DNA of 64,000 bases from Sphingomonas sp. Root710 (lineage in GTDB: Bacteria; Pseudomonadota; Alphaproteobacteria; Sphingomonadales; Sphingomonadaceae): the NCBI RefSeq assembly GCF_001429065.1, contig NZ_LMIB01000001.1, positions 691,933 through 755,932 on the forward strand, in the 5' to 3' direction. The translations under genes were made by a program, and so were the position numbers. The notes under the pieces are model-generated. The model saw only the letters and a list, made by a program, of their open reading frames with translations. It made no database searches and was not told the origin of the DNA. Positions 1 to 64,000 of this stretch are shown piece after piece. Within the stretch, counting starts at the first letter, position 1; each line of letters begins with the position of its first letter.

Positions 1-33
1 TGCGGCGAGAAAGGGGCGGATGGCGCGGCGCAT
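1..33 (-). CDS. 5' end of an unidentified gene cut by the left edge
   Basis: A minus-strand ATG at 33-31 opens a frame that reads M-R-R-A-I-R-P-F-L-A-A and leaves the window. A purine-rich AGGAAG lies about six bases upstream of the ATG, a plausible ribosome binding site. Only 11 residues are visible, so no function can be assigned. The gene would run in the same direction as the phospholipase D gene just upstream of it (which ends at 89), leaving a gap of about 55 bases. The call rests only on the start codon and the binding site. Confidence 0.35.
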   Translation of the reverse strand, partial: MRRAIRPFLAA

Positions 34-88
34 GAGATGCTTCCTGACAACAGTGAAAGCAGGAAGGTGACGCGCGATCGAGACTGCG

Positions 89-1645
89 TCAATCGCGATG
101 CCCAGGCAGATGATGATGCTGGAGGAAATCGCGGAACTTGCGCTTCCAGCGCCCGCGATTGCGTTTGCGCCGCGCGCGGATCCTGTCGAACAGCTGCCGC
201 GTACCGCGCCGCAGGAAGCCACGGAACAGGCCCCGGTTCGAGAGCGGCTCCCAGCGTTCGTCGACCGATTCCGGGTCGAGCAGTTCGCTTGCGCCGATCG
301 CAAGGGTCGCGTCGCTCCATGCTCCGGGCTCGAACGGTACCAGTGTCTTGCCGTCGCCACGCAGACATTCGATCGTACCGATCAGCGAACCGATCTGCTC
401 AAAGGCTCGGGCGACGATTTCGGGTGTCTTGCCGAGATGCTCGGCTATCAGCCGCTCGCGTAGCGCTCGGATCGCGGGATCGGGCTGGCTTTCATCCTCG
501 GCGGTAAGGGCCAGGTCGCACTCGCTGTCGAGGCCCATCGACCGGTTGTTCATGTTGGACGAGCCGACCCGCAGAATGCGGTCGTCGACGATCATCAGCT
601 TGGAATGGACGTAGATCGGATTACCGGCGGTGGTGACCGGTGTGTAGATCTGGAAGCGGTCATGCCGGTCGATTTCGGCGAGCGGGAAGAACAGGGCGGC
701 GCGCGCGCTGCCCATCGCCGCCTCCTGGAGCCAGCCGTCGGCGCTGATCGGATTGACGATCACGATCTCCGGTCCGTCCTTCTCGGCTAGTCGCTGGGCC
801 AGCGCCTCGGCGATCCGGCGTGACGCGAAATACTGATTGTCCGCGTAGATGAAATCCCGGGCGCGCTCGATCATATCCACATAGAGCTGCTCGATCTCGC
901 GGACCTCCTCGACGCCTTCGGCCTTGGGGACCGTGCGCGCTATGGCGACGTTGCGATCGGTAAAGAGCGGATCGACTTGGTCCGGCCAGCATCCGTCGTG
1001 CCGGGTGGGGGCGGGCAATTCGAAACCGGTCGCACGCTGCCAGCGTTCGCGGGCGAGCTCGCCGAGGGCCGCTGCGGCATCGCCCTCGATCACGCCGGCG
1101 GTGTCGTGCCAGGGCATGTAGCGAATCCCGCTCGGCCGCTTGCGGCGCGGATCGGGATCGCGATGCTCGGGCGTATCCCAGCGGTCGGACGTCATGTCGA
1201 TGCCGCCGCACAGCGCCAGGCTGTCGTCGATCACCAATATCTTCTGATGATGGGTCGCGCCGAGCGGATGGCTGCTGTCGAAATGGATGCGGACATGCCG
1301 TGCCATCTTCCAACGGGCAAGGGTGAGGGCCGAGAGCCCCCGGGTGAGCATCTTGAGGAAGCCCATGTTCCAGATCAGCAGGTTGATCCGCAATTCGGGC
1401 CGCCGCTTCGCCAGCCAGGGGATGAACTCCGCGAGGCAATTTGGGGATCCGCCGTCGCCATCTTCCGGATCGAGCAATATGCGCGGATCGACGTCCCAGC
1501 CGACCAGCATGATCTGTTCGCGCGCCTGGAGCATCGCATCGCGCGCGACGCGGAAATAGTCGGCGGCATCGACGATCACGGCGATACGTTTGCCATGCTC
1601 GATCCGCCAGCAATTCGCCCCGGTCTGAAAGATTTCGCCCGACAT
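89..1645 (-). CDS. Phospholipase D / cardiolipin synthase family protein
   Basis: This 518-residue protein carries two HKD motifs of the phospholipase D superfamily: HQKILVIDD near residues 133-141 and HSKLMIVDD near 347-355. The second is followed by GSSNMNNRS. The two motifs build one active site that transfers phosphatidyl groups through a phosphohistidine intermediate. There is no obvious signal peptide or transmembrane segment, unlike classical ClsA with its two N-terminal membrane helices, so it resembles soluble ClsB- or PLD-like enzymes. Whether it makes cardiolipin or hydrolyses phospholipid cannot be told from sequence. The C-terminal tail is rich in Arg and Lys, which could help membrane association. 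It diverges from bphO across a 141-base gap. Confidence 0.88.
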   Translation of the reverse strand: MSGEIFQTGANCWRIEHGKRIAVIVDAADYFRVARDAMLQAREQIMLVGWDVDPRILLDPEDGDGGSPNCLAEFIPWLAKRRPELRINLLIWNMGFLKMLTRGLSALTLARWKMARHVRIHFDSSHPLGATHHQKILVIDDSLALCGGIDMTSDRWDTPEHRDPDPRRKRPSGIRYMPWHDTAGVIEGDAAAALGELARERWQRATGFELPAPTRHDGCWPDQVDPLFTDRNVAIARTVPKAEGVEEVREIEQLYVDMIERARDFIYADNQYFASRRIAEALAQRLAEKDGPEIVIVNPISADGWLQEAAMGSARAALFFPLAEIDRHDRFQIYTPVTTAGNPIYVHSKLMIVDDRILRVGSSNMNNRSMGLDSECDLALTAEDESQPDPAIRALRERLIAEHLGKTPEIVARAFEQIGSLIGTIECLRGDGKTLVPFEPGAWSDATLAIGASELLDPESVDERWEPLSNRGLFRGFLRRGTRQLFDRIRARRKRNRGRWKRKFRDFLQHHHLPGHRD

Positions 1646-1697
1646 TCCCCGCCTGATATACTGGCGGCGCCTGATTCTGGCACCGTAACTATTTCCT

Positions 1698-1722
1698 GGA
1701 CCCTAACGCGCCGTCGCACGTT
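1698..1722 (+). promoter_or_regulatory. Candidate EcfG-type general stress promoter upstream of bphO
   Basis: GGACC at 1698-1702 is followed after exactly 16 bases by CGTT at 1719-1722. The alphaproteobacterial general stress sigma factor EcfG recognises GGAAC-N16/17-CGTT, so this is a one-mismatch match on the strand that leads into bphO 65 bases downstream. A one-mismatch hit can arise by chance, so this is only a candidate. Confidence 0.3.
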
Positions 1723-1786
1723 TCGTTGCCTGAAAGGTTACGCAGATTTCGAACGGTCTGGGGGATTTTTGTCTGACGTCAACATC

Positions 1787-2329
1787 ATGCCATTGCGGGA
1801 CAGGCTCCGGCTTGAGACCGCCGACGCCCATGCGCGCGTCGACGCGCTGTTCGGTTCATGCGATTTCGCTGATGCGGAAGGTTACGGTCGCTTCCTGCTC
1901 GCCCAAGCGGCGGCCTGGGAGACGTTGAGGCCGATCCTCGACAGCGAATCGCTCGCGCGGGCGGAAGCGCTGCGGAGCGACCTTGAAACGCTGGGCCTGC
2001 CGGTTCCCGAACCTCTGTCCGATGTCGACGTACCGTCGCACGCGTCGCTCGGGCATCGTTATGTGCTTGAGGGGTCGCGGCTGGGATCGAGTGTCCTCCT
2101 GCGCGAGCTGAAGGCTAAAGCGCCAAACTATTCCGTAGCGGCAAGCGCATATCTCACTGAATCGGCGGTGATGGAGCCTTGGAAGCGATTGTTCACTACT
2201 CTACAGAATGATCATGGCGTCCATGCTAATGGTCGCGACATCATTGATGATGCTCTGTTCGTGTTTGGCCTTTTTGAAAAGGCCTGGCGGGCCACTTACA
2301 GCGCCTCCACGAGAACGAGCCGATTTTGA
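1787..2329 (+). CDS. bphO: Biliverdin-producing heme oxygenase
   Basis: The 180-residue product has the size and N-terminal signature of bacterial heme oxygenases: LRLETADAHARVD near residues 5-17, whose His is the expected proximal heme ligand. It should open heme to biliverdin, carbon monoxide and iron in the cytoplasm. The biliverdin would then serve the phytochrome encoded directly downstream, whose TTG start overlaps this stop codon, so the pair is probably translationally coupled. The frame extends far upstream, antisense to the PLD gene, and that part is rejected. ATG 1787 begins the conserved family sequence. An in-frame TTG at 1769, with a G-run just upstream, would add six residues and is a minor alternative. 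Confidence 0.88.
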   Translation: MPLRDRLRLETADAHARVDALFGSCDFADAEGYGRFLLAQAAAWETLRPILDSESLARAEALRSDLETLGLPVPEPLSDVDVPSHASLGHRYVLEGSRLGSSVLLRELKAKAPNYSVAASAYLTESAVMEPWKRLFTTLQNDHGVHANGRDIIDDALFVFGLFEKAWRATYSASTRTSRF

Positions 2330-4878
2330 ACGAGTTGACGACCGACCAGCCTGACCTGACCATCTGCGACCGTGAGCCTATACATCTGTTAGGCGCCGTC
2401 CAGAGCTTCGGTTTCCTGATCGCTGTTTCCTCCGACTGGCTGGTGAGCCGGGTGTCGGAGAATATCGCGGATCATCTCGGTACGGCCTGGGATGACGCGA
2501 TCGGCCAGCCGTTCGAGCGGCTGGTGAGCCAACAGGCGGTCCACGATATCCGCAACCGCATCGCCTATCTGCAAGGCGAGGATTCGGTCGAACGACTGCT
2601 GCGTATCCAGCTCAAGCCCGATCTGCCCGAATATGACGTGGCGATCCATTTCAGCCAGAGCATGATCATCATCGAAGGTGAGCCCAGCGGGCCGGCCGGG
2701 CATGAAGATATCGGCATCACCGTGCGATCTATGCTGATGCGGCAGAGCCAGGCGAGTTCGATCCAGAATTTCCGGCTCAACGCGGTCCGCCAAATCCGGG
2801 CGATCACCGGGTTCGACCGGGTCATGCTCTACCGCTTCGACAATGACGGGGCGGGCGAGGTCGTCGCCGAGTCGGTGGTGTCGAAGCGGGAATCCTTCCT
2901 CGGCTTGCGCTATCCGGCGACCGATATCCCGAAGCAGGCGCGCGCTCTCTATGTGCGCAATGTCCTTCGGGTCATCGCCGATCTTCAGGATCCCGGATCG
3001 CGCATCCTGCCCGAGCGCGATCTGAACGGACAGCCGATCGACCTGTCGATGTCGGTGCTGCGTTCGGTCTCGCCCGTTCACATCGAATATCTCTCGAACA
3101 TGGGCGTGCGCGCGTCTCTGTCGATCTCGGTGGTGTGCGAAGGGCGTTTGTGGGGCCTGATCGCCTGTCACCATTACAGCCCTCTACGTCCGACGCTGGA
3201 GCAGCGCACCGCCGCCGAACTGTTCGGGCGGATGTTCTCGATGATGCTCGAATCGCGCGAACGTGAGGAAACCGCTGCCTATGAGCAGCGATCGCGCGCG
3301 ATCACCGATCGGCTGATGGCCGTCGTCGCGCAGGACGCCGACCTGCTTCACAACCCCGAATGGATCGGTGAGACGATCGGCGCGGCGATCCCGAACGACG
3401 GCGTCGGCGTATATCTCGACGGACGCATATCGCTGTCGGGCATGGCGCCGGACGAGGCGCAGTTCCGGGCGCTGGTCCGCGATCTCAGCCGCGGTGCAGC
3501 GTCGCAGATCGTGATCACCGACTGCATCGCGCGTATCCACCCGCCGGCCAGTGCCTATTCGGAGCGCTCGGCTGGGATGATCGCTATCCCCATTTCGCGC
3601 TCGCCGCGCGACTATGTGATCCTTTTCCGTAGCGAGAAGGTGCACTCGGTGCGCTGGGCGGGCGATCCCCAAAAGGCGATGGAGGAAGATGCCCATGGTG
3701 TCCGCCTGTCGCCGCGCAAGAGCTTCGAGGCGTGGCGTCAGCTGGTCCAGGGGGTGAGCGAGCCTTTTACCTCGGCCGAGCAGCGTGTCGCCGAGGCGGT
3801 GCGCACCTCGTTACTCGAGGTCGTGCTGTTGCTGGCGGAGGGGCGCGAGAGCGATCAGGCGCGGGCGCATGAGCGGCAGGATCTGCTGATCGCCGAACTC
3901 AACCACCGCGTCCGCAACGTATTGAGCCTGGTGCGCAGCCTCATCTCGCGCACGCGCGCCAGCACGCAGAGCCATGAGGAGTTCACAGAGACGCTCGAGG
4001 GCCGGGTGCAGGCGCTGGCGCGCGCGCACGATCAGCTCACCACGAAGCGTTGGGGGCCTGCCGAGATCGAACCGCTGGTTCGTGCCGAGGCCAATGCCTA
4101 TCTGGCCGAAGGCGGCGAGCGGGTGCGCCTGTCTGGGCCGAATGTGTCGCTCGATCCGACCGCGTTCAACACGCTGTCGCTGGTGCTGCACGAACTCATC
4201 ACCAACTGCGCCAAATATGGCGCGCTCAGCGACAGCGGGCATGTCGATCTGCGCTGGGGCGTCGATGTCGACGGCTCGTTGCTGATCACCTGGCGCGAGA
4301 CGGGCGGTCCGCCGGTCCGCGCACCTTCGCGCAAGGGGTTCGGCACCACGATCATCGAGCGGTCGGTGCCCTATGATCTCGGCGGCCGGGCCCGGCTGAG
4401 CTACAAGCTCAGCGGTCTCGAGGCCGAGTTCACCATTCCTGCCAAATTCGTCACGGTGGGCGTTGGTGTGGTTGCCGGAACAGGCGGTGCGGCCGGACCG
4501 CGGATCGAGCTTGACGGTAAGGTGCCGGCGACGGTGCTGCTGGTCGAGGACAGCATGCTGATCGCGCTCGATGTCGAAGAGGCGTTGAAGGCGCTGGGCA
4601 CCAGGCGGGTGATCACCGCGTCGTCGGTGCGGCAGGCGCGTGAGGCGATCGCGACCAGCGAGATCGACTTCGCGATTCTCGACATCAATCTGGGTACGGA
4701 ATCGAGCCTGACGATCGCCGAGGAATTGCGGGCGCTGGACGTCCCCTTCGTCTTCGCCAGCGGTTATGGTGAGCAAGCGCAACTCAGCGGCGACCTGGCG
4801 GCGCATGGGGTGATTTCCAAGCCCTATGGCCGGACCGAAATCGTCGAGGCGCTCAACCGGATCGGCGCAAAGCGCTAA
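2326..4878 (+). CDS. bphP: Bacteriophytochrome: PAS-GAF-PHY, HWE histidine kinase, C-terminal receiver
   Basis: This 850-residue red/far-red photoreceptor has the expected order of domains. The N-terminal PAS domain carries Cys14 (TICDREPIHLLG), the usual biliverdin attachment site. The GAF domain has YPATDIP with Asp200, and conserved His in PVHIEYLSNMG and CHHYSP. The PHY tongue has PRKSF at 463-467. The kinase is HWE type: ELNHRVRN with His527, an N-box HELITNCAKYG, and WRETGG. A receiver follows with phospho-acceptor Asp786 in FAILDINLG. It is a soluble hybrid kinase with no DNA-binding output, so it must signal through partners outside the window. The start is TTG, overlapping the bphO stop. 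The stop directly abuts the convergent glycosyltransferase gene with no gap. Confidence 0.95.
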   Translation: MNELTTDQPDLTICDREPIHLLGAVQSFGFLIAVSSDWLVSRVSENIADHLGTAWDDAIGQPFERLVSQQAVHDIRNRIAYLQGEDSVERLLRIQLKPDLPEYDVAIHFSQSMIIIEGEPSGPAGHEDIGITVRSMLMRQSQASSIQNFRLNAVRQIRAITGFDRVMLYRFDNDGAGEVVAESVVSKRESFLGLRYPATDIPKQARALYVRNVLRVIADLQDPGSRILPERDLNGQPIDLSMSVLRSVSPVHIEYLSNMGVRASLSISVVCEGRLWGLIACHHYSPLRPTLEQRTAAELFGRMFSMMLESREREETAAYEQRSRAITDRLMAVVAQDADLLHNPEWIGETIGAAIPNDGVGVYLDGRISLSGMAPDEAQFRALVRDLSRGAASQIVITDCIARIHPPASAYSERSAGMIAIPISRSPRDYVILFRSEKVHSVRWAGDPQKAMEEDAHGVRLSPRKSFEAWRQLVQGVSEPFTSAEQRVAEAVRTSLLEVVLLLAEGRESDQARAHERQDLLIAELNHRVRNVLSLVRSLISRTRASTQSHEEFTETLEGRVQALARAHDQLTTKRWGPAEIEPLVRAEANAYLAEGGERVRLSGPNVSLDPTAFNTLSLVLHELITNCAKYGALSDSGHVDLRWGVDVDGSLLITWRETGGPPVRAPSRKGFGTTIIERSVPYDLGGRARLSYKLSGLEAEFTIPAKFVTVGVGVVAGTGGAAGPRIELDGKVPATVLLVEDSMLIALDVEEALKALGTRRVITASSVRQAREAIATSEIDFAILDINLGTESSLTIAEELRALDVPFVFASGYGEQAQLSGDLAAHGVISKPYGRTEIVEALNRIGAKR

Positions 4879-6363
4879 TCAGCGCCTTCGGAAATCCTCG
4901 AGCAGCCGGCGAGCGTCTTCGGCGGGCGGCGCCTGCAGCTGATGTGCGTTGCCGTCCGTGCAGCCGCCGGGGCGGCGATAGAGGCATGCGCCGTCGTCGG
5001 CGCAGCTGATCTGCGCAAAGCCCCAGGATGCAAAGCGATCCGAGGTCTGCGCCGCCGTGAAGGAAAGGATATAGTTGAAGTCGGGCGCAGCCGCCGCAAC
5101 CGCGGCGTACAGCCGCATGTCGGGCCGTATCCGGACCATGCCGCTATGGGCCCACTGCTCGGGCCTGTCGATGCCGATGGCGCAGGCCCCGGGATCGGCG
5201 CTGGCCCGATCGAGCGCATGGATCGCACCCGCATCCTGCAGCCATAGCGGGCGCATCATGCCCCGCACCCCGCTGAGAAGGGACAAGGTGATCCATAGCA
5301 GGGCGCTTGCGACATAGAGCCGTCGGCGCGTGAAAGGACCGCCGAAACGATCGGCAGCGATCCGCGCCAGTTCTACCGTGCCGATGCCGCACACCGTGAA
5401 GAGCAGCGGGAGCGCCGGGAAGATGAAGCGCCATTCCTTGTGCGCGACTGCCGAAAATGTCGCGATGATGATCAGCGCGGCGGCGAGCGGCAGCGGCGCG
5501 CGGCGTGCGCCAAAGACGGCGGAGAGTATGATCGCTGGAAGCGCCACGCCCCAGATCATCGCCTCGTTGGCGACGTACCAGCCCGGCGGTGCTGTGCCGT
5601 AGAGATTGGCCATGCCGCCGCCGTTGATGCGGACATAGAGCAGTACCGAGTGGAAGGGTTCTCCCCAGGTCAGCCAGTCGGTTACGCCCAGCAAGGCGAT
5701 CGGCAGCAGCAGCCCGACCGCCATCGGCACCCAGCGGCGGTCGGGCAGCAGGCCGGCGACGGCTAGTCCCGCGACCACGCAGGCAGGGCCAAGCTGGGGG
5801 CGGACGATGATCGTCAGCCCGAGCATGATTCCGGCGAACAGGATTTCGCGGCGGGTCGATCGTCCCAGCCGGGCGCCAAAGGCGAGCGCCGCGATCAGGG
5901 TGATCGCCGAGATCGTGTCGGCCAGCATGTGCGGTGACAGCTGGACGATCTCCGCCCAACAGGCGGTGAGGAGGCCCGCGAACAGAGCATGAATGCGCCC
6001 GCCCTTAACCAGCCCGATCCGGTAGGCGGCGATCACCGCGCCGCTCGACAGGATCGCAAGGAAAGCGGCCACGACCGTTCGCAGCACGACCGGGTCGGGC
6101 GACAGCAGATGGCCGAGTGCGACGGCGGGAGTGATGATCCAGGGCAACAGCCAGGACCGCGCGCCGACCTGATATTCCCAGGGGATCAGTCCCTTGCCCG
6201 TGACCAGCCGATAGGCCTGTTCGAGATATTGAAAGGTCTCGTCAGGATGCGCGACATTGGGCAGCGCATAGCTCGTCGTGATCCGCGCCGCGGCCGCGCC
6301 GAGGCAGAGCAGGGCGATCGTCCGCCAATGGCCCCACAGGCGATCATCGGGCGCGGGGCTCAC
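4879..6363 (-). CDS. GT22 (ALG9/PIG-B-like) membrane mannosyltransferase-like protein
   Basis: This 494-residue polytopic protein begins with a membrane segment followed by NVAHPDETFQYLEQA near residues 36-50. That matches the HPDE-type catalytic loop of the GT22 family, whose eukaryotic members (ALG9, ALG12, PIG-B) transfer mannose from a polyprenyl-phosphate donor. Many further hydrophobic segments follow, and the C-terminal region is probably extracytoplasmic. It is the last gene of a five-gene cluster and starts with GTG 13 bases after the stop of a DPM1-like synthase that could make its lipid-linked sugar donor. The sugar and acceptor are unknown. Its stop codon abuts that of bphP. Confidence 0.72.
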   Translation of the reverse strand: MSPAPDDRLWGHWRTIALLCLGAAAARITTSYALPNVAHPDETFQYLEQAYRLVTGKGLIPWEYQVGARSWLLPWIITPAVALGHLLSPDPVVLRTVVAAFLAILSSGAVIAAYRIGLVKGGRIHALFAGLLTACWAEIVQLSPHMLADTISAITLIAALAFGARLGRSTRREILFAGIMLGLTIIVRPQLGPACVVAGLAVAGLLPDRRWVPMAVGLLLPIALLGVTDWLTWGEPFHSVLLYVRINGGGMANLYGTAPPGWYVANEAMIWGVALPAIILSAVFGARRAPLPLAAALIIIATFSAVAHKEWRFIFPALPLLFTVCGIGTVELARIAADRFGGPFTRRRLYVASALLWITLSLLSGVRGMMRPLWLQDAGAIHALDRASADPGACAIGIDRPEQWAHSGMVRIRPDMRLYAAVAAAAPDFNYILSFTAAQTSDRFASWGFAQISCADDGACLYRRPGGCTDGNAHQLQAPPAEDARRLLEDFRRR

Positions 6364-6375
6364 GTCAGGCGCGGA

Positions 6376-7527
6376 TCATTTGGCGGGAGCGAAGATGCGC
6401 TTGCGCGGCCGCCGCCAGACCAGGCTGGTCGCTGCGGAGAAGTTGAACACCGCGCCCATGATCGCGCCGAACAGGCCCGCGATCGACCAGTTGTCGACCT
6501 GTTTGATCGCGATTTCGGCCACGCCGACATTGGCGAGCGCGCCGAAGCTGCAGACCAGGCAGAACAGGATCAGGCCCGCGACGAAGGACAGCCCGGTCAG
6601 CCGCCGGTCGCGATAGGTGAACTCGTTGTTCATGATGAAGTTCGACACCATCGACACCCCGATCGCGGCGATCTGCGCGCCGAGGAACTCGAAACCGAAC
6701 AGCTTCAGGCTGTTGAGCACGGCGAGGTGGACGCCAAGACCGATGCCGCCGACGATGCTGAACAGCGCGAAGCGGGGCGGGATCAGGCCGTGGGTCAGCT
6801 TCTCGATGATCAGGAACAGGAATTCGGCCAGCACCATGATGCTGATCTTGCTTTCGCCCGCCTGGCGGGTGCGAAAGACATAGGGGACTTCCTCGATCTT
6901 CAGCGGCACATGCGAACTGCTGATGATGTCGAGCAGGATCTTGTAGCCCTGCTGCGACAAGTCGTAGATTTCGCTGGCGAAAATCTCGCGGCGGACCATG
7001 AAGAAGCCGCTCATCGGATCGGTGGTCTGGTTGCCGACCAGCATGCACGCCATGCGGGTGGCGAAATCGCTCATCCGCGCACGGGTCGCATCCCACTCGC
7101 CGATACCGCCGCCTTCGGCGTAGCGGGTGCCGACGACGATGTCGGCATCAGTCGCCATCATCTTTTCGAACATCGGGCGCAGGATGCGCTCGTCATGCTG
7201 GAAGTCGGCGTCCATCACCGCGATCACCGCGCCGTTGGCGACCAGCGCGCCCTCGATCACCGCCGAGGCTAGGCCGCGACGGCCGACACGGCGCAGGCAG
7301 CGCAGCCGCGGCTCCTGCCGCGCCAGATTCGAGACTTCGCTGAAGGTCTGGTCGGGGCTGTCGTCGTCGACGACGATCATTTCCCAGGGAATGTCGCCCA
7401 GAGCGGCGCTGACCGCGTCGACCAGCGGGGCGATGTTGCTGCGTTCGTTGTAGGTCGGGATGACGATCGAGATATCGGGGGCGGTGAGCCGTTCCTTCGG
7501 CGTCTTTCGGCCTGCGATCAAACTCAT
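6376..7527 (-). CDS. DPM1-like GT2 glycosyltransferase fused to a GtrA membrane domain
   Basis: The 383-residue protein has an N-terminal GT2 catalytic domain (ISIVIPTYNER near 20-30, VVDDDSPD near 56-63, the metal-binding VMDADFQHD) typical of dolichyl/polyprenyl-phosphate mannose synthases. From about residue 255 it continues into a four-helix GtrA-like domain (FSIVGGIGLGVHL, NFIMNNEFTY). The enzyme likely charges undecaprenyl phosphate with a hexose on the inner face of the membrane, and the GtrA part may help move the product across. It sits between a polytopic membrane protein and a GT22-like enzyme that would use such a donor. The GT2-GtrA fusion is well known in bacteria. Donor sugar is not predictable. 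Confidence 0.86.
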   Translation of the reverse strand: MSLIAGRKTPKERLTAPDISIVIPTYNERSNIAPLVDAVSAALGDIPWEMIVVDDDSPDQTFSEVSNLARQEPRLRCLRRVGRRGLASAVIEGALVANGAVIAVMDADFQHDERILRPMFEKMMATDADIVVGTRYAEGGGIGEWDATRARMSDFATRMACMLVGNQTTDPMSGFFMVRREIFASEIYDLSQQGYKILLDIISSSHVPLKIEEVPYVFRTRQAGESKISIMVLAEFLFLIIEKLTHGLIPPRFALFSIVGGIGLGVHLAVLNSLKLFGFEFLGAQIAAIGVSMVSNFIMNNEFTYRDRRLTGLSFVAGLILFCLVCSFGALANVGVAEIAIKQVDNWSIAGLFGAIMGAVFNFSAATSLVWRRPRKRIFAPAK

Positions 7528-7570
7528 CCCGTCCCCCTCGCGCTACCCCTGTCGCGCAGATAACAGCAAT

Positions 7571-9094
7571 TTATCGCGTCTGTCGAACGATCGCGTAGAG
7601 CGCGCTGCGGTCGTCGGCCCAGACTTGACGCAGCCAAGGCAGACGGGGTCGGTTGGCGGGATCGACGCCGATCAGCCACAGCTGGTCGAACGTGCCACGC
7701 GGTATCTGTCCTATGCGGTCGGCAAGCAGCGGCTCCGGCCGCTCGCAGCCGGGCAGGCGGACCTGCTCGCTGCTGTGATAGGCGAAGTCCCGCGGTATCT
7801 CCGGGCCGACCGCGACGAGCTGCGCGCCCGGCATGTCGAACTGGTCATTGGCGAAGGCGTCGCGGCGCACGATTGCCATGCTGGGCAGATGAACGATCCG
7901 CGGTACGTTCCAGCCGCGCGGGCAGGGGGGGGCGATCAGCGCGACCACACGCGCGCCCTTTGGAATATGGGGCAGCGCCTGGAGATAGCGCGCATGATCC
8001 CCGGCATAGCCTAGATAGCTGATCGTGGTGGTCGCGGCGCGGGCGGCGACGAAGCCCAGCGCAAGCAGCGCGACGCCGGTGATGACGCGCTTTCCCCAGC
8101 CGGGCCGCGGCGCGAGCGCGACGATCCCGATCGCGAGCATCAGCGGCGCGATCCGCATGTCGGCATAGATCAGCCCGTGAAAGGCGTAGGGGATGAACAG
8201 GTAGAACACCGCCATCACCAGGAAGACGATCAGCAGCCGCCGGTTCATCCGCGCGACGCCGAACAGTCCGAGCAGGATCAGTGCGACGCAACCGAGGGCC
8301 GACAGCCCATCCCAACGCACCCAGCGGTCGCGCATCGCGCTTTCGATCCATCCCCATTTGTTGAAGATGTCGAAATAAGCGCTTGTTTCGCCTTGGTTAT
8401 CGCCGCTGCGCCAGGCGATGATGAAGATCAAAGGCAGCGCCAGCAGCAGACCTTCGAGGATCACGCGGCGGACCATCGGCAAACTTATCCGCGAGCTGGT
8501 GACATGGCGATAGAGCGCGTTGCCGCCGACCAGCAGACCGAACAGCACCCAGCCGAAGATATGCGCGAAGTAGATGATCACGCTGCCCAGCAGGATCAGC
8601 GCTCGCCAGATTTGCGGGCGATCGAGCCGCTGATAGCGCAGGACCAGCCCGAAGATCAGCAGCGCCAGCCCGGCCGCGAGCGAGAAGTTTATGAAGCCAT
8701 ATTGGAAGGCGTAGCCATAGACGAGCGGCAGCGCGAAACCCGCCGAGGCCGGCAATTCGCCATGGGCTTCGCGGGCGATGAGCAGCAGCCCGCCCGCGCT
8801 CAGCACCGGAATCAGGATGACGACGAGCTTGGCCGCCAGTTCGACACCCAGCAGCGGGCCGAAAAGCAGCACCAGAAGATCCACGCCGAGATTGCCGACG
8901 GGCATCCAGTGGATCGAGAAAATCCGTGCCAGCGTGGGAGCGTCCTGCATCCCCGCCTGGATACGGAAGCGTCCGAGATGCGTCGGCATATCGTCGAGCG
9001 GCGGGACGGCGGGCCACAGCAACGGAACGGCCATCAGGATCAGGAGCAGGGCGACATAGACCTTGCCGGACCACCAGGCGTTTCGTGTCGGCAT
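7571..9094 (-). CDS. Polytopic membrane protein of the glycan cluster, possibly GT-C-like
   Basis: This 507-residue protein has a short basic N-terminus, then about ten or more hydrophobic segments, then a soluble C-terminal region of roughly 120 residues. An acidic pair in a short loop after the first membrane segment (PPLDDMPTHLGR near 30-41) recalls the catalytic Asp of GT-C glycosyltransferases such as ArnT/PMT relatives, but I cannot match a named family. It starts 3 bases after the stop of the GT4 gene and ends 43 bases before the GT2-GtrA gene, so it is surely part of the same operon. A role in lipid-linked sugar transfer is inference from context. Confidence 0.7.
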   Translation of the reverse strand: MPTRNAWWSGKVYVALLLILMAVPLLWPAVPPLDDMPTHLGRFRIQAGMQDAPTLARIFSIHWMPVGNLGVDLLVLLFGPLLGVELAAKLVVILIPVLSAGGLLLIAREAHGELPASAGFALPLVYGYAFQYGFINFSLAAGLALLIFGLVLRYQRLDRPQIWRALILLGSVIIYFAHIFGWVLFGLLVGGNALYRHVTSSRISLPMVRRVILEGLLLALPLIFIIAWRSGDNQGETSAYFDIFNKWGWIESAMRDRWVRWDGLSALGCVALILLGLFGVARMNRRLLIVFLVMAVFYLFIPYAFHGLIYADMRIAPLMLAIGIVALAPRPGWGKRVITGVALLALGFVAARAATTTISYLGYAGDHARYLQALPHIPKGARVVALIAPPCPRGWNVPRIVHLPSMAIVRRDAFANDQFDMPGAQLVAVGPEIPRDFAYHSSEQVRLPGCERPEPLLADRIGQIPRGTFDQLWLIGVDPANRPRLPWLRQVWADDRSALYAIVRQTR

Positions 9095-9097
9095 TCT

Positions 9098-10276
9098 TCA
9101 GCCCTCCACGGCATCGATGAAGCGCGCCGCCGATCGGTCCCAGCCGTGGCGGCGCGCATGGGCCAGACCGCCGGCCGCTAGTCGCTCGCGGAACGCCGCG
9201 TCGCCGAGCAGGCGGCGGAGCGCGGCAGCGATAGCGCCTGTGTTGGAACCATCGACCAGCAGCCCGGTCTCGCCATCGACGATCGCGTCGGTGGCGCCGC
9301 CCGCCCGCCCGCCGATAACCGCCTTTCCGCAGGCGTTCGCCTCGAGGAAGATCAGTCCGAATCCTTCGGTATCCCCATCGGCGAGAGTGCGGTTGGGCAT
9401 CGCGAACAACGTGCAGCCGCGATAGAGGGCGGTCAGCCGGGCGTCGTCGACGCCGCCTGCAAACTCTATCCGGACGCCCGCGCCGCTCGCCGCCGCGCGC
9501 GCCTTGAGAGCCTCCTCCTCCGGGCCGCCTCCGGCGATGACGAGACGATAGCCGGGAAACTCGCCCGCGACCTCCGCGAAGGCGTCGATCAGCCGGTCGA
9601 ACCCCTTGCGCTCGATCAGCCGGCCGACGCTCAGGATGAAGGGCGCGGCGGGAGAAGCGCCCGGAGTGAAGCGGTCGAGGTCGACGCCGGGGGTGACCAG
9701 ATGGATATGGCCGGGCGGGACGCCGAAATCGCGGATAAGCCGATCTCGGGTGAAACTGGACACCGTCAGCACGGCATCGGCTGATCGTAGCGCGGGGCCG
9801 CGCAGCCGCGCGAGCCGGTTGTAGGCGGTCTGCACTACCTCCTCGCCATGCGTGTACATCACGATCCGCCAGGGCGTGATCCAGCCGAGCGCTATCGCGA
9901 GCCAGCCCAAGCCCTGCAGTTCGCCGATGACGATGGTGCGGGCGTGAAGGCGCAGCGCCATGACGATCACCGATATGAGCGCGTACAGCATGACCGGCAG
10001 GTCGATGAGCAGCAGATCGAGCAAGCCGATGCGCCGGCGTAGCGCCTCGATACGGGGCGGACGAAGCCAGGCGATGCGATGGATAGGATAGGGCCGCGCC
10101 GCATCGCTTTCCCGCCATCTCGGGATCGGCCTCGCGATGTCCGGATCTCGCCAGGCGGTCAGCACATGGACTGCGGGGGCGGCATGGCGCGCCATCCGGT
10201 CATAGACCATTGGCGTGCCGCCGATCAGCGGCGGCATCATGTTGGTCACGAACAATATCGGGGCGGGGCCGCTCAA
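9098..10276 (-). CDS. GT4 family glycosyltransferase
   Basis: The 392-residue protein is a GT-B fold enzyme of family 4. It has an N-terminal FVTNMMPPLIGGT, a mid-protein VTPGVDLDRFTPG, the linker VGRLIERKGFDRLIDAF, and the nucleotide-sugar signature EGFGLIFLEANACGK followed by GLLVDG. It should transfer a hexose from a nucleotide sugar at the cytoplasmic face. I place the start at TTG 10276, which overlaps the TGA of the upstream flippase gene. GGAAGG lies about ten bases upstream, and the known family sequence begins right there. The frame is open further upstream, but that part is antisense-like read-through of the flippase gene. Confidence 0.85.
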   Translation of the reverse strand: MSGPAPILFVTNMMPPLIGGTPMVYDRMARHAAPAVHVLTAWRDPDIARPIPRWRESDAARPYPIHRIAWLRPPRIEALRRRIGLLDLLLIDLPVMLYALISVIVMALRLHARTIVIGELQGLGWLAIALGWITPWRIVMYTHGEEVVQTAYNRLARLRGPALRSADAVLTVSSFTRDRLIRDFGVPPGHIHLVTPGVDLDRFTPGASPAAPFILSVGRLIERKGFDRLIDAFAEVAGEFPGYRLVIAGGGPEEEALKARAAASGAGVRIEFAGGVDDARLTALYRGCTLFAMPNRTLADGDTEGFGLIFLEANACGKAVIGGRAGGATDAIVDGETGLLVDGSNTGAIAAALRRLLGDAAFRERLAAGGLAHARRHGWDRSAARFIDAVEG

Positions 10277-11706
10277 TGTTTCACGACCTTCCACAAGGCA
10301 GCGATCACCGGACGCTGGAAGACGAACACCGCAGCGATCCAGGTGACGGCGAGGATCGCCGCCGCCTCGAGCACCGCAGGAATAGGCTCCGACGGAATGC
10401 CGCCGCCCCGGATCAGGTCTATGGCGATGCCCGCTGCACCGACGACCGCGCAGATCGCGACCGACGGCGCGAGACCGGCAATGACTTCGCGCGGCGAGAA
10501 AAGGCCCAGCCGGGTGCCGAGCCGGATGGCGGCCGCGGCGTAGATCAGCGCGACGGCGATCGTTCCGACCGCCACCAGTTCGATGCTGGTCCAGGACAGG
10601 AGCAGCAGCATCGCAACGCGGGCGGCCTGCTCGATGAGGGCGAGGAAGAACAGCGCGCGCGCCTCGCCCAGCCCGTTGAGCGACGCGTTGAGCACGACGA
10701 ACTGCCCGGTGATCGCCGCCGCCACGCACAGCCAGGGGGCCGGAGCGATCGATGCCTGCCACTGCCAGCCGTAGAGGCCGATCAATATCGGGGCGGACTG
10801 CGTGCCGATGCCGATCAGGATCGGCGAGAAGATGCAACCGAACAGCCGCATGCGCAGCAATATGGTGCTGCGCGCGTCGATGCCGTTGCGCTGCTCATGC
10901 GCGACGAGCGGCGAGAGGATGCTGAGCACGGGCGGCGCGGCATAATTCCACAGCATGCGCGGCAGCATCTCGGCGCGGTCGAGGAAGGCGGCGGGGGCGA
11001 TGCCCATCGCCCGGCCGACGAACAGTTCGTTCAGGCGCGGACCGAACTGGCCCAGCAGGGTGCCGCCGAGAACCCAGCTTGTGAACGCCGATACCGACCG
11101 CCAATGCTGGAAGGCGGGGCGGAAGACGAACTGGGGCGGGCGGCCTGCGATGATAGCCACCGTGGCGACGATCGCGGTCGCGAGCGAGCCATAGGCCATC
11201 GCCAATGTTCCCCAGCCCTGAAGGGCGAGCGTGACCGTGGTCGCAGCCCCGGCGGCCGCGGCCGCCAGCGTTGCGACCATGAGTGTCTTCAGGCGAAGTG
11301 CCCGTGTCAGCAGGCCGTGGCCCAGCACCTGATAGGGGGCGAGGACATAGGTGATGCAGATGATCCTCAACACCTGCGTTATCACCGGTTCGCGGTAGAA
11401 ATCAGCGACCAACGGCGCGGCGAGGAAGATGACGATGGCGAAGGCGAAGCTCGCGATCATCGCCAGGCCCAGCGCCGTCCGGATCTGCCCCCTGTCGAGC
11501 GAAGGCGCGGCGATCAGAAACATGTTCACGCCGGCCGTGCGCAATGTCTGGGCTATCACCACCGCGGCGAGCGCGATCGAGAAGGCGCCGATTTCGTGCG
11601 GCGACAACAGGCGGGCGACGATCAGGCTGGCGGTGAAATCGATCGCGAACTGGATCACGGTCTGAAAGCCGACGATCCGCGCCATCGCGCTGCCGCTCAT
11701 GCTCAA
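10273..11706 (-). CDS. Polysaccharide/O-antigen flippase (Wzx-like, MOP superfamily)
   Basis: This 477-residue protein has about 12-14 hydrophobic segments. Its N-terminus (RIVGFQTVIQFAID, then IVARLLSPHEIGAFSIA) is typical of the lipopolysaccharide exporters of the polysaccharide_synt/MOP superfamily, where the LLSP-E-G-F pattern is common. It likely flips lipid-linked oligosaccharides to the periplasmic face. As first gene of the cluster it probably carries the promoter, in the gap upstream. I chose TTG 11706 because AAGGA lies nine bases upstream. ATG 11700 is the alternative and would shorten the protein by two residues. Confidence 0.84.
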   Translation of the reverse strand: MSMSGSAMARIVGFQTVIQFAIDFTASLIVARLLSPHEIGAFSIALAAVVIAQTLRTAGVNMFLIAAPSLDRGQIRTALGLAMIASFAFAIVIFLAAPLVADFYREPVITQVLRIICITYVLAPYQVLGHGLLTRALRLKTLMVATLAAAAAGAATTVTLALQGWGTLAMAYGSLATAIVATVAIIAGRPPQFVFRPAFQHWRSVSAFTSWVLGGTLLGQFGPRLNELFVGRAMGIAPAAFLDRAEMLPRMLWNYAAPPVLSILSPLVAHEQRNGIDARSTILLRMRLFGCIFSPILIGIGTQSAPILIGLYGWQWQASIAPAPWLCVAAAITGQFVVLNASLNGLGEARALFFLALIEQAARVAMLLLLSWTSIELVAVGTIAVALIYAAAAIRLGTRLGLFSPREVIAGLAPSVAICAVVGAAGIAIDLIRGGGIPSEPIPAVLEAAAILAVTWIAAVFVFQRPVIAALWKVVKH

Positions 11707-12104
11707 CAGGCAATATCCTTCGCTGCCGTCCTGCGGGCGACGCTACAACGTCGCCGGCCCCGCGTGAAGCTGCTCCGATATGGCGGCAAAACGCCCCGTT
11801 TCGGGAATTTTTCTCCAAAAATATCCTTAATCGACGGGGCCTTAATCGTTTTTGGGTCACCAAGCCGTTGATCTACTGAGATATTTGTCAACAGTGTAGT
11901 TACACGGGGGAATTCCCTATCAAAACGTCGCGAAATATTGTAAAAAATTCCTTACCGAAACGATCGCCATCGCGAATGGTGGGCAGGTTCGGGGGTGCGG
12001 ATTGCCACGGGGGCGGTCTTCATCCTGCGGGGGCGTGCACGCGGCTTTTTCGAGCGCACTCTTCCTAAGTTGTTGCTGTTGCATCGTTTTTTGTGGGGGT
12101 TAGT
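11707..12104. promoter_or_regulatory. AT-enriched divergent intergenic region between flippase and pilin genes
   Basis: This 398-base gap separates the minus-strand glycan cluster from the plus-strand pilus operon and must hold both promoters. It is clearly richer in A/T runs than its surroundings (about 11800-11960), with several AAAAA and TTTTT tracts. It contains a perfect 10-bp palindrome GGGAATTCCC at 11908-11917 that could be an operator. I could not identify convincing -35/-10 pairs. I see no open reading frame of note here. Confidence 0.45.
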
Positions 12105-12644
12105 ATGAACGCGTTTGGTAAGTTTCTGGTGGCCGGCTTGCTCGTCGGTGGCGTCTCCGTTCCGGCATTCGCCCAGATCTCCGATTCGGAAACCACCACC
12201 AGCACGGTCCGCATCATTCAGGGCATCGCCCTGACGAAGGTGAACAACCTGGCTTTCGGCACCGTCGTCCGTCCGTCCACCGGCACTAACACCGTGACGA
12301 TCTCCACCACCTCCGACACGCCGGCGCTGACCGGCGGCGGCGACGCGGTGCTGTTGAGCTCGGGCACGAAGACGCGCGCTTCCTACACCGCGGCCGGTGA
12401 AGGCAACCAGTCGGTGTCGATCACCGTTCCTGCGTCCGTCACGATGACCGGGAGCGTTTCCGGTTCGATCGTCGTCACCCTGACCCCGGAAGCCACCTCC
12501 GACACGCTCTCGGGTGCGCTGGGCTCCACCGGCGGCTTCTCGGGCGACGGCACGCTGTATGTCGGCGGCGCCTTCTCGGTCAGCAGCTCCACGGCGAGCG
12601 GTGATTATAGCGGTAGTTTTTCAACCACTCTCGCCTATAACTGA
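12105..12644 (+). CDS. DUF4402 major pilin
   Basis: The 179-residue protein has a clear signal peptide (basic start, hydrophobic core, cleavage near AFA-Q at about 22-23). The mature part is Thr/Ser/Gly-rich and all-beta, with the pattern LAFGTVV and GDYSGSFSTTLAYN typical of DUF4402 fimbrial subunits, which are related to Mat/Ecp and spore-coat-U pilins. There are no cysteines. As first gene of the operon, small and followed by a strong stem-loop, it is probably the major shaft subunit, secreted and assembled by the chaperone and usher downstream. ATG 12105 is preceded by GGGGG five bases away. An in-frame GTG at 12093 lies within that G-rich segment and is less likely. Confidence 0.84.
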   Translation: MNAFGKFLVAGLLVGGVSVPAFAQISDSETTTSTVRIIQGIALTKVNNLAFGTVVRPSTGTNTVTISTTSDTPALTGGGDAVLLSSGTKTRASYTAAGEGNQSVSITVPASVTMTGSVSGSIVVTLTPEATSDTLSGALGSTGGFSGDGTLYVGGAFSVSSSTASGDYSGSFSTTLAYN

Positions 12645-12678
12645 GTCGTTCCGCGTCGGCGGGATGAAAATGCGTTGC

Positions 12679-12698
12679 GCCAGCCCTGATGGGCTGGC
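12679..12698 (+). other. Stem-loop between the first pilin gene and the rest of the pilus operon
   Basis: GCCAGCCC at 12679-12686 and GGGCTGGC at 12691-12698 form a perfect 8-bp stem with a TGAT loop. No U-tract follows, so it is not a classic intrinsic terminator. In pilus operons such hairpins often stabilise the major pilin mRNA and lower expression of the downstream subunits; that function here is inference. Confidence 0.55.
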
Positions 12699-12716
12699 CG
12701 CGTGGCGGGGTGTGTC

Positions 12717-13295
12717 ATGGGCCGATCATCTGTCCGTTCCCTGAGCTATATTCTGGCTTTGTCGATGACGACGGGCGCCGCGGCGCTGTGGGCCGCCTCG
12801 TCGGTCACCACCGACGCCACGCTTTCCATCCTCGCGCCGAGTTCGGCGGTCACCGACCAGGAGTTGGTGACCGGCATGGTCACGCTTCCTCTGGTGTCGG
12901 CGATCGGCAGCAGCGCGGGATCGCTCGGCCTTCCGCCACAGACCTTCAGCAGTGCCGGGGCCGTGCGGATCGGCACCGAATCGATCGAACGCGACATCGC
13001 TCAGGTCATCAGCCGAGCGGGATTGCAGCAGGCGAGCTTCACCATTATCGGTGACAGGGATCAGGTCATCTCGGTCACGGTGCCGCCGACGATTTCACTG
13101 TCGCGGCTGAGCGGAGATGGTCAAGTCGAGTTCAGTCCCGTCACCAGCATGGGTGGCGCCGAAGGTTTGTTGCATGCCACGGCAGAAGGGACGGGTGAGT
13201 TGGCGTTCGATGTCGGTGGGCGGCTGCAACCGTCGCCGGCCGCTTCCGCAGGCGATTATGCGGGCGTGCTGAAAGTAACAGTCCAATATAATTGA
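12717..13295 (+). CDS. Second DUF4402-type pilin subunit
   Basis: This 192-residue exported protein has a hydrophobic signal segment (LSYILALSMTTGAAALWA) followed by an all-beta Ser/Thr/Gly-rich domain. It ends in GDYAGVLKVTVQYN, closely matching the C-terminal strand of the first pilin. It is therefore a paralogous subunit, likely a minor pilin, adaptor or initiator. I chose ATG 12717, with GCGGGG about six bases upstream. An in-frame GTG at 12702 would add five residues. It lies between the first pilin and the chaperone gene. Confidence 0.78.
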   Translation: MGRSSVRSLSYILALSMTTGAAALWAASSVTTDATLSILAPSSAVTDQELVTGMVTLPLVSAIGSSAGSLGLPPQTFSSAGAVRIGTESIERDIAQVISRAGLQQASFTIIGDRDQVISVTVPPTISLSRLSGDGQVEFSPVTSMGGAEGLLHATAEGTGELAFDVGGRLQPSPAASAGDYAGVLKVTVQYN

Positions 13296-13334
13296 TGCGG
13301 GCGAAGCCAGCATAGCCGGGGTGAAGCGAACGAT

Positions 13335-14264
13335 ATGGCCTTGACCGAGGTGGAGGAAAAAGGGCGCTTCGGACGTCGCTTTTGCAGCAGGGCCTTAATG
13401 ATCGGTGCGGCAATGGCATTGCTGCCGTCGGCCGGTTTCGCGGAAAACGCTCCCGTCCCGCAGGCGCCCGCCGCCAGCGTCAATCTCACCCCGAAGCGCA
13501 TCACTTTCGACCGGCCCGGCAAATCCGCCACCGTTTCGGTTTCGACCGGCAGCGGCAGCGGCGCGTTCGACGTTGAAATGATCGATCGCGTCATGCTTCC
13601 CGATGGCCAGATCATCCCGCTCGCCGATGCCGCCGGCAAACCCGAGGCGGAACGGCTCAAGTCCGCCAAGTCGCTGCTGGTGGTCACGCCTCGTCGCATC
13701 CGTGTCGCCCCCGGCGCGGGACAGACGATCCGGCTGCGCGCCGCGGCCTCGCCTGATCTGGCGCCCGGCGAATATCGTTCACACTTGACCGTTACCGGCA
13801 TTCCGCCGGCGGACACCGGTCTTACTGCCGAACAGGCCGCCAATCAGAAGGAAGGGCAGCTGTCCTTCCGGATCAATTCGGTGCTGGCCATTTCCATCCC
13901 CGTGATCCTGCGCGTTGGCCCGATCGACGTTCGCGCTGCGATCGAAAAGCCCGTGCTGAGCTTCGAGAACATCTCGCCAAATGGGCAGGCCGCGCCGGTG
14001 CGCACCGCAATTTTGAAGTTCGAACTCGTACGGCAGGGGGCCAATTCGCTGTTCGGCGATCTGGAGGTAAGGGGAAGCAAGAAGGGGGGCGAGCCGATCG
14101 GCGCGGTGCGCGGTATCGGCGTCTATCCGGAAATTGACCGTCGTATGGTCACTGTGACTCTGACGCGCCTGCCCACGCCGGGTGAGCAGTTGGAGATCCA
14201 GTTTACCGATGACGACAGCAAGCCGGGTACCGTCCTCAGTAAGGCTTCGTTGACGGCACCGTGA
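13335..14264 (+). CDS. Periplasmic fimbrial chaperone (PapD-like fold)
   Basis: The 309-residue protein has an unusually long basic n-region before the signal core (ALMIGAAMALLPSAGFA, cleavage near residue 36), then an immunoglobulin-like domain. VNLTPKRITFDRPGKSATVSV begins the first beta domain, and PRRIRVAPGAGQTIRLRA matches the PapD-type 'P-R-x-x-x-x-x-G-x-x-Q-x-x-R' strand used for donor-strand complementation. A second domain follows with a C-terminal edge. It should fold and cap the pilins in the periplasm and deliver them to the usher. Its stop overlaps the usher GTG start. Confidence 0.84.
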   Translation: MALTEVEEKGRFGRRFCSRALMIGAAMALLPSAGFAENAPVPQAPAASVNLTPKRITFDRPGKSATVSVSTGSGSGAFDVEMIDRVMLPDGQIIPLADAAGKPEAERLKSAKSLLVVTPRRIRVAPGAGQTIRLRAAASPDLAPGEYRSHLTVTGIPPADTGLTAEQAANQKEGQLSFRINSVLAISIPVILRVGPIDVRAAIEKPVLSFENISPNGQAAPVRTAILKFELVRQGANSLFGDLEVRGSKKGGEPIGAVRGIGVYPEIDRRMVTVTLTRLPTPGEQLEIQFTDDDSKPGTVLSKASLTAP

Positions 14265-16981
14265 GGCGGCCGCCCGGAGCGGCGGTTTTCCTGGTGTCGG
14301 TTGCGTTTGCGTTGTTTTCCGAAAGTGCCCAGACGGCGAATGTCGCCGCCGACCCTTTCGACGATCCGCAGCTGCCGGCTTCCGATCCGATCAGCGACGA
14401 CAATCTGCTTCTCGTCGAAGTCGCGCTGGACCAGCTCAGCCTGACCGATGCGATGACCGCCTATGACGCGCCAGGAGGGCTGCTCATACCGGTCGGCGAA
14501 CTGGCGCGCCTGCTCGACGTCGATATCACCGTCCAGATGGGCGAGCGGCGTATCGTCGGCACGATCGGCGAAGCGCGCCGGCCGGTGCTGGTCGATAAGG
14601 ATAACGCAATTGTCCGTGTCGCGGGCAGTACCCAGCTGCTTCTTGCCGGCGACATGGTGGTGGGTGCGAACGACATCTATGTTCGCAGCTACCTGCTGGA
14701 AAAATTCCTGCCGGTTAAAGTCCGCTTCGATAGCGCGGGCCTGCGCCTCGTGCTGACCGCTCTGGAGCCCTTGCCGATCCAGTCACGGCTCGACCGGCTG
14801 AAGCGTCTGCGCGGGCTTTCGCCGGGCGGCGGCGGCGGAGCGGACGAGGTCTACCGGATCAGGTCCACACCGAAGCTGTTCACCCTGCCGAGCTTCGATG
14901 TGTCGCTCGACGCGGGCGGGCAGAGCGAGACCCCGCACACGCCGTACCGCTATGACGTCCGCGCGGGCGGCGATCTGCTCTTCAGCAATTTCCAGGGCTA
15001 TCTGGGTTCCGACGAGAAGGGACGGCCGGTGAACGCCCGCGCCTTGCTCGAACGGCGTGACGCCTCTGGGCATGCGCTGGGGCCGCTGGGATTCACGCGG
15101 GTCTCGGCAGGCGACATCTATACGCCTGCGCTGCCGCTCGGACCGCGCAGCCAGGCGGGACGCGGCCTCTCCTTCTCGACCGCGCCGCTGACGCAGCAGA
15201 GCGTGTTCGGGCGGATCGACCTGCGCGGCGAATTGCCGCTGGGCTATGATGTCGAACTCTATGTCAACGACGTGCTGCGCAGCGGCCAGTCGACGCCGGT
15301 GCAAGGCCGCTACGAGTTTCGCGACGTCCCGTTGATCCGCGGGATCAACATCATCCGCATCGTCGCCTATGGACCGCGCGGCGAGCGCAGCGAAGAGGTC
15401 AAGGTCGTCAATGTCGGCGGCGGCCAGCTCGAGAAGGGGCAGTTCGTCGTCGATTTCGGCGCCGCGCAGCAGCAACGGTCGCTGATTGAGTTCAACTCCA
15501 GGGATTCGAGCGTAATCACCTCGCCCGGCGTCGGTGATCTCCGGCTCGCGATGAACATCCTCTACGGTCTCAGCGAGACGGTGACGCTCGCGGGCGGTCT
15601 CGGCAGCTATTCGCCCACCGGGCTGGGGCAGCGCCGCGTGGCCACCGGCGGGATACGCACCTCGATCCGCGGCATAGCCACCCAGCTCGATGTCGCGCGC
15701 GACGACCGGAACGGCACCGCCTATGCGGTCGGCCTCGCCAGCGAATATAAGGGCGTTTCCGGGGTGCTGCGACATTCCGAATATCGCGGCGCCTTCGTCG
15801 ATGAGACGACCCCGCGCGGAGGGGATGGCCGGGCGCTGGAGCGGTCGAGCGAGGTCGACCTCGACTGGCAGTTGCGCCCCGCCAAGCTGGTCGTTCCGAT
15901 GTCGGTGCGCGCCTCGCGCGACGAATATGCCAATGGCGATCTCAGCTGGAACGGGCTGTTTCGCGCGTCGAGCGCGATCGGCGGCGTCTATCTGTCGAGC
16001 GGTCTCGATTTCGAGCGCTATGATCCGGTGCTCGGGCCGACGAGCAACCGGATGAGCGGTTCGCTTAGCGCTTCCTCCTTTGCTTTGTTCAAATGGCAGC
16101 TGCGCAGCAGCCTCGATTATCAGATATTGCCCAGGAGCCGGGTGCGCGCGGCATCGGTTACCGCCGATCGCAATCTCTCGGACAGCACCGCGCTCCGCTT
16201 CGGCCTCGGCCACAGCTTTATCGGTGACAAGGAGACGACGGTGCAGGCTTCGGCGATCCGCAGGCTCGGCTTCGCTGATCTGGCACTCGACGCCGAATAT
16301 AGCGTGCCCAAGAATGATTGGCGGATCGGTTTGCAACTGGCGTTCAGCCTGGTGCGAAGCCCGCTGGGCGGGAGCTACACCTTCCAGCGCCCCGGCGCCG
16401 CGGCGGGGGGCAATATGGCATTGCAGGCTTTCCTCGACGAGAACGGCAATGGCCGCTTCGACAAGACCGAGGAGCCATTGCCCGGCGTGGCCATGGCGGG
16501 TGCGGCGGGCGAGGAAATCCAGACCGACGAAAAGGGCCGCGCACTGGTGACGGGCCTTGGCTATGGCAGCGTCGCGCAGGTCCGTACCAATCTGGACAAT
16601 GTCGCGCTGGACAATGTCGCGGGGCCGCCGCCAGTGATCGAATTCACACCACGCGCGGGCACGGTTGCGGTAGTATCCTATCCCATCCAGGCGAAAGGCG
16701 AAGTCATGGTCAGCATCTTCGTCCGTCGTGGTGAGAAGAAGGTAGGGCTTTCCGCCGTTATGTTGCGTGTGATCGGAGACAATGGGGACGAGCGCGAGGC
16801 GCTGACCGAATATGACGGCAGCGTATTGTTCGACTCGCTCCGGCCCGGCGGCTATCGCCTCGAACTGGTCGAGCAGCAGGCGCAGCGATTGAAGATGCGG
16901 CTCGAGGCGCCAGTGCGCTTCACCATCGGCGCCAGCGGCGGGGCCGCACCCGACGTGCAGGGCGTGGTGGTCTTTCAATGA
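14261..16981 (+). CDS. Outer-membrane fimbrial usher
   Basis: The 906-residue protein begins with a signal peptide (GAAVFLVSVAFALFSESAQTA). It then has an N-terminal chaperone-binding region, a long beta-barrel rich in alternating aromatic/Gly strands, a middle plug-like domain (GYDVELYVNDVLRSGQ, FRDVPLIRGINIIRIV), and C-terminal beta domains. Near 725-740 it carries DENGNGRFDKTEEPLPGV, a calcium-binding-like loop typical of SdrD-B/CNA-B-like domains in alternate ushers. It forms the outer-membrane pore that polymerises pilins. GTG 14261 overlaps the chaperone stop, and its stop overlaps the next gene by four bases, so translation is coupled. The architecture looks closer to CfaC/EcpC-type than PapC-type ushers. 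Confidence 0.83.
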   Translation: MRRPPGAAVFLVSVAFALFSESAQTANVAADPFDDPQLPASDPISDDNLLLVEVALDQLSLTDAMTAYDAPGGLLIPVGELARLLDVDITVQMGERRIVGTIGEARRPVLVDKDNAIVRVAGSTQLLLAGDMVVGANDIYVRSYLLEKFLPVKVRFDSAGLRLVLTALEPLPIQSRLDRLKRLRGLSPGGGGGADEVYRIRSTPKLFTLPSFDVSLDAGGQSETPHTPYRYDVRAGGDLLFSNFQGYLGSDEKGRPVNARALLERRDASGHALGPLGFTRVSAGDIYTPALPLGPRSQAGRGLSFSTAPLTQQSVFGRIDLRGELPLGYDVELYVNDVLRSGQSTPVQGRYEFRDVPLIRGINIIRIVAYGPRGERSEEVKVVNVGGGQLEKGQFVVDFGAAQQQRSLIEFNSRDSSVITSPGVGDLRLAMNILYGLSETVTLAGGLGSYSPTGLGQRRVATGGIRTSIRGIATQLDVARDDRNGTAYAVGLASEYKGVSGVLRHSEYRGAFVDETTPRGGDGRALERSSEVDLDWQLRPAKLVVPMSVRASRDEYANGDLSWNGLFRASSAIGGVYLSSGLDFERYDPVLGPTSNRMSGSLSASSFALFKWQLRSSLDYQILPRSRVRAASVTADRNLSDSTALRFGLGHSFIGDKETTVQASAIRRLGFADLALDAEYSVPKNDWRIGLQLAFSLVRSPLGGSYTFQRPGAAAGGNMALQAFLDENGNGRFDKTEEPLPGVAMAGAAGEEIQTDEKGRALVTGLGYGSVAQVRTNLDNVALDNVAGPPPVIEFTPRAGTVAVVSYPIQAKGEVMVSIFVRRGEKKVGLSAVMLRVIGDNGDEREALTEYDGSVLFDSLRPGGYRLELVEQQAQRLKMRLEAPVRFTIGASGGAAPDVQGVVVFQ

Positions 16982-18000
16982 TCGGGAGAAGCGCGGTCAG
17001 ATGGGCGTTGCTAGCCGCGCTCCTCCGGGGAACCGCCGGGCTGGCGCAAACCTACACGGTCAACAGCATCAATCCGATCACCGCTTATGGCGAGGTAGCG
17101 GCCGCAGCGACCGGCGATACCGTCTTTTACCAGAACAACACCACTGTGTCTGTTCAATCGGGGAGCGGTGCGCGCATCAAGGGCACGGTTCGCCGGGCTA
17201 CCGTGACGATTCGCTGCACCGGTTCGGGCAGCCCCAATTCTTGCGGCGTGGTCGGCAACAATGCGCGGATCGTCGTCGGCAATCTCAGCACGAGCGGACG
17301 GGCCAAGCCCTTTTCCCAATTCATCGCGATAGCCGGAACGGGGACGATCTCGGGCACGACGTCTGGATCGACGCTCGATTTCGTGATGTCGGGCTTTACC
17401 GGCACCGGCAACAAGACCTTCCTGCTCGATACCAAGATGCCCGTCGCGGGCGACGACGAGGGGGGCGCCACCGGCGCGCTGACCAACACCTATTATGTCT
17501 ATGTCGCCAAGGACCCGACGGTGCCGACGACCGGGCTGACGGCAGCCGCGACGATCACCGTGCGCCGTGCTCTCCGCATGACCAAGAATTCGGATCTGCG
17601 CTTTGGCTCGCTGGTCAAGCGCGCCAGCGGATCGGGTAACGTCATCATCTCTTCGACCGCCGACAGCACCCGCACCGTTTCGGGCACCGCGCCGCCGCTG
17701 GAGGTGCCTGCGGGCGGTGGCCCCGATTCATCCTTCGGGCGCGCCAAGTTCACCATCACCGGCGAGCCGGGGACGACCTATGCGATCAGCTACCTACCGA
17801 CTGGCAACGTCACCATGAACAACCAGTCGGGCAGCGGTAGCCTCAGCGTCACCATGGCCAAGACCGCCACCGGCAACCAGACGATGGGGGGTACCGGAGA
17901 GCTCATTCTGGGCGTGGGCGGAACGATAAGCGTCAACAGCGGCACCGTGGTGCGCGGCTATTATTCGGGCTCCTTCACGGTCACCGTGACATATAATTGA
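16978..18000 (+). CDS. Two-domain DUF4402-related presumed tip adhesin
   Basis: This 340-residue exported protein starts with a signal peptide (WALLAALLRGTAGLAQ). An N-terminal half of about 160 residues has two cysteines in IRCTGSGSPNSCG, suggesting a disulphide. The C-terminal half (from ATITVRRALRMTKNSDLRFGSLV) resembles the pilins and ends in GYYSGSFTVTVTYN. A pilin-like domain behind a unique N-terminal domain is the layout of two-domain tip adhesins. Its position as last gene after the usher fits that role. The ligand is unknown and the adhesin role is inference. Confidence 0.76.
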   Translation: MIGRSAVRWALLAALLRGTAGLAQTYTVNSINPITAYGEVAAAATGDTVFYQNNTTVSVQSGSGARIKGTVRRATVTIRCTGSGSPNSCGVVGNNARIVVGNLSTSGRAKPFSQFIAIAGTGTISGTTSGSTLDFVMSGFTGTGNKTFLLDTKMPVAGDDEGGATGALTNTYYVYVAKDPTVPTTGLTAAATITVRRALRMTKNSDLRFGSLVKRASGSGNVIISSTADSTRTVSGTAPPLEVPAGGGPDSSFGRAKFTITGEPGTTYAISYLPTGNVTMNNQSGSGSLSVTMAKTATGNQTMGGTGELILGVGGTISVNSGTVVRGYYSGSFTVTVTYN

Positions 18001-18030
18001 GCGTCGCCGCCTGCGGCTGATGTTGGGAAA

Positions 18031-18107
<77 letters not shown>

Positions 18108-18158
18108 GTCGGGCTGCGCTTAGCAAAGCGAATCCCGCGGGGCTAGAGCGATTTGGGC

Positions 18159-18818
18159 TCAGGCCGAAATCATCTTCTCTTTCGGCGCGGGGGTCTTGGG
18201 CTTGAAAGCGCACAGATCGGCGACCGGACAGCGCCAGCATTCGGGTTTGCGCGCCTTGCAGATATAGCGCCCATGCAGGATCAGCCAGTGATGCGCGCCC
18301 TGGAGAAAGGGCTTGGGCGTCACCTTCTCCAACTTGAGCTCGACCTGAAGGACGTTCTTGCCCGGGGCCAGGCCGGTCCGGTTAGAAACGCGGAAGATAT
18401 GGGTGTCGACCGCGATCGTCTCCGCGCCGAAGGCAGTGTTCATCACGACGTTGGCCGTCTTGCGGCCCACCCCGGGGAGTTCCTCCAGCGCCTCACGGCT
18501 CCGCGGCACTTCGCCGTCATATTTGTCGACCAGAATTTGCGCCGCGGCGATGACGTTCTTCGCCTTCATGTTGAACAGACCGATCGTCTTGATGTGCTGC
18601 TTGAGCCCGTCCTCGCCCAGATCGAGCATCTGCTGCGGAGTCGTCACCTTGGCGAAGAGCGGGCCGGTCGCCTTGTTGACGCCGATATCGGTCGCCTGCG
18701 CCGATAGCGCTACCGCGACCAGCAGCGTATAGGGGTTCACATAGTTGAGTTCGGTTTGCGGCGCGGGATCATTCTCGGCGAGCCGGCGGTAGAACTCGAA
18801 GACGTCAGCCTTCTTCAC
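18159..18818 (-). CDS. nth: Endonuclease III
   Basis: The 219-residue protein has the helix-hairpin-helix LPGVGRKTANVV with its catalytic Lys, the catalytic Asp in VDTHIFRV, and a C-terminal [4Fe-4S] ligand set Cys-X6-Cys-X2-Cys-X5-Cys (CKARKPECWRCPVADLC). It is a DNA glycosylase/AP lyase that removes oxidised pyrimidines in base excision repair. The start is GTG 18818, which overlaps the dapB stop in a GTGA and begins V-K-K-A-D-V; longer in-frame starts lie within dapB. The coupling with dapB looks like genome compaction, not shared function. Confidence 0.94.
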   Translation of the reverse strand: MKKADVFEFYRRLAENDPAPQTELNYVNPYTLLVAVALSAQATDIGVNKATGPLFAKVTTPQQMLDLGEDGLKQHIKTIGLFNMKAKNVIAAAQILVDKYDGEVPRSREALEELPGVGRKTANVVMNTAFGAETIAVDTHIFRVSNRTGLAPGKNVLQVELKLEKVTPKPFLQGAHHWLILHGRYICKARKPECWRCPVADLCAFKPKTPAPKEKMISA

Positions 18819-19573
18819 AGGCCCAGCACATCGCCCATAGTATAGCGCCCGGCGGGCTTGCCCTGCATCCACAGGCATGCCTTGACCGCGCCGCGCGCGA
18901 AGATGGCGCGGGTCTCGGCGCGATGGCCCAGTTCGATCCGCTCGCCTTCGGTCGCCAGCACCACCATATGATCGCCCGCGACCGATCCGCCGCGCAGGCT
19001 GGCATAGCCGATCGTCCCGGCTTCGCGCGGCTTGTCGTTGCCATGGCCGATCCGGTCGTAGCGGCTGAGCTCCTGCAGCGTCGAGCCGCGCCCTTGGGCG
19101 GCGGCCGATCCGAGCAGCAGCGCGGTGCCCGATGGCGCGTCGACCTTGTGGCGATGATGCATCTCGACGATCTCGATGTCCCAGTCATCGCCAAGCCGGG
19201 CGGCGGCCTCGCGGACGAGATGGCTGAGCAGATTGACGCCGAGCGAAGTGTTCGCCGATTGCAGGACCGCGAGCCCATGCGCGGCGGCGTCGTCGATCAG
19301 CTTGTGGTGCTCGGGTTGGAGGCCGGTGGTGCCGATGACGAGCGGAACTTTCGCCGCCAGCGCGGCCTCGAGATGGCCGGCGAGGGCGGCGGGAGCGGAG
19401 AAGTCGACCAGCACGTCGCTGGCGGCGGCCAGCGCGGCGGCATCGCGATGCTCGCCGAACACGGCGCCCGACAGGTCTACCCCGCCCGCGACGATGGCGC
19501 CCAGATCGGCGGCGACGTCGGCGATCGCGCGGCCCATCCGTCCGTTCGCGCCCAATATGCCGATCCTGGTCAT
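18815..19573 (-). CDS. dapB: 4-hydroxy-tetrahydrodipicolinate reductase
   Basis: The 252-residue enzyme starts MTRIGILGANGRMGRAI, a Rossmann motif for NAD(P)H. It carries HHRHKVDAPSGTA, the family's substrate-binding and catalytic stretch, around residues 150-165. It catalyses the second committed step of the diaminopimelate/lysine pathway in the cytoplasm. I chose ATG 19573 because family homology begins there; an upstream ATG would add about 20 residues without similarity. It diverges from a DUF922 gene. Confidence 0.94.
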   Translation of the reverse strand: MTRIGILGANGRMGRAIADVAADLGAIVAGGVDLSGAVFGEHRDAAALAAASDVLVDFSAPAALAGHLEAALAAKVPLVIGTTGLQPEHHKLIDDAAAHGLAVLQSANTSLGVNLLSHLVREAAARLGDDWDIEIVEMHHRHKVDAPSGTALLLGSAAAQGRGSTLQELSRYDRIGHGNDKPREAGTIGYASLRGGSVAGDHMVVLATEGERIELGHRAETRAIFARGAVKACLWMQGKPAGRYTMGDVLGL

Positions 19574-19689
19574 GCCCGTGCCCCGTTCGTCGAAACCCGC
19601 GCGCTTCATGGCCGCGTGGCCGGGATGACGCAAGCGTGGTGATGGGGCTGGTCTTGCAACTATCGTCGTGCTGAAGCTGTTTCAGCGTG

Positions 19690-20280
19690 ATGAAGATGTG
19701 GGATGGTGCCGTGGGTCAATGCGTTCGAATCGCCGTCACCGCCCTGGTCCTTATGCCCATGCCCGCGATGGCCGCCGGCCCTTCACCCTTTGACGGCATC
19801 CCCGGCGTGACGTTCGAATATCATGACGTCGAGGGTCTCACCGCCGCCGATATCTATGCCTCGATGAAGGCCCGCGCGCCGGCGGGCGCGAGCGACGGCG
19901 GCGGCATTGCCAAGACCGCGTGGAACCTGAAGGTAGGGTGGCGCGAGGTACGGCGCGGCAAGAGCTGCGATGTCAGCGATCCGCTATCGAGTCTGTCGAT
20001 AACCGTCCATCTGCCGCGCCTCATCAATCAGCATGAGGTGACCCCCGAGGGGCTGGCCTTCTGGCGCGCGGCGATCGCGGGCCTCGAAATCCACGAAGCC
20101 GGTCACGCCCGGATTGCCTGGGAACATCGCAACGATTTCAACCGGGCGGCGCTGAAGGCCAGCTGCAATTCGGTGCGGAAGGTCGCCGAACAGACCCAGG
20201 TCCGGATTGACGCGATCCAGCGCGCCTATGACCGCGATACCAAGCATGGCATCACGCAGATGCCGCCGATCGAGCCGTAG
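19690..20280 (+). CDS. DUF922 predicted secreted zinc-dependent protease
   Basis: This 196-residue protein has a hydrophobic signal segment (AVTALVLMPMPAMAA) and a mature domain. The domain contains GLEIHEAGHARIAWEH, an HExxH zinc-binding motif (HEAGH) as in DUF922 putative proteases. Two cysteines (in RGKSCDVSD and LKASCNSV) may form a disulphide in the periplasm. The substrate is unknown. Three possible starts (GTG 19687, ATG 19690, ATG 19696) lie close together and none has a strong ribosome binding site. It stands alone, 32 bases before the sirtuin gene on the same strand. Confidence 0.75.
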   Translation: MKMWDGAVGQCVRIAVTALVLMPMPAMAAGPSPFDGIPGVTFEYHDVEGLTAADIYASMKARAPAGASDGGGIAKTAWNLKVGWREVRRGKSCDVSDPLSSLSITVHLPRLINQHEVTPEGLAFWRAAIAGLEIHEAGHARIAWEHRNDFNRAALKASCNSVRKVAEQTQVRIDAIQRAYDRDTKHGITQMPPIEP

Positions 20281-20312
20281 CGCCGGAAGCCGCAGCGCAT
20301 TATCCATGCGTC

Positions 20313-21023
20313 ATGAGCGGCATCCACAACATCGTCATCCTCACCGGCGCGGGCGTATCCGCAGAGAGCGGGCTGGGGACTTTTCGGGGACCGGGAGGAC
20401 TGTGGGAGGGGCACAGGGTCGAGGATATCTGCACACCGGAGGCATTAGCGCGGAATCGCGATCTGGTGCTCGACTTCTATGATCAACGCCGCGCCGCGCT
20501 GGCGACGGTGAAGCCCAATGCGGCGCATGAGGCACTGGCGCGGCTTGATTGCGAATGGCCGGGCGAGTTGCTGATCGTCACCCAGAATGTCGACGACCTG
20601 CATGAGCGGGCAGGGGCCACGCGGCTGCTGCACATGCATGGCGAACTCATGTCGTCGCTGTGCGAAGCATGCGGCGCGCGGGCGGGCTATGGCGGATCGA
20701 TGCTCGACGGCACGCTGTGCGGCAGTTGCGGGGCGGCCGACACGCTCCGCCCTGACATCGTCTTCTTCGGTGAAATGCCCTATGAGATGGACCGCATCGA
20801 TCGCGCCCTGAGCCGCGCCGACCTCTTCCTGTCAATCGGTACCTCGGGCGCAGTGTACCCCGCTGCCGGTTTTGTTCGAAGCGCGCGGCATTTCGGCGCT
20901 CAGACGCTGGAACTCAATCTGGATCCGTCCGAGGGAAGTTTCTTCTTTCACGAAAGCCGGATGGGGGCCGCAAGCGAGCTGGTGCCCGAATGGGTGGGCG
21001 AACTACTGGCCGCGCGAGATTAA
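20313..21023 (+). CDS. cobB: NAD-dependent protein deacylase (sirtuin, CobB-like)
   Basis: The 236-residue sirtuin has the NAD-binding TGAGVSAESG (11-20), QNVDDLHE (91-98), catalytic His109 in HMHGEL, a zinc site with Cys117/120 and Cys136/139, and GTSGAVYPAAGF. Tyr56 and Arg59 (FYDQRR) form the Y-x-x-R pair that marks class III sirtuins able to remove succinyl and malonyl groups as well as acetyl. It acts in the cytoplasm on acylated lysines. The stop codon TAA overlaps the era stop on the other strand in a TTAA. Confidence 0.93.
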   Translation: MSGIHNIVILTGAGVSAESGLGTFRGPGGLWEGHRVEDICTPEALARNRDLVLDFYDQRRAALATVKPNAAHEALARLDCEWPGELLIVTQNVDDLHERAGATRLLHMHGELMSSLCEACGARAGYGGSMLDGTLCGSCGAADTLRPDIVFFGEMPYEMDRIDRALSRADLFLSIGTSGAVYPAAGFVRSARHFGAQTLELNLDPSEGSFFFHESRMGAASELVPEWVGELLAARD

Positions 21024-21913
21024 TCGACCCAGTCGAGCCCGATCTCGCGGTAGAGGCCGCGATCCTCTTCCCATTTCTCGGCGACCTTGACGTGCAGGAA
21101 GAGGTGGACCTTACGGTCAAGCAGCTTTTCCAGCTCCTCGCGGGACCGCGAGCCGATCTCCTTGAGGCGCGCGCCGCGCTTGCCGACGACGATCGCCTTC
21201 TGCGTTTCGCGCCCGACCAGAATCTGCTGATGGATCGCGACCGAGCCGTCGCGCCGTTCCTCATATTTCTCGGTCTCGACCGCCGAGGCATAGGGGAGTT
21301 CAGCGTGGAGCTGGAGATAAAGCTGCTCACGGGTCACTTCGGCGGCGAGCATCCGGTCGGTGGCGTCGGAGACCTGCTCCTCCGGGAAGTGCCAAGGGCC
21401 CTCGGGCATTCGGGCGGCGAGCGCCTGTCGGAGATCATCGACCCCGTCGCCGGTGCTGGCCGAGATCATGTAGATCGCCTCGGGCGCAAGCTTGTCCTGC
21501 AGCCGGACCGCGAGTTCGAGCAGTTTTTCCTTGGCGCAGATATCGACCTTGTTGAGCACCAATATCTTGGGCTCACGCCGCGTTGCCAATGTGTCGAGCA
21601 GATCGGCGATCTTGTGGGTGATCCCGGTCTTGGCGTCGATCACGAAGGCGATCAGGTCGGCGTCCTGCGCGCCGCTCCACGCGGCAGCCACCATCGCCCG
21701 GTCGAGCCGCCGCTGCGGCGCGAAGATACCGGGGGTGTCGACCAGCAATATCTGGCTCTCGCCTGCGATGGCGACGCCGATCAGCCGGGTTCGCGTGGTC
21801 TGCGCCTTGGGGCTGACGATCGCGACCTTCTGGCCGACCAGCGCGTTGACGAGGGTGGATTTGCCGGCGTTGGGGGCGCCGACGACGGCGACGAAGCCGC
21901 AACGTTCGGTCAT
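21020..21913 (-). CDS. era: GTPase Era
   Basis: The 297-residue protein has the G1 loop GAPNAGKST at 12-20, the G3 DTPG, the G4 NKVD, and a C-terminal KH domain with VGKRGARLKEIGSRSR. Era binds the 3' end of 16S rRNA and is essential for 30S maturation. ATG 21913 overlaps the rnc stop as ATGA, the usual rnc-era coupling. It converges on the sirtuin gene with overlapping stop codons. Confidence 0.96.
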   Translation of the reverse strand: MTERCGFVAVVGAPNAGKSTLVNALVGQKVAIVSPKAQTTRTRLIGVAIAGESQILLVDTPGIFAPQRRLDRAMVAAAWSGAQDADLIAFVIDAKTGITHKIADLLDTLATRREPKILVLNKVDICAKEKLLELAVRLQDKLAPEAIYMISASTGDGVDDLRQALAARMPEGPWHFPEEQVSDATDRMLAAEVTREQLYLQLHAELPYASAVETEKYEERRDGSVAIHQQILVGRETQKAIVVGKRGARLKEIGSRSREELEKLLDRKVHLFLHVKVAEKWEEDRGLYREIGLDWVD

Positions 21914-22578
21914 GACAATTTCTCCAGTAGCGCCCTGGCTGCGGCGGTTTCGGCTTCCTGCTTCGACGTGCCCTCGGCGCTCGCCTCGGCCTTGCCGGGG
22001 ATTTCGACGCTGACAGTGAAGCGCGGCGCGTGGTGCGGGCCGGTGCGGGTTCCAGTGGTATAGACCGGCGGCTTGCAGCGATGCGCTGCAGCCCATTCCT
22101 GCAAGGCCGATTTGGGATGCTTCGGGGCCTGGGCCTGTCCGCTGACCTTTTGCTCCCAGGCGCGCTGCACGAAACCCGCCGCAGCCGGCAACCCGCCTTC
22201 GAGGAAAAGTGCGCCGATCAGCGCCTCCACGACATCGCCCAGCACATTGTCGCTTTCGACCGCGCCGTCGTCGCGGGCCTGTTTACCGAGCTTCAAATGG
22301 GTGGCCACGCCTATCTCGCGCGCAATCTCGGCGCAGGTCTCGCGGCTGACGATCGCGTTGAGGCGGCGCGACAGCTTGCCTTCGGGCTCGTCGGGAAACA
22401 GCGCATAGAGCCAGTCGGCGGCGACGAGGCCGAGCACCCGGTCACCCAGGAATTCCAGCCGTTCATAGTGCGCCGAGCCGTAGCTGCCATGGGTCAGCGC
22501 ACGCTGGAACAGCGCGACGTCGCGGGGGGCATGGCCCAGCGTCGCCGAGATCCAGGCGCGGAGTACGTCTTCATTCAT
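21910..22578 (-). CDS. rnc: Ribonuclease III
   Basis: The 222-residue enzyme has the RNase III signature ERLEFLGDRVL at 39-49, a second catalytic acidic site in GDVVEALIGALF, and a C-terminal double-stranded RNA-binding domain from about residue 150 (KSALQEWAAAH, then GTSKQEAETAAARALL). It processes rRNA precursors and structured mRNAs. It is the first gene of a short rnc-era unit. The lepB gene often found upstream in alphaproteobacteria is absent here. Confidence 0.95.
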   Translation of the reverse strand: MNEDVLRAWISATLGHAPRDVALFQRALTHGSYGSAHYERLEFLGDRVLGLVAADWLYALFPDEPEGKLSRRLNAIVSRETCAEIAREIGVATHLKLGKQARDDGAVESDNVLGDVVEALIGALFLEGGLPAAAGFVQRAWEQKVSGQAQAPKHPKSALQEWAAAHRCKPPVYTTGTRTGPHHAPRFTVSVEIPGKAEASAEGTSKQEAETAAARALLEKLS

Positions 22579-22641
22579 GCGGCGCGCTCCTAACGCATAT
22601 GGGGGATTGCGTCACCTCTGGCGGAGCGTCACGGTAGAGCG

Positions 22642-22818
22642 ATGGGCGACGTGGTCAATTTCAACAAGGCGCGCAAGGCGAAGACGAAAGCCGATGCGCG
22701 CACCGCCGCCGATGCCAATCGCGCGAAATTCGGGCGGACCAAGGCTGAAAAGGACCGCGACCGCGCCGACAAGGCGCGCGCTGACAGGTTGCTCGATGGA
22801 GCGAAGATCGACGAATGA
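22642..22818 (+). CDS. DUF4169 small basic protein
   Basis: This 58-residue protein is below common length cut-offs but is well supported. It begins MGDVVNFNKARKAK and contains NRAKFGRTKAEKDRDRA, the conserved core of DUF4169, a family of small charged alphaproteobacterial proteins of unknown role. It is almost entirely helical, Lys/Arg/Ala-rich and soluble. It starts 64 bases from the divergent rnc start. Confidence 0.82.
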   Translation: MGDVVNFNKARKAKTKADARTAADANRAKFGRTKAEKDRDRADKARADRLLDGAKIDE

Positions 22819-22824
22819 TGGAAG

Positions 22825-22845
22825 TCCCGGCTTTCACCGGGATGC
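22825..22845. repeat. Palindromic intergenic repeat copy
   Basis: TCCCGG and CCGGGA flank a six-base loop at 22825-22842, followed by TGC. The unit resembles the arms of the inverted repeat at 53263-53343 (TCCCGGC...CCGGGATG). It lies between two convergent gene ends, where it may act as an mRNA 3'-end hairpin. Confidence 0.45.
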
Positions 22846-22848
22846 TAT

Positions 22849-23124
22849 TTATCTGGCCAGCACCAGCATGGTGACGAGCGCTGCGGCGCTGCCGCCCCAC
22901 AACAGCACGAAGGCGCCGACGAAGCGGACCAGCGCCTGACGCCGCAGCACCGGATCGGCGATGAAGCCGTCGGCGGTGCGCTCGGCCAGCATCTGCTGAA
23001 GCGCGTGCGCAGGCGAGGGGACATGTTCGGCGACGATATCCGCGTTGAACGCGACGAGGCGGCCCTTGGTGCGCCGCTCCTTGAACGGGACAGCCTCGAT
23101 CTGGGTCTTGTGCTTCAACGCCAT
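22849..23124 (-). CDS. Small membrane protein of unknown function
   Basis: The 91-residue product has a soluble charged N-terminal two-thirds (KHKTQIEAVPFKERRTKGR) and a single C-terminal hydrophobic helix (FVGAFVLLWGGSAAALVTMLVLA), so it is probably tail-anchored in the inner membrane. I do not recognise a family. The gene looks real because a perfect AGGAGG lies five bases upstream of ATG 23124. It sits just downstream of fliS on the same strand and might be co-transcribed with it, though no flagellar link is evident. Confidence 0.6.
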   Translation of the reverse strand: MALKHKTQIEAVPFKERRTKGRLVAFNADIVAEHVPSPAHALQQMLAERTADGFIADPVLRRQALVRFVGAFVLLWGGSAAALVTMLVLAR

Positions 23125-23177
23125 GCTCGCCTCCTGCCCGGCGACGATGCGCCAGGCAGCGTTAAGAGAGTCTTAAA

Positions 23178-23576
23178 TCAGCCGATCGATTCCCAGGCAT
23201 CGACGATCTCGCTGAGATAGCCGCGCGCGGTTTCGACCTGCGCCGGATCGTTGGTCCGGCCGCCGAGCTGCACGAGGCGGCGGGATTCGCGATAAACCCG
23301 GGCGAGGTTGACCGCGATCTCGCCACCGTTGTGGAAGTCGAGGCTGGTCTCCAGCGCGAGCAGGATGTTCGACGCGCGGGCCTGCTTGTCGATCATCTTG
23401 GCGCGGTTGCCGGCGCGCATCGCGGCGATCATGATCTCGGTCGCTTTCATAAGCTCGTCGAAGAGAATGCCGATTAGCCGGTGCGGCGAGGCGCCCTCGA
23501 CCTGGCTCGCGACGTCGACCGTCTGATAGCGCGCCTTCGCACCGCCCATCGCGCCATAGCCATTGCTCATGAACAT
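23178..23576 (-). CDS. fliS: Flagellar export chaperone FliS
   Basis: The 132-residue all-helical protein has the FliS pattern: an N-terminal Y-x-x-V-D motif, then SPHRLIGILFDELMKA, then LLALETSLDFHNGGEIAVNLARVY. FliS binds the C-terminal D0 region of flagellin in the cytoplasm and prevents early polymerisation. It lies 31 bases after fliD, the common fliD-fliS order. I chose ATG 23576 because GAGAG precedes it by six bases. ATG 23570 is an equal-frame alternative. Confidence 0.9.
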   Translation of the reverse strand: MFMSNGYGAMGGAKARYQTVDVASQVEGASPHRLIGILFDELMKATEIMIAAMRAGNRAKMIDKQARASNILLALETSLDFHNGGEIAVNLARVYRESRRLVQLGGRTNDPAQVETARGYLSEIVDAWESIG

Positions 23577-23607
23577 GATATTCTCTCTTGTTCTCTATGG
23601 GTTGAGA

Positions 23608-25236
23608 TTAGTTGTTTTCATTGGTCCAGAGCTTGACCTGCTGCGTCAGATAGCTCTGGGTCGAGCTGTAGGCGAGCAGGGCGCTCTGCATCCGCGTGAA
23701 CTGAGCGGAGAGTTGTTCGCGGTAGGCCGTGTCCTTCGCGGTCAGCTTCTCCTGCTCCTTGGCGATCGCCGCCTTCTCGGTCTCCAGCTTCTTCTGCGAA
23801 GAGGTGAGCGGGCCGGCGCTGGCGGTCAGATCGTTCTTGATGGCGTCGAGCGCTCCCTGGATGCCGAGGTCGATCGTGATCGTCGCGCTGGCCACCGGAC
23901 CGAGTACATCGAACGACAGGCCAGCGGCGGCAGACAGGTAGGAAGCCGACACGCCGGTTGCGCCCACCGGCAGGGTATAGCCGCCGTCCAGCGTCGCCGA
24001 TGCGCCGGTGGTGCCGTTGCCAGGGGTGGCGTTGGTGACGGTGTAGACGCCGCCCTTCACCTTGCCGACTTGGCTCGTGATCTGGATCAGCGCGTTGCTG
24101 CTGCGCTGGCCCGGATTGAACATGGCTTCGACGGCATCGGGGTTGGACGTCATCACCGAGGACAGCTTGGCCGCGTCGAGCGTGAGCGTGCCGTCGCGGT
24201 TGGTCGATACGCCAATCTCGGCAAGGGTGGTGGGGCTGCCGTCGGTGGCGAAGGTCAGCTTAGTCGAGGTCAGCGCGCCGAGCCGCTGGACGAGCGATCG
24301 GATGCCCGAATCGCTGCGCAGCGAGCCGGTCGTGCCGGTCATCGTCGCCAGCGTCGTCTTCATCTCGTTATAAGCGGCGACGAAGTCGCTCACCGCAGTC
24401 TTGATCGCGTCTACGGGCTGGCTCGATCCGATCGTGATGGTGGTGCCTGGCGCTGCCGAGACCAGATCGATCTTCACGCCCTCGATCACGTCGCTGAAAC
24501 TGTTGCTTGCCTTGCTCACCGCGACACCGTCGACGATCAGCTCGGCATTCTGGGCTTCCTGTTGCAGCTCGAGGCCGGTGATAGCGTCGGGATCATAGGT
24601 GGTGGCGTCGAAGGTGAAGCGCCCGAGCCCTGCAGGATCGCCGCTCGCCTGCGTCAGCGAGAAGGCGTTGGCCTCGCCGGTCGCGCCCTTGATCACAAGG
24701 CGGGTGCCGGTCGAGTCGGTCACGGTGCTGGCGGTGACGCCCAGGCCGCTGTCCTTGATGGCCTTGGCGAGGCCGGCCAGCGAGTTGTTGGTCGAATCGA
24801 TCGTGATCGTCTTGGTCTGGCTGCCGACCGTCAGCGTCAGCGTTCCCGTGCCGACCGCGGTAGCCGAGGAGGCGAGGGGCGCCGCGGTCAGCGTCTGCGC
24901 GGTCGCGAGCTGCCCGACCTTGATGCTCGCCGACAGCCCTTTCAGCCGCGCGCCGGCCAGGGCGCTGACATTGGCGATCGAACTGTTCGAGGTGGTCGGT
25001 TGCGTATAGAGGGTGCCGCCCGAGATCAGGCTCGACAGCGCCGTCGAGAAGCCGTTGATCGAGCTGACCGCATTGCCGAGATCGGAAATCTTGCTCGTAT
25101 TGGCGGTCGTACGGTTGGTCAGCGCTTCTTTCTTGCTGGCGATCGTCGCGGTGGCGAGCTGATCGACGAGCGACGCCGTATCGATGCTCGACGCACCCAG
25201 CGATGTGAGAATCGAAGAACCAACCGACGTAACCAT
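23608..25236 (-). CDS. fliD: Flagellar filament cap FliD (hook-associated protein 2)
   Basis: The 542-residue protein has the FliD N-terminal domain (SSIDTASLVDQLATA, SKISDLGNAVSSINGF) and the C-terminal domain (DFVAAYNEMKTTL, GSLRSDSGIRSLVQRL, EIGVSTNRDGTLTLDAAKL). It ends in a coiled-coil-like helix (SQKKLETEKAAIAKEQEKL). It caps the growing filament and helps flagellin fold in. No signal peptide is present, as expected for type III export. ATG 25236 is preferred, and GTG 25248 is possible. The very Thr/Ser-rich composition is normal for the family. Confidence 0.93.
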   Translation of the reverse strand: MVTSVGSSILTSLGASSIDTASLVDQLATATIASKKEALTNRTTANTSKISDLGNAVSSINGFSTALSSLISGGTLYTQPTTSNSSIANVSALAGARLKGLSASIKVGQLATAQTLTAAPLASSATAVGTGTLTLTVGSQTKTITIDSTNNSLAGLAKAIKDSGLGVTASTVTDSTGTRLVIKGATGEANAFSLTQASGDPAGLGRFTFDATTYDPDAITGLELQQEAQNAELIVDGVAVSKASNSFSDVIEGVKIDLVSAAPGTTITIGSSQPVDAIKTAVSDFVAAYNEMKTTLATMTGTTGSLRSDSGIRSLVQRLGALTSTKLTFATDGSPTTLAEIGVSTNRDGTLTLDAAKLSSVMTSNPDAVEAMFNPGQRSSNALIQITSQVGKVKGGVYTVTNATPGNGTTGASATLDGGYTLPVGATGVSASYLSAAAGLSFDVLGPVASATITIDLGIQGALDAIKNDLTASAGPLTSSQKKLETEKAAIAKEQEKLTAKDTAYREQLSAQFTRMQSALLAYSSTQSYLTQQVKLWTNENN

Positions 25237-25341
25237 GTGAACGACCACCTTCGCTGCTGCCGGTAACGGCGCATTGGAGGCAGTGTTTAACCCGCCAAGT
25301 CCTTTAAAATCCCTAATGGGCGTTGAGGACGTTCATTAGCC

Positions 25342-26481
25342 TCAATTCACCACTTTGCCGTCCTCGTCGAACCGGGCGCCAACGGGCACGTCGACGTCGG
25401 GCTGGACGATCCCTTCGGCCATGGCGCGGTCCAGGTTGAAGACGAAGGCGAGGATCGCGGCGACCGCGATGAACAGGTCCTCGCGGATCAGCTGGCCCGA
25501 TCGGCTCGTATAGTAGATGGCGCGGGTGAGCTGCGGATATTGCAGCATCGGCACGGCATTCTCGGTCGCCAGTTCGCGGATGGCCTGGGCGGTCGCGCCG
25601 CGGCCGCGGGCGAGGACGACCGGGGCAACGTCATATCCAGGCTTGTAGCGTAGCGCGACTGCGAAATGGGTCGGGTTGGTCAGGACCACCGTGGATTCCA
25701 GAACGGCCTTGCGCGCCGAGCCCTTGGCGGCCTGCATCTGCTTCTGGCGGATCGCCGCCTTGAGTTCGGGCGAGCCTTCGGTCTGCTTGCTCTCGTCCTT
25801 GATTTCCTGCTTCGACATGCGCAGCCGCTTGCCGCGCTGGAAGATCTGCGCGGGGACATCGGCGCCCGCCACCACCGCGAGCGCCAGCGTCATCACCAGC
25901 ACCGCGAAAACGAAGGTCGCCCCCAGATTGTCTAGCGCGGTGCGCAGATCCTGTTGCCCCATCGTCACGATCGCGGCGATCTGATCCATTAGCAGCCAGT
26001 AGCCGACCGCGCCGAGCGCCACGATCTTGAGCAGAGACTTGCCGAGTTCGATGAGCCCCTGCACCCCGAAGATGCGCTTGATCCCGGCGATCGGGTCGAG
26101 CTTGTTGCCCTTGAAGGCGATCGCCGACCAGCGAAAGCCGAGCGAACCGAGCATCGCCGGCGCAGCGATTGCCGCCGCCAGCGTCAGCAGGAAGAGCAGC
26201 GCGATCGGCAAGGCCACCGTGGCCAGCGTGGTCAGGATCGCCGAGCCGGGATCGAACGTCTCGATCGCGCTGCTGTCGAAGGACAGTGCATTTGACAGCA
26301 TCCGTTTGAGCGCGGCTATCGCCCAGGGGCCGGCGACCGCGATCCACCCCGCGCCGACGATCATCACCAGCGCGACGCCGAGCTCCTTCGATTGAAGGAC
26401 ATCGCCTTTCTCGACCGCATCCTGCCGCCGCTTGGGGGTTGGGGCTTCGGTCTTCTCGTCGTCCTCGGGACCCTCGGCCAT
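25342..26481 (-). CDS. flhB: Flagellar type III export switch protein FlhB
   Basis: The 379-residue protein starts with the charged DEKTEAPTPKRRQDA motif and has four membrane helices. Its cytoplasmic domain contains NPTHFAVALRY, whose Asn-Pro bond is cut autocatalytically to switch export from hook to filament substrates. It completes the fliP-fliQ-fliR-flhB core of the flagellar export gate. It starts one base after the fliR stop. Confidence 0.96.
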   Translation of the reverse strand: MAEGPEDDEKTEAPTPKRRQDAVEKGDVLQSKELGVALVMIVGAGWIAVAGPWAIAALKRMLSNALSFDSSAIETFDPGSAILTTLATVALPIALLFLLTLAAAIAAPAMLGSLGFRWSAIAFKGNKLDPIAGIKRIFGVQGLIELGKSLLKIVALGAVGYWLLMDQIAAIVTMGQQDLRTALDNLGATFVFAVLVMTLALAVVAGADVPAQIFQRGKRLRMSKQEIKDESKQTEGSPELKAAIRQKQMQAAKGSARKAVLESTVVLTNPTHFAVALRYKPGYDVAPVVLARGRGATAQAIRELATENAVPMLQYPQLTRAIYYTSRSGQLIREDLFIAVAAILAFVFNLDRAMAEGIVQPDVDVPVGARFDEDGKVVN

Positions 26482-26482
26482 G

Positions 26483-27265
26483 TCAGCGCCCGTTCGCGAT
26501 CAGGCGCGCTTCGGCGAGCCCGCGTTGCAGCGCCGCGGTGATGCCGTCGGCCATCACCGGCGCGGCGATCGCCAATAGCACGAGTCCGGCCATCAGCGTA
26601 GCGGGCAGGCCGACCGAGAAGATGTTCATCTGTGGCGCCGAACGGGCGAGCATAGCCATGACGAGCTGAACCAGGATCACCGCAAAGCCGACCGGCAGGG
26701 CGATGGCGAGCCCCGCCGCGAACAGATCGCCGCCGAACAGGACGAGGCCCTGGAGGCTCTTCGCGCCCATCCAGGCCTCACCCGGTGGCAGCGCGCGATA
26801 GCTTTCGACGACGATCGCCGCGAGCTGGAGATGTCCGCCGGTCGCCAGGAACAGGAAGATCGCCATCAGCGACAGATATTGGCTGACGGCGGGGGAGGGC
26901 GCGCCGGTCGCCGGGTCCATCATCCCCGCAAAGCCCAGGCCCATCGCATTGCCGATGACTTCGCCTGCCACCAGCGCTGCGGAGAAGCCGATCTGCACCG
27001 CGAAGCCGATGGCAAGCCCCGCCAGCACTTCGCCGGTCACCAACAGGAATCCGGATATGGACACGACGCCGTCGACCGGCATCACGAAGGGCGTGTTGGC
27101 GAGCGCGGGTACGCCGATCGCCAACGCCACGACCGCGCGAACCTGTAGCGGCACCTGCGGCGCACCGAAGACGGGCGCGGCAATGAAGGCGGCGCCGGGA
27201 CGGATCATCGCGATCATCCAGAGCCAGAGCTGGGTTTCCAGCCCAGCAAGGCCCTGGGGAATCAT
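26483..27265 (-). CDS. fliR: Flagellar export gate protein FliR
   Basis: The 260-residue polytopic protein has about six membrane helices and FliR features: an N-terminal FIAAPVFGAPQVPLQVR, then GEVIGNAMGLGFAGMMDPATG, then QMNIFSVGLPATL. It forms the export gate with FliP and FliQ. ATG 27265 overlaps the fliQ stop as ATGA. The frame is open further upstream inside fliQ, but the FliR family sequence begins at this ATG. Confidence 0.94.
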   Translation of the reverse strand: MIPQGLAGLETQLWLWMIAMIRPGAAFIAAPVFGAPQVPLQVRAVVALAIGVPALANTPFVMPVDGVVSISGFLLVTGEVLAGLAIGFAVQIGFSAALVAGEVIGNAMGLGFAGMMDPATGAPSPAVSQYLSLMAIFLFLATGGHLQLAAIVVESYRALPPGEAWMGAKSLQGLVLFGGDLFAAGLAIALPVGFAVILVQLVMAMLARSAPQMNIFSVGLPATLMAGLVLLAIAAPVMADGITAALQRGLAEARLIANGR

Positions 27266-27543
27266 CTGAGCATGTCCGGGATGCGCGCGAACACTTCGCG
27301 TGTGAAATCGGCGAGCAACATCATGATCGCACTGCCGAACAACGCCAGTGCGATGCCGACGACGATCAGCTTGGGGACGAAGCTCAGCGTCTGTTCGTTG
27401 ATCGAGGTCGCCGCCTGGATCATGCCGAGGATGATCCCCGCCACCAGCGCCGGGATCAGGATCGGTGCGGACGCCAGCGCCAGGATCCACATCGCCTGCT
27501 GGGCGACGCCGATGAAATAGTCGGCGGAGGCTGCGCTATCCAT
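27262..27543 (-). CDS. fliQ: Flagellar export gate protein FliQ
   Basis: The 93-residue protein has two membrane helices and the FliQ core GIILGMIQAATSINEQTLSFVPK. Four copies join FliP and FliR in the export gate. It starts 14 bases after the fliP stop and its own stop overlaps fliR. Confidence 0.95.
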   Translation of the reverse strand: MDSAASADYFIGVAQQAMWILALASAPILIPALVAGIILGMIQAATSINEQTLSFVPKLIVVGIALALFGSAIMMLLADFTREVFARIPDMLR

Positions 27544-27557
27544 GCCCTAGCGCCCCG

Positions 27558-28340
27558 TCATGTCGCGAAACTGCCCGCCAGCGAGCCCATCGTCAGTGCC
27601 CATCCATCGACAAGAACGAACAGCAAGAGCTTGAAAGGCATGGAAATAATGGCAGGCGATAGCATCATCATGCCGAGCGACATCAGCGTCGACGCTACCA
27701 CGAGGTCGATGACCAGGAAGGGCAGGAATATCAGGAAGCCGATCTGGAATGCGGTCTTCAATTCGCTCGTCACGAAAGCCGGCAGCAGGATCGAGAAGGG
27801 AATGTCGGCGGCGCGGGCGAAGCGCGGCGCCTTGGCGAGATCGGCGAACAGCTTGAGGTCGGTCTGGCGGGTCTGGAGGACCATGAAGCGATGGAGCACG
27901 GTGCCGCTGCGGGTGACGGCTTCCTCGATCGTGATCTGCCCCGCGCCATAAGGCTTGAAGGCGGTGGCGTTGATCTGGTCGATCGACGGCTTCATCACGA
28001 ACATCGACAGGAACAGGGCAAGGCCAACGAGTACCTGGTTGGGCGGAGTCTGCTGAAGCCCCAGCGCCTGGCGCAGCAGCGACAGCACGATGATGATCCG
28101 GGTGAAGCTCGTCATCATCAGCACCAGCGACGGCAGCACCGTTAGCAGGCTCATCAGCACGAGGATCTGGAGCGACAGCGACAGCGGGCGTCCGTCGCCC
28201 GAGATGGTCGTCATCGCTCGATCGAGCGCGCCTGTCTGGGCGGGGCCCGCGGTCGACGCGAGGGCCGGATCGGCGAGGAGGAGGACCGCGAACAGCAAGG
28301 CGGCGAAAGACAGAATCGATCGGATGCGCGGAGCCGTCAT
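27558..28340 (-). CDS. fliP: Flagellar export gate protein FliP
   Basis: The 260-residue protein has an N-terminal cleavable signal (FAALLFAVLLLADPALA), unusual among export gate proteins but normal for FliP. Family motifs follow: MTSFTRIIIVLSLLRQALG, PPNQVLVGLALFLSMFVM, IPFSILLPAFVTSELKTAFQIGF. It nucleates the FliP5-Q4-R1 export gate. The usual neighbours fliO, fliN and fliM are absent; the cluster begins here, next to priA. A weak hairpin repeat lies in the 105-base upstream gap. Confidence 0.96.
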   Translation of the reverse strand: MTAPRIRSILSFAALLFAVLLLADPALASTAGPAQTGALDRAMTTISGDGRPLSLSLQILVLMSLLTVLPSLVLMMTSFTRIIIVLSLLRQALGLQQTPPNQVLVGLALFLSMFVMKPSIDQINATAFKPYGAGQITIEEAVTRSGTVLHRFMVLQTRQTDLKLFADLAKAPRFARAADIPFSILLPAFVTSELKTAFQIGFLIFLPFLVIDLVVASTLMSLGMMMLSPAIISMPFKLLLFVLVDGWALTMGSLAGSFAT

Positions 28341-28401
28341 GATCGGGTTTCAGCACTTGGACCGGTTAACTTCAAGCGGTTCGTCTTGCTGTGAATGCCG
28401 T

Positions 28402-28421
28402 CGTTCCGGCGAACGCCGGAT
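28402..28421. repeat. Palindromic intergenic repeat copy
   Basis: TCCGGCG-AA-CGCCGGA forms a perfect 7-bp stem at 28405-28420, preceded by CGT. The unit is similar to the arms of the repeat at 53263-53343. It lies between the end of priA and the start of fliP, and could be a weak 3'-end hairpin for priA. Confidence 0.45.
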
Positions 28422-28445
28422 TATCCACAACAAAGCGAATTCAGG

Positions 28446-30614
28446 TCACAGAAAACTATAGGGATCGACATCGACCGCGACGCGCACGCCGCGGGGCCAT
28501 TCGAGCGGGCCGAGCCAGTCCCGGATCACCTGCTGGACGTCGAGCGAGCGTTTGGCATGGACCAGCAATCTTTGCCGGTGCCGCCCGCGCAGCATCGCCA
28601 GCGGGGCGGGTGCGGGGCCGTAGACATGCATCCCCTCGACCGCGGGCGAGGTCCGGCCGATCAGCCGGGCGGTGACGGTAGCCTCGTCGAGTTTTTCCGA
28701 AGAGATGATGATCGCGGCATAACGGCCGAAAGGCGGAGCATCGGCCAGTTTCCGCGCCTCGGTCTCGGCCGCGTAGAAGCTTTGCGCGTCGCCCGAGAGC
28801 AGCGCCTGGATCACCGGGGCCTTGGGAGCATGGGTCTGGATATAGACATGGCCGGGCTTCGCGCCGCGCCCCGCGCGGCCGGCGACCTGGGCGATCTGCT
28901 GGAAGCTGCGCTCGGCGGCGCGCAGATCGCCGCCCGCGAGGCCGAGATCGGCGTCGATCACCCCGACCAGCGTCAGGTCGGGGAAATGATATCCCTTGGT
29001 GACGAGCTGGGTGCCGACCACGACGTCGATGTCGCCCGCCTCCATCCGCTCGACGAACTCGGCCGCACGGGCGGGCGTGGAGAGGGTGTCCGATGTGGCG
29101 ATGGCGATCCGCGCGTCGGGGAACAGCGCTGTCACTTCGTCGGCGATGCGCTCCACGCCGGGGCCGCAGGCGACCAGGCTGTCCTCGTCCTTGCATTCGG
29201 GGCATTCGGCGGGCGGCGGCATGCTGTGCCCGCAATGGTGGCATTGCAGCCGGCTGAGCAGGCGATGTTCGACCATCCAGGCGGTGCAGTTGGGGCATTG
29301 GAAGCGATGGCCGCAGGTCCGGCACAATGTCAGCGGCGCATAGCCCCGCCGGTTGAGGAAGAGCAGGCTCTGTTCCTTCTTCTCGAGCCGTTCCTCGATC
29401 GCCTTGACCAGTTCGGGTGCGATCCAGCGGCCGCGCGGCGGCGGATCGGCGAGCAGGTCGATCGCCTTGATCGTCGGCATCTCCGCACCGCCATGCCGCG
29501 CGGTGAGCTTCAATTCGGTGTAGCGGCCGATTGCCGCCTGCTGGCGCGTCTCGATCGCCGGGGTAGCCGTGGCGAGGACTATAGGGATTTCCTCGAGCTT
29601 CGCGCGCATCACCGCGACGTCGCGGGCATGGTAGAGGACGCCGTCCTCCTGCTTGAAACTGGTCTCGTGCGCTTCGTCGACGATGATCAGGCCGAGGTTG
29701 CGATAAGGCAGGAACAGTGCTGATCGCGCGCCGACCACGACCCTCGCCTCGCCATGGGCGATGCCGCGCCAGGCGCGCCGCCGCTGCGACTGGCGTAACT
29801 CGCTGTGCCAAACGACGGGCAGATGCCCGAAGCGCGCCTCGAAGCGCTTCAGAAAGGGTTCGGTCAGCGCGATCTCGGGAAGCAGGACGAGCGTCTGGCG
29901 GTCCATCCGCAGCGCTTCGGCGATCGCCTCGAAATAGACTTCCGTTTTGCCCGATCCGGTGACGCCATCAAGCAGGAAGGGATGGAATTCCCTGGCCTTG
30001 ACCGCGTCGGCGAGAACGCCGCCGGCAAGCTGCTGCTCGCCGGACAGATCGGCGGGTGCGAAAGCGGGGTCGGGGGAGGGCCAAGGCGTGTCGATCGATA
30101 CCGTCACCGCCTCGATCGCGCCCGATTTGACAAGCCCGCGGATCACCGCGTCCGACACGTCGGCAATCGTCGCCAGTTCGCGGATCAGCCCCTGGCGCTG
30201 ACCGATCCGGTCGAGCGCCTGTTCGCGCTGCGGCGTCATCCGCCCCGGCCTTTCCCCGGTGGCGCGATATTCGACGATCGTCCGCGCGCCATCGAGCGCG
30301 CTCGACGAGGGCAAAGTCATCCGCAGCACCGCGGCGGGGGGAGCGAGATAATAATCCGAGGTCCATTCAATCAGGCGGCGCAACGGCGCGGCGATCGGCG
30401 GCACGTCATAGACCTCGAGTAGCGGCCGCAAACGATTGTCGCCGACCTGGTCGGCCGATGGCAGCGTCTCCTCTTCCCAGACGACGCCGACGATCTGGCG
30501 CGGGCCGAGCGGGGCCAGGACAATGCTGCCCGGCTCGATCACATGCTCGCGATCCGCCCGGTAATCGAGCGGGCCGAGGGCTGGGTTGAGGAGAAGCACA
30601 TGGGCGCGAGCCAT
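28446..30614 (-). CDS. priA: Primosomal replication restart helicase PriA
   Basis: The 722-residue protein has an N-terminal DNA 3'-OH-binding domain, then a superfamily 2 helicase with Walker A GVTGSGKTEVY and the DEAH box. A paired zinc-binding insertion follows (CRTCGHRFQCPNC, CHHCGHSMPPPAECPEC). Helicase motif V/VI regions include GTQLVTKGYHFPDLTLVGV and QVAGRAGRG. It restarts collapsed replication forks by loading the primosome. It stands alone; its gene end faces the fliP start. Confidence 0.97.
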   Translation of the reverse strand: MARAHVLLLNPALGPLDYRADREHVIEPGSIVLAPLGPRQIVGVVWEEETLPSADQVGDNRLRPLLEVYDVPPIAAPLRRLIEWTSDYYLAPPAAVLRMTLPSSSALDGARTIVEYRATGERPGRMTPQREQALDRIGQRQGLIRELATIADVSDAVIRGLVKSGAIEAVTVSIDTPWPSPDPAFAPADLSGEQQLAGGVLADAVKAREFHPFLLDGVTGSGKTEVYFEAIAEALRMDRQTLVLLPEIALTEPFLKRFEARFGHLPVVWHSELRQSQRRRAWRGIAHGEARVVVGARSALFLPYRNLGLIIVDEAHETSFKQEDGVLYHARDVAVMRAKLEEIPIVLATATPAIETRQQAAIGRYTELKLTARHGGAEMPTIKAIDLLADPPPRGRWIAPELVKAIEERLEKKEQSLLFLNRRGYAPLTLCRTCGHRFQCPNCTAWMVEHRLLSRLQCHHCGHSMPPPAECPECKDEDSLVACGPGVERIADEVTALFPDARIAIATSDTLSTPARAAEFVERMEAGDIDVVVGTQLVTKGYHFPDLTLVGVIDADLGLAGGDLRAAERSFQQIAQVAGRAGRGAKPGHVYIQTHAPKAPVIQALLSGDAQSFYAAETEARKLADAPPFGRYAAIIISSEKLDEATVTARLIGRTSPAVEGMHVYGPAPAPLAMLRGRHRQRLLVHAKRSLDVQQVIRDWLGPLEWPRGVRVAVDVDPYSFL

Positions 30615-30756
30615 GCGTCGTGATTAGGGGGCGGGGCCGGAGCCCGCAATGCTCGTCCACAGGCTTTTGTCGGCGAGATCGGATCAGCGCCTAGGCGGAG
30701 GCGGCGGCCCCCGTTATAGGCGGGACCAGTTTATCGCGTATCCAAGGGGCGCCTTC

Positions 30757-31410
30757 ATGAAATTCTTCGTCGACACCGCCGACACCGCCGAAATCGCCGA
30801 TATGGCTGCGACCGGACTGGTCGATGGCGTCACCACCAATCCCTCGCTGATCGCCAAATCGGGGCGTCAGTTCGTCGAGGTGATCGCCGAGATCTGCAAG
30901 CTGGTGGAAGGGCCGGTTTCGGCCGAGGTCGTCGCGCTCGACCATGCGACGATGATGAAGGAAGCCGAGGTCCTTCGGAAGCTTTCCGACAACGTCTGCA
31001 TCAAAGTGCCGCTGACGATCGACGGGCTGAAAACCTGCAAGGCGCTGAGCGACGACGGCACGATGGTCAATGTGACTTTGTGCTTCTCAGCCAATCAGGC
31101 GCTTCTGGCGGGCAAGGCGGGCGCGACCTTCATCTCGCCCTTCGTCGGGCGGCATGACGATATCGGCTTCGACGGCATGGCGCTGATCGCGGACATCCGT
31201 CAGATCTATGACAATTACGACTTCGGCACCGAGATCCTGGTTGCCAGCGTCCGCCACCCGATCCACATCCTCGAATCGGCCAAGATCGGCGCCGATGTGA
31301 TGACCGCGCCGCCATCGGTGATCCGCGCGTTGTTCAATCACCCGCTGACCGAGAAGGGCATCCAGGGCTTCATGGCCGATTGGGCCAAGACCGGGCAAAG
31401 CATATTGTAA
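30757..31410 (+). CDS. fsa: Fructose-6-phosphate aldolase/transaldolase family protein
   Basis: The 217-residue protein is a short transaldolase of the FSA/TalC type: [13 protein letters not shown], then [13 protein letters not shown]. The Schiff-base Lys lies in NVCIKVPLT, and later come [10 protein letters not shown] and ASVRHPIHI. It would shuttle three-carbon units between sugar phosphates in the pentose phosphate pathway. The phenotype (aldolase or transaldolase) cannot be settled by eye. ATG 30757 follows AGGGG at a seven-base spacing; the frame is open upstream but without similarity. Confidence 0.92.
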
Positions 31411-31457
31411 TTTAGCCTCAGGCGCCGGCGCGGGCATCCGCCCGCTTGGCTATCCTC

Positions 31458-31552
31458 CCCGGACTGTGTCCGGGTCCGGCGTGCGCTTCGCGCTTGCGGA
31501 GCCCTGTCGGGCTCCGACGCTGAATTCTAGCTCCGGGACACAAGGCGTCCCG
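31458..31552. repeat. Tandem set of three short hairpins in an intergenic gap
   Basis: In the 269-base gap after the transaldolase gene I see three strong hairpins: CCCGGAC-TGT-GTCCGGG at 31458-31474, CGGAGCCC-TGTC-GGGCTCCG at 31497-31516, and CGGGAC...GTCCCG at 31534-31552. No U-tracts follow. Together they could form a structured RNA end or be remnants of a repeat. No ORF is supported in this gap. Confidence 0.5.
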
Positions 31553-31679
31553 CAAGGCCGAATGGCCGCCCGAGCTTATGCGAGGACAGCCTAGCCGACG
31601 GATGTCGGCGCCCGGCGACTGAGGGCGCTGCCAAAAAACCACCATTGTGTGTTAACCATTGCGGCGTACACTGCGCCGC

Positions 31680-32240
31680 ATGGGAAGTGTCATCGATTTC
31701 GAAGGCGGCGCGATGGCCTCGCTCAAGCGGCGGATGGCCGAAGTCGAGGAAGCCAATCAGGACCTGATCGCCTTCGCACGCGGGCATAGCGGCGCGGTAT
31801 CGTCGATCCATGCCGCGGTGCTGGCGGCCACAGAGGCCGATGGCCTCGACCATCTCATCCATATCGTGACGCAGGTGTGGCCCGACATGCTCGGCCTTGA
31901 CGCGGTGTCGGTCGCGCTCTTCGTCGGCGATCAGGGGCTGCGTGCCGACGCGTCGGGGATGCAGTTCGTCGAGCGCCGCATCATCGAGCGATCGATCGAG
32001 GATATCGACGGCGTGGTGATGCGCGGCGTCGAGCGCGGGCATCCGCTGTTCGGCCCCGCCTCCGAGCTGATCCGGGCCGAAGCGCTGGTTCGTCTGCCGT
32101 CCGAACCGCCGCTGCCGGGTGGCGTCATCGCGCTCGGCCAGCGCCGCCCGCAGGGTTTCGAGACCCGCGCCGGTTCCGAATTGCTGGGCTTTCTCGGCGC
32201 GATGCTTTCGCGCATGATAGGGCGGTGGTTGCTACCTTAA
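31680..32240 (+). CDS. DUF484 family protein
   Basis: The 186-residue protein begins MGSVIDFEGGAMASLKRRMAEVE and continues IAFARGHSGAVSSIHAAVLA, typical of DUF484, a GAF-like domain protein of unknown function found next to xerC in many proteobacteria. A CtrA half-site-like TTAACCAT lies 20 bases upstream (31652-31659), which may be chance. The gene overlaps xerC by 16 bases, so the two are coupled. I rejected a longer TTG start at 31659. Confidence 0.82.
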   Translation: MGSVIDFEGGAMASLKRRMAEVEEANQDLIAFARGHSGAVSSIHAAVLAATEADGLDHLIHIVTQVWPDMLGLDAVSVALFVGDQGLRADASGMQFVERRIIERSIEDIDGVVMRGVERGHPLFGPASELIRAEALVRLPSEPPLPGGVIALGQRRPQGFETRAGSELLGFLGAMLSRMIGRWLLP

Positions 32241-33151
32241 GCCTTGATGATCATCCGGCCCGGACCCTTGCGGTCGAATGGGCCGATCATCTGCGCCGCG
32301 ACCGGCGTCGTTCCGAACATACCATTCGCGCCTATCTCGCCACAGCGCATCGGCTTATAGCCTTTCTCGGGCGGCATCGGGGCACCGCGATCGACGGGCC
32401 TTTGCTGTCGAAGCTCGATCGCGGTGATGTGCGCGGCTATCTGGCCGAGCGGCGGGGAGAGGGACTCACCAATGCCTCGACCGCGCGCGAGCTGTCGGCG
32501 ATCCGAACCTTCCTCGATTATGTCGCCGAGCGCGAAGGCGCGGCCAGACCGGTCAAGATCAAGGGGCCGCGCATCAAGAAAGGCGTGCCGCGCCCGGTTT
32601 CTCCCGATGATATCGGCGCGATCGCCGAGGATGCCGCCGAGTCCGCTAGCGAACCGTGGATCGCGGCGCGCGACGAGGCGGTGCTCCTGCTGCTCTATGG
32701 TGCGGGCCTGAGAATCGGCGAGGCGATGGCGCTGACCGGCGATATCCTGCCACTCGGCGATACGCTGGTGGTGACGGGCAAGCGCGCCAAGACCCGCGTC
32801 GTGCCGATGCTGAGACCGGTGCGTGAAGCGATCGAGCGCTATGTCGCGCTATCGCCTTACGGTGCCGCGCGCGGCGAGATATTGTTTCGCGGCGCACGGG
32901 GCGGGCCGTTGGCGCCCGAACTCATCCGCCGCGCGGTGCAGGCTGCGCGGGTACGCCTGGGGCTGGGCGAGCGTACCACCCCCCATGCGTTGCGCCATAG
33001 TTTCGCGACGCATCTGTTGGGGCGCGGGGCCGACCTGCGCTCGCTGCAGGAACTGCTCGGCCATGCCAGCCTGTCGTCGACCCAAGTCTATACCGGCGTC
33101 GATGCCGCGCATCTCATGGACGTCTATCGCAACGCGCATCCGAGGGCATGA
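32225..33151 (+). CDS. xerC: Tyrosine recombinase XerC
   Basis: The 308-residue protein has an N-terminal SAM-like DNA-binding domain. The catalytic set of tyrosine recombinases follows: Arg in GAGLRIGEAMAL, Lys in GKRAKTRVVP, H-x-x-R in HALRHSFATHL, His in LLGHASLSSTQ, and the nucleophile Tyr in VYTGVDAAHLMDVY. With XerD it resolves chromosome dimers at dif. Location beside DUF484 favours XerC over XerD. The GTG 32225 start overlaps the DUF484 gene; no mobile element flanks it, so this is a housekeeping copy. Confidence 0.92.
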   Translation: MVATLSLDDHPARTLAVEWADHLRRDRRRSEHTIRAYLATAHRLIAFLGRHRGTAIDGPLLSKLDRGDVRGYLAERRGEGLTNASTARELSAIRTFLDYVAEREGAARPVKIKGPRIKKGVPRPVSPDDIGAIAEDAAESASEPWIAARDEAVLLLLYGAGLRIGEAMALTGDILPLGDTLVVTGKRAKTRVVPMLRPVREAIERYVALSPYGAARGEILFRGARGGPLAPELIRRAVQAARVRLGLGERTTPHALRHSFATHLLGRGADLRSLQELLGHASLSSTQVYTGVDAAHLMDVYRNAHPRA

Positions 33152-33155
33152 CCGC

Positions 33156-33671
33156 ATGGAACGCGATATTTTGATACGACCCGCCGGGCATGGCGATCTG
33201 GTCGAACTCCATGCGCTGATCGAGCGCGCCTATCGGGGTGAAGACGCCAAGGCTGGCTGGACCCACGAAGCCGACATCATCCGCGAAGGCCAGCGCACCA
33301 GCCATGACATATTGGCGGCCAGCATCGATGACGACAATGAGCGGCTGCTGGTGGTGATCGAGAATGGCGGGATCGTCGGTTGCGTCCAAGTCAGCGACCG
33401 CGGGCATGGTATGGCCTATCTCGGCTTGCTGACCGTCGATCCGCAATTGCAGGCGGGCGGGCTGGGCAAGCGGCTGATCGACGCGGCGGAGCGGATCGCG
33501 GTCGCCGCCTTCGAGGCGCACGCCATCGAAATGACGGTGATCGAGCAACGGAGCGAACTGATCGCCTATTATCAGCGCCGCGGCTATCGGCTCACCGGCG
33601 AATATCGCGCCTTCCCGGTCGAACTCGATCCGCCGCTGCGGATGGTCGTGCTCGAAAAGTCGCTGGGCTAA
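33156..33671 (+). CDS. GNAT family N-acetyltransferase
   Basis: The 171-residue protein has the GNAT fold: an N-terminal ILIRPAGHGDLVELHALIERAY, a central YLGLLTVDPQLQAGGLGKRLIDAAE with the acetyl-CoA pyrophosphate loop Q-x-G-G-L-G-K, and a C-terminal LIAYYQRRGYRLTGEY. It transfers an acetyl group to an unknown amine, in the cytoplasm. The ATG follows the xerC stop by four bases, so it may ride on the same transcript. It converges on the cytochrome operon. Confidence 0.85.
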   Translation: MERDILIRPAGHGDLVELHALIERAYRGEDAKAGWTHEADIIREGQRTSHDILAASIDDDNERLLVVIENGGIVGCVQVSDRGHGMAYLGLLTVDPQLQAGGLGKRLIDAAERIAVAAFEAHAIEMTVIEQRSELIAYYQRRGYRLTGEYRAFPVELDPPLRMVVLEKSLG

Positions 33672-33718
33672 GACGTCCGAGCCCTATCCGCCGCCAAGCG
33701 GGGGAACGGCTCGAAATC

Positions 33719-36700
33719 TTATCTCCGCGCAGGGACCCAGTCGGCGAAGGTGGGACGGTCGTTGACCTTCCACACCTCGCCCTTCGAGTTAAGGAACAGC
33801 CGCTCCATCTCGCTGCGCTTGAACGGGCGCGACCCGATTCGGCCGAAGATCGCGATCTGGTTACCGCTTTCGTCGACGCCACGGTCACGATCGAGGCCCT
33901 TCGACAACGCCAGCGCAGGCGAGGGGGTTTTCGCCCAGGCAATCAACTCGGGCATCGGCGCGGGTGAGAAGCCGTAGAAATTGGGCTGGCTCGCGGGCGA
34001 GGTCAGCTGGATCACCTTCAGGCCGTTGCGGCCGTCGGCGACATAAGCGAACAGCGACGCGTTGGTGGTTCCGACGATCACGTCCTCGGCATCGTTCAAC
34101 TTATCGTCGAAGGTGACCTTCTGGTACAGCACCGGCTTCAGCGGGCGGGTGATGTTGACGATCATCAGGCCGTCCTGCTTCGCCGCGACATAGGCATAGG
34201 TGCGGGCGAGGTAGATGCGCTGGGCGTTGGCGATCGGCAGCGTCGCCTGGGGCACCAGCACCGGCTTGTCGAGATGCGTTACGTCGACGAGCTGTAGGCC
34301 CTCGGCGGTGGTCACCCACAGATAGCGGAACTGAAGCGCCGAGGCGCGGGCGTCGCGCAGCGGAACCGTGGCCGCCAGGCGTGGCTGCTTGGGGTTGGTC
34401 AGATCGACGACGACGAGGCCCACATCGGCGGTGATATAGGCATAGTTTCCGCCCAGCGTGATGTGCCGCGCACCGGCGAGAATGTTGTTCTCGTTCCAGG
34501 TGACGGTGCGCTTGAGGAAGTTGTTGCGCGGTTCGCCATCGGCCAGCGTCTCGACATTGACGACGATCAGACCTTCCTCCGAGTCGGTGATGAAGGCGTA
34601 GCGATAAATCTCGCCCATCTTCTGCTCTTCGTTCTCGGGATAATATTTCAGGATGTGATCGTTGCGCTCTGTCGAGATCGACTGGCCGGTCGGTAGCGCC
34701 ATGCAGGTCGCATTCTTGCTCTCGACGCGCGTGTCGTGGCCCAGCGGCGAGAAGGGCGCGGTCAGGATGCGCTGCGACGTGCCCTTGTTGGCGATCGACG
34801 CGACGTCATAGACTTCGAAGCCGGCCTTGCCCTGGGCGACATACATATATTCGCCGCGCAGCTGGAGGCAGCGCGCCGCACCGCCGGTCGGGTGATGGGT
34901 GTTCGCAAACTCCTCGACCGAATGCGGCTCGCCCGAGAGTTTCGGCCCGAAGCGCTTGCCGCGCACCCATTCGATCAGCTCGCGGCCATGCTCCAGATGC
35001 GCCCTGAAATAGTCGGGATAGGCATATTTCTGCAGATAGGACCCGATCACGGCCTGAGGCTCGTCCCATTCGGTGACGCGGATCGCCTCGATGCCTTTCT
35101 CAAGGCCGGTCCAGGCATTCATGCCGACGAAGTTGACGAAATTGGTGCCGAGCAGGTTGAGCTGCGCCATGATCGCGTTGTTGTCGTCTTGATCCGACAG
35201 GTGGCAATCGGTGCACTTCTTCGTTTCGGTCTTGCGGACCGTATGCGGGAAGTGCGGCGCGAAGGCCTGGCTCGAAAAGCCGGCCGACGAGATCGGCGGC
35301 TGCTGGATGTAGATCCGCTCGCGGTTCAGGTTGGTCGAGGACAGCACCAGCGCCGATGTCGAACGGATCGGGGCGATGATATTGCCCTTGGTCGTCTGAT
35401 GGATGCCGAGCTGGTACATCTCGTCGCGCGCGACCTGCGGGTTGTAGGTCGCGAAGTTGCGCGTCTCGATGCCGTCATATTTGTGGCTGCTGGTCTTCCA
35501 GTTCGCTTCGATCGGGAGGTGACAGCCACCGCACGACGTCGTCCAGGACAGGTGGCAGGTGAAACAGGCCATCTTGTCGGTGTCGTGGGCGCGATCGCTC
35601 TTGGCGACGCCAGGGCCCCATTCATATCTGCCCGTCTCTTTGCCGACCTTGCCCATCAGCTTCGATCGCGCGGCGAGCGGGTTGAAATAGGCGCTGTCGC
35701 GGTCGACGGCTTCCCTGACCAGGCTGACCTTCCATTCGAGCTTGGGGTCGACGATCGAGCGCTGGATCAGCACGCGTTCGCCCTTGGCATCGGTGGTCCA
35801 TTCGAAGCGGCGCTTGCCGTCCTGGTTGCGGAGCAGCGATAGATCGTTTCCATTTGGCGGCGCTGCCGGGCCCGAGGTGCGCAGCGTGGGGAATTCGTCG
35901 GCGGTGCCGTGGCAATCCTTGCAGCCGATCTCCACCGCGTTGGCGACCTCACCGTAGATCAGGCCGTTGCCATGGCTGTCCTGCCCGAAATGGCAGTCTG
36001 CGCATTGCAGGCCCTTTTCGGCGTGGATGTCCATCATGTGGACAGCCTTGCCCTTCTGCTCGCCGATCTCGGCGAACATGCCGACGCCGTTCTTGCGGAA
36101 CTTCTCAGGATCGTCGGGCGAGACGATGTTGCCGTTCGCGTCGAGCAAATTGCCCTCGCGATCGCGCTTGTAGATGGCGCGGAAGTTCCAGCCATGGCCA
36201 TGATAGTCGGCGAACTGGGTGTCCTTCGCCTTCGGGTTCACATCGTCGGCGACGTTGCGCAGGAAGTCGATGTCACTCCACTTGCCGATCGCGGCGGCTG
36301 CTTCCGGATTGCGCTCGTTGACCGCGCGGCGTTCGGCGATCGTCGGATATTTCTGCTTCTCGGGCCACATCAGCGGCGCGTCGGACTCATAGTCCCACAT
36401 CGTGTAGCCGAGATAGCTATTCAGGAAGATGTTGGGCTGGTGCATGTGGCAGTTCATGCACTGCGCGGTCGGGATCGCCTTGGTGAAGGCGTGCTGGATC
36501 GGGTGACCTTTTTCCTTCTGCGCGCCGATCGGATGCTGGGGCACGCCCTCCGCGCCATGCGCCGCCTTGTCGACGCCATGGCCATCATGATCGGGCGAGG
36601 GCGGGCCGTGGTCCTCAGCCGCCTTGCCATGGCCGCCGCCATGACCGCCATGGCCATCGTCCTTGGGTTCGAGCTTGTCCTTGATCGTCGGATCGACCGT

Positions 36701-37819
36701 CGCGGTCTGTCCGTCGCGGCCATATTTAGCGTATATCAGGCTGTGCTTGGGCTCGCGATCGTTCGCATAGACGACGTGGCAACCGGCGCAGCCCGAATTG
36801 CGATAGTCGCCGGGCTGGTCGTTGGTGCCCATGAACCACATGAACGGATCGTTGAGGCGCGTCTTGTGGATGTTGAGCACGGGGATAGCGACGCGCAGGC
36901 CGGTGGCCGGGCCGCGGTTCGACTGCTTGAGGTCGGGCCGGCCCGGTTCCTCGAGGCGCTGGATGCTGCCGAGCGAGTTGGGCAGGCCGATTTCGGCGAA
37001 GGTGCTGTTGATGTTGCGGCCGCCGCGCTCGAATACGCGGAAGATGTCGCCCGGCGGGATGACGTGCCAAGTGGGCAGCGGATACATGACCGGCAGCGCG
37101 CCGCGCGCCTTCTGCTCCGGGGTCACCGTCCCTGGCGTAACGCCCGGCGACTTGATCTGCGCGGGCTCGCCATGGGCGGTATAGGCCTCGCCGAACAGAT
37201 AATTCTTATAGGGAACGATGCCGTTATTATAGGCGCCGCCGCCCCACAGCATCGCGCCGGTGGCCATCAGCGACCGCTCGGCCGCTTGGATGATGTCGAT
37301 ATGGCAGGAGCCGCAGGCCTGGCGCGCGACGCGATAGTCCGACGGATTGACGAAGCGGATATATTCGGGCGCTTCCTTGTTGAGCAGGGTATAGCTGCGC
37401 TTCGGGTTGGCCGAAGACGGCCAATGCCAGGCCTGCGGATATTTGGGCAGGACATGCGCCTTGTCGCGCGCAGCGACATAGGCCCGATCGGTCATCTTGA
37501 GATGGCTGTCGACTTTGACGGTCGCGTCGCCGCCATGGCAGTCGACGCAGCCGAGCACGACCGCTTCGGTTTGGTGCATCGTCTTGCGATCGGTCGCGGT
37601 GTGGCAGGAGACGCATCCCGCACTCTTGGCATCGCCCTCGGCCCAATCCTGGGTGCGCGGCGCATCGGCGAACTTCGGGTAGGTGCGGGCGACGGGTTTC
37701 TCGCCCTCGGAGGCGGGGGCGGGGGTAGGGGCGGAGACGATGATGGTGACCGCGCCCGCCAGCACCAGCGCGCCGCGGACCGCCCATCGCATCGTCATCA
37801 GTGAACCCAGAGCCCGCAT
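33719..37819 (-). CDS. Ten-heme cytochrome c with His-rich linker and LVIVD-repeat propeller
   Basis: This 1366-residue exported protein has a signal segment (residues 11-37) and ten CXXCH heme sites starting near 69, 91, 169, 344, 454, 606, 633, 752, 763 and 869. A His/Gly/Asp-rich stretch (about 388-421) between hemes four and five could bind metal. From about residue 985 come at least six LVIVD-type repeats (VYDVASI, IVVNVETL, LVVVDLTNPKQPRL, LQLVDVTHLDKP, LMIVNITRPLKP, LKVIQLTSP), predicting a beta-propeller. No lipobox is present, so it is periplasmic or passes through the barrel encoded just upstream. The gene closes a four-gene operon. The fusion of a multiheme domain to this propeller is uncommon. 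Electron transfer is the expected role; its partner is unknown. Confidence 0.88.
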   Translation of the reverse strand: MRALGSLMTMRWAVRGALVLAGAVTIIVSAPTPAPASEGEKPVARTYPKFADAPRTQDWAEGDAKSAGCVSCHTATDRKTMHQTEAVVLGCVDCHGGDATVKVDSHLKMTDRAYVAARDKAHVLPKYPQAWHWPSSANPKRSYTLLNKEAPEYIRFVNPSDYRVARQACGSCHIDIIQAAERSLMATGAMLWGGGAYNNGIVPYKNYLFGEAYTAHGEPAQIKSPGVTPGTVTPEQKARGALPVMYPLPTWHVIPPGDIFRVFERGGRNINSTFAEIGLPNSLGSIQRLEEPGRPDLKQSNRGPATGLRVAIPVLNIHKTRLNDPFMWFMGTNDQPGDYRNSGCAGCHVVYANDREPKHSLIYAKYGRDGQTATVDPTIKDKLEPKDDGHGGHGGGHGKAAEDHGPPSPDHDGHGVDKAAHGAEGVPQHPIGAQKEKGHPIQHAFTKAIPTAQCMNCHMHQPNIFLNSYLGYTMWDYESDAPLMWPEKQKYPTIAERRAVNERNPEAAAAIGKWSDIDFLRNVADDVNPKAKDTQFADYHGHGWNFRAIYKRDREGNLLDANGNIVSPDDPEKFRKNGVGMFAEIGEQKGKAVHMMDIHAEKGLQCADCHFGQDSHGNGLIYGEVANAVEIGCKDCHGTADEFPTLRTSGPAAPPNGNDLSLLRNQDGKRRFEWTTDAKGERVLIQRSIVDPKLEWKVSLVREAVDRDSAYFNPLAARSKLMGKVGKETGRYEWGPGVAKSDRAHDTDKMACFTCHLSWTTSCGGCHLPIEANWKTSSHKYDGIETRNFATYNPQVARDEMYQLGIHQTTKGNIIAPIRSTSALVLSSTNLNRERIYIQQPPISSAGFSSQAFAPHFPHTVRKTETKKCTDCHLSDQDDNNAIMAQLNLLGTNFVNFVGMNAWTGLEKGIEAIRVTEWDEPQAVIGSYLQKYAYPDYFRAHLEHGRELIEWVRGKRFGPKLSGEPHSVEEFANTHHPTGGAARCLQLRGEYMYVAQGKAGFEVYDVASIANKGTSQRILTAPFSPLGHDTRVESKNATCMALPTGQSISTERNDHILKYYPENEEQKMGEIYRYAFITDSEEGLIVVNVETLADGEPRNNFLKRTVTWNENNILAGARHITLGGNYAYITADVGLVVVDLTNPKQPRLAATVPLRDARASALQFRYLWVTTAEGLQLVDVTHLDKPVLVPQATLPIANAQRIYLARTYAYVAAKQDGLMIVNITRPLKPVLYQKVTFDDKLNDAEDVIVGTTNASLFAYVADGRNGLKVIQLTSPASQPNFYGFSPAPMPELIAWAKTPSPALALSKGLDRDRGVDESGNQIAIFGRIGSRPFKRSEMERLFLNSKGEVWKVNDRPTFADWVPARR

Positions 37820-37827
37820 TTACGTCC

Positions 37828-39759
37828 TCAGAAAGACAGGATCGCGTTGAACAGCACCGAATAATATCGGTCGTCGCCGCGCGAGTTGGTGAAAAGATCG
37901 GAGAAACCCTTGCCCGGATCGAACACGGCACCCGACAGGCGGAACACGGCGTTCTGCACCATGCTCGGCCGCCAGATCAGCGCGCCCGACAAGTCCCAGC
38001 CGATCGACTTCGGAATGCTGCCCTCGTTGCGCAGCTCGCGCAGCGTGGCGGTATTCTCGAACCAGAGATGGTTGAGATTGGTCGAGAAGCGCAGCTGCGG
38101 CAGGATGTCGAAATCCGCGCCGACGCCGAGCAGCATCGTGCCAGGGTTGTTGAAGTTGGACTGCCCCTCTTCCTTCGACGTGCGCAGGTCATTCAATATG
38201 CCGTTACGCGGCGCGATCGCGACGTTGACGCCGCCGCCCGCGAAGGGGACCGCCTGGCGGATCCAGTAGCTCGTGTCCGCGCCCGCGAAGATCGGATTCT
38301 CGAAGATCGCCGAGAAGCCGGTTTCCTTGTTGTCCTTCGGCTTGCCGTCGCCGGTGGCGTAGAGGCCCGAGAGTTTCACGCGGATCCAGTCGAGGTCGTA
38401 GCTCAGTTCGCTGGCGGCAAAGAAGGCCTGGATGCGCGCCTTCTTCGAGGTGAAGAAGCTGTTCCGGTCCTGGCCGAATGCGGCGTAGAAGGTCGTCGAG
38501 GTGTTGAAGCGTTTGACGCGGCCGTCGAGACTGTAGCCGACATAGAAGACGTCATATTCGCGCGGCCGCTGATCGCCGAGCAGCGCGGGGCGCACCGGGA
38601 AGCCGTTATGATCGAGCGTCCGGTCCTTTTCGCGGTTGATGTTCGCGGTGGCGGAGACCAGCGAGGTCAGGCCCGCCAGCGGAAAATCCTGCATGAACAG
38701 GTTCGCGGCGAGGATATAATCGTCGCGCGGCTTGCGGGTGATGTCGTTCAGGCCGCTGTTGGTGTCCTTTTCGAGACGCCAGATGCCCTGGACGTTGAAC
38801 TGGTAGCGGTTGTTGTCGCGATTGCCGAAGAAGCGGACGCCGAGCTGGTTGTCCTGAAACAGAAAGCCGCGGAAATCGAACTGGAATGGCTGGATGCCGA
38901 TGCGCAACGAGTCGAAGTCGAAGCGGTCCGAGCGGTTGCCGAGATGCTTGTCGACGAACAGTTCCTGCAAGCCGAGGAATTTGTCGGTGCGGTGCGTGGG
39001 GCGCGAGGATTCGACGTGCAGGACGCGGCGTTCCTGCACGTTCACATAATTGACCTGATAGGCGACCGCGATGCGGTATTCGACATCCGGCGGCTTATAG
39101 GCGGTCGAACCCTTGCTCAGGCCCGCGCCGAGGATGAAGGTCTGTGCGGCGACCAGGCTGCGGTCACGGCCGAACTGGCCGATCGCGCCGGGTTTCGTGC
39201 TGGTCTGGTCGGCGACGGGAGTCGGGAAGGAGCGGGGCTCGAGGACCGAATCCGAGATCGCGTTCAGGCCGAAGAACCAGTCGTCCCCGGTGATCGGCAG
39301 GAAGAAGGGCTTCTTGTCGATCTGGATCGGGACGTCCGCCTTGAGCGGATTCTGGTGATAGGGATCGAGCTTCGAATGGCAGACCGCCTGAAGGCCCGTG
39401 AAATTCTTGTCGGGGCACAACGCCTTGACCAGGCGCCAGCGGTCCGGGATCGGAAACTGATCGGTCGGAAATGCCTCGGGCGGCGGCGCGCTCACTGCAC
39501 CGGCATTGTGTTGGCTGACGGGCGCCGGGAGTTCGGTGACGTAACCCGGTCGCCGACGGCCGTCGATCATCGGATCGTCGACGGTGGAGGCTGGAGCATT
39601 GGCCGGAACGGCGAGCAGACTCGGGTCGCCTAGTGGCGCGGGCTGTGCCGGTGCTTCGGACGCGGTTTGAACGGGCGCCGCCGCCGGCTCATCCGACGCG
39701 CCGCCGGTCGATGCCAGCGCGACGGCTTGCAGCAGCAGGGATGAGAGCGCCGCCGACAT
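37828..39759 (-). CDS. Outer-membrane beta-barrel protein of the multiheme operon
   Basis: The 643-residue protein has a signal segment at its N-terminus and a Pro/Ala-rich linker to about residue 100. After that it has strands typical of a large barrel: alternating aromatic and small residues, and asymmetric turns rich in Asp/Asn. It ends in YYSVLFNAILSF, with a C-terminal Phe as needed for outer-membrane assembly. It has no CXXCH. By position between a lipoprotein and a ten-heme cytochrome it may be the barrel through which electrons pass, as MtrB does for MtrA. I do not recognise a named family. Its ATG overlaps the upstream stop by one base. Confidence 0.75.
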   Translation of the reverse strand: MSAALSSLLLQAVALASTGGASDEPAAAPVQTASEAPAQPAPLGDPSLLAVPANAPASTVDDPMIDGRRRPGYVTELPAPVSQHNAGAVSAPPPEAFPTDQFPIPDRWRLVKALCPDKNFTGLQAVCHSKLDPYHQNPLKADVPIQIDKKPFFLPITGDDWFFGLNAISDSVLEPRSFPTPVADQTSTKPGAIGQFGRDRSLVAAQTFILGAGLSKGSTAYKPPDVEYRIAVAYQVNYVNVQERRVLHVESSRPTHRTDKFLGLQELFVDKHLGNRSDRFDFDSLRIGIQPFQFDFRGFLFQDNQLGVRFFGNRDNNRYQFNVQGIWRLEKDTNSGLNDITRKPRDDYILAANLFMQDFPLAGLTSLVSATANINREKDRTLDHNGFPVRPALLGDQRPREYDVFYVGYSLDGRVKRFNTSTTFYAAFGQDRNSFFTSKKARIQAFFAASELSYDLDWIRVKLSGLYATGDGKPKDNKETGFSAIFENPIFAGADTSYWIRQAVPFAGGGVNVAIAPRNGILNDLRTSKEEGQSNFNNPGTMLLGVGADFDILPQLRFSTNLNHLWFENTATLRELRNEGSIPKSIGWDLSGALIWRPSMVQNAVFRLSGAVFDPGKGFSDLFTNSRGDDRYYSVLFNAILSF

Positions 39760-41750
39760 TATTTACCGTCGCACACGACTTGTTCGGAGGTGTCGAGAAA
39801 CGGTGCGAACGGACAGTTGACGTAGCGCAGCCTGACCCCCGAGCCCACGTCCACGACGATCGTGTCCGCGCGGATACCAGTGGGGGCATTCCCTATGCCG
39901 CCGACGCGCAGGCCGGCGTTATGCGTACCCAGGAACGAAATCATATCGTCCTGATCGATACCGTCACCTGACACGCCAAGGCCGCCGATCAACGTGTTGC
40001 CGCGGTATATCGGCACCGACCCCGGGAAAATCTGGATGCCATTTTGCAGGCGATTCTGCGCCTTGCCCGCGACATCGGGTGCAAAGGTGCAGCGTTGCCG
40101 GGTGTCAGAAGCGGATGCGCCGAGGACGAATCCGAGATGTTCCGCGAGGTTGGTCAGAATAAGTGCGCTCTGGAGGCCGGTGGAGAAGGGGCTCCATTGA
40201 TTGAAAGGGCGCGACAGAGGGCCGTTAGGCCGCCCTTCTTCCCCATCGGGGAAGAAGGGACGCGACAGGTTGCCGCCCGAGCGGTCGGCAAACGCAATCT
40301 TTCCGGTCAGCGCGGTCTGGTCGTTCAGGAACGTGCGAACTTTTCCGACGAAGGATTGCACATCAGGCGATGGATTGCCGAGCAGATCCCCAGCGGCGTG
40401 GGCGCCGGAGAAGAATGTCGCAGTCCGTGCCTTTTGAATGGAAACGTCACTTCCGAAGATCGGTCCATCCGGCGAGCGATCCTGGCCCAGGATCGAGCCA
40501 TGAGTGTCGACCACGGTCATTGTGACCTGCGCCGGGCTATCCAAGGGTTTGCGTATCTGGGCGCGGGCGCGGCTCATGACCTTGAAAGCTTCTTCCAGCA
40601 AAGCCTTCACTTCGGCGGCGGTGAGCGGAGATGCGACGTCCGCGCCGTCGGTTCCTGCCCTTATCGGATAACGAGGGTTGCCTGAGCCATCGGTGAAGAT
40701 GAAAGCGTCGACATTGTCGATCACCGTGCCCGCTGCGCGTTCCGCCGCTGTCGCCTTGCGAATGCCGGAGGCCTCGGTGCCATAAGCGGTGCCGGCGAGA
40801 ATCGATGGCGTGGAACCTTCGGCATAATATCCGCGGATCGAAATCAGCGAACCAGCGGTGCCGTTCAGCGCCGAGAATGCTCGGGCGCTCGTCGGCGTGG
40901 ACCTCAGATCTCCGGATTGCACATCACTGTAGCGAAGTTGAACCACCGCCTGAATATTGTTGGCGCGTATGGCTTCCGGCGCTTCGAAGCCGGTTATGCC
41001 GGCCGTCGCGATGATTTCATCATCATCCTTGTCGAAATCGTCGACGTTCGCATCGAAACTATAGAGGCCGTCCGACATCACGCCGATACCGCCGACAACC
41101 ACGCCGTTCTTATAGATGGGAAAGCCGCCGGGATCAGCCGCCAGGCCAAGGGGCGAACGCTTCGGCCCGATGAAGGCGGCAGGCCCGCCCCCCACGAGAT
41201 AGCGGCGGTTGAAATCCGAGCAGGGAAGCTGACTGAACTGCACCCCGAAAAGCGGGCCAGCGGCCAGCATATTGTTGCCGGGAGGATAATGCTCCTGAAC
41301 GATGAAGCTGGCGGTTCGGGTGGAGAAAGCATTTCCGCCTGAAGAGAGATATGCGCCGGTTATCGCCTTTGCGATTGCGGCAGCCGCCACTGCTCCCGGC
41401 GCGACAAGCCCTTCGACGTCTGTCGGCGTTACCGCTCGATTGGTGGTCTTGATCGTGAGTGTGCCCGGCGCGCCGTTCATCTGGAAAACGGCCAGGACGT
41501 TGCCCACCCGATCCGTGATGGCGATAGTGGCGGGCTTGTTGCGCGCGCTCGCTTCCTCAACCGCCTGGGCAAGGATCTTTTCGACATCCGGTACGGTCAG
41601 CGCCTCTTGGGCAGGGACCGCATAGACCGGCGTTTGCGAAGGCGTGGTCGGGGTGGTCGGAGTCGACGAACTGCCGCCGCCTCCGCCGCAGGATGCGAGC
41701 AGAAAGGCGGTGGTGGTCAATACAGCTACGGCACGCGAAAACAATGTCAT
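39759..41750 (-). CDS. Lipoprotein with two GlcG/HbpS-like domains
   Basis: The 663-residue protein has a lipobox LLASC with the acylated Cys21, followed by a Gly/Ser/Thr/Pro linker. Two copies of a GlcG/HbpS (DUF336) fold come next. The first begins LTVPDVEKILAQAVEEA and reaches GGIGVMSDG near 230; the second begins LTAAEVKALLEEAF and reaches GGLGVSGDG near 610. HbpS proteins bind heme on the surface of actinobacteria, so a heme or iron role at the outer membrane is plausible. A very acidic run (DANVDDFDKDDDE) may bind calcium. The gene is translationally coupled to its neighbours: ATGA with the five-heme cytochrome and a one-base overlap with the barrel gene. Confidence 0.78.
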   Translation of the reverse strand: MTLFSRAVAVLTTTAFLLASCGGGGGSSSTPTTPTTPSQTPVYAVPAQEALTVPDVEKILAQAVEEASARNKPATIAITDRVGNVLAVFQMNGAPGTLTIKTTNRAVTPTDVEGLVAPGAVAAAAIAKAITGAYLSSGGNAFSTRTASFIVQEHYPPGNNMLAAGPLFGVQFSQLPCSDFNRRYLVGGGPAAFIGPKRSPLGLAADPGGFPIYKNGVVVGGIGVMSDGLYSFDANVDDFDKDDDEIIATAGITGFEAPEAIRANNIQAVVQLRYSDVQSGDLRSTPTSARAFSALNGTAGSLISIRGYYAEGSTPSILAGTAYGTEASGIRKATAAERAAGTVIDNVDAFIFTDGSGNPRYPIRAGTDGADVASPLTAAEVKALLEEAFKVMSRARAQIRKPLDSPAQVTMTVVDTHGSILGQDRSPDGPIFGSDVSIQKARTATFFSGAHAAGDLLGNPSPDVQSFVGKVRTFLNDQTALTGKIAFADRSGGNLSRPFFPDGEEGRPNGPLSRPFNQWSPFSTGLQSALILTNLAEHLGFVLGASASDTRQRCTFAPDVAGKAQNRLQNGIQIFPGSVPIYRGNTLIGGLGVSGDGIDQDDMISFLGTHNAGLRVGGIGNAPTGIRADTIVVDVGSGVRLRYVNCPFAPFLDTSEQVVCDGK

Positions 41751-43150
41751 TTGAGGGCCCTTATCGACGCCGCTGCCTGACCCAGCGCCGCCCGGAATTC
41801 TGCTGGACGATAGGCATTGCTGTTGCCGACCGCCTTATAGGCCCGATCGATCGCGCCCCGGGCTCCGCGCGCCCGTTCCTCGCTGACATGGCCCTGGCGG
41901 ACCAGCGCGTTGAGCAGCGTGTCGATCGCCATCACCGCCTGCGCCGAGCCTTCATAATCGGTGAAGCGCGCGGCGATAGCGCTGCTGGAAATGCTGTCGA
42001 TGATCGCGAAGGTTTCGGCGCGGCCGAGGGCGGTGCGGCCCATCGTGTCGGCGAGCACGCCCGCCGAAGCGCCGAGCTTGCGGGCGGCAGCCACCGCCGA
42101 GGGACGATCCTTCGCCAGCGCGGCGTGGAAGGCACGCGAATCGGCGTCGAACTTCGCCGCCGCGCCCGGCGCGGCGACCTTCGCCGCCGCCGAGAGCATG
42201 ATCATATTCTCATCGTTGAAGGCGGGCATGCCCGACGGGATGGGGCGGCCCGGATTGGCGAGCCAGTTCGCCCGGCCGTTGGGGCCATCGACGATCTGGC
42301 GATGGCAGGTGTGGCAATCGAAGAAATAAATCTCCGGGAAGATGCCGTCGGTGCCCAGGCGCGGGTTGGCGAACAGCGCGGTGGCGCGGCCCACCGCGCT
42401 CGCCTGGCCGACCGCCCAGAGCTGGACGTTGTTGGTGTGGCGCTTGCGTTGCGCATAGTCGGTATCTTCGTCATGATGCTGCTGGAGCGCGGAGAAGAGG
42501 TCGACCTCGAAAGCGACACGCGGATGGCCGGCGGCCATGATGCGGTGCGAGACGAACTGGCCGGGCTTGTCGCTGCCGAAGTGGCAGTCGAGACATTTCT
42601 CGGCGCGGGCGCGGGGCTGATCGAGCGGATAGAGGCCGCGCGCTACATTGGCGGCATGGGTCTGGCCGACGGCATAATGGCTGGTCAGCCATTGCTGCGC
42701 GCCGCCATGGCAGGCCTCGCAGCCGACGCCGTCCTCGACATGCCAGCGCGGGCCTTTGCCGGCATAGGCCGGATCGGCGTGGCAGCCGAGGCACTCGCCC
42801 GCTGAGGTCGCCGGGCCGATGCCGAGCTTTGCGGCGATCGCCTGGCCGCGCGGTGAGGCGAGCACGGCGAAGGCGCGGCTGTGCGCGCCGGTGCGGCTCG
42901 ACGCGTTCTGCCACTGCAGGATTTCGTCCTGGCGAACGACCTTGCCGGTCGGCTCGCTGCGGCCATGGCAGGTCGAGCCCGAACAGGACGCGACGCCGAC
43001 ATGGCTGAACGAGGAGGCAGGGGAGGCCGACGAAGCGACCGCCCGGTCGGCGGCGCTGGTCAGGGCGAAGAAAAAGATGGCGCAGCCGAGGAGCGCGACG
43101 CCCAATGCGCCGCACATAAAGGACAGCCTGCCCGAGACTCTACCCCCCAA
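41747..43150 (-). CDS. Five-heme cytochrome c (c554-like)
   Basis: This 467-residue protein has an N-terminal hydrophobic helix (residues 10-31) that could be a signal or membrane anchor. It has five heme motifs: an unusual C-X4-C-H (Cys56-Cys61-His62) and CXXCH at 120, 144, 186 and 279. The arrangement recalls the cytochrome c554 family. About 185 residues after the last heme form a soluble Ala-rich helical region with no recognised fold. TTG 43150 has AGGGAG seven bases upstream. ATG 43117 would give a shorter protein. As first gene it likely passes electrons from the inner membrane to the other parts, which is inference. Confidence 0.85.
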   Translation of the reverse strand: MGGRVSGRLSFMCGALGVALLGCAIFFFALTSAADRAVASSASPASSFSHVGVASCSGSTCHGRSEPTGKVVRQDEILQWQNASSRTGAHSRAFAVLASPRGQAIAAKLGIGPATSAGECLGCHADPAYAGKGPRWHVEDGVGCEACHGGAQQWLTSHYAVGQTHAANVARGLYPLDQPRARAEKCLDCHFGSDKPGQFVSHRIMAAGHPRVAFEVDLFSALQQHHDEDTDYAQRKRHTNNVQLWAVGQASAVGRATALFANPRLGTDGIFPEIYFFDCHTCHRQIVDGPNGRANWLANPGRPIPSGMPAFNDENMIMLSAAAKVAAPGAAAKFDADSRAFHAALAKDRPSAVAAARKLGASAGVLADTMGRTALGRAETFAIIDSISSSAIAARFTDYEGSAQAVMAIDTLLNALVRQGHVSEERARGARGAIDRAYKAVGNSNAYRPAEFRAALGQAAASIRALK

Positions 43151-43181
43151 TTCGGCGCTCCCTAACTGCCGATCCGCACAT

Positions 43182-43211
43182 GTAGCGGCGCCTTGGCCCC
43201 GATGCCGCTAC
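43182..43211. promoter_or_regulatory. Inverted repeat upstream of the multiheme operon
   Basis: GTAGCGGC at 43182-43189 and GCCGCTAC at 43204-43211 are perfect 8-bp arms separated by 14 bases. They lie 32 bases upstream of the operon's TTG start, inside the 115-base gap to the aldehyde dehydrogenase gene. This could be an operator or a leader hairpin; function is unproven. Confidence 0.4.
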
Positions 43212-43265
43212 TGTCTTTCCGTCTATCGCCGTTTCGCAGGCGAAGTGCAATCATTCAAACGCTTA

Positions 43266-44702
<1,437 letters not shown>

Positions 44703-44797
44703 CGCGGATCATCCGTTATCGTCGTCGCCGGGAGCGGCGGGGGTTGCGGCTAGATATATGCAGCGCGGAGCCCCCGCCGTAATCGGTCCTAACGGAA

Positions 44798-46450
44798 TTA
44801 TGATATTTCCTTGCTGAGCGTCTTGATGTCCTTGTTGAGAATCTGATCATTCTCGGAATAGTCGACCGGACAGTCGATCAGGTGGACGCCCGGCGTGTCG
44901 AGGCATTCCTTGAGCAGCTTGCTCAGATGCTCGGCGCTTTCGACGCGATGGCCCTTGGCGCCATAGGCCTCGGCATATTTGACGAAGTCGGGGTTGCCAT
45001 AGGTCAGCCCCCAATCTTCGAAGCCCATGTTCGCCTGCTTCCAGCGGATCATGCCATAGCTGCTGTCGTTGAGGATCAGCACGGTGATGTTGAGGCCGAG
45101 GCGCACCGCGGTCTCCATCTCCTGGCTGTTCATCATGAAGCCGCCGTCGCCGCAGATCGCCATGACCTTCTTGTCGGGATAGACCATCGCCGAAGCCATG
45201 GCCGAGGGCAGGCCCGCGCCCATCGTGGCGAGCGCATTGTCGAGCAGCACGGTGTTCTGCTGGCGTGCCGGATAGTTGCGCGCGAACCAGATCTTGTAGA
45301 CGCCGTTATCGAGGCAGATGATGCCGTCGGCGGGCATCGCGCTGCGGACCTCGCGGACGAGGTGCGGCGGAAAGATCGGGAAGCGGGTGTCGCCTTCGAG
45401 CGACTCGGTGTGCGCGACTTCGGCCTTGCGGGCCTTCATCATGAAGTCGAAGTTCCAGCGGCCCGAGGGAACGATGTCCTTCTGCATCTTCCAGATCGCA
45501 TTGGCGATGTCGCCGATGACCTCGACCTGCGGGAAATAGACCGGATCGACCTCGGCGGTCTTGGTGCTGACGTGGATGACCGGGGTGCCGCCATTCTTCA
45601 TGAAGAAGGGCGGCTTCTCGATCACGTCATGGCCGACGTTGATGATCAGGTCGGCATGCTCGATCGAACGATGGACGAAGTCGCCGGCCGACAGCGCGGC
45701 GCAGCCGAGGAATTTCGGATGGGTCTCGTCGATCACGCCCTTGCCGAGCTGGGTCGTCACGAAGGGGATGCCGGTCTTCTCGATGAACTGGAGCAGCATC
45801 CGGCCGGTCTGCTTGCGGTTGCCGCCCGCGCCGATCACCAAGATGGGCGTCTTGGCGTCCTCGATCATCTTCACCGCAGCGCGAACCGCCTTGTCCTCGG
45901 CCTCCGGACGGCGTGCCAGCGACGGCTTGATCGGGGTCGAATCGGTGTGCTCGTCGGCGACGTCCTCGGGGAACTCGATATGGGTCGCGCCGGGCTTCTC
46001 TTCCTCGGCGAGGCGATAGGCCTCACGCACGCGGCTCGGGATATTGTCGGCCGAGGCGAGCTGGTGGGTGAACTTGGTGATCGGCTTCATCATCTCGACG
46101 ACTTCAAGAATCTGGAAGCGGCCCTGCTTGGACTTCTTGATCGGCTTCTGGCCGGTGACCATCAGGATCGGCATGCCGCCGAGCTGCGCATAGGCGGCGG
46201 CGGTGACGAAGTTGGTCGCGCCCGGCCCGAGGGTCGCCATGCAGACGCCGGTCTTGCCGGTGTGGCGGCCATAGGTGGCGGCCATAAAGCCTGCGCCTTG
46301 TTCGTGGCGGGTGAGGATCAGCTTGATCTTCTTGGAGCGGGACAGGCTGTCCAGCATGTCGAGATTTTCTTCGCCGGGAACGCCGAAGATATATTCGCAG
46401 CCTTCTTCCTCCAGGCACTGGATGAAGAGATCGGATGCCTTGGTGCCCAT
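44798..46450 (-). CDS. TPP-dependent acetolactate synthase-like enzyme (catabolic type)
   Basis: The 550-residue protein has the TPP-enzyme layout: catalytic Glu in LTRHEQGAGFMA, a GATNFVTAAAYAQLGG segment, and the TPP/metal-binding GDGGFMMN followed by LNDSSYGMI. The FAD-binding RFDDR region of biosynthetic acetohydroxyacid synthases is absent, and VGHDVIEKPP sits there instead. That is closer to catabolic AlsS-type enzymes, so I doubt a role in branched-chain amino acid synthesis. No regulatory subunit (ilvN) follows. It may carboligate or decarboxylate a 2-oxoacid, with the adjacent dehydrogenase handling an aldehyde. GGGGGAG precedes the ATG by six bases. Confidence 0.85.
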   Translation of the reverse strand: MGTKASDLFIQCLEEEGCEYIFGVPGEENLDMLDSLSRSKKIKLILTRHEQGAGFMAATYGRHTGKTGVCMATLGPGATNFVTAAAYAQLGGMPILMVTGQKPIKKSKQGRFQILEVVEMMKPITKFTHQLASADNIPSRVREAYRLAEEEKPGATHIEFPEDVADEHTDSTPIKPSLARRPEAEDKAVRAAVKMIEDAKTPILVIGAGGNRKQTGRMLLQFIEKTGIPFVTTQLGKGVIDETHPKFLGCAALSAGDFVHRSIEHADLIINVGHDVIEKPPFFMKNGGTPVIHVSTKTAEVDPVYFPQVEVIGDIANAIWKMQKDIVPSGRWNFDFMMKARKAEVAHTESLEGDTRFPIFPPHLVREVRSAMPADGIICLDNGVYKIWFARNYPARQQNTVLLDNALATMGAGLPSAMASAMVYPDKKVMAICGDGGFMMNSQEMETAVRLGLNITVLILNDSSYGMIRWKQANMGFEDWGLTYGNPDFVKYAEAYGAKGHRVESAEHLSKLLKECLDTPGVHLIDCPVDYSENDQILNKDIKTLSKEIS

Positions 46451-46577
46451 GATTTGCTCCCCCTGTTCGTGGCGCGCCCCTGCTGCGCCCGCGCAAGATG
46501 CCGGATTGCTAAGTCATTTCTGGGACGGGGAACAGGACTTTTTACAATCTGTTGCGGATTGATTCTGCTCGTTTGTT

Positions 46578-48110
46578 TCAGAGATCGAGAATCCAGTCCC
46601 AACGCATGTCGCCGCCGCCATCCATCACCGCGACCCCCTTCGCCGCCAGCGCATCGCGTATCCGGTCGGACGCTGCGAAATCCTTCGCCGCGCGCGCCTC
46701 CTGCCGGGCTGCGAGCTGTGCTTCTATATCCTCCTCGGTCATCGCCGAGTCGGCCGGGCGGCGGCGCAGGTCGATGCGGCGAATGCTGAGCAGGTCGAGC
46801 CCGAGCGCCAGGTCCATCGTCGCGAGCAGGCGCAGTTTCTCGTCCGCGGGAATCGCCTTGTCGGCGAGGGACTGCTCGAGCAGCGGCAAGGCCTGCGGCA
46901 CCATTAGGTCGCTCGATAGCGCCTCGTCGAACTGGGTGAGCAGCGCCTGCGCCTTCGGGCCGAGCCCGGCCTCGACCACCGACCGCTGATAGGCGAATGA
47001 CGCGCCTTTGCTCGCTCGGCTCTCGGTGAACAGCCGCAGCCATTCGGGCGAGCCCGCCTTGTCGCGGAGCTGCTCGGCGGCGAGAACTAGGCGGGTCAGC
47101 CGGGTCAGTGCTGCGGCGAGCGCCTCGGACGAGAATTCGAGTTCGGACCGGTAATGCGCCGACAGGCAGAGCAGCCGATAGGCGAGGGGATGGACGCCTT
47201 TCGCGATCACCCCTGCCAGCGTCGCGAAGCCGCCCTTGGACTTCGACATCTTGCCGCCGCGATCGACCAGGAAATTGTTATGCATCCAGAAATTCGCGCC
47301 CGATCGTTCGGTGCGGGTGAAGGCCTGATTCTGCGCGATCTCGTTGCAATGGTGGATTTCGCGATGATCGATCCCGCCGGTGTGGATATCGAACTGCGTG
47401 CCCAGATATTTCATGCTCATCACCGAGCATTCGAGATGCCAGCCCGGCGCGCCCGGACCCCAGGGCGACAGCCACTCCATCTGCCGCTGTTCGCCCGGCG
47501 CTGATCGCCGCCACAGCGCGAAGTCGGCCGGGTTGCGCTTGCCCTCGACCTCGGCAATGCGGCCGACCGTGTCGTCGCCGCGCGCGCCGGCGAGGCGGCC
47601 ATAATCGGGAACCTTGGACGTGTCGAAATAGAGGCCGTTGTCGAGCTCATAGCTCGCCCCGGCATCCTCGATCGCGCGCGCGAAGGCGATCATGTCCTGA
47701 ATATGGTCGGTCGCGACGCTCCACAGCGTCGGCGCGATGATGTTGAGCGCCTCGAGGTCTGCCTTGAACGCATCGGTGTAGAAGGCCGCGATCTCCCAGA
47801 TCGTCTTCGCCGCCTTGGCGGCGGCGGCCTCCATCTTGTCGTCGCCCTCATCGGCGTCGGAAGTCAGGTGCCCGACATCGGTGATGTTGATGACGTGGTT
47901 GACCGGCCAGCCCTTCCAGTTGAGCGTCCGGCGCAGCGTATCGGTGAAGACATAGGCGCGCAGATTGCCGAGATGCGCGAAATTATAGACCGTTGGGCCG
48001 CAGCTGTAGAGCCGCACCATCGTCGGATCGATCGGTTCGAAAGCGCGGGCGGCGCGGGTCAGGCTGTCGAACAGCGTGAGTGGCGCGCCGGAGGGAGCGG
48101 TAGCGGTCAT
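46578..48110 (-). CDS. cysS: Cysteinyl-tRNA synthetase
   Basis: The 510-residue class I synthetase carries CGPTVYN (zinc Cys), the HIGH-type HLGN, ECSVMSMKYLG and HHCNEIAQ zinc ligands, and KMSKS. It charges tRNA-Cys. I chose ATG 48110 because GGAAG lies five bases upstream; ATG 48122 would add four residues (MEAR). It lies between the TPP enzyme gene, 127 bases away, and a terminator on the other side. Confidence 0.96.
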   Translation of the reverse strand: MTATAPSGAPLTLFDSLTRAARAFEPIDPTMVRLYSCGPTVYNFAHLGNLRAYVFTDTLRRTLNWKGWPVNHVINITDVGHLTSDADEGDDKMEAAAAKAAKTIWEIAAFYTDAFKADLEALNIIAPTLWSVATDHIQDMIAFARAIEDAGASYELDNGLYFDTSKVPDYGRLAGARGDDTVGRIAEVEGKRNPADFALWRRSAPGEQRQMEWLSPWGPGAPGWHLECSVMSMKYLGTQFDIHTGGIDHREIHHCNEIAQNQAFTRTERSGANFWMHNNFLVDRGGKMSKSKGGFATLAGVIAKGVHPLAYRLLCLSAHYRSELEFSSEALAAALTRLTRLVLAAEQLRDKAGSPEWLRLFTESRASKGASFAYQRSVVEAGLGPKAQALLTQFDEALSSDLMVPQALPLLEQSLADKAIPADEKLRLLATMDLALGLDLLSIRRIDLRRRPADSAMTEEDIEAQLAARQEARAAKDFAASDRIRDALAAKGVAVMDGGGDMRWDWILDL

Positions 48111-48175
48111 GCGCGCTTCCATAAGCGATATCGTGCGAGGCTCCAGAGAGATTTTTGCGGGGCGGCGGCCAAACG

Positions 48176-48208
48176 AAAAGGCCGGCAGGTTTCCCCGCCG
48201 GCTCTTTT
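48176..48208 (-). terminator. Intrinsic terminator of the CHASE2 cyclase operon
   Basis: On the minus strand, AAAAG-A-GCCGGC, a ten-base loop and GCCGGC-CTTTT form a stem with a short T-tract. It lies 22 bases after the stop of the exported protein gene that ends at 48230, so transcription of that two-gene unit probably ends here, before cysS. Confidence 0.7.
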
Positions 48209-48229
48209 GCCTTGCCGCTCGCGCGGGGA

Positions 48230-48982
48230 TCAGCCCTTCGGAGAACCATCGGGCAGCGCGACCGTCTGGATCAGCAGGTCGAGCTGCGCATTGCAGCCGG
48301 CCTTGATCAGCGATTGCGCCATGTCCTCGAGCCCGGCCGTGGTCGGTTTCACGACGATGAACTTCAGCGAGGTCGGGGCCTTGGCGCCTTCCCAGCTTAG
48401 CTTATAGGCGCCGCCGTCGACGACCGGCACGCTCGAAGGCCATAGCGCCGCCGACTGGCCGGCGGGCAGGTCGATCGTGCCCTGGCCGCTGGGGCCGGTG
48501 ACCGTCACGGTCGCGGCCTTGTCGGCGCTCGGACGCCACACGGTCACGGTCGAGGTATCGGCGATGCACATGTTCGAGCTGCGGCCGATGTCGACATACC
48601 AGACGTTCGGGTTCTTGCCGGCGTTCTTGTCGATGCCGCTGGCGCTGCGGACGGCCCCGATGCGGGCGCGTCGCTCGCCGCCGCCCGATACCAGCGCATT
48701 GAGCGTCGATCCGGTCGACGCCGCTGCGGTCGCGGTGGCGGTCGCGCTGAACGTGCCCGGGCCGCTCAGCGTGCGGGTGCCCTTGCCGTCGAGCAGGACG
48801 ATCGTGTCGCCGGCTTTCAGGACGATCTTGGCCGTGTCGGGGATCGCCTTGCCGGCGGGATAGGTCTTGGCCGACGGACCGGCCGATCGGACGACCAGCG
48901 GCGCGGCCATAGCCGTGCCTGCGAGCATCAATCCTGCGAGTGTCGCAACAGCCTGCGACGAGCGCTTATTTATCCAGAGCAC
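48230..48982 (-). CDS. Exported protein coupled to a CHASE2 cyclase (FecR-like?)
   Basis: This 250-residue protein has a signal segment (AVATLAGLMLAGTAMA, near 11-27). The mature part has an opening strand set (APLVVRSAGPSAKTYPAGKA, KAGDTIVLLDGKGTRTLSG) resembling FecR-type beta domains, and a C-terminal helical end with two cysteines in the region. I am unsure of the family. GTG 48982 has GGGAGG five bases upstream, a strong site. The start lies inside the cyclase gene (17-base overlap), so the two are translationally coupled. It may modulate the periplasmic sensor domain of that cyclase, which is inference. Confidence 0.62.
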   Translation of the reverse strand: MLWINKRSSQAVATLAGLMLAGTAMAAPLVVRSAGPSAKTYPAGKAIPDTAKIVLKAGDTIVLLDGKGTRTLSGPGTFSATATATAAASTGSTLNALVSGGGERRARIGAVRSASGIDKNAGKNPNVWYVDIGRSSNMCIADTSTVTVWRPSADKAATVTVTGPSGQGTIDLPAGQSAALWPSSVPVVDGGAYKLSWEGAKAPTSLKFIVVKPTTAGLEDMAQSLIKAGCNAQLDLLIQTVALPDGSPKG

Positions 48983-51011
48983 TATAACCTCCCGGTCCAA
49001 CCTCATGAAGGCGCTTTATCAGATTGGCGAGCGCCTTATCATCAGGATTCTTTGCGGCCATTTGTTCGAACTCGGCCAGAGCAGTGGTATCTCCATCATC
49101 GAATCTACGCAGCGTGTCTGTGAACTGTTGCACAGCCGTAGCAGAAAAATCGGGGACGGGTTCGTAGATGATCATCGGGGTCGATCGGCCCGACACCGCG
49201 ATGCGGCCCATAGGGCGGAAATAGCCCAGGGTCGACTTCTCGACGACGGTGTCGCTGACCAGCGTTTTGGTCTTCAGATATTTGTTCGCGCCTTCGAGCC
49301 GCGCGGCAGTGTTCATCGAGTCGCCCAGTGCGGTGTACTGGATGCGGCCTTCGCCGCCGAAATTGCCGACGATAGCCTCACCCCGGTGACAACCGACCCG
49401 TGTGACGCCGATCGGCGGCACGCCCTCGGGTGCCTCGCGCCGGAATTGCTCACCGGCTTCATACATCGCGATCGCGCATTTGACGGCGCGGTCGGCATCA
49501 TCGGGCCGGCTGATCGGAGCGCCCCAGAAGGCGACGATGGCATCCCCGACGAACTTGTCGAGCGTGCCACCGTGCGCGAGCACGGTTTCCGATAGCAGGT
49601 CGAGATAGCGGTTGAGCAGGAGAGCCACCATTTCCGGCTCGATCTGGTGGCTGAGCTTGGTGAAACCCTCCAGATCGCTGAACACGGCGATGATGTCGCG
49701 CTTCTCGCCGTGCAGCTGGAGCCGCTCGGGATTCTTCATGATGTCCTTGGCGATGTCACCGGGCAGATATTTGCCGAGCGCGCCCTGTGCGAAATTGCGC
49801 TGTTCGGCGCCGATTCCACGCGCGGCGGTGCCGACGGCGGTATAGGCGAAGATCCAGCCGATCACCCAGCCGAACACCGGCAAACCCTGCGTATCGACAC
49901 CGTTGAACTGCCAGATGAACGGCACCGCGACGACCGCGCCCGCCTGAACGAGCAGGATCAGGCTGAGCTTCCAGATCTTCAGGTTCGACATCGCGGTGAG
50001 CGAACCGAGCAGGACGACGCCGATCGCGATCAGCCAGAGGCCCCAGCCGGGAATCTTCTTGTACATGAAATGATCGAGCATCTGCGCGAGCAGGGTCGCG
50101 TGGATCTCCAGCCCGATCGTCGTCTCGCCGACGCGGCCCGTGACCGGATCCTTCATCCGCGAAGCGGGGGTCTGGAATTGGTCGACGTCGGGGATGTTGC
50201 CGCCGATCAGGACGTACCGGCCCTCGATCTGCGGCTTCAATGCCTCGACCAGATCGGGATTGGCGATCAGCTCGACGGGCAGCTTGTCGAAGACCGGCCG
50301 CTCGTAATTGACCGGCAGGCGATAGCGGATCGATCCCTGATGATCGCGATATTCGGGAAAGCCCTGCGTCAGCGAATTGGCCATCAGCGGGGGCAGGTCG
50401 CGAAGCTGTTCGGGCCAGCTGCGCATTACGTCGTCGCGGTCGGCCTCCACCCGGATGCTGGTGAAATGGACATTGCCGGGCGCGGTCTGCTTCTGGAAAT
50501 CACGCAGGAACTGTTCCTGATCATAGGTCATGAAGGCCGGGTTCGACTTGTTCGTCGCCAAACCGAGATAGGTCGGCGTCTTCATGCCCCGGAAGGCGTC
50601 GATCAGCTGCTGGTCCTCGGGGGTGGGCTGGTCGATCAGAATATCGATGCCGATCGCTTTCGGCTTCATCTTGTCGAGCTGGGTCAGCGCTTTGCCGAGC
50701 ATCGCGCGGTCGAGCGGCGAGCGCCGCCCGGTGAGTCGCAGCGTCTCCTCGTTGAACGTGACCATCACGATGCGCGGGTCGGTTTCGACATGCTTGGCGG
50801 ACAGCAGCGCGCGCACGTCGTACAGAGCGCGCTCTGCGTCCTGGGCGAGCATGATGTTCCAGCTGAACTTGGCGAAGAGCAGGCCGAGTGCGAGGAAAAT
50901 CGCGGTCACCACCAGCCGGGTGGGACCGATCTGCTTTAAAGTCTTGCGAACGACAGGGCCGATCCCCTGCAGGCGCGTCATGATCGACGCGCGTTCGACG
51001 CTGTCCGGCAT
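48966..51011 (-). CDS. CHASE2-domain adenylate/guanylate cyclase
   Basis: The 681-residue protein has an N-terminal membrane helix (near 31-50) and an extracytoplasmic CHASE2 sensor domain (RALYDVRALL, VMVTFNEETL, AIGIDILIDQPTPED, GRYVLIGG). Three further membrane helices follow at about 335-405, then a class III cyclase domain from about 430 (VFSDLEGFTKLS, TLDKFVGDAIVAFWGAP, YTALGDSMNTAARLEG). The metal-binding Asp and catalytic Asn/Arg are present, so it is probably active. The ligand is unknown. It diverges from rmuC and is coupled to the small exported protein downstream. Confidence 0.93.
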   Translation of the reverse strand: MPDSVERASIMTRLQGIGPVVRKTLKQIGPTRLVVTAIFLALGLLFAKFSWNIMLAQDAERALYDVRALLSAKHVETDPRIVMVTFNEETLRLTGRRSPLDRAMLGKALTQLDKMKPKAIGIDILIDQPTPEDQQLIDAFRGMKTPTYLGLATNKSNPAFMTYDQEQFLRDFQKQTAPGNVHFTSIRVEADRDDVMRSWPEQLRDLPPLMANSLTQGFPEYRDHQGSIRYRLPVNYERPVFDKLPVELIANPDLVEALKPQIEGRYVLIGGNIPDVDQFQTPASRMKDPVTGRVGETTIGLEIHATLLAQMLDHFMYKKIPGWGLWLIAIGVVLLGSLTAMSNLKIWKLSLILLVQAGAVVAVPFIWQFNGVDTQGLPVFGWVIGWIFAYTAVGTAARGIGAEQRNFAQGALGKYLPGDIAKDIMKNPERLQLHGEKRDIIAVFSDLEGFTKLSHQIEPEMVALLLNRYLDLLSETVLAHGGTLDKFVGDAIVAFWGAPISRPDDADRAVKCAIAMYEAGEQFRREAPEGVPPIGVTRVGCHRGEAIVGNFGGEGRIQYTALGDSMNTAARLEGANKYLKTKTLVSDTVVEKSTLGYFRPMGRIAVSGRSTPMIIYEPVPDFSATAVQQFTDTLRRFDDGDTTALAEFEQMAAKNPDDKALANLIKRLHEVGPGGYSALDK

Positions 51012-51142
51012 CCCCTATATCCCCCGTAGTGCCCCGCGCCGATATTAGCTTCTGCGCGCGCGATGGGAAGCGCGGAGTTTGGCTTGCAAAGTCAAAGTCC
51101 GGCGGGCAAGGTTCGCTTTCTGTTCCAAGAAGGCCTGCTCTG

Positions 51143-52477
51143 ATGTCATCGCTGATTGCCATTGCCCTGCCATTGTGCCTTGTCGCGGGCCTGATCCTGG
51201 GCTGGTTTGCGCGCGGGCGGATGCAGGCGGCGGGTGCGGGCGAGGCGGCCGATCTGCGCAAGGCGCTGGAGGCGGCCCGCGATGCGCTCAACCGTGCCGA
51301 GATCGAGAAATCGGGCCTGCTGGGCGAACGGCAGGCGCGGACCGAAGCGTTCGAGGCGCAGCTCAGACAGTTGCAGGAGGCCAAGGATCAGCTTTCGGCG
51401 CAGTTCGCCGAGGTCGGCGGCAAATTGCTCGAGCAGGCACAGCGCCAGTTCCTCGAACGCGCAGATCAGCGCTTCCATCAGGCGGGTGAAAAGAGCGAGG
51501 CGCAGCTCAAGGCGCTGCTCAACCCGGTCGAATCGACCCTGAAACGCTATGAGGAAGGCCTGCAGCGCGTCGAGAAGGAGCGCGTCGACAGCTATGCGGG
51601 GCTGCGCGAGGCGGTCGATCAGGTGCGGGTGGGGCAGGGGCAGGTCCGCGATGAGGCTGCCAAGCTGGTCAACGCGCTGCGCGCCAGCCCGAAGGCGCGG
51701 GGCCGCTGGGGCGAGCAGTCGCTGCGCAATGTCCTCGAACAGGCGGGGCTGTCGCCTTACGCCGACTTCGCGACCGAAGTGTCGGTCGATACCGAGGATG
51801 GGCGGCTGCGGCCGGACGTGATCGTGCGGCTGCCGGGCGGACGGCGGCTGATCATCGACGCGAAATGCTCTTTCAACGCCTATATGGATGCGAGCGAGGA
51901 AGTTGACGAGGCGGCCCGGCTCGGCTTCCTCAAGGCGCATGCCGCCGCGCTGCGGCTTCACGCGACGCAGCTTGGCCAGAAAAGCTATTGGGACCGGTTC
52001 GGCGAGGCCGCCGATTATGTGGTGATGTACATACCCGGCGAGCATTTCCTGTCGGCGGCGATGGAGCAGGACCCCGAGCTGTGGGACTGGGCGCACGAAC
52101 GCCGCGTGCTGATCGCGAGTCCGATCAACCTCGTCGCGCTCGCCCGCACCGTGGCGAGTGTCTGGCGGCAGGAGAAGATGGCCGAGGAGGCCCGCCAGAT
52201 CGGTCAGCTCGGCAAGGAAATGTTCGAGCGATTGTCGGTCGCCGCGACCCATCTCAAGCGCGTCGGCGGCGGCCTCAACAGCGCGGTCGAGAATTACAAC
52301 AAGTTCGTGGCGAGCTTCGAGGGCCGGGTGCTCGTCACAGGCCGCAAGTTCCGCGATCTCAACATCGAGACGGGCGGCAAGGAGATAGAGGAAGCTGCCG
52401 CGATCGAGACGCGCGCCAGCGAACCGGCGGTCGATCTGCTGGCAGCGCCGGAAGAGGGCAAGGGTCTGCCCAACTGA
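51143..52477 (+). CDS. rmuC: DNA recombination protein RmuC
   Basis: The 444-residue protein has an N-terminal membrane helix and a coiled-coil region (about 35-150, with EKSGLLGERQARTEAFEAQLRQL). The RmuC nuclease-like domain follows, with RGRWGEQSLRNVLEQAGL, PDVIVRLPGGRRLIIDAKCSFNAY, and VMYIPGEHFLSAA. RmuC limits recombination at inverted repeats. ATG 51143 has AAGAAGG about nine bases upstream. It diverges from the CHASE2 cyclase. Confidence 0.92.
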   Translation: MSSLIAIALPLCLVAGLILGWFARGRMQAAGAGEAADLRKALEAARDALNRAEIEKSGLLGERQARTEAFEAQLRQLQEAKDQLSAQFAEVGGKLLEQAQRQFLERADQRFHQAGEKSEAQLKALLNPVESTLKRYEEGLQRVEKERVDSYAGLREAVDQVRVGQGQVRDEAAKLVNALRASPKARGRWGEQSLRNVLEQAGLSPYADFATEVSVDTEDGRLRPDVIVRLPGGRRLIIDAKCSFNAYMDASEEVDEAARLGFLKAHAAALRLHATQLGQKSYWDRFGEAADYVVMYIPGEHFLSAAMEQDPELWDWAHERRVLIASPINLVALARTVASVWRQEKMAEEARQIGQLGKEMFERLSVAATHLKRVGGGLNSAVENYNKFVASFEGRVLVTGRKFRDLNIETGGKEIEEAAAIETRASEPAVDLLAAPEEGKGLPN

Positions 52478-52544
52478 CGGCGGCTATTGTCTAACCTCTG
52501 CATCATCGCCAACTCGGCGCGGCAACCAACAGATGGAGCATGCC

Positions 52545-53249
52545 ATGGCCGACCTTTCCGCTTTTCCGATCACGAAGCGCTGGCCGGCCAAACATCCGGA
52601 TCGCATCCAGCTCTATTCGCTCAACACGCCCAATGGCGTGAAAGTGTCGATCATGCTGGAGGAGACCGGGCTGCCCTATGAGGCGCATCTGATCGACATC
52701 ATGGACAATCAGAGCCACACGCCCGAATTCCTCTCGCTCAATCCGAACGGCAAGATACCAGCGATCATCGATCCCGATGGACCCGGCGGCAAGCCGATAG
52801 GGCTCGCGGAATCGGGCGCGATCCTGATCTATCTCGCCGACAAGACCGGTAAGTTCGTCCCCGCCGACCCCGCTGCCCGCTATGAGACGATCCAATGGGT
52901 CATCTTCCAGAATGCGGGGATGGGGCCGATCTTCGGACAGGTCGGCTTCTTCAACAAGTTTGCGGGCAGGGCGATCGAGGATAAGCGGCCGCTGCAGCGC
53001 TATGTCGACGAGTCCAAGCGTGTGCTAGGCGTGCTCGATCGCCGCCTCCAGGGCCGCGACTGGATCATGGGTGCGGATTACAGCATCGCCGACATCTCGA
53101 CGCTGGGCTGGATCCGTAACCTGATTACCTTCTACGACGCACGCGACCTGATCGCCTTCGACACGTTGAAGAATGTGCCGGACTGGCTGGAGCGCGGCCT
53201 CGCCCGCCCGGCGGTGCAGCGCGGGCTGGAGATTCCGGCGCGGGCTTGA
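52545..53249 (+). CDS. Glutathione S-transferase family protein (YfcG/Ure2-like)
   Basis: The 234-residue protein has a thioredoxin-like N-terminal domain (IQLYSLNTPNGVKVSIMLEE, then LNPNGKIPAIIDPDG, LAESGAILIYLAD) and an all-helical C-terminal domain. The N-T-P-N-G-x-K motif matches the YfcG/YghU/Ure2-like group, which bind glutathione and often have disulphide reductase activity instead of classical GST activity. ATG 52545 is preferred because GGAG lies six bases upstream; ATG 52533 would add four residues. It stands alone. Confidence 0.88.
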   Translation: MADLSAFPITKRWPAKHPDRIQLYSLNTPNGVKVSIMLEETGLPYEAHLIDIMDNQSHTPEFLSLNPNGKIPAIIDPDGPGGKPIGLAESGAILIYLADKTGKFVPADPAARYETIQWVIFQNAGMGPIFGQVGFFNKFAGRAIEDKRPLQRYVDESKRVLGVLDRRLQGRDWIMGADYSIADISTLGWIRNLITFYDARDLIAFDTLKNVPDWLERGLARPAVQRGLEIPARA

Positions 53250-53262
53250 TCCGTCGACCTGG

Positions 53263-53343
53263 CGTCATCCCGGCGGAGGCCGGGACATCGGGAGAGGTTC
53301 GCGCGCGCTACCGCCTGAGATCCCGGCCTCCGCCGGGATGACG
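53263..53343. repeat. Perfect 23-bp inverted repeat between convergent genes
   Basis: The left arm (53263-53285, beginning CGTCATCCCGGCGGAGG) is exactly mirrored by the right arm (53321-53343, ending CCGCCGGGATGACG), with a 35-base spacer. It fills the gap between the convergent GST and M28 peptidase genes, so it can act as a bidirectional 3'-end structure. Shorter relatives occur at 22825 and 28402, suggesting a dispersed repeat family. Confidence 0.8.
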
Positions 53344-53345
53344 TG

Positions 53346-54728
53346 TTATTTCTTCACCGCCACCGGGCCATATTCGGTCGGATCGTTCGTGGTCACAGAC
53401 AGCATCGCCGTCCACGCCGCGACATTCTGGCGAAGCTGGGCCGGATCGATTTTGTCCAGCGTATCGTCCGGCGTGTGGTGGAGATCGAAATAGCGGGTGC
53501 CGTCCTGGCTGAGTTCCAGCACCGGGATACCCAGCTTGGCGACTTCGGAAATGTCCGACCCGCTCGCATTGCCATTGCTCGGATTCTGCTCGATGCCGAG
53601 CGGCGACAAAGCAGCGGCGATCGGTTTCATCGCCGGCAAAGCTGCCCCGGCGACATTGGTTTCAAAGCGCCAGACGCGATCGGCGCCGAAATCCGATTCG
53701 GCGAGCAGCTGGTGCTTTTCCGCGCCATGCTTCTCGCGATAGTCGATTCCGCCGAACAGGCCGATCTCCTCCGATCCGAACCAGACGACACGGATCGTTC
53801 GCAGTGGCTGCCCGGCGTCCATGATCCGCTTCGCCGCCGCGGTCGTGATCGCGACGCCGCTTGCATCGTCGATCGCGCCGGTGCCGAGGTCCCAGCTGTC
53901 GAGATGGCCGCCGACGACGATGATCCCGGCATTAGGGTCACGGCCCGGCACCTCCGCGATAACATTCCCTGACGGGCGCTTGCCCGCCATCTTCGCGGTG
54001 ACGTTGAGCGCGATCGTCACCGGCTGTCCGCGCTTGAGGATGCGTTCGAGCTGGTCGGCGTCGGGATTGGCCAGCGCGAGCGCGGGAATCGGCTTCGCGC
54101 CTTCGGCCCAGGCCTGCGCGCCGGTGTGCGGGTTGCGATGCTTGTCCGTGCCGATCGAGCGGATCAGGATCGCGGCGGCGCCCAGCTTCGAGGCGATCGA
54201 GGGACCGGTACGGCGGATCGCGCCGACGGGACCGTAAGGCGAGCCGTCCTGCGCGGGTGCCATGCGATGGGTGACGAAGACGATCTTGCCCTTGATGCTG
54301 GCCGGATCGGCGGCGCTGAGCGCGGCCAGGCTATCGAAACCGATCACCTCGGCCTTCAATCCCTTGGACGGTGTCCCGGCACTATTTCCCAGCGCGGTGA
54401 GCGTTAGCGACTGGGGGAAGGGGGCTACGATCTCGGCTGTTGCTTCGCCGCGCTCCCAGTAGGGCACCTCGAAGGGGTCCACCCGCACATTGGCGAAACC
54501 GAGCGCCTTGAGCTTGGCGACTGCCCAGTCGCGGGCGCGCGCCTCGGCATCGCTGCCCGCCTTGCGCTGGCCGATCTCGGTGGTCAGGCCTTCGGTGATC
54601 TCCCAGGCAAGGGAATCGGTCATCGCGGCGTCGCGCAGTCTGGCGGTCTCCTGCGGCGTCGCCTGGGCGTTGAGCGGAAAGGAAAGGGCGGCGGACGCGA
54701 CGAGCGCGAGCTTCGAAAATTTCATCAT
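53346..54728 (-). CDS. M28 family zinc aminopeptidase/carboxypeptidase with PA domain
   Basis: The 460-residue exported protein has a signal peptide (LALVASAALSFPLNAQA). A PA-type domain follows (VEFVTH-like IVFVTHRMAPAQ, GAAAILIRSIGTD). The M28 co-catalytic zinc ligands come next: GGHLDSWDLG, IDDASG, SEEIGLFGG, ESDFGAD, LHHTPDDT. It acts in the periplasm, releasing amino acids from peptides. ATG 54728 is followed by a second ATG, and either could start it. It converges on GST across the 23-bp inverted repeat. Confidence 0.91.
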   Translation of the reverse strand: MMKFSKLALVASAALSFPLNAQATPQETARLRDAAMTDSLAWEITEGLTTEIGQRKAGSDAEARARDWAVAKLKALGFANVRVDPFEVPYWERGEATAEIVAPFPQSLTLTALGNSAGTPSKGLKAEVIGFDSLAALSAADPASIKGKIVFVTHRMAPAQDGSPYGPVGAIRRTGPSIASKLGAAAILIRSIGTDKHRNPHTGAQAWAEGAKPIPALALANPDADQLERILKRGQPVTIALNVTAKMAGKRPSGNVIAEVPGRDPNAGIIVVGGHLDSWDLGTGAIDDASGVAITTAAAKRIMDAGQPLRTIRVVWFGSEEIGLFGGIDYREKHGAEKHQLLAESDFGADRVWRFETNVAGAALPAMKPIAAALSPLGIEQNPSNGNASGSDISEVAKLGIPVLELSQDGTRYFDLHHTPDDTLDKIDPAQLRQNVAAWTAMLSVTTNDPTEYGPVAVKK

Positions 54729-54836
54729 GGGGTTGAAGCTATCGGCGCGCTCGCCATTTGCCAATTGCCGTGCTGTCGGTTAGTGGCGGCGGCACATTTT
54801 CCAGCCCCAATCCAGCTCGACGAGGGTCCGCGACCG

Positions 54837-56516
54837 ATGGCCGTGCAATATAGTTTCGTGATGAAGGGTCTGACCAAGACCTTTCCCGGCGCCAACAAAC
54901 CGCTGTTCAACAATATCCACCTGCAGTTCCTGCCGGGCACCAAGATCGCGATCATCGGCGTCAACGGCGCGGGTAAGTCGACCCTGATGAAGGTCATGGC
55001 CGGCATGGACACCGATTATTCGGGCGAGGCCTGGGCCGCCGAAGGCGTCAGCGTCGGCTATCTGCCGCAGGAGCCGCAGCTCGATCCCGACAAGACCGTC
55101 AAGCAGAACGTGATGGACGGCGTCCGCGAGGTCGCGGACATGATCGAGCGCTTCAACGCGATCTCGGCCGAAATGGGCGATCCCAAGGACGACACCGATT
55201 TCGACGCGCTGATGGAGGAGATGGGCGTCCTTCAGGAGAAGATCGACGCGGCCGATGGCTGGACGCTCGACAACCAGCTCGAAATCGCGATGGAAGCGCT
55301 GCGCTGCCCTCCGGGCGATCTGCCCGTCACCGGCCTGTCGGGTGGTGAGAAGCGCCGCGTCGCGCTGTGTCGCCTTTTGCTGGAAAAGCCCGATATCCTG
55401 CTGCTCGACGAACCGACCAACCATCTCGATGCCGAAAGCGTCGCCTGGCTCGAACAGCATCTTGTCGATTATGCCGGCAACGTCATCCTCGTCACCCACG
55501 ACCGCTACTTCCTCGACAATGTCGTGGGCTGGGTGCTCGAGCTCGATCGCGGCCGCGGCATTCCCTATGAGGGCAACTACTCCTCCTGGCTCGACGCCAA
55601 GGCGAAGCGGATGGAGCAGGAAGAGCGCGAGGACGCGGGCCGCCAGAAGGCGATCAAGGAAGAGCTGGAGTGGATTCGGCAGAGCCCGAAGGCACGCCAG
55701 ACCAAGTCGAAGGCGCGTATCCGCGCGTTCGACGAACTGGTCGAAAAGCAAAACAACCGCGCGCCCGGCAAAGCCCAGATCGTCATCCAGACCCCCGAGC
55801 GTCTCGGCGGCAAGGTGATCGAGGCCAAGGGGCTGACCAAGTCCTATGGCGATAAGAAGCTGTTCGAAGGCCTGGACTTCACGCTGCCGCCCGGCGGCAT
55901 CGTCGGCGTCATCGGCCCGAACGGTGCCGGCAAGACGACGCTGTTCCGGCTGATCACCGGTCAGGAAACTCCCGACGCAGGCTCTATCGATATCGGCCCG
56001 ACGGTGAAGCTCGGCTTCGTCGACCAGAGTCGCGACGCGCTCGACTCGAACAAGAATGTCTGGGAAGAAGTTTCCGAAGGTCATGACATCATGACCGTCG
56101 GCAAGTTCGAGATGTCGACCCGGGCCTATGTCGGCGCGTTCAACTTCAAGGGGCCCGATCAGCAGAAGAAGGTCGGCCAGCTATCGGGCGGTGAACGCAA
56201 CCGCGTCCACATGGCGAAGATGCTCCGCAAGGGCGGCAACGTCCTGCTGCTCGACGAACCGACCAACGACCTCGACGTCGAGACGCTGCGCGCGCTCGAG
56301 GATGCGCTGGAGAATTTCGCGGGATGCGCCGTGGTGATCAGCCACGACCGTTTCTTCCTCGATCGCCTTGCCACGCACATCCTGGCCTTCGAAGGCAATG
56401 GCCATGTCGAATGGTTCGAGGGCAATTTCGAGAGCTATGAGGAAGATAAGCGACGGCGTCTCGGCGATGCCGCCGATCGGCCAGGGTCAAGCGCCTACAA
56501 GAAGCTGACGCGCTGA
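54837..56516 (+). CDS. ettA: ABC-F ribosomal translational throttle EttA
   Basis: The 559-residue protein has two ABC ATPase domains: Walker A GVNGAGKST and GPNGAGKTT, signatures LSGGEKRRVA and LSGGERNRVH, and Walker B DEPTNHLD and DEPTNDLD. An inter-domain P-site interaction linker lies between. It has no membrane helix, so it is a soluble ABC-F. EttA links the ATP/ADP ratio to translation elongation by binding the ribosomal E site. ATG 54837 begins the family sequence with GAGGG about ten bases upstream; an earlier in-frame start lacks similarity. Confidence 0.95.
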   Translation: MAVQYSFVMKGLTKTFPGANKPLFNNIHLQFLPGTKIAIIGVNGAGKSTLMKVMAGMDTDYSGEAWAAEGVSVGYLPQEPQLDPDKTVKQNVMDGVREVADMIERFNAISAEMGDPKDDTDFDALMEEMGVLQEKIDAADGWTLDNQLEIAMEALRCPPGDLPVTGLSGGEKRRVALCRLLLEKPDILLLDEPTNHLDAESVAWLEQHLVDYAGNVILVTHDRYFLDNVVGWVLELDRGRGIPYEGNYSSWLDAKAKRMEQEEREDAGRQKAIKEELEWIRQSPKARQTKSKARIRAFDELVEKQNNRAPGKAQIVIQTPERLGGKVIEAKGLTKSYGDKKLFEGLDFTLPPGGIVGVIGPNGAGKTTLFRLITGQETPDAGSIDIGPTVKLGFVDQSRDALDSNKNVWEEVSEGHDIMTVGKFEMSTRAYVGAFNFKGPDQQKKVGQLSGGERNRVHMAKMLRKGGNVLLLDEPTNDLDVETLRALEDALENFAGCAVVISHDRFFLDRLATHILAFEGNGHVEWFEGNFESYEEDKRRRLGDAADRPGSSAYKKLTR

Positions 56517-56528
56517 TCCGGATAAGAG

Positions 56529-56552
56529 AAGGGGAGCGAACCCGCTCCCCTT
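56529..56552. terminator. Bidirectional terminator-like hairpin
   Basis: AAGGGGAGCG at 56529-56538 and CGCTCCCCTT at 56543-56552 form a perfect 10-bp stem with an AACC loop, followed by TTTCC-like bases. It lies between convergent ettA and the small exported protein gene, where it can stop both transcripts. Confidence 0.75.
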
Positions 56553-56560
56553 TCCGTGTC

Positions 56561-56977
56561 TTACATATATTTCATCGGGTCGGGCGCGGGCAGGTTGCAG
56601 GCGCTCTGATAGCCCTTCTTGCACATCGCGACCTGAGCGCGCCAATCGCGCATCGCGAGCGCATAGGCCTGCTGTTGGCGGATGAAGGTGGCGTCAGTCG
56701 CCAGCACCTCGCGGTGATGATCGCGCAACGCCTGCTCATAGGCGGCCTTGTCCGCGGCATATTCCTGCTGGTTGATGTCGTTCTGCGCCTGGGCGACAGC
56801 ATTGTTGGTCTGCGCCTGGGCGATCGCGCCGCCGACCTGATTGTTCAACGACTGGGTCTGCGGGATTTCGCGGGCGTCGGCAGCCTGATGGGCAGCGTCA
56901 TTCTTGTCGGCGCTCTGCGCCGCCAGCGGCGCGACGGCGATCAGCGCGGTGATCGCGATTATCGAACGGGTGAACAT
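56561..56977 (-). CDS. Exported coiled-coil protein of unknown function
   Basis: The 138-residue protein has a signal peptide (AITALIAVAPLAAQS). An Asn/Gln/Ala-rich helical region follows (IAQAQTNNAVAQAQNDINQQEYAADKA is interrupted here only for description), likely a coiled coil. It ends with two cysteines about eight residues apart (AMCKKGYQSACNLP), which could pair. I do not recognise a family. It is periplasmic. It is co-oriented with the carbonic anhydrase gene 35 bases upstream and may share its transcript. Confidence 0.55.
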   Translation of the reverse strand: MFTRSIIAITALIAVAPLAAQSADKNDAAHQAADAREIPQTQSLNNQVGGAIAQAQTNNAVAQAQNDINQQEYAADKAAYEQALRDHHREVLATDATFIRQQQAYALAMRDWRAQVAMCKKGYQSACNLPAPDPMKYM

Positions 56978-57011
56978 GATAAGCTCCTCTCACTGGTTGG
57001 AGCCTTAACGA

Positions 57012-57644
57012 TCACGCCGGATGGAAGTTTCCGCTGGCCTCGTCGAGCACATGAAGCACGCCTTCGGCAATGCCGAAATAGGCGCCGTGGATGCGAAGCC
57101 GTCCGGCCTTTTCGCGCACCGGGACGCAAGGGAAGGTGCGCAGATTGGCGATCGATACCCGCACCGCTTCCAGTTCGAGCGCGCGGACGGCCTCGGGGCC
57201 GGTGCCATGTTCGGCAACGACCTTCTCGCGCGCCTCATCGAGCAGCGACATCCAATCCGATATGAAGCCGCCTTCGCCGGGCCGCTTGTTCTCGAACCGC
57301 TGGGTCAGCGCCGCCGCACAGCCGCCGCAGCTCTGATGGCCAAGCACGAGTATTTCGGGAACCTCGAGCTGGGTCACGGCGAATTCGAGCGCAGCGGAAA
57401 CGCCGTGGTGACCTGGGTTGGTCTCGAACGGCGGCACCATGTTGGCGACGTTACGGACCATGAAGATCTCGCCGGGCGAAGTATCGAAGATGATCGTCGG
57501 ATCGACCCGGCTGTCCGAACAGGCGATCACCATCAGCTTGGGGTCTTGCCCCTCGGCAAGCTGCCCCCAGCGCTGGCGCTGTTGCTGCCATCCGGTGGTC
57601 TTGAAGCGGCGATAGCCTTCGATCAGTCCAGAAAAGTCGGTCAT
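57012..57644 (-). CDS. Beta-class carbonic anhydrase
   Basis: The 210-residue enzyme has the beta-CA zinc ligands Cys42 and Asp44 (ACSDSRVDP), His103 and Cys106 (LGHQSCGGC), plus [12 protein letters not shown]. The CSDSR Asp44/Arg46 dyad is intact. It interconverts carbon dioxide and bicarbonate, supporting carboxylation. No signal peptide is seen, so it is cytoplasmic. It is followed 35 bases downstream by an exported protein of unknown function, and diverges from lipA. Confidence 0.94.
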
Positions 57645-57711
57645 GGCGGCACGCCCTAATCATCATGCGGGGGGCTGGCAAGTGGAGCTCTTATCGCCTA
57701 TCTGGCACCGC

Positions 57712-58650
57712 ATGAGCGACGCCCTGCCAAATCCCGCCCCGGAACGCCTCCGCAAGCCCGACTGGATTCGGGTCAAGGCGCCGATGGGCAAGACCTTCAC
57801 CGAGACCAAGGGGCTGATGCGCAAGCTCAACCTCAACACGGTGTGCGAGGAGGCGGCCTGCCCGAACATCGGCGAGTGCTGGACCAAGAAGCACGCGACG
57901 GTGATGATCCTGGGCGACACCTGCACGCGGGCCTGCGCCTTCTGCAACGTCAAGACCGGCATGCCGCGCGCCGTCGACGCGCTAGAGCCGCAGCACACCG
58001 CCGACGCTGCGGCCGAGCTGGGGCTGGAACATATCGTCATCACCTCGGTCGATCGCGACGATCTGCCCGATGGCGGCGCGAGCCAGTTCGTCAAGGTGAT
58101 CGAGGCGCTCCGCCGGACGACACCGAACACGACGATCGAGATCCTGACCCCGGATTTCCGCAACAAGGCCGACGCCGCGATCGAGGCGATCGTTGCGGCG
58201 CGCCCCGACGTCTACAATCATAATCTGGAGACGGTGCCGCGGCTCTATCCGACGATCCGCCCCGGCGCGCGCTATTATGCGTCGCTGCGTTTGCTGGAGA
58301 CGGTCAAGCGGCTCGATCCGACGATCTTCACCAAGTCGGGCATCATGGTCGGGCTCGGCGAGGAGCGGCTCGAGGTTCATCAGGTGATGGACGACATGCG
58401 CTCGGCGCAGATCGATTTCCTGACGATGGGCCAATATCTCCAGCCGACTCCTAAGCACGCCAAGGTGATCGATTTCGTCGCGCCCAAGACCTTCGAGGCC
58501 TATGCCGCGATCGCGCGCGCCAAGGGCTTCCTGCTGGTCGCGGCGAGCCCGCTGACCCGGTCGAGCTATCACGCCGGTGACGACTTCGCGAAGCTGCGCG
58601 ATGCCCGCAATGCCGAGCTGGCGCGCAAGGCGGCCACTAAGACGGCCTGA
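57712..58650 (+). CDS. lipA: Lipoyl synthase
   Basis: The 312-residue radical SAM enzyme has the auxiliary cluster ligands Cys45, Cys50 and Cys56 ([12 protein letters not shown]) and the radical SAM Cys71, Cys75 and Cys78 (CTRACAFC). The conserved C-terminal Ser is in RSSYHAG. It inserts two sulphurs into protein-bound octanoyl groups. ATG 57712 begins M-S-D-A-L-P; the frame is open upstream but lacks similarity. It is followed by a RatA-like gene one base away. Confidence 0.96.
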
Positions 58651-58651
58651 C

Positions 58652-59137
58652 ATGCCCCGGCATAGCGAAACCCGCCGGCTGCCCTACACGCCCGAGCAAC
58701 TCTATGATCTGGTCGCGGACGTCGCGGCCTACGACCAGTTTCTGCCCTGGGTGTCGGCGGTGCGCATCCGTTCGGACAGTGAGACCGAGATGGTCGCCGA
58801 CCTGATGGTGGGCTTCAAGGCGCTGCGCGAGAAGTTTACGTCGAAGGTGAGCAAGCGCCGCCCGGCGGAAATCCATGTCGACTATGTCGATGGGCCGCTC
58901 AAATATCTCCACAATGACTGGCGCTTTGCTAGCGATGGGCAGGGGGGATCGCTCGTCGAATTCTCGATCGAGTTCGAGTTCAAGTCGCGGCTGTTCGAAA
59001 TGGTCGCCGGGCAGGTATTCGACCGCGCGTTGCGGACCATGATCGGTGCGTTCGAGGAGCGCGCCGCCAGGCTCTACGCCTCGTCGCCCAAGGTCGCGCC
59101 GGGCATCAGCAGTTCGAGCGCACACAGCGCGGCCTGA
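58652..59137 (+). CDS. ratA: RatA/CoQ10-binding START-like protein
   Basis: The 161-residue protein has the family pattern [33 protein letters not shown], and the late [18 protein letters not shown]. It belongs to the COQ10/RatA polyketide cyclase-like family, whose members bind quinones (COQ10) or block ribosome association (RatA). In alphaproteobacteria next to lipA a ubiquinone chaperone role is more likely, so the ratA name is by homology only. Its 3' end overlaps the convergent CinA-type gene by 64 bases. Confidence 0.83.
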
Positions 59138-59610
59138 AGCCGGACGCCGCCGCGGCCAAGGTCGCCGAAATGGCGCTTGTCGGCGGCGATATCCTCGGCA
59201 TCGCCGCCCTTGCGGGCCCGCCCGAACACCACGGTTCCCACCGGCTTCTTGTCGCTGCCGCCGCCCGGCCCGGCCACTCCGGTGATCGCGACCGCGATAT
59301 CGGCGTCGCTGCGCTCGACGGCCCCCCGCGCCATCGCCCAGGCGACCGCGATCGACACCGCGCCGAAGGTCTCGATCAGTTCGAACGACACGCCGAGCAT
59401 CGAGACCTTGGCCTCGTTCGAATAAGTGACGAAGGACGAGCCCAGCACATCCGACGATCCGGGGATCTCGGTCAGCGCCGCCGCGACCAGCCCGCCGGTG
59501 CAGCTTTCCGCCACCGCGATCTTGCGCCCCGCGGCGCGATTCGCGTCGATCACGCGCTTTGCGGCGTCGATCAACTCGGCGGGAAGGATGGTGTCATGAT
59601 GTTCGGGCAC
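59074..59610 (-). CDS. pncC: CinA C-terminal-type nicotinamide-nucleotide amidase
   Basis: The 178-residue protein has the PncC signature: [21 protein letters not shown] near 33-53, [26 protein letters not shown], and [12 protein letters not shown]. It hydrolyses nicotinamide mononucleotide to nicotinic acid mononucleotide in NAD recycling. It has no CinA N-terminal domain. Its 3' end overlaps the ratA-like gene by 64 bases on the other strand. It lies 18 bases downstream of ispDF. Confidence 0.9.
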
Positions 59611-59627
59611 GATATCGTCCTGCTATC

Positions 59628-60776
59628 CTAGTTCCGGGGCACGCGCACGCTGGCGACGGCCTGTGCGGCGATGCCTTCGCCCCGGCCTGTAAAACCCAGC
59701 CGCTCGGTCGTGGTTGCCTTCACGCTCACCTTATCGATGGCGAGACCCAGCATAGCGGCGATCCGTGTACGAATGGTATCGCGGTGCGGACCGACCTTGG
59801 GGGCCTCGCAGATGATCGTCAGGTCGACATGATCGATGACGGCGCCAGCCTCGGCGAGCAGTTCGCACGCCCGGGCGACGAAAATCTCCGAATTCGCGCC
59901 GCGCCATTGCGGATCGCTCGGCGGGAAATGGCTGCCGATGTCGCCCGCGGCGATCGTCCCCAGAATCGCGTCCACCAGCGCATGAAGCGCGACATCGGCG
60001 TCGCTATGCCCGGCGAGCGCGCGATCATGCGGGATGCGGACGCCGCCGAGCTGGACCGCGTCGCCCGCGGCGAAGGCGTGGACATCGAAACCCATGGCGG
60101 TGCGGCTGATCATCGTTGGAGTTCCATCGAGAGCCTCGAAATCGGTGACGAAGGTGAGTTTCTCGAGAGCGCGGTCGCCCTCGACGATCGCCACGGTCAG
60201 GCCATGGGCGCGGGCGACCTGCGCGTCATCGGTCGCCTCGCGAGCGGCGTCCCAGGCACGATGGGCGGCGAGGATCGCATCGCGGCGAAAGGCCTGCGGC
60301 GTCTGGATACGGTAGAGGCCGTCGCGGGCGACGGTGTCGCCGAGCAGATCGCCGCCCCGGGCGAGCGTGTCGGCTACAGCCAGCGCCGGCACCGCGCCGT
60401 CGCTATGGTCCAGCGCCGCGATCAGCCGGTCGATGACGGCGGCGGGCAGGAAGGGGCGGGCCGCGTCGTGGATCAGGACGATATCCGCCTCGGTCGCCTC
60501 GATCCCGGCGATCACCGAATCCCGCCGCGTCGCGCCGCCGGTCACGGGGGCGGGAAGGCGCCGAGTTCCGATTGCGGCGTCGTAGAGGGCCTGCTGCCCT
60601 GCACCGATCACCACCTGAACGGCATCGATTGCGGGGTGGCCAAGCAGCGCGTCGGCGGCGTGCGCCAGCACCGGCTTGCCCGCCGCCATGCGATATTGCT
60701 TCGGCATGCCGCTGCCGACGCGCGCACCTTGTCCGGCGGCGACGATCAAAGCGGCTATTCTGGGCTTCCCCTGCAT
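59628..60776 (-). CDS. ispDF: Bifunctional IspD/IspF isoprenoid biosynthesis enzyme
   Basis: The 382-residue fusion has an N-terminal IspD cytidylyltransferase ([40 protein letters not shown]) and a C-terminal IspF cyclase from about residue 225 ([35 protein letters not shown], zinc-binding Asp/His). It performs the cytidylylation and cyclisation steps of the MEP pathway. The fused form is common in alphaproteobacteria. It precedes the pncC gene and diverges from dusB. Confidence 0.96.
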
Positions 60777-60847
60777 CGCGCGGGCCTTAGCCGAGGCTTT
60801 GCTTGCCCGCCAGCCGCTTTGCGGCTAGGGGTGTGCCGCTTTTTTAG

Positions 60848-62954
<2,107 letters not shown>

Positions 62955-62958
<4 letters not shown>

Positions 62959-64000
62959 CGAGTTTGGGGGGGCGCGTCCTAGTTGTCGATGATGACGGTG
63001 CTATCCGCACCGTGGTGCGCGAAGCGTTGCGCCGCGCGGGCTATGTGGTCGAGACCGCGGCGTCGGTCGCCGAACAGCGGCGGCTGTTCGCGAGCTTCGA
63101 TCCGCAGGTGCTGGTGACCGACGTCGTCCTGCCCGACGGCAACGGCCTCGACATCATCCCCGAGGTGCTCGAGCGCAATCCGGGCCTGCCGATCATCGTG
63201 CTGTCGGCGCAGAACACCTTCACCACCGCGCTGCGCGCCACCGAACAGGGCGCGTTCGACTATCTGCCCAAGCCCTTCGACCTGGGCGAGCTGACTCGCG
63301 CCGTCGCCGATGCGCTCGCCGCCCGCGCCGCCAGCGGCAGCGCGGTGCGCGATCCCGAAAATGCCGAGGACTTGCCGCTGATCGGGCGCTCGCCGCCGAT
63401 GCAGGAGGTGTATCGGACGATCGCGCGCGTGGTCGCCAACGACTTGACCGTGCTCGTCCTCGGTGAATCCGGCACCGGCAAGGAACTGGTCGCGCGCGCC
63501 ATCCATGATTTCGGGCCACGCAGCGCAGCGCCCTTCGTTGCGATCAATATGGCGGCGATCCCGCGCGAGCTGATCGAATCCGAACTGTTCGGCCATGAGC
63601 GCGGCGCCTTCACCGGCGCGCAGGCGCGCACCGCAGGCCGCTTCGAGCAGGCGCAGGGCGGCACCCTGTTTCTCGACGAGATTGGCGACATGCCGATGGA
63701 AGCCCAGACCCGGCTGCTCCGCGTGTTGCAGGCTGGTGAGTTCACCACCGTCGGCGGCACCCGGTCGATCCGCGCTGACGTCCGCATCATCGCCGCGACG
63801 CATAAGGATCTGCCCCGGCTGATCGCCGATGGCGGCTTCCGCGAGGATCTTTATTACCGACTCAACGTCGTGCCGATTCGCCTGCCGGCGCTGCGCCAGC
63901 GCGGCGAGGATATCGGCGAATTGGCGCGTTTCTTCCTCGATCGCGCCGCGGCGGATGGTCTGCCGCGCAAAATCCTCGATCCGGGGGCTATCACCCGGCT
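62955..64000 (+). CDS. ntrC: Nitrogen regulator NtrC, cut by the right edge
   Basis: About 348 residues are visible. The receiver domain has DDD at 12-14 and phospho-acceptor Asp56 in [11 protein letters not shown]. The sigma-54 interaction AAA+ domain starts near 145 and carries Walker A GESGTGKE, the sigma-54 contact loop GAFTGA, and Walker [13 protein letters not shown]. The C-terminal DNA-binding domain lies beyond the window. It activates sigma-54 promoters under nitrogen limitation. ATG 62955 overlaps the ntrB stop. Confidence 0.95.

Follow-up and report, generated by a model that had tools for sequence, protein, structure and literature searches.

The window analysed here is a 64,000-nucleotide stretch of the Sphingomonas sp. 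Root710 genome. Its minus strand encodes a 1366-residue protein in which ten CXXCH motifs and a match to the LVIVD family lie in a single open reading frame; the fusion of a multiheme cytochrome with a propeller proposed in a preliminary description of this DNA is thus real. The features discussed below are as follows.

33719..37819, minus strand: decaheme–LVIVD propeller protein, 1366 aa (ATG start; Sec-type N-terminus without a lipobox)
33893..35125, minus strand: predicted C-terminal seven-bladed propeller, residues about 899–1309 (AF2 of homologue L077, fold alignment, residue mapping)
35201..37615, minus strand: ten-CXXCH heme-binding region, residues 69–873 (motif count, alignment of relatives)
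36512..36679, minus strand: His-rich variable linker, residues 381–436 (length and His variation in relatives)
37828..39759, minus strand: predicted 18-stranded outer-membrane barrel, AlgE/Occ-like (AF2 and fold alignment)
39759..41750, minus strand: lipoprotein with HbpS-like (PF03928) domains (1.5e-22, three stretches)
41747..43150, minus strand: cytochrome c554-like protein, 467 aa (Pfam PF13435, heme motifs)
48230..49006, minus strand: 258-aa protein with a signal-like N-terminus that accompanies the cyclase (gene neighbourhood)
48966..51011, minus strand: CHASE2-class III nucleotide cyclase (Pfam CHASE2 2.7e-30, Guanylate_cyc 2e-14)

The CXXCH motifs of the decaheme-propeller protein are located at residues 69, 91, 169, 344, 454, 606, 633, 752, 763 and 869. 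When the protein was shuffled 2000 times, 1978 shuffles contained no motif and 22 contained one, which bears out the ten sites that the preliminary description had placed across residues 69–873. Collapsing 138 aligned rows left 119 distinct full-length relatives, and all ten motifs are conserved in 118 of them; the one that departs from this, L120, is truncated by the end of its locus. Outside these motifs, 13 histidines are invariant in every row covering them (119 distinct relatives) and are candidate distal heme ligands. The protein is exported: of 135 rows (stop-to-stop frames, some rows duplicate), 134 have a hydrophobic stretch ahead of heme 1 and just 6 a lipobox-like string. In the AF2 model, which was built from a 1198-aa stretch of homologue L077 from an alignment that took in 69 of the 80 rows prepared, block mean pLDDT is 22–55 across most of the heme part and reaches 55–83 only at model residues 521–630 and in a bit of the first 60 residues. 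A PDB sequence search gave no match to the protein or its profile, and PHROGs gave none.

Between hemes 4 and 5 lies a stretch (about residues 381–436) with eight histidines, an insertion that the preliminary description had located correctly, but the metal site suggested for it was rejected as a core feature. Its length ranges from 2 to 68 aa among the 119 distinct relatives, only 2–5 aa remain in 16 of them, and 17 have no histidine there at all. Judged by this variation, the insertion is a linker that the protein can do without.

The C-terminal part belongs to Pfam LVIVD (PF08309; E 3.4e-21, four significant stretches, 74.8 bits where the cut-off is 20.2), as found by the profile search that the first description had proposed. 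Its estimate of at least six LVIVD-type repeats in residues 985–1300 was fair, since six signatures of the G-L-x-V-x-D/N-V type are present (residues 1000, 1083, 1134, 1174, 1217 and 1266; shuffled mean 0.02), although Pfam counts four. Closure of the propeller, the point left to structure prediction, is likewise predicted: the L077 model (pLDDT 90–96 across model residues 991–1130) and its fold alignments give a closed seven-bladed ring. Among the best matches were 6-phosphogluconolactonase 6nau (Z 29.4, rmsd 2.6, 294 aligned), the YVTN propeller 1l0q (Z 28.7, rmsd 2.3, 275 aligned) and the designed seven-blade protein 7bid (Z 28.2, rmsd 2.2, 267 aligned); the aligned span, from model residues 784–787 to 1195–1196, corresponds to residues about 899–1309 of the window protein. 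Cys984, Cys1039 and His1119 are each invariant in 119/119 relatives and, by residue mapping to the L077 model, occupy equivalent places of three inner propeller strands.

The genes around the decaheme-propeller protein, together with a second module described below, are the most informative evidence on its function. Its gene is the last of four, in the order c554-like cytochrome, HbpS-like lipoprotein, AlgE-like barrel, decaheme-propeller protein, and the junctions in the window (two overlaps, of 1 and 4 bases, and one gap of 8 bp) suggest a single transcription unit. The order is conserved in 67 of the 68 relatives' loci with 6 kb of upstream sequence, which, along with the barrel model, places a barrel gene beside multiheme cytochrome genes as in porin–cytochrome conduits in the wide sense. 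Near-duplicate loci had been removed by eye (11/80 from set A1 and 3/73 from set A2). The 467-aa cytochrome carries four CXXCH and one CX4CH in 69/69 relatives; it scores above the cut-off of Pfam Cytochrome c554 (PF13435; 32.8 vs 20.8 bits) and far below that of the Nitrosomonas cytochrome c554 equivalog NF043010 (22.5 vs 400 bits). Of 69 relatives, 90% or more keep the lipobox Cys21 of the HbpS-like lipoprotein. The barrel was modelled over residues 61–643 (mean pLDDT 67, strand blocks mostly 70–89), and the fold is matched by AlgE 5d5d (Z 25.3, rmsd 2.9, 356 aligned) and by Occ porins (Z 20–23). By sequence, Pfam Alginate_exp (PF13372) was found in 8 of 70 barrel members with E values no higher than 1 (lowest 6.4e-4) and not in the window copy, and the barrel profile had no match in a PDB sequence search. 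A protein of the two-partner-secretion type, 2092 aa long in L150, is encoded upstream in 13 loci; having no match in the window, it was not adopted as part of the system.

The second module is located 276 kb from the window in the same genome. It encodes a cNMP-binding FAD/4Fe-4S protein of 838 aa, a cytochrome b, an FHA–TM protein with ten CXXCH and an SpdA-like phosphodiesterase, as well as a CcmH/NrfG-type TPR protein. The first of these combines a YpdA/TrxR-like FAD domain, cNMP binding and four Cys clusters; its flavin domain is nearest to YpdA and thioredoxin reductase with scores below the cut-offs, and the homologue in L150 has two cNMP domains. In the cytochrome b, the pairs His99/113 and His270/284 are conserved, each 14 residues apart.

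Of the 298 genomes sampled from the window's family, 119 encode the decaheme-propeller protein, and these carriers are spread over 42 of the 96 genera sampled. The second module accompanies it in 118 and is missing in 1; no genome has the second module alone and 179 have neither, although the carriers are related (42 and 41 of 96 genera), so that p-values for the co-occurrence overstate independence. For comparison, the photosynthetic reaction centre (PF00124) is found in 30/119 carriers of the propeller protein and 24/179 non-carriers (odds ratio 2.2, nominal p 0.014); with just 30/119 carriers having it, a phototroph-only system was rejected. In another class (274 genomes), 11 have both modules, 1 the first only, 3 the second only and 259 neither; 20 genomes had matched, and eight partial matches (a heme or propeller stretch, or the C-terminal tail alone, as in G930 with 59 residues at 53%) were excluded from the carriers. 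G022 (67% complete) and G894 (88%) have the propeller protein and lack the second module; G702, G762 and G880 have the second module and lack the propeller protein, the contig of G880 ending inside the barrel gene. Both modules form a single gene row in L189, L176, L177, L179 and L180. Among the best-scoring 30 of the 119 carriers, the modules lie within 25 kb of each other in 21, and the remaining 9 include all 7 of the window's genus.

The CHASE2 cyclase is a possible source of the regulatory cyclic nucleotide. A cyclase lies upstream of the c554 gene in the window and in 19 of 65 relatives' loci; none was found upstream in the other 46, of which 29 have inserted genes there, as does the window. 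In L178 (CHASE2) and L182 a cyclase adjoins the second module, and none is present within the examined stretch of L186. The 258-aa protein, which has no match in Pfam, is placed between cyclase and c554 in 17 loci and also occurs in L184, L185 and L187. No FNR/FixK or NnrR box was found upstream of the second module (0/47), the c554 gene (0/87) or the decaheme gene (0/141; duplicates included), and thus nothing here points to oxygen-limited respiration. A RegA-like string occurs in 6/141 upstream regions of the decaheme gene (shuffled 1.25) and 1/87 of the c554 gene (0.7).

We propose, with a probability of roughly 60%, that the decaheme-propeller protein is the outer-membrane end, and outermost redox component, of an eight-gene, NAD(P)H-fed and probably cNMP-gated trans-envelope electron chain. 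The proposal builds on the observed genes, motifs, conserved order and co-occurrence and on the predicted propeller and barrel, to which it adds putative cofactors, transfer steps and their direction, and a putative propeller location, gating and acceptor. NAD(P)H would pass electrons to a cytoplasmic protein with two cNMP-binding domains, by way of its FAD and four [4Fe-4S] clusters; next in line would be two b hemes of the membrane cytochrome, followed by the ten c hemes of the inner-membrane protein whose FHA domain faces the cytoplasm. The pentaheme c554-like protein would shuttle them to the ten-heme domain of the decaheme-propeller protein at the outer membrane, beside the AlgE-like barrel and the HbpS-like lipoprotein. 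The propeller would be the end in contact with a partner or substrate, either on the cell surface or at the mouth of the barrel, and electrons would probably flow outward, towards an acceptor outside the cell or in the periplasm. The cyclic nucleotide responsible for gating would come from the CHASE2 cyclase, and the SpdA-like phosphodiesterase would remove it. The MtrB barrel has 26 strands; the 18 predicted here are narrower, which makes a heme wire through the barrel doubtful, and without a lipobox the decaheme-propeller protein is no more than a candidate for surface exposure.

A less likely alternative is a periplasmic terminal reductase: a small oxidant, for instance an oxyanion such as selenite or tellurite, would enter via the AlgE-like barrel and be reduced at the decaheme-propeller protein, for detoxification or redox balance and with no outward wire. 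The narrow barrel and the lack of FNR boxes upstream are consistent with it, as is the distantly ExtM-like heme scaffold, because the barrel ExtI of the Geobacter cluster matters for the reduction of selenite and tellurite and not for that of Fe(III) citrate (as given in part of PMC5877670); the ExtM score itself, 66.8 against a cut-off of 800, argues the other way. Tellurite reduction in the sphingomonad Erythromonas ursincola is due to a constitutive membrane-associated enzyme that uses NADH and has no genes assigned to it, but the subunits of the purified enzyme, 62 and 55 kDa, are no clear fit to the operon and its nearest mass-spectrometry match, GroEL, gives no pointer to it (excerpts of PMC5488091). 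Quite doubtful is a further reading, a respiratory-style system of a new kind: the cNMP-gated, NAD(P)H-driven chain would lead from cytoplasm to outer membrane, where it would end at a terminal reductase with a propeller active site (Cys984/Cys1039/His1119), and may be the missing membrane-bound NADH-dependent tellurite or oxyanion reductase of aerobic sphingomonads.

Electron uptake, with the propeller end oxidising an external donor (Fe(II), Mn(II), or phenolic or humic matter) and electrons passing inward to NAD(P)+, is unlikely. The same parts could work in reverse, and the carriers are chiefly sphingomonads, which meet reduced aromatics. Conversely, YpdA and thioredoxin reductase, to which the flavin domain is nearest (below cut-offs), are NADPH-oxidising, and known Fe(II)/Mn(II) oxidase families had no match in the scanned proteins. 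Capture of haem or a corrinoid at the surface by the HbpS-like lipoprotein and a BtuG-like propeller, with cytochromes for reductive release, is very improbable: HbpS-like domains are present in the operon and Bacteroides cobalamin-binding surface propellers are among the fold matches (8bn0, 8okv, 8bai; Z 25), but these reflect ordinary propeller similarity, below the lactonases at 29, and no TonB-dependent receptor was found among the scanned neighbouring genes.

Among the matches listed, titles and beginnings of abstracts in the open-access literature (subscription journals and preprints being outside this scope) held no account of this system, and an electron-carrying chain with a decaheme-propeller protein is apparently undescribed. 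Multiheme chains that cross the envelope have been described chiefly in metal-reducing bacteria, and sphingomonads are mostly aerobic heterotrophs. If true, the proposed chain would be a switchable electron outlet for aerobes, with a cNMP-domain flavin/iron–sulphur input and a propeller at the far end. It would also offer a defined candidate gene set for the membrane-bound NADH-dependent tellurite reductase of an aerobic sphingomonad (excerpts of PMC5488091).

The proposed system would work like porin–cytochrome conduits, yet it falls outside Mtr and ExtM. As an idea, the outer-membrane barrel beside a decaheme cytochrome resembles Shewanella MtrCAB. Unlike MtrCAB, the predicted barrel has 18 strands instead of 26 and the proposed input is of NAD(P)H type where MtrCAB has CymA; the decaheme-propeller protein is no MtrC/OmcA-type outer-surface decaheme lipoprotein (Pfam Mtrc-MtrF E 0.71, 9.8 vs 30 bits; lipobox-like string in 6/135). 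The Geobacter selenite/tellurite cluster extHIJKLMNOPQS unites large multiheme c cytochromes, an outer-membrane barrel, a periplasmic pentaheme, an inner-membrane cytochrome b and an Fe–S protein (PMC5877670; PMC6148476, each in part), all of which have counterparts here. It has a rhodanese lipoprotein and a Rieske protein where the present system has the HbpS lipoprotein, the FHA-decaheme and the cNMP–FAD–FeS protein, and no propeller is mentioned for it, the term LVIVD being found 0 times in both papers. Against the ExtM profile (NF040943) the protein scored 1.2e-18 and 66.8 bits, below the cut-off of 800, and by this score its heme scaffold is only a distant relative of ExtM. The propeller-less ExtM-like proteins L144, L145, L146 and L149 have Cys and His aligned to each of the ten heme motifs in the decaheme-propeller protein and differ in their 783–829 aa open frames, the lack of a propeller and an eleventh CXXCH. 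Unlike LVIVD/YVTN-type seven-bladed propellers such as 1l0q, the propeller here is fused to ten hemes and carries invariant Cys, Cys and His on three inner strands.

The decaheme-propeller gene and its companions are most economically explained as encoding an electron chain. Electrons from NAD(P)H would run along this chain, probably outward, to the outer membrane, and the propeller would form its docking or substrate end. The gene lies at:

33719-37819, (-) strand: decaheme-propeller reading frame, 1366 residues

The N-terminus of the protein is hydrophobic and of Sec type, without a lipobox. The preliminary description had read the protein as a ten-heme cytochrome fused to an LVIVD-type propeller, and both halves are borne out: a motif scan of the frame places ten CXXCH motifs at residues 69-873, and the C-terminal LVIVD-repeat propeller is recovered by Pfam (3.4e-21), with six repeat signatures at residues 1000-1266. 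An open frame antisense to the heme part (35909-37804, (+) strand, 631 aa) seems to be a side effect of the high G+C content of the coding sequence and was not taken as a gene. Structure was predicted with AlphaFold2 for L077, a homologue picked for its short linker. The heme part of this model is mostly unusable; the propeller, modelled without the final 54 residues, is confident (block means of 90-96 over model residues 991-1130 and 51-96 around them), and its best matches among solved structures are seven-bladed rings.

Structural alignment of solved structures with the L077 propeller model
6nau: Z 29.4, rmsd 2.6, 294 aligned
1ri6: Z 29.3, rmsd 2.7, 294 aligned
1l0q: Z 28.7, rmsd 2.3, 275 aligned
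7bid: Z 28.2, rmsd 2.2, 267 aligned

A closed ring is thereby predicted, in agreement with the earlier proposal. Mapped from L077, the model spans window-protein residues of about 899-1309, and the propeller therefore begins just past heme ten. The same proposal had the His-rich stretch between hemes four and five as a possible metal binder; such a role is not supported as a core feature, as the length of the stretch among relatives is anywhere between 2 and 68 residues.

In an alignment of 119 relatives, all distinct and full-length, every row covering them keeps the histidines of the CXXCH motifs and 13 further ones (82, 122, 439, 443, 460, 540, 542, 594, 599, 616, 745, 856 and 859), candidates from which the ten distal heme ligands would be drawn. 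In the propeller, Cys984, Cys1039 and His1119 (each invariant, 119/119) occupy an equivalent position on three inner strands (RC-LQL, TC-MAL, RH-ITL) and could form a disulphide or metal site. Four propeller-less, ExtM-like proteins with eleven CXXCH motifs, from another class of the phylum (loci L144, L145, L146 and L149), have aligned Cys and His at all ten heme motifs and are likely sisters of the heme part. The ExtM profile scores L144 at 1.2e-70 and the window protein at 1.2e-18, both below the 800-bit cut-off. Thus, the heme part is built on an ExtM-like scaffold, and what sets the protein apart is its propeller. Owing to this kinship, and since a sphingomonad has been described with an NADH-dependent, membrane-associated tellurite reductase to which, as far as that account goes, no gene is assigned (PMC5488091), oxyanion reduction by the system is a serious rival, although the subunit sizes given there do not point to these proteins.

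The proposed electron chain to the outer membrane would draw on two gene groups. The decaheme-propeller gene is preceded, in the same orientation, by the barrel gene (8-bp gap), then by those for the HbpS-like lipoprotein and the c554-like cytochrome, with overlaps of 1 and 4 bases. Of 68 relatives' loci that extend 6 kb upstream, 67 keep this order; in the lone exception, L033, no c554 or HbpS gene was found in that region. The barrel is predicted to have 18 strands (mean pLDDT 67), and its model lies nearest to AlgE (Z 25.3, rmsd 2.9, 356 aligned) and Occ porins (Z 20-23). In Sphingobium herbicidovorans, a 2092-aa glycine-rich protein (L150:390-6668), directly preceded by an FhaC/ShlB-type secretion gene, is encoded upstream of the c554 operon; it or a relative's piece occurs likewise in L016-L020, L024, L026, L030, L032, L039, L044, L048 and L050, and is absent from the window. 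The decaheme-propeller gene is also carried on 13 Sphingobium and Sphingopyxis plasmid records (H1-H13); the two examined (L150, L151) are both typed conjugative, and the system may therefore move.

On pMSHV of S. herbicidovorans, the operon is followed by genes for a phosphoesterase, an FHA-domain decaheme, a b-type cytochrome, a cNMP-FAD-4Fe-4S fusion and a TPR protein; the same FHA cytochrome was found in 41 of 68 loci with 7.5 kb of downstream sequence. In the window's genome this second module lies 276 kb from the operon. It encodes an SpdA-like phosphodiesterase (4.3e-43, below the profile cut-off), a 607-aa FHA-TM-10 CXXCH protein, a 292-aa cytochrome b and a protein of 838 aa that combines a YpdA/TrxR-like FAD part, a cNMP-binding region and four cysteine clusters. 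In the cytochrome b, His99/His113 and His270/His284 are retained in 95% or more of 75 rows, each pair 14 residues apart, the spacing of di-heme cytochromes b.

Of 298 genomes of the family (Sphingomonadaceae, as judged from named relatives), 119 encode the decaheme-propeller and 118 the FHA-decaheme, the sole differing genome being G022 (67% complete); by genus, the counts are 42/96 and 41/96. The Fisher value for this co-occurrence is not readable as a probability because the genomes are related. By contrast, the reaction centre family is found in 30/119 carriers vs 24/179 non-carriers. Four genomes of genus g21 have the FHA-decaheme gene about 12-15 kb from reaction-centre genes (G106:C8, G167:C7, G214:C10, G286:C8). 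Of the best-scoring 30 of the 119 carriers, 21 have the modules within 25 kb and nine, including all seven carriers of the window's genus, do not; co-occurrence is therefore more than mere adjacency. A phylum-wide draw found the decaheme-propeller in 11/398 genomes, eight of them in the family.

In a second class (274 genomes), both modules occur in 11, the decaheme-propeller only in G894 and the second module only in G702, G762 and G880. The G880 contig terminates within the barrel gene; the G702 contig, 8 kb long, carries a cyclase gene, and its second module has no outer module alongside; G762 has two c554-like genes and no HbpS, barrel or decaheme-propeller gene adjoining. At L181:9089-16884, the second module lacks adjoining outer barrel genes but has two c554-like genes, a hint that different outer partners may also be served by the inner module. 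The genes from cNMP-FAD-FeS through decaheme-propeller form one row on one strand in L176, L177, L179 and L180 (second class) and L189 (family); the L178 row is complete except for the cNMP-FAD-FeS gene.

Further from the operon, the window encodes:

48230-49006: 258-aa protein
48966-51011: CHASE2-nucleotide cyclase

In 19 of 65 relatives' loci, a homologue of this cyclase is encoded upstream of c554. An aldehyde dehydrogenase gene lies there, as in the window, in 29 others, and beyond it a cyclase was present in three of four loci examined further out (L184, L185, L187; not found in L186). Loci of the second class with a cyclase gene next to the second module include L178 (CHASE2 type) and L182 (plain). 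The cyclase, the phosphodiesterase and the cNMP-binding domains, which Pfam identifies in L150, jointly suggest cyclic-nucleotide gating of the chain. No oxygen-type regulator box (FNR/FixK or NnrR) was found upstream of the second module (47 rows), c554 (87) or the decaheme gene (141).

This combination of parts was not found among the titles and abstract beginnings listed from the open-access literature. The system is a variant of trans-envelope multiheme systems, in which the parts are singly familiar and the combination is apparently new.
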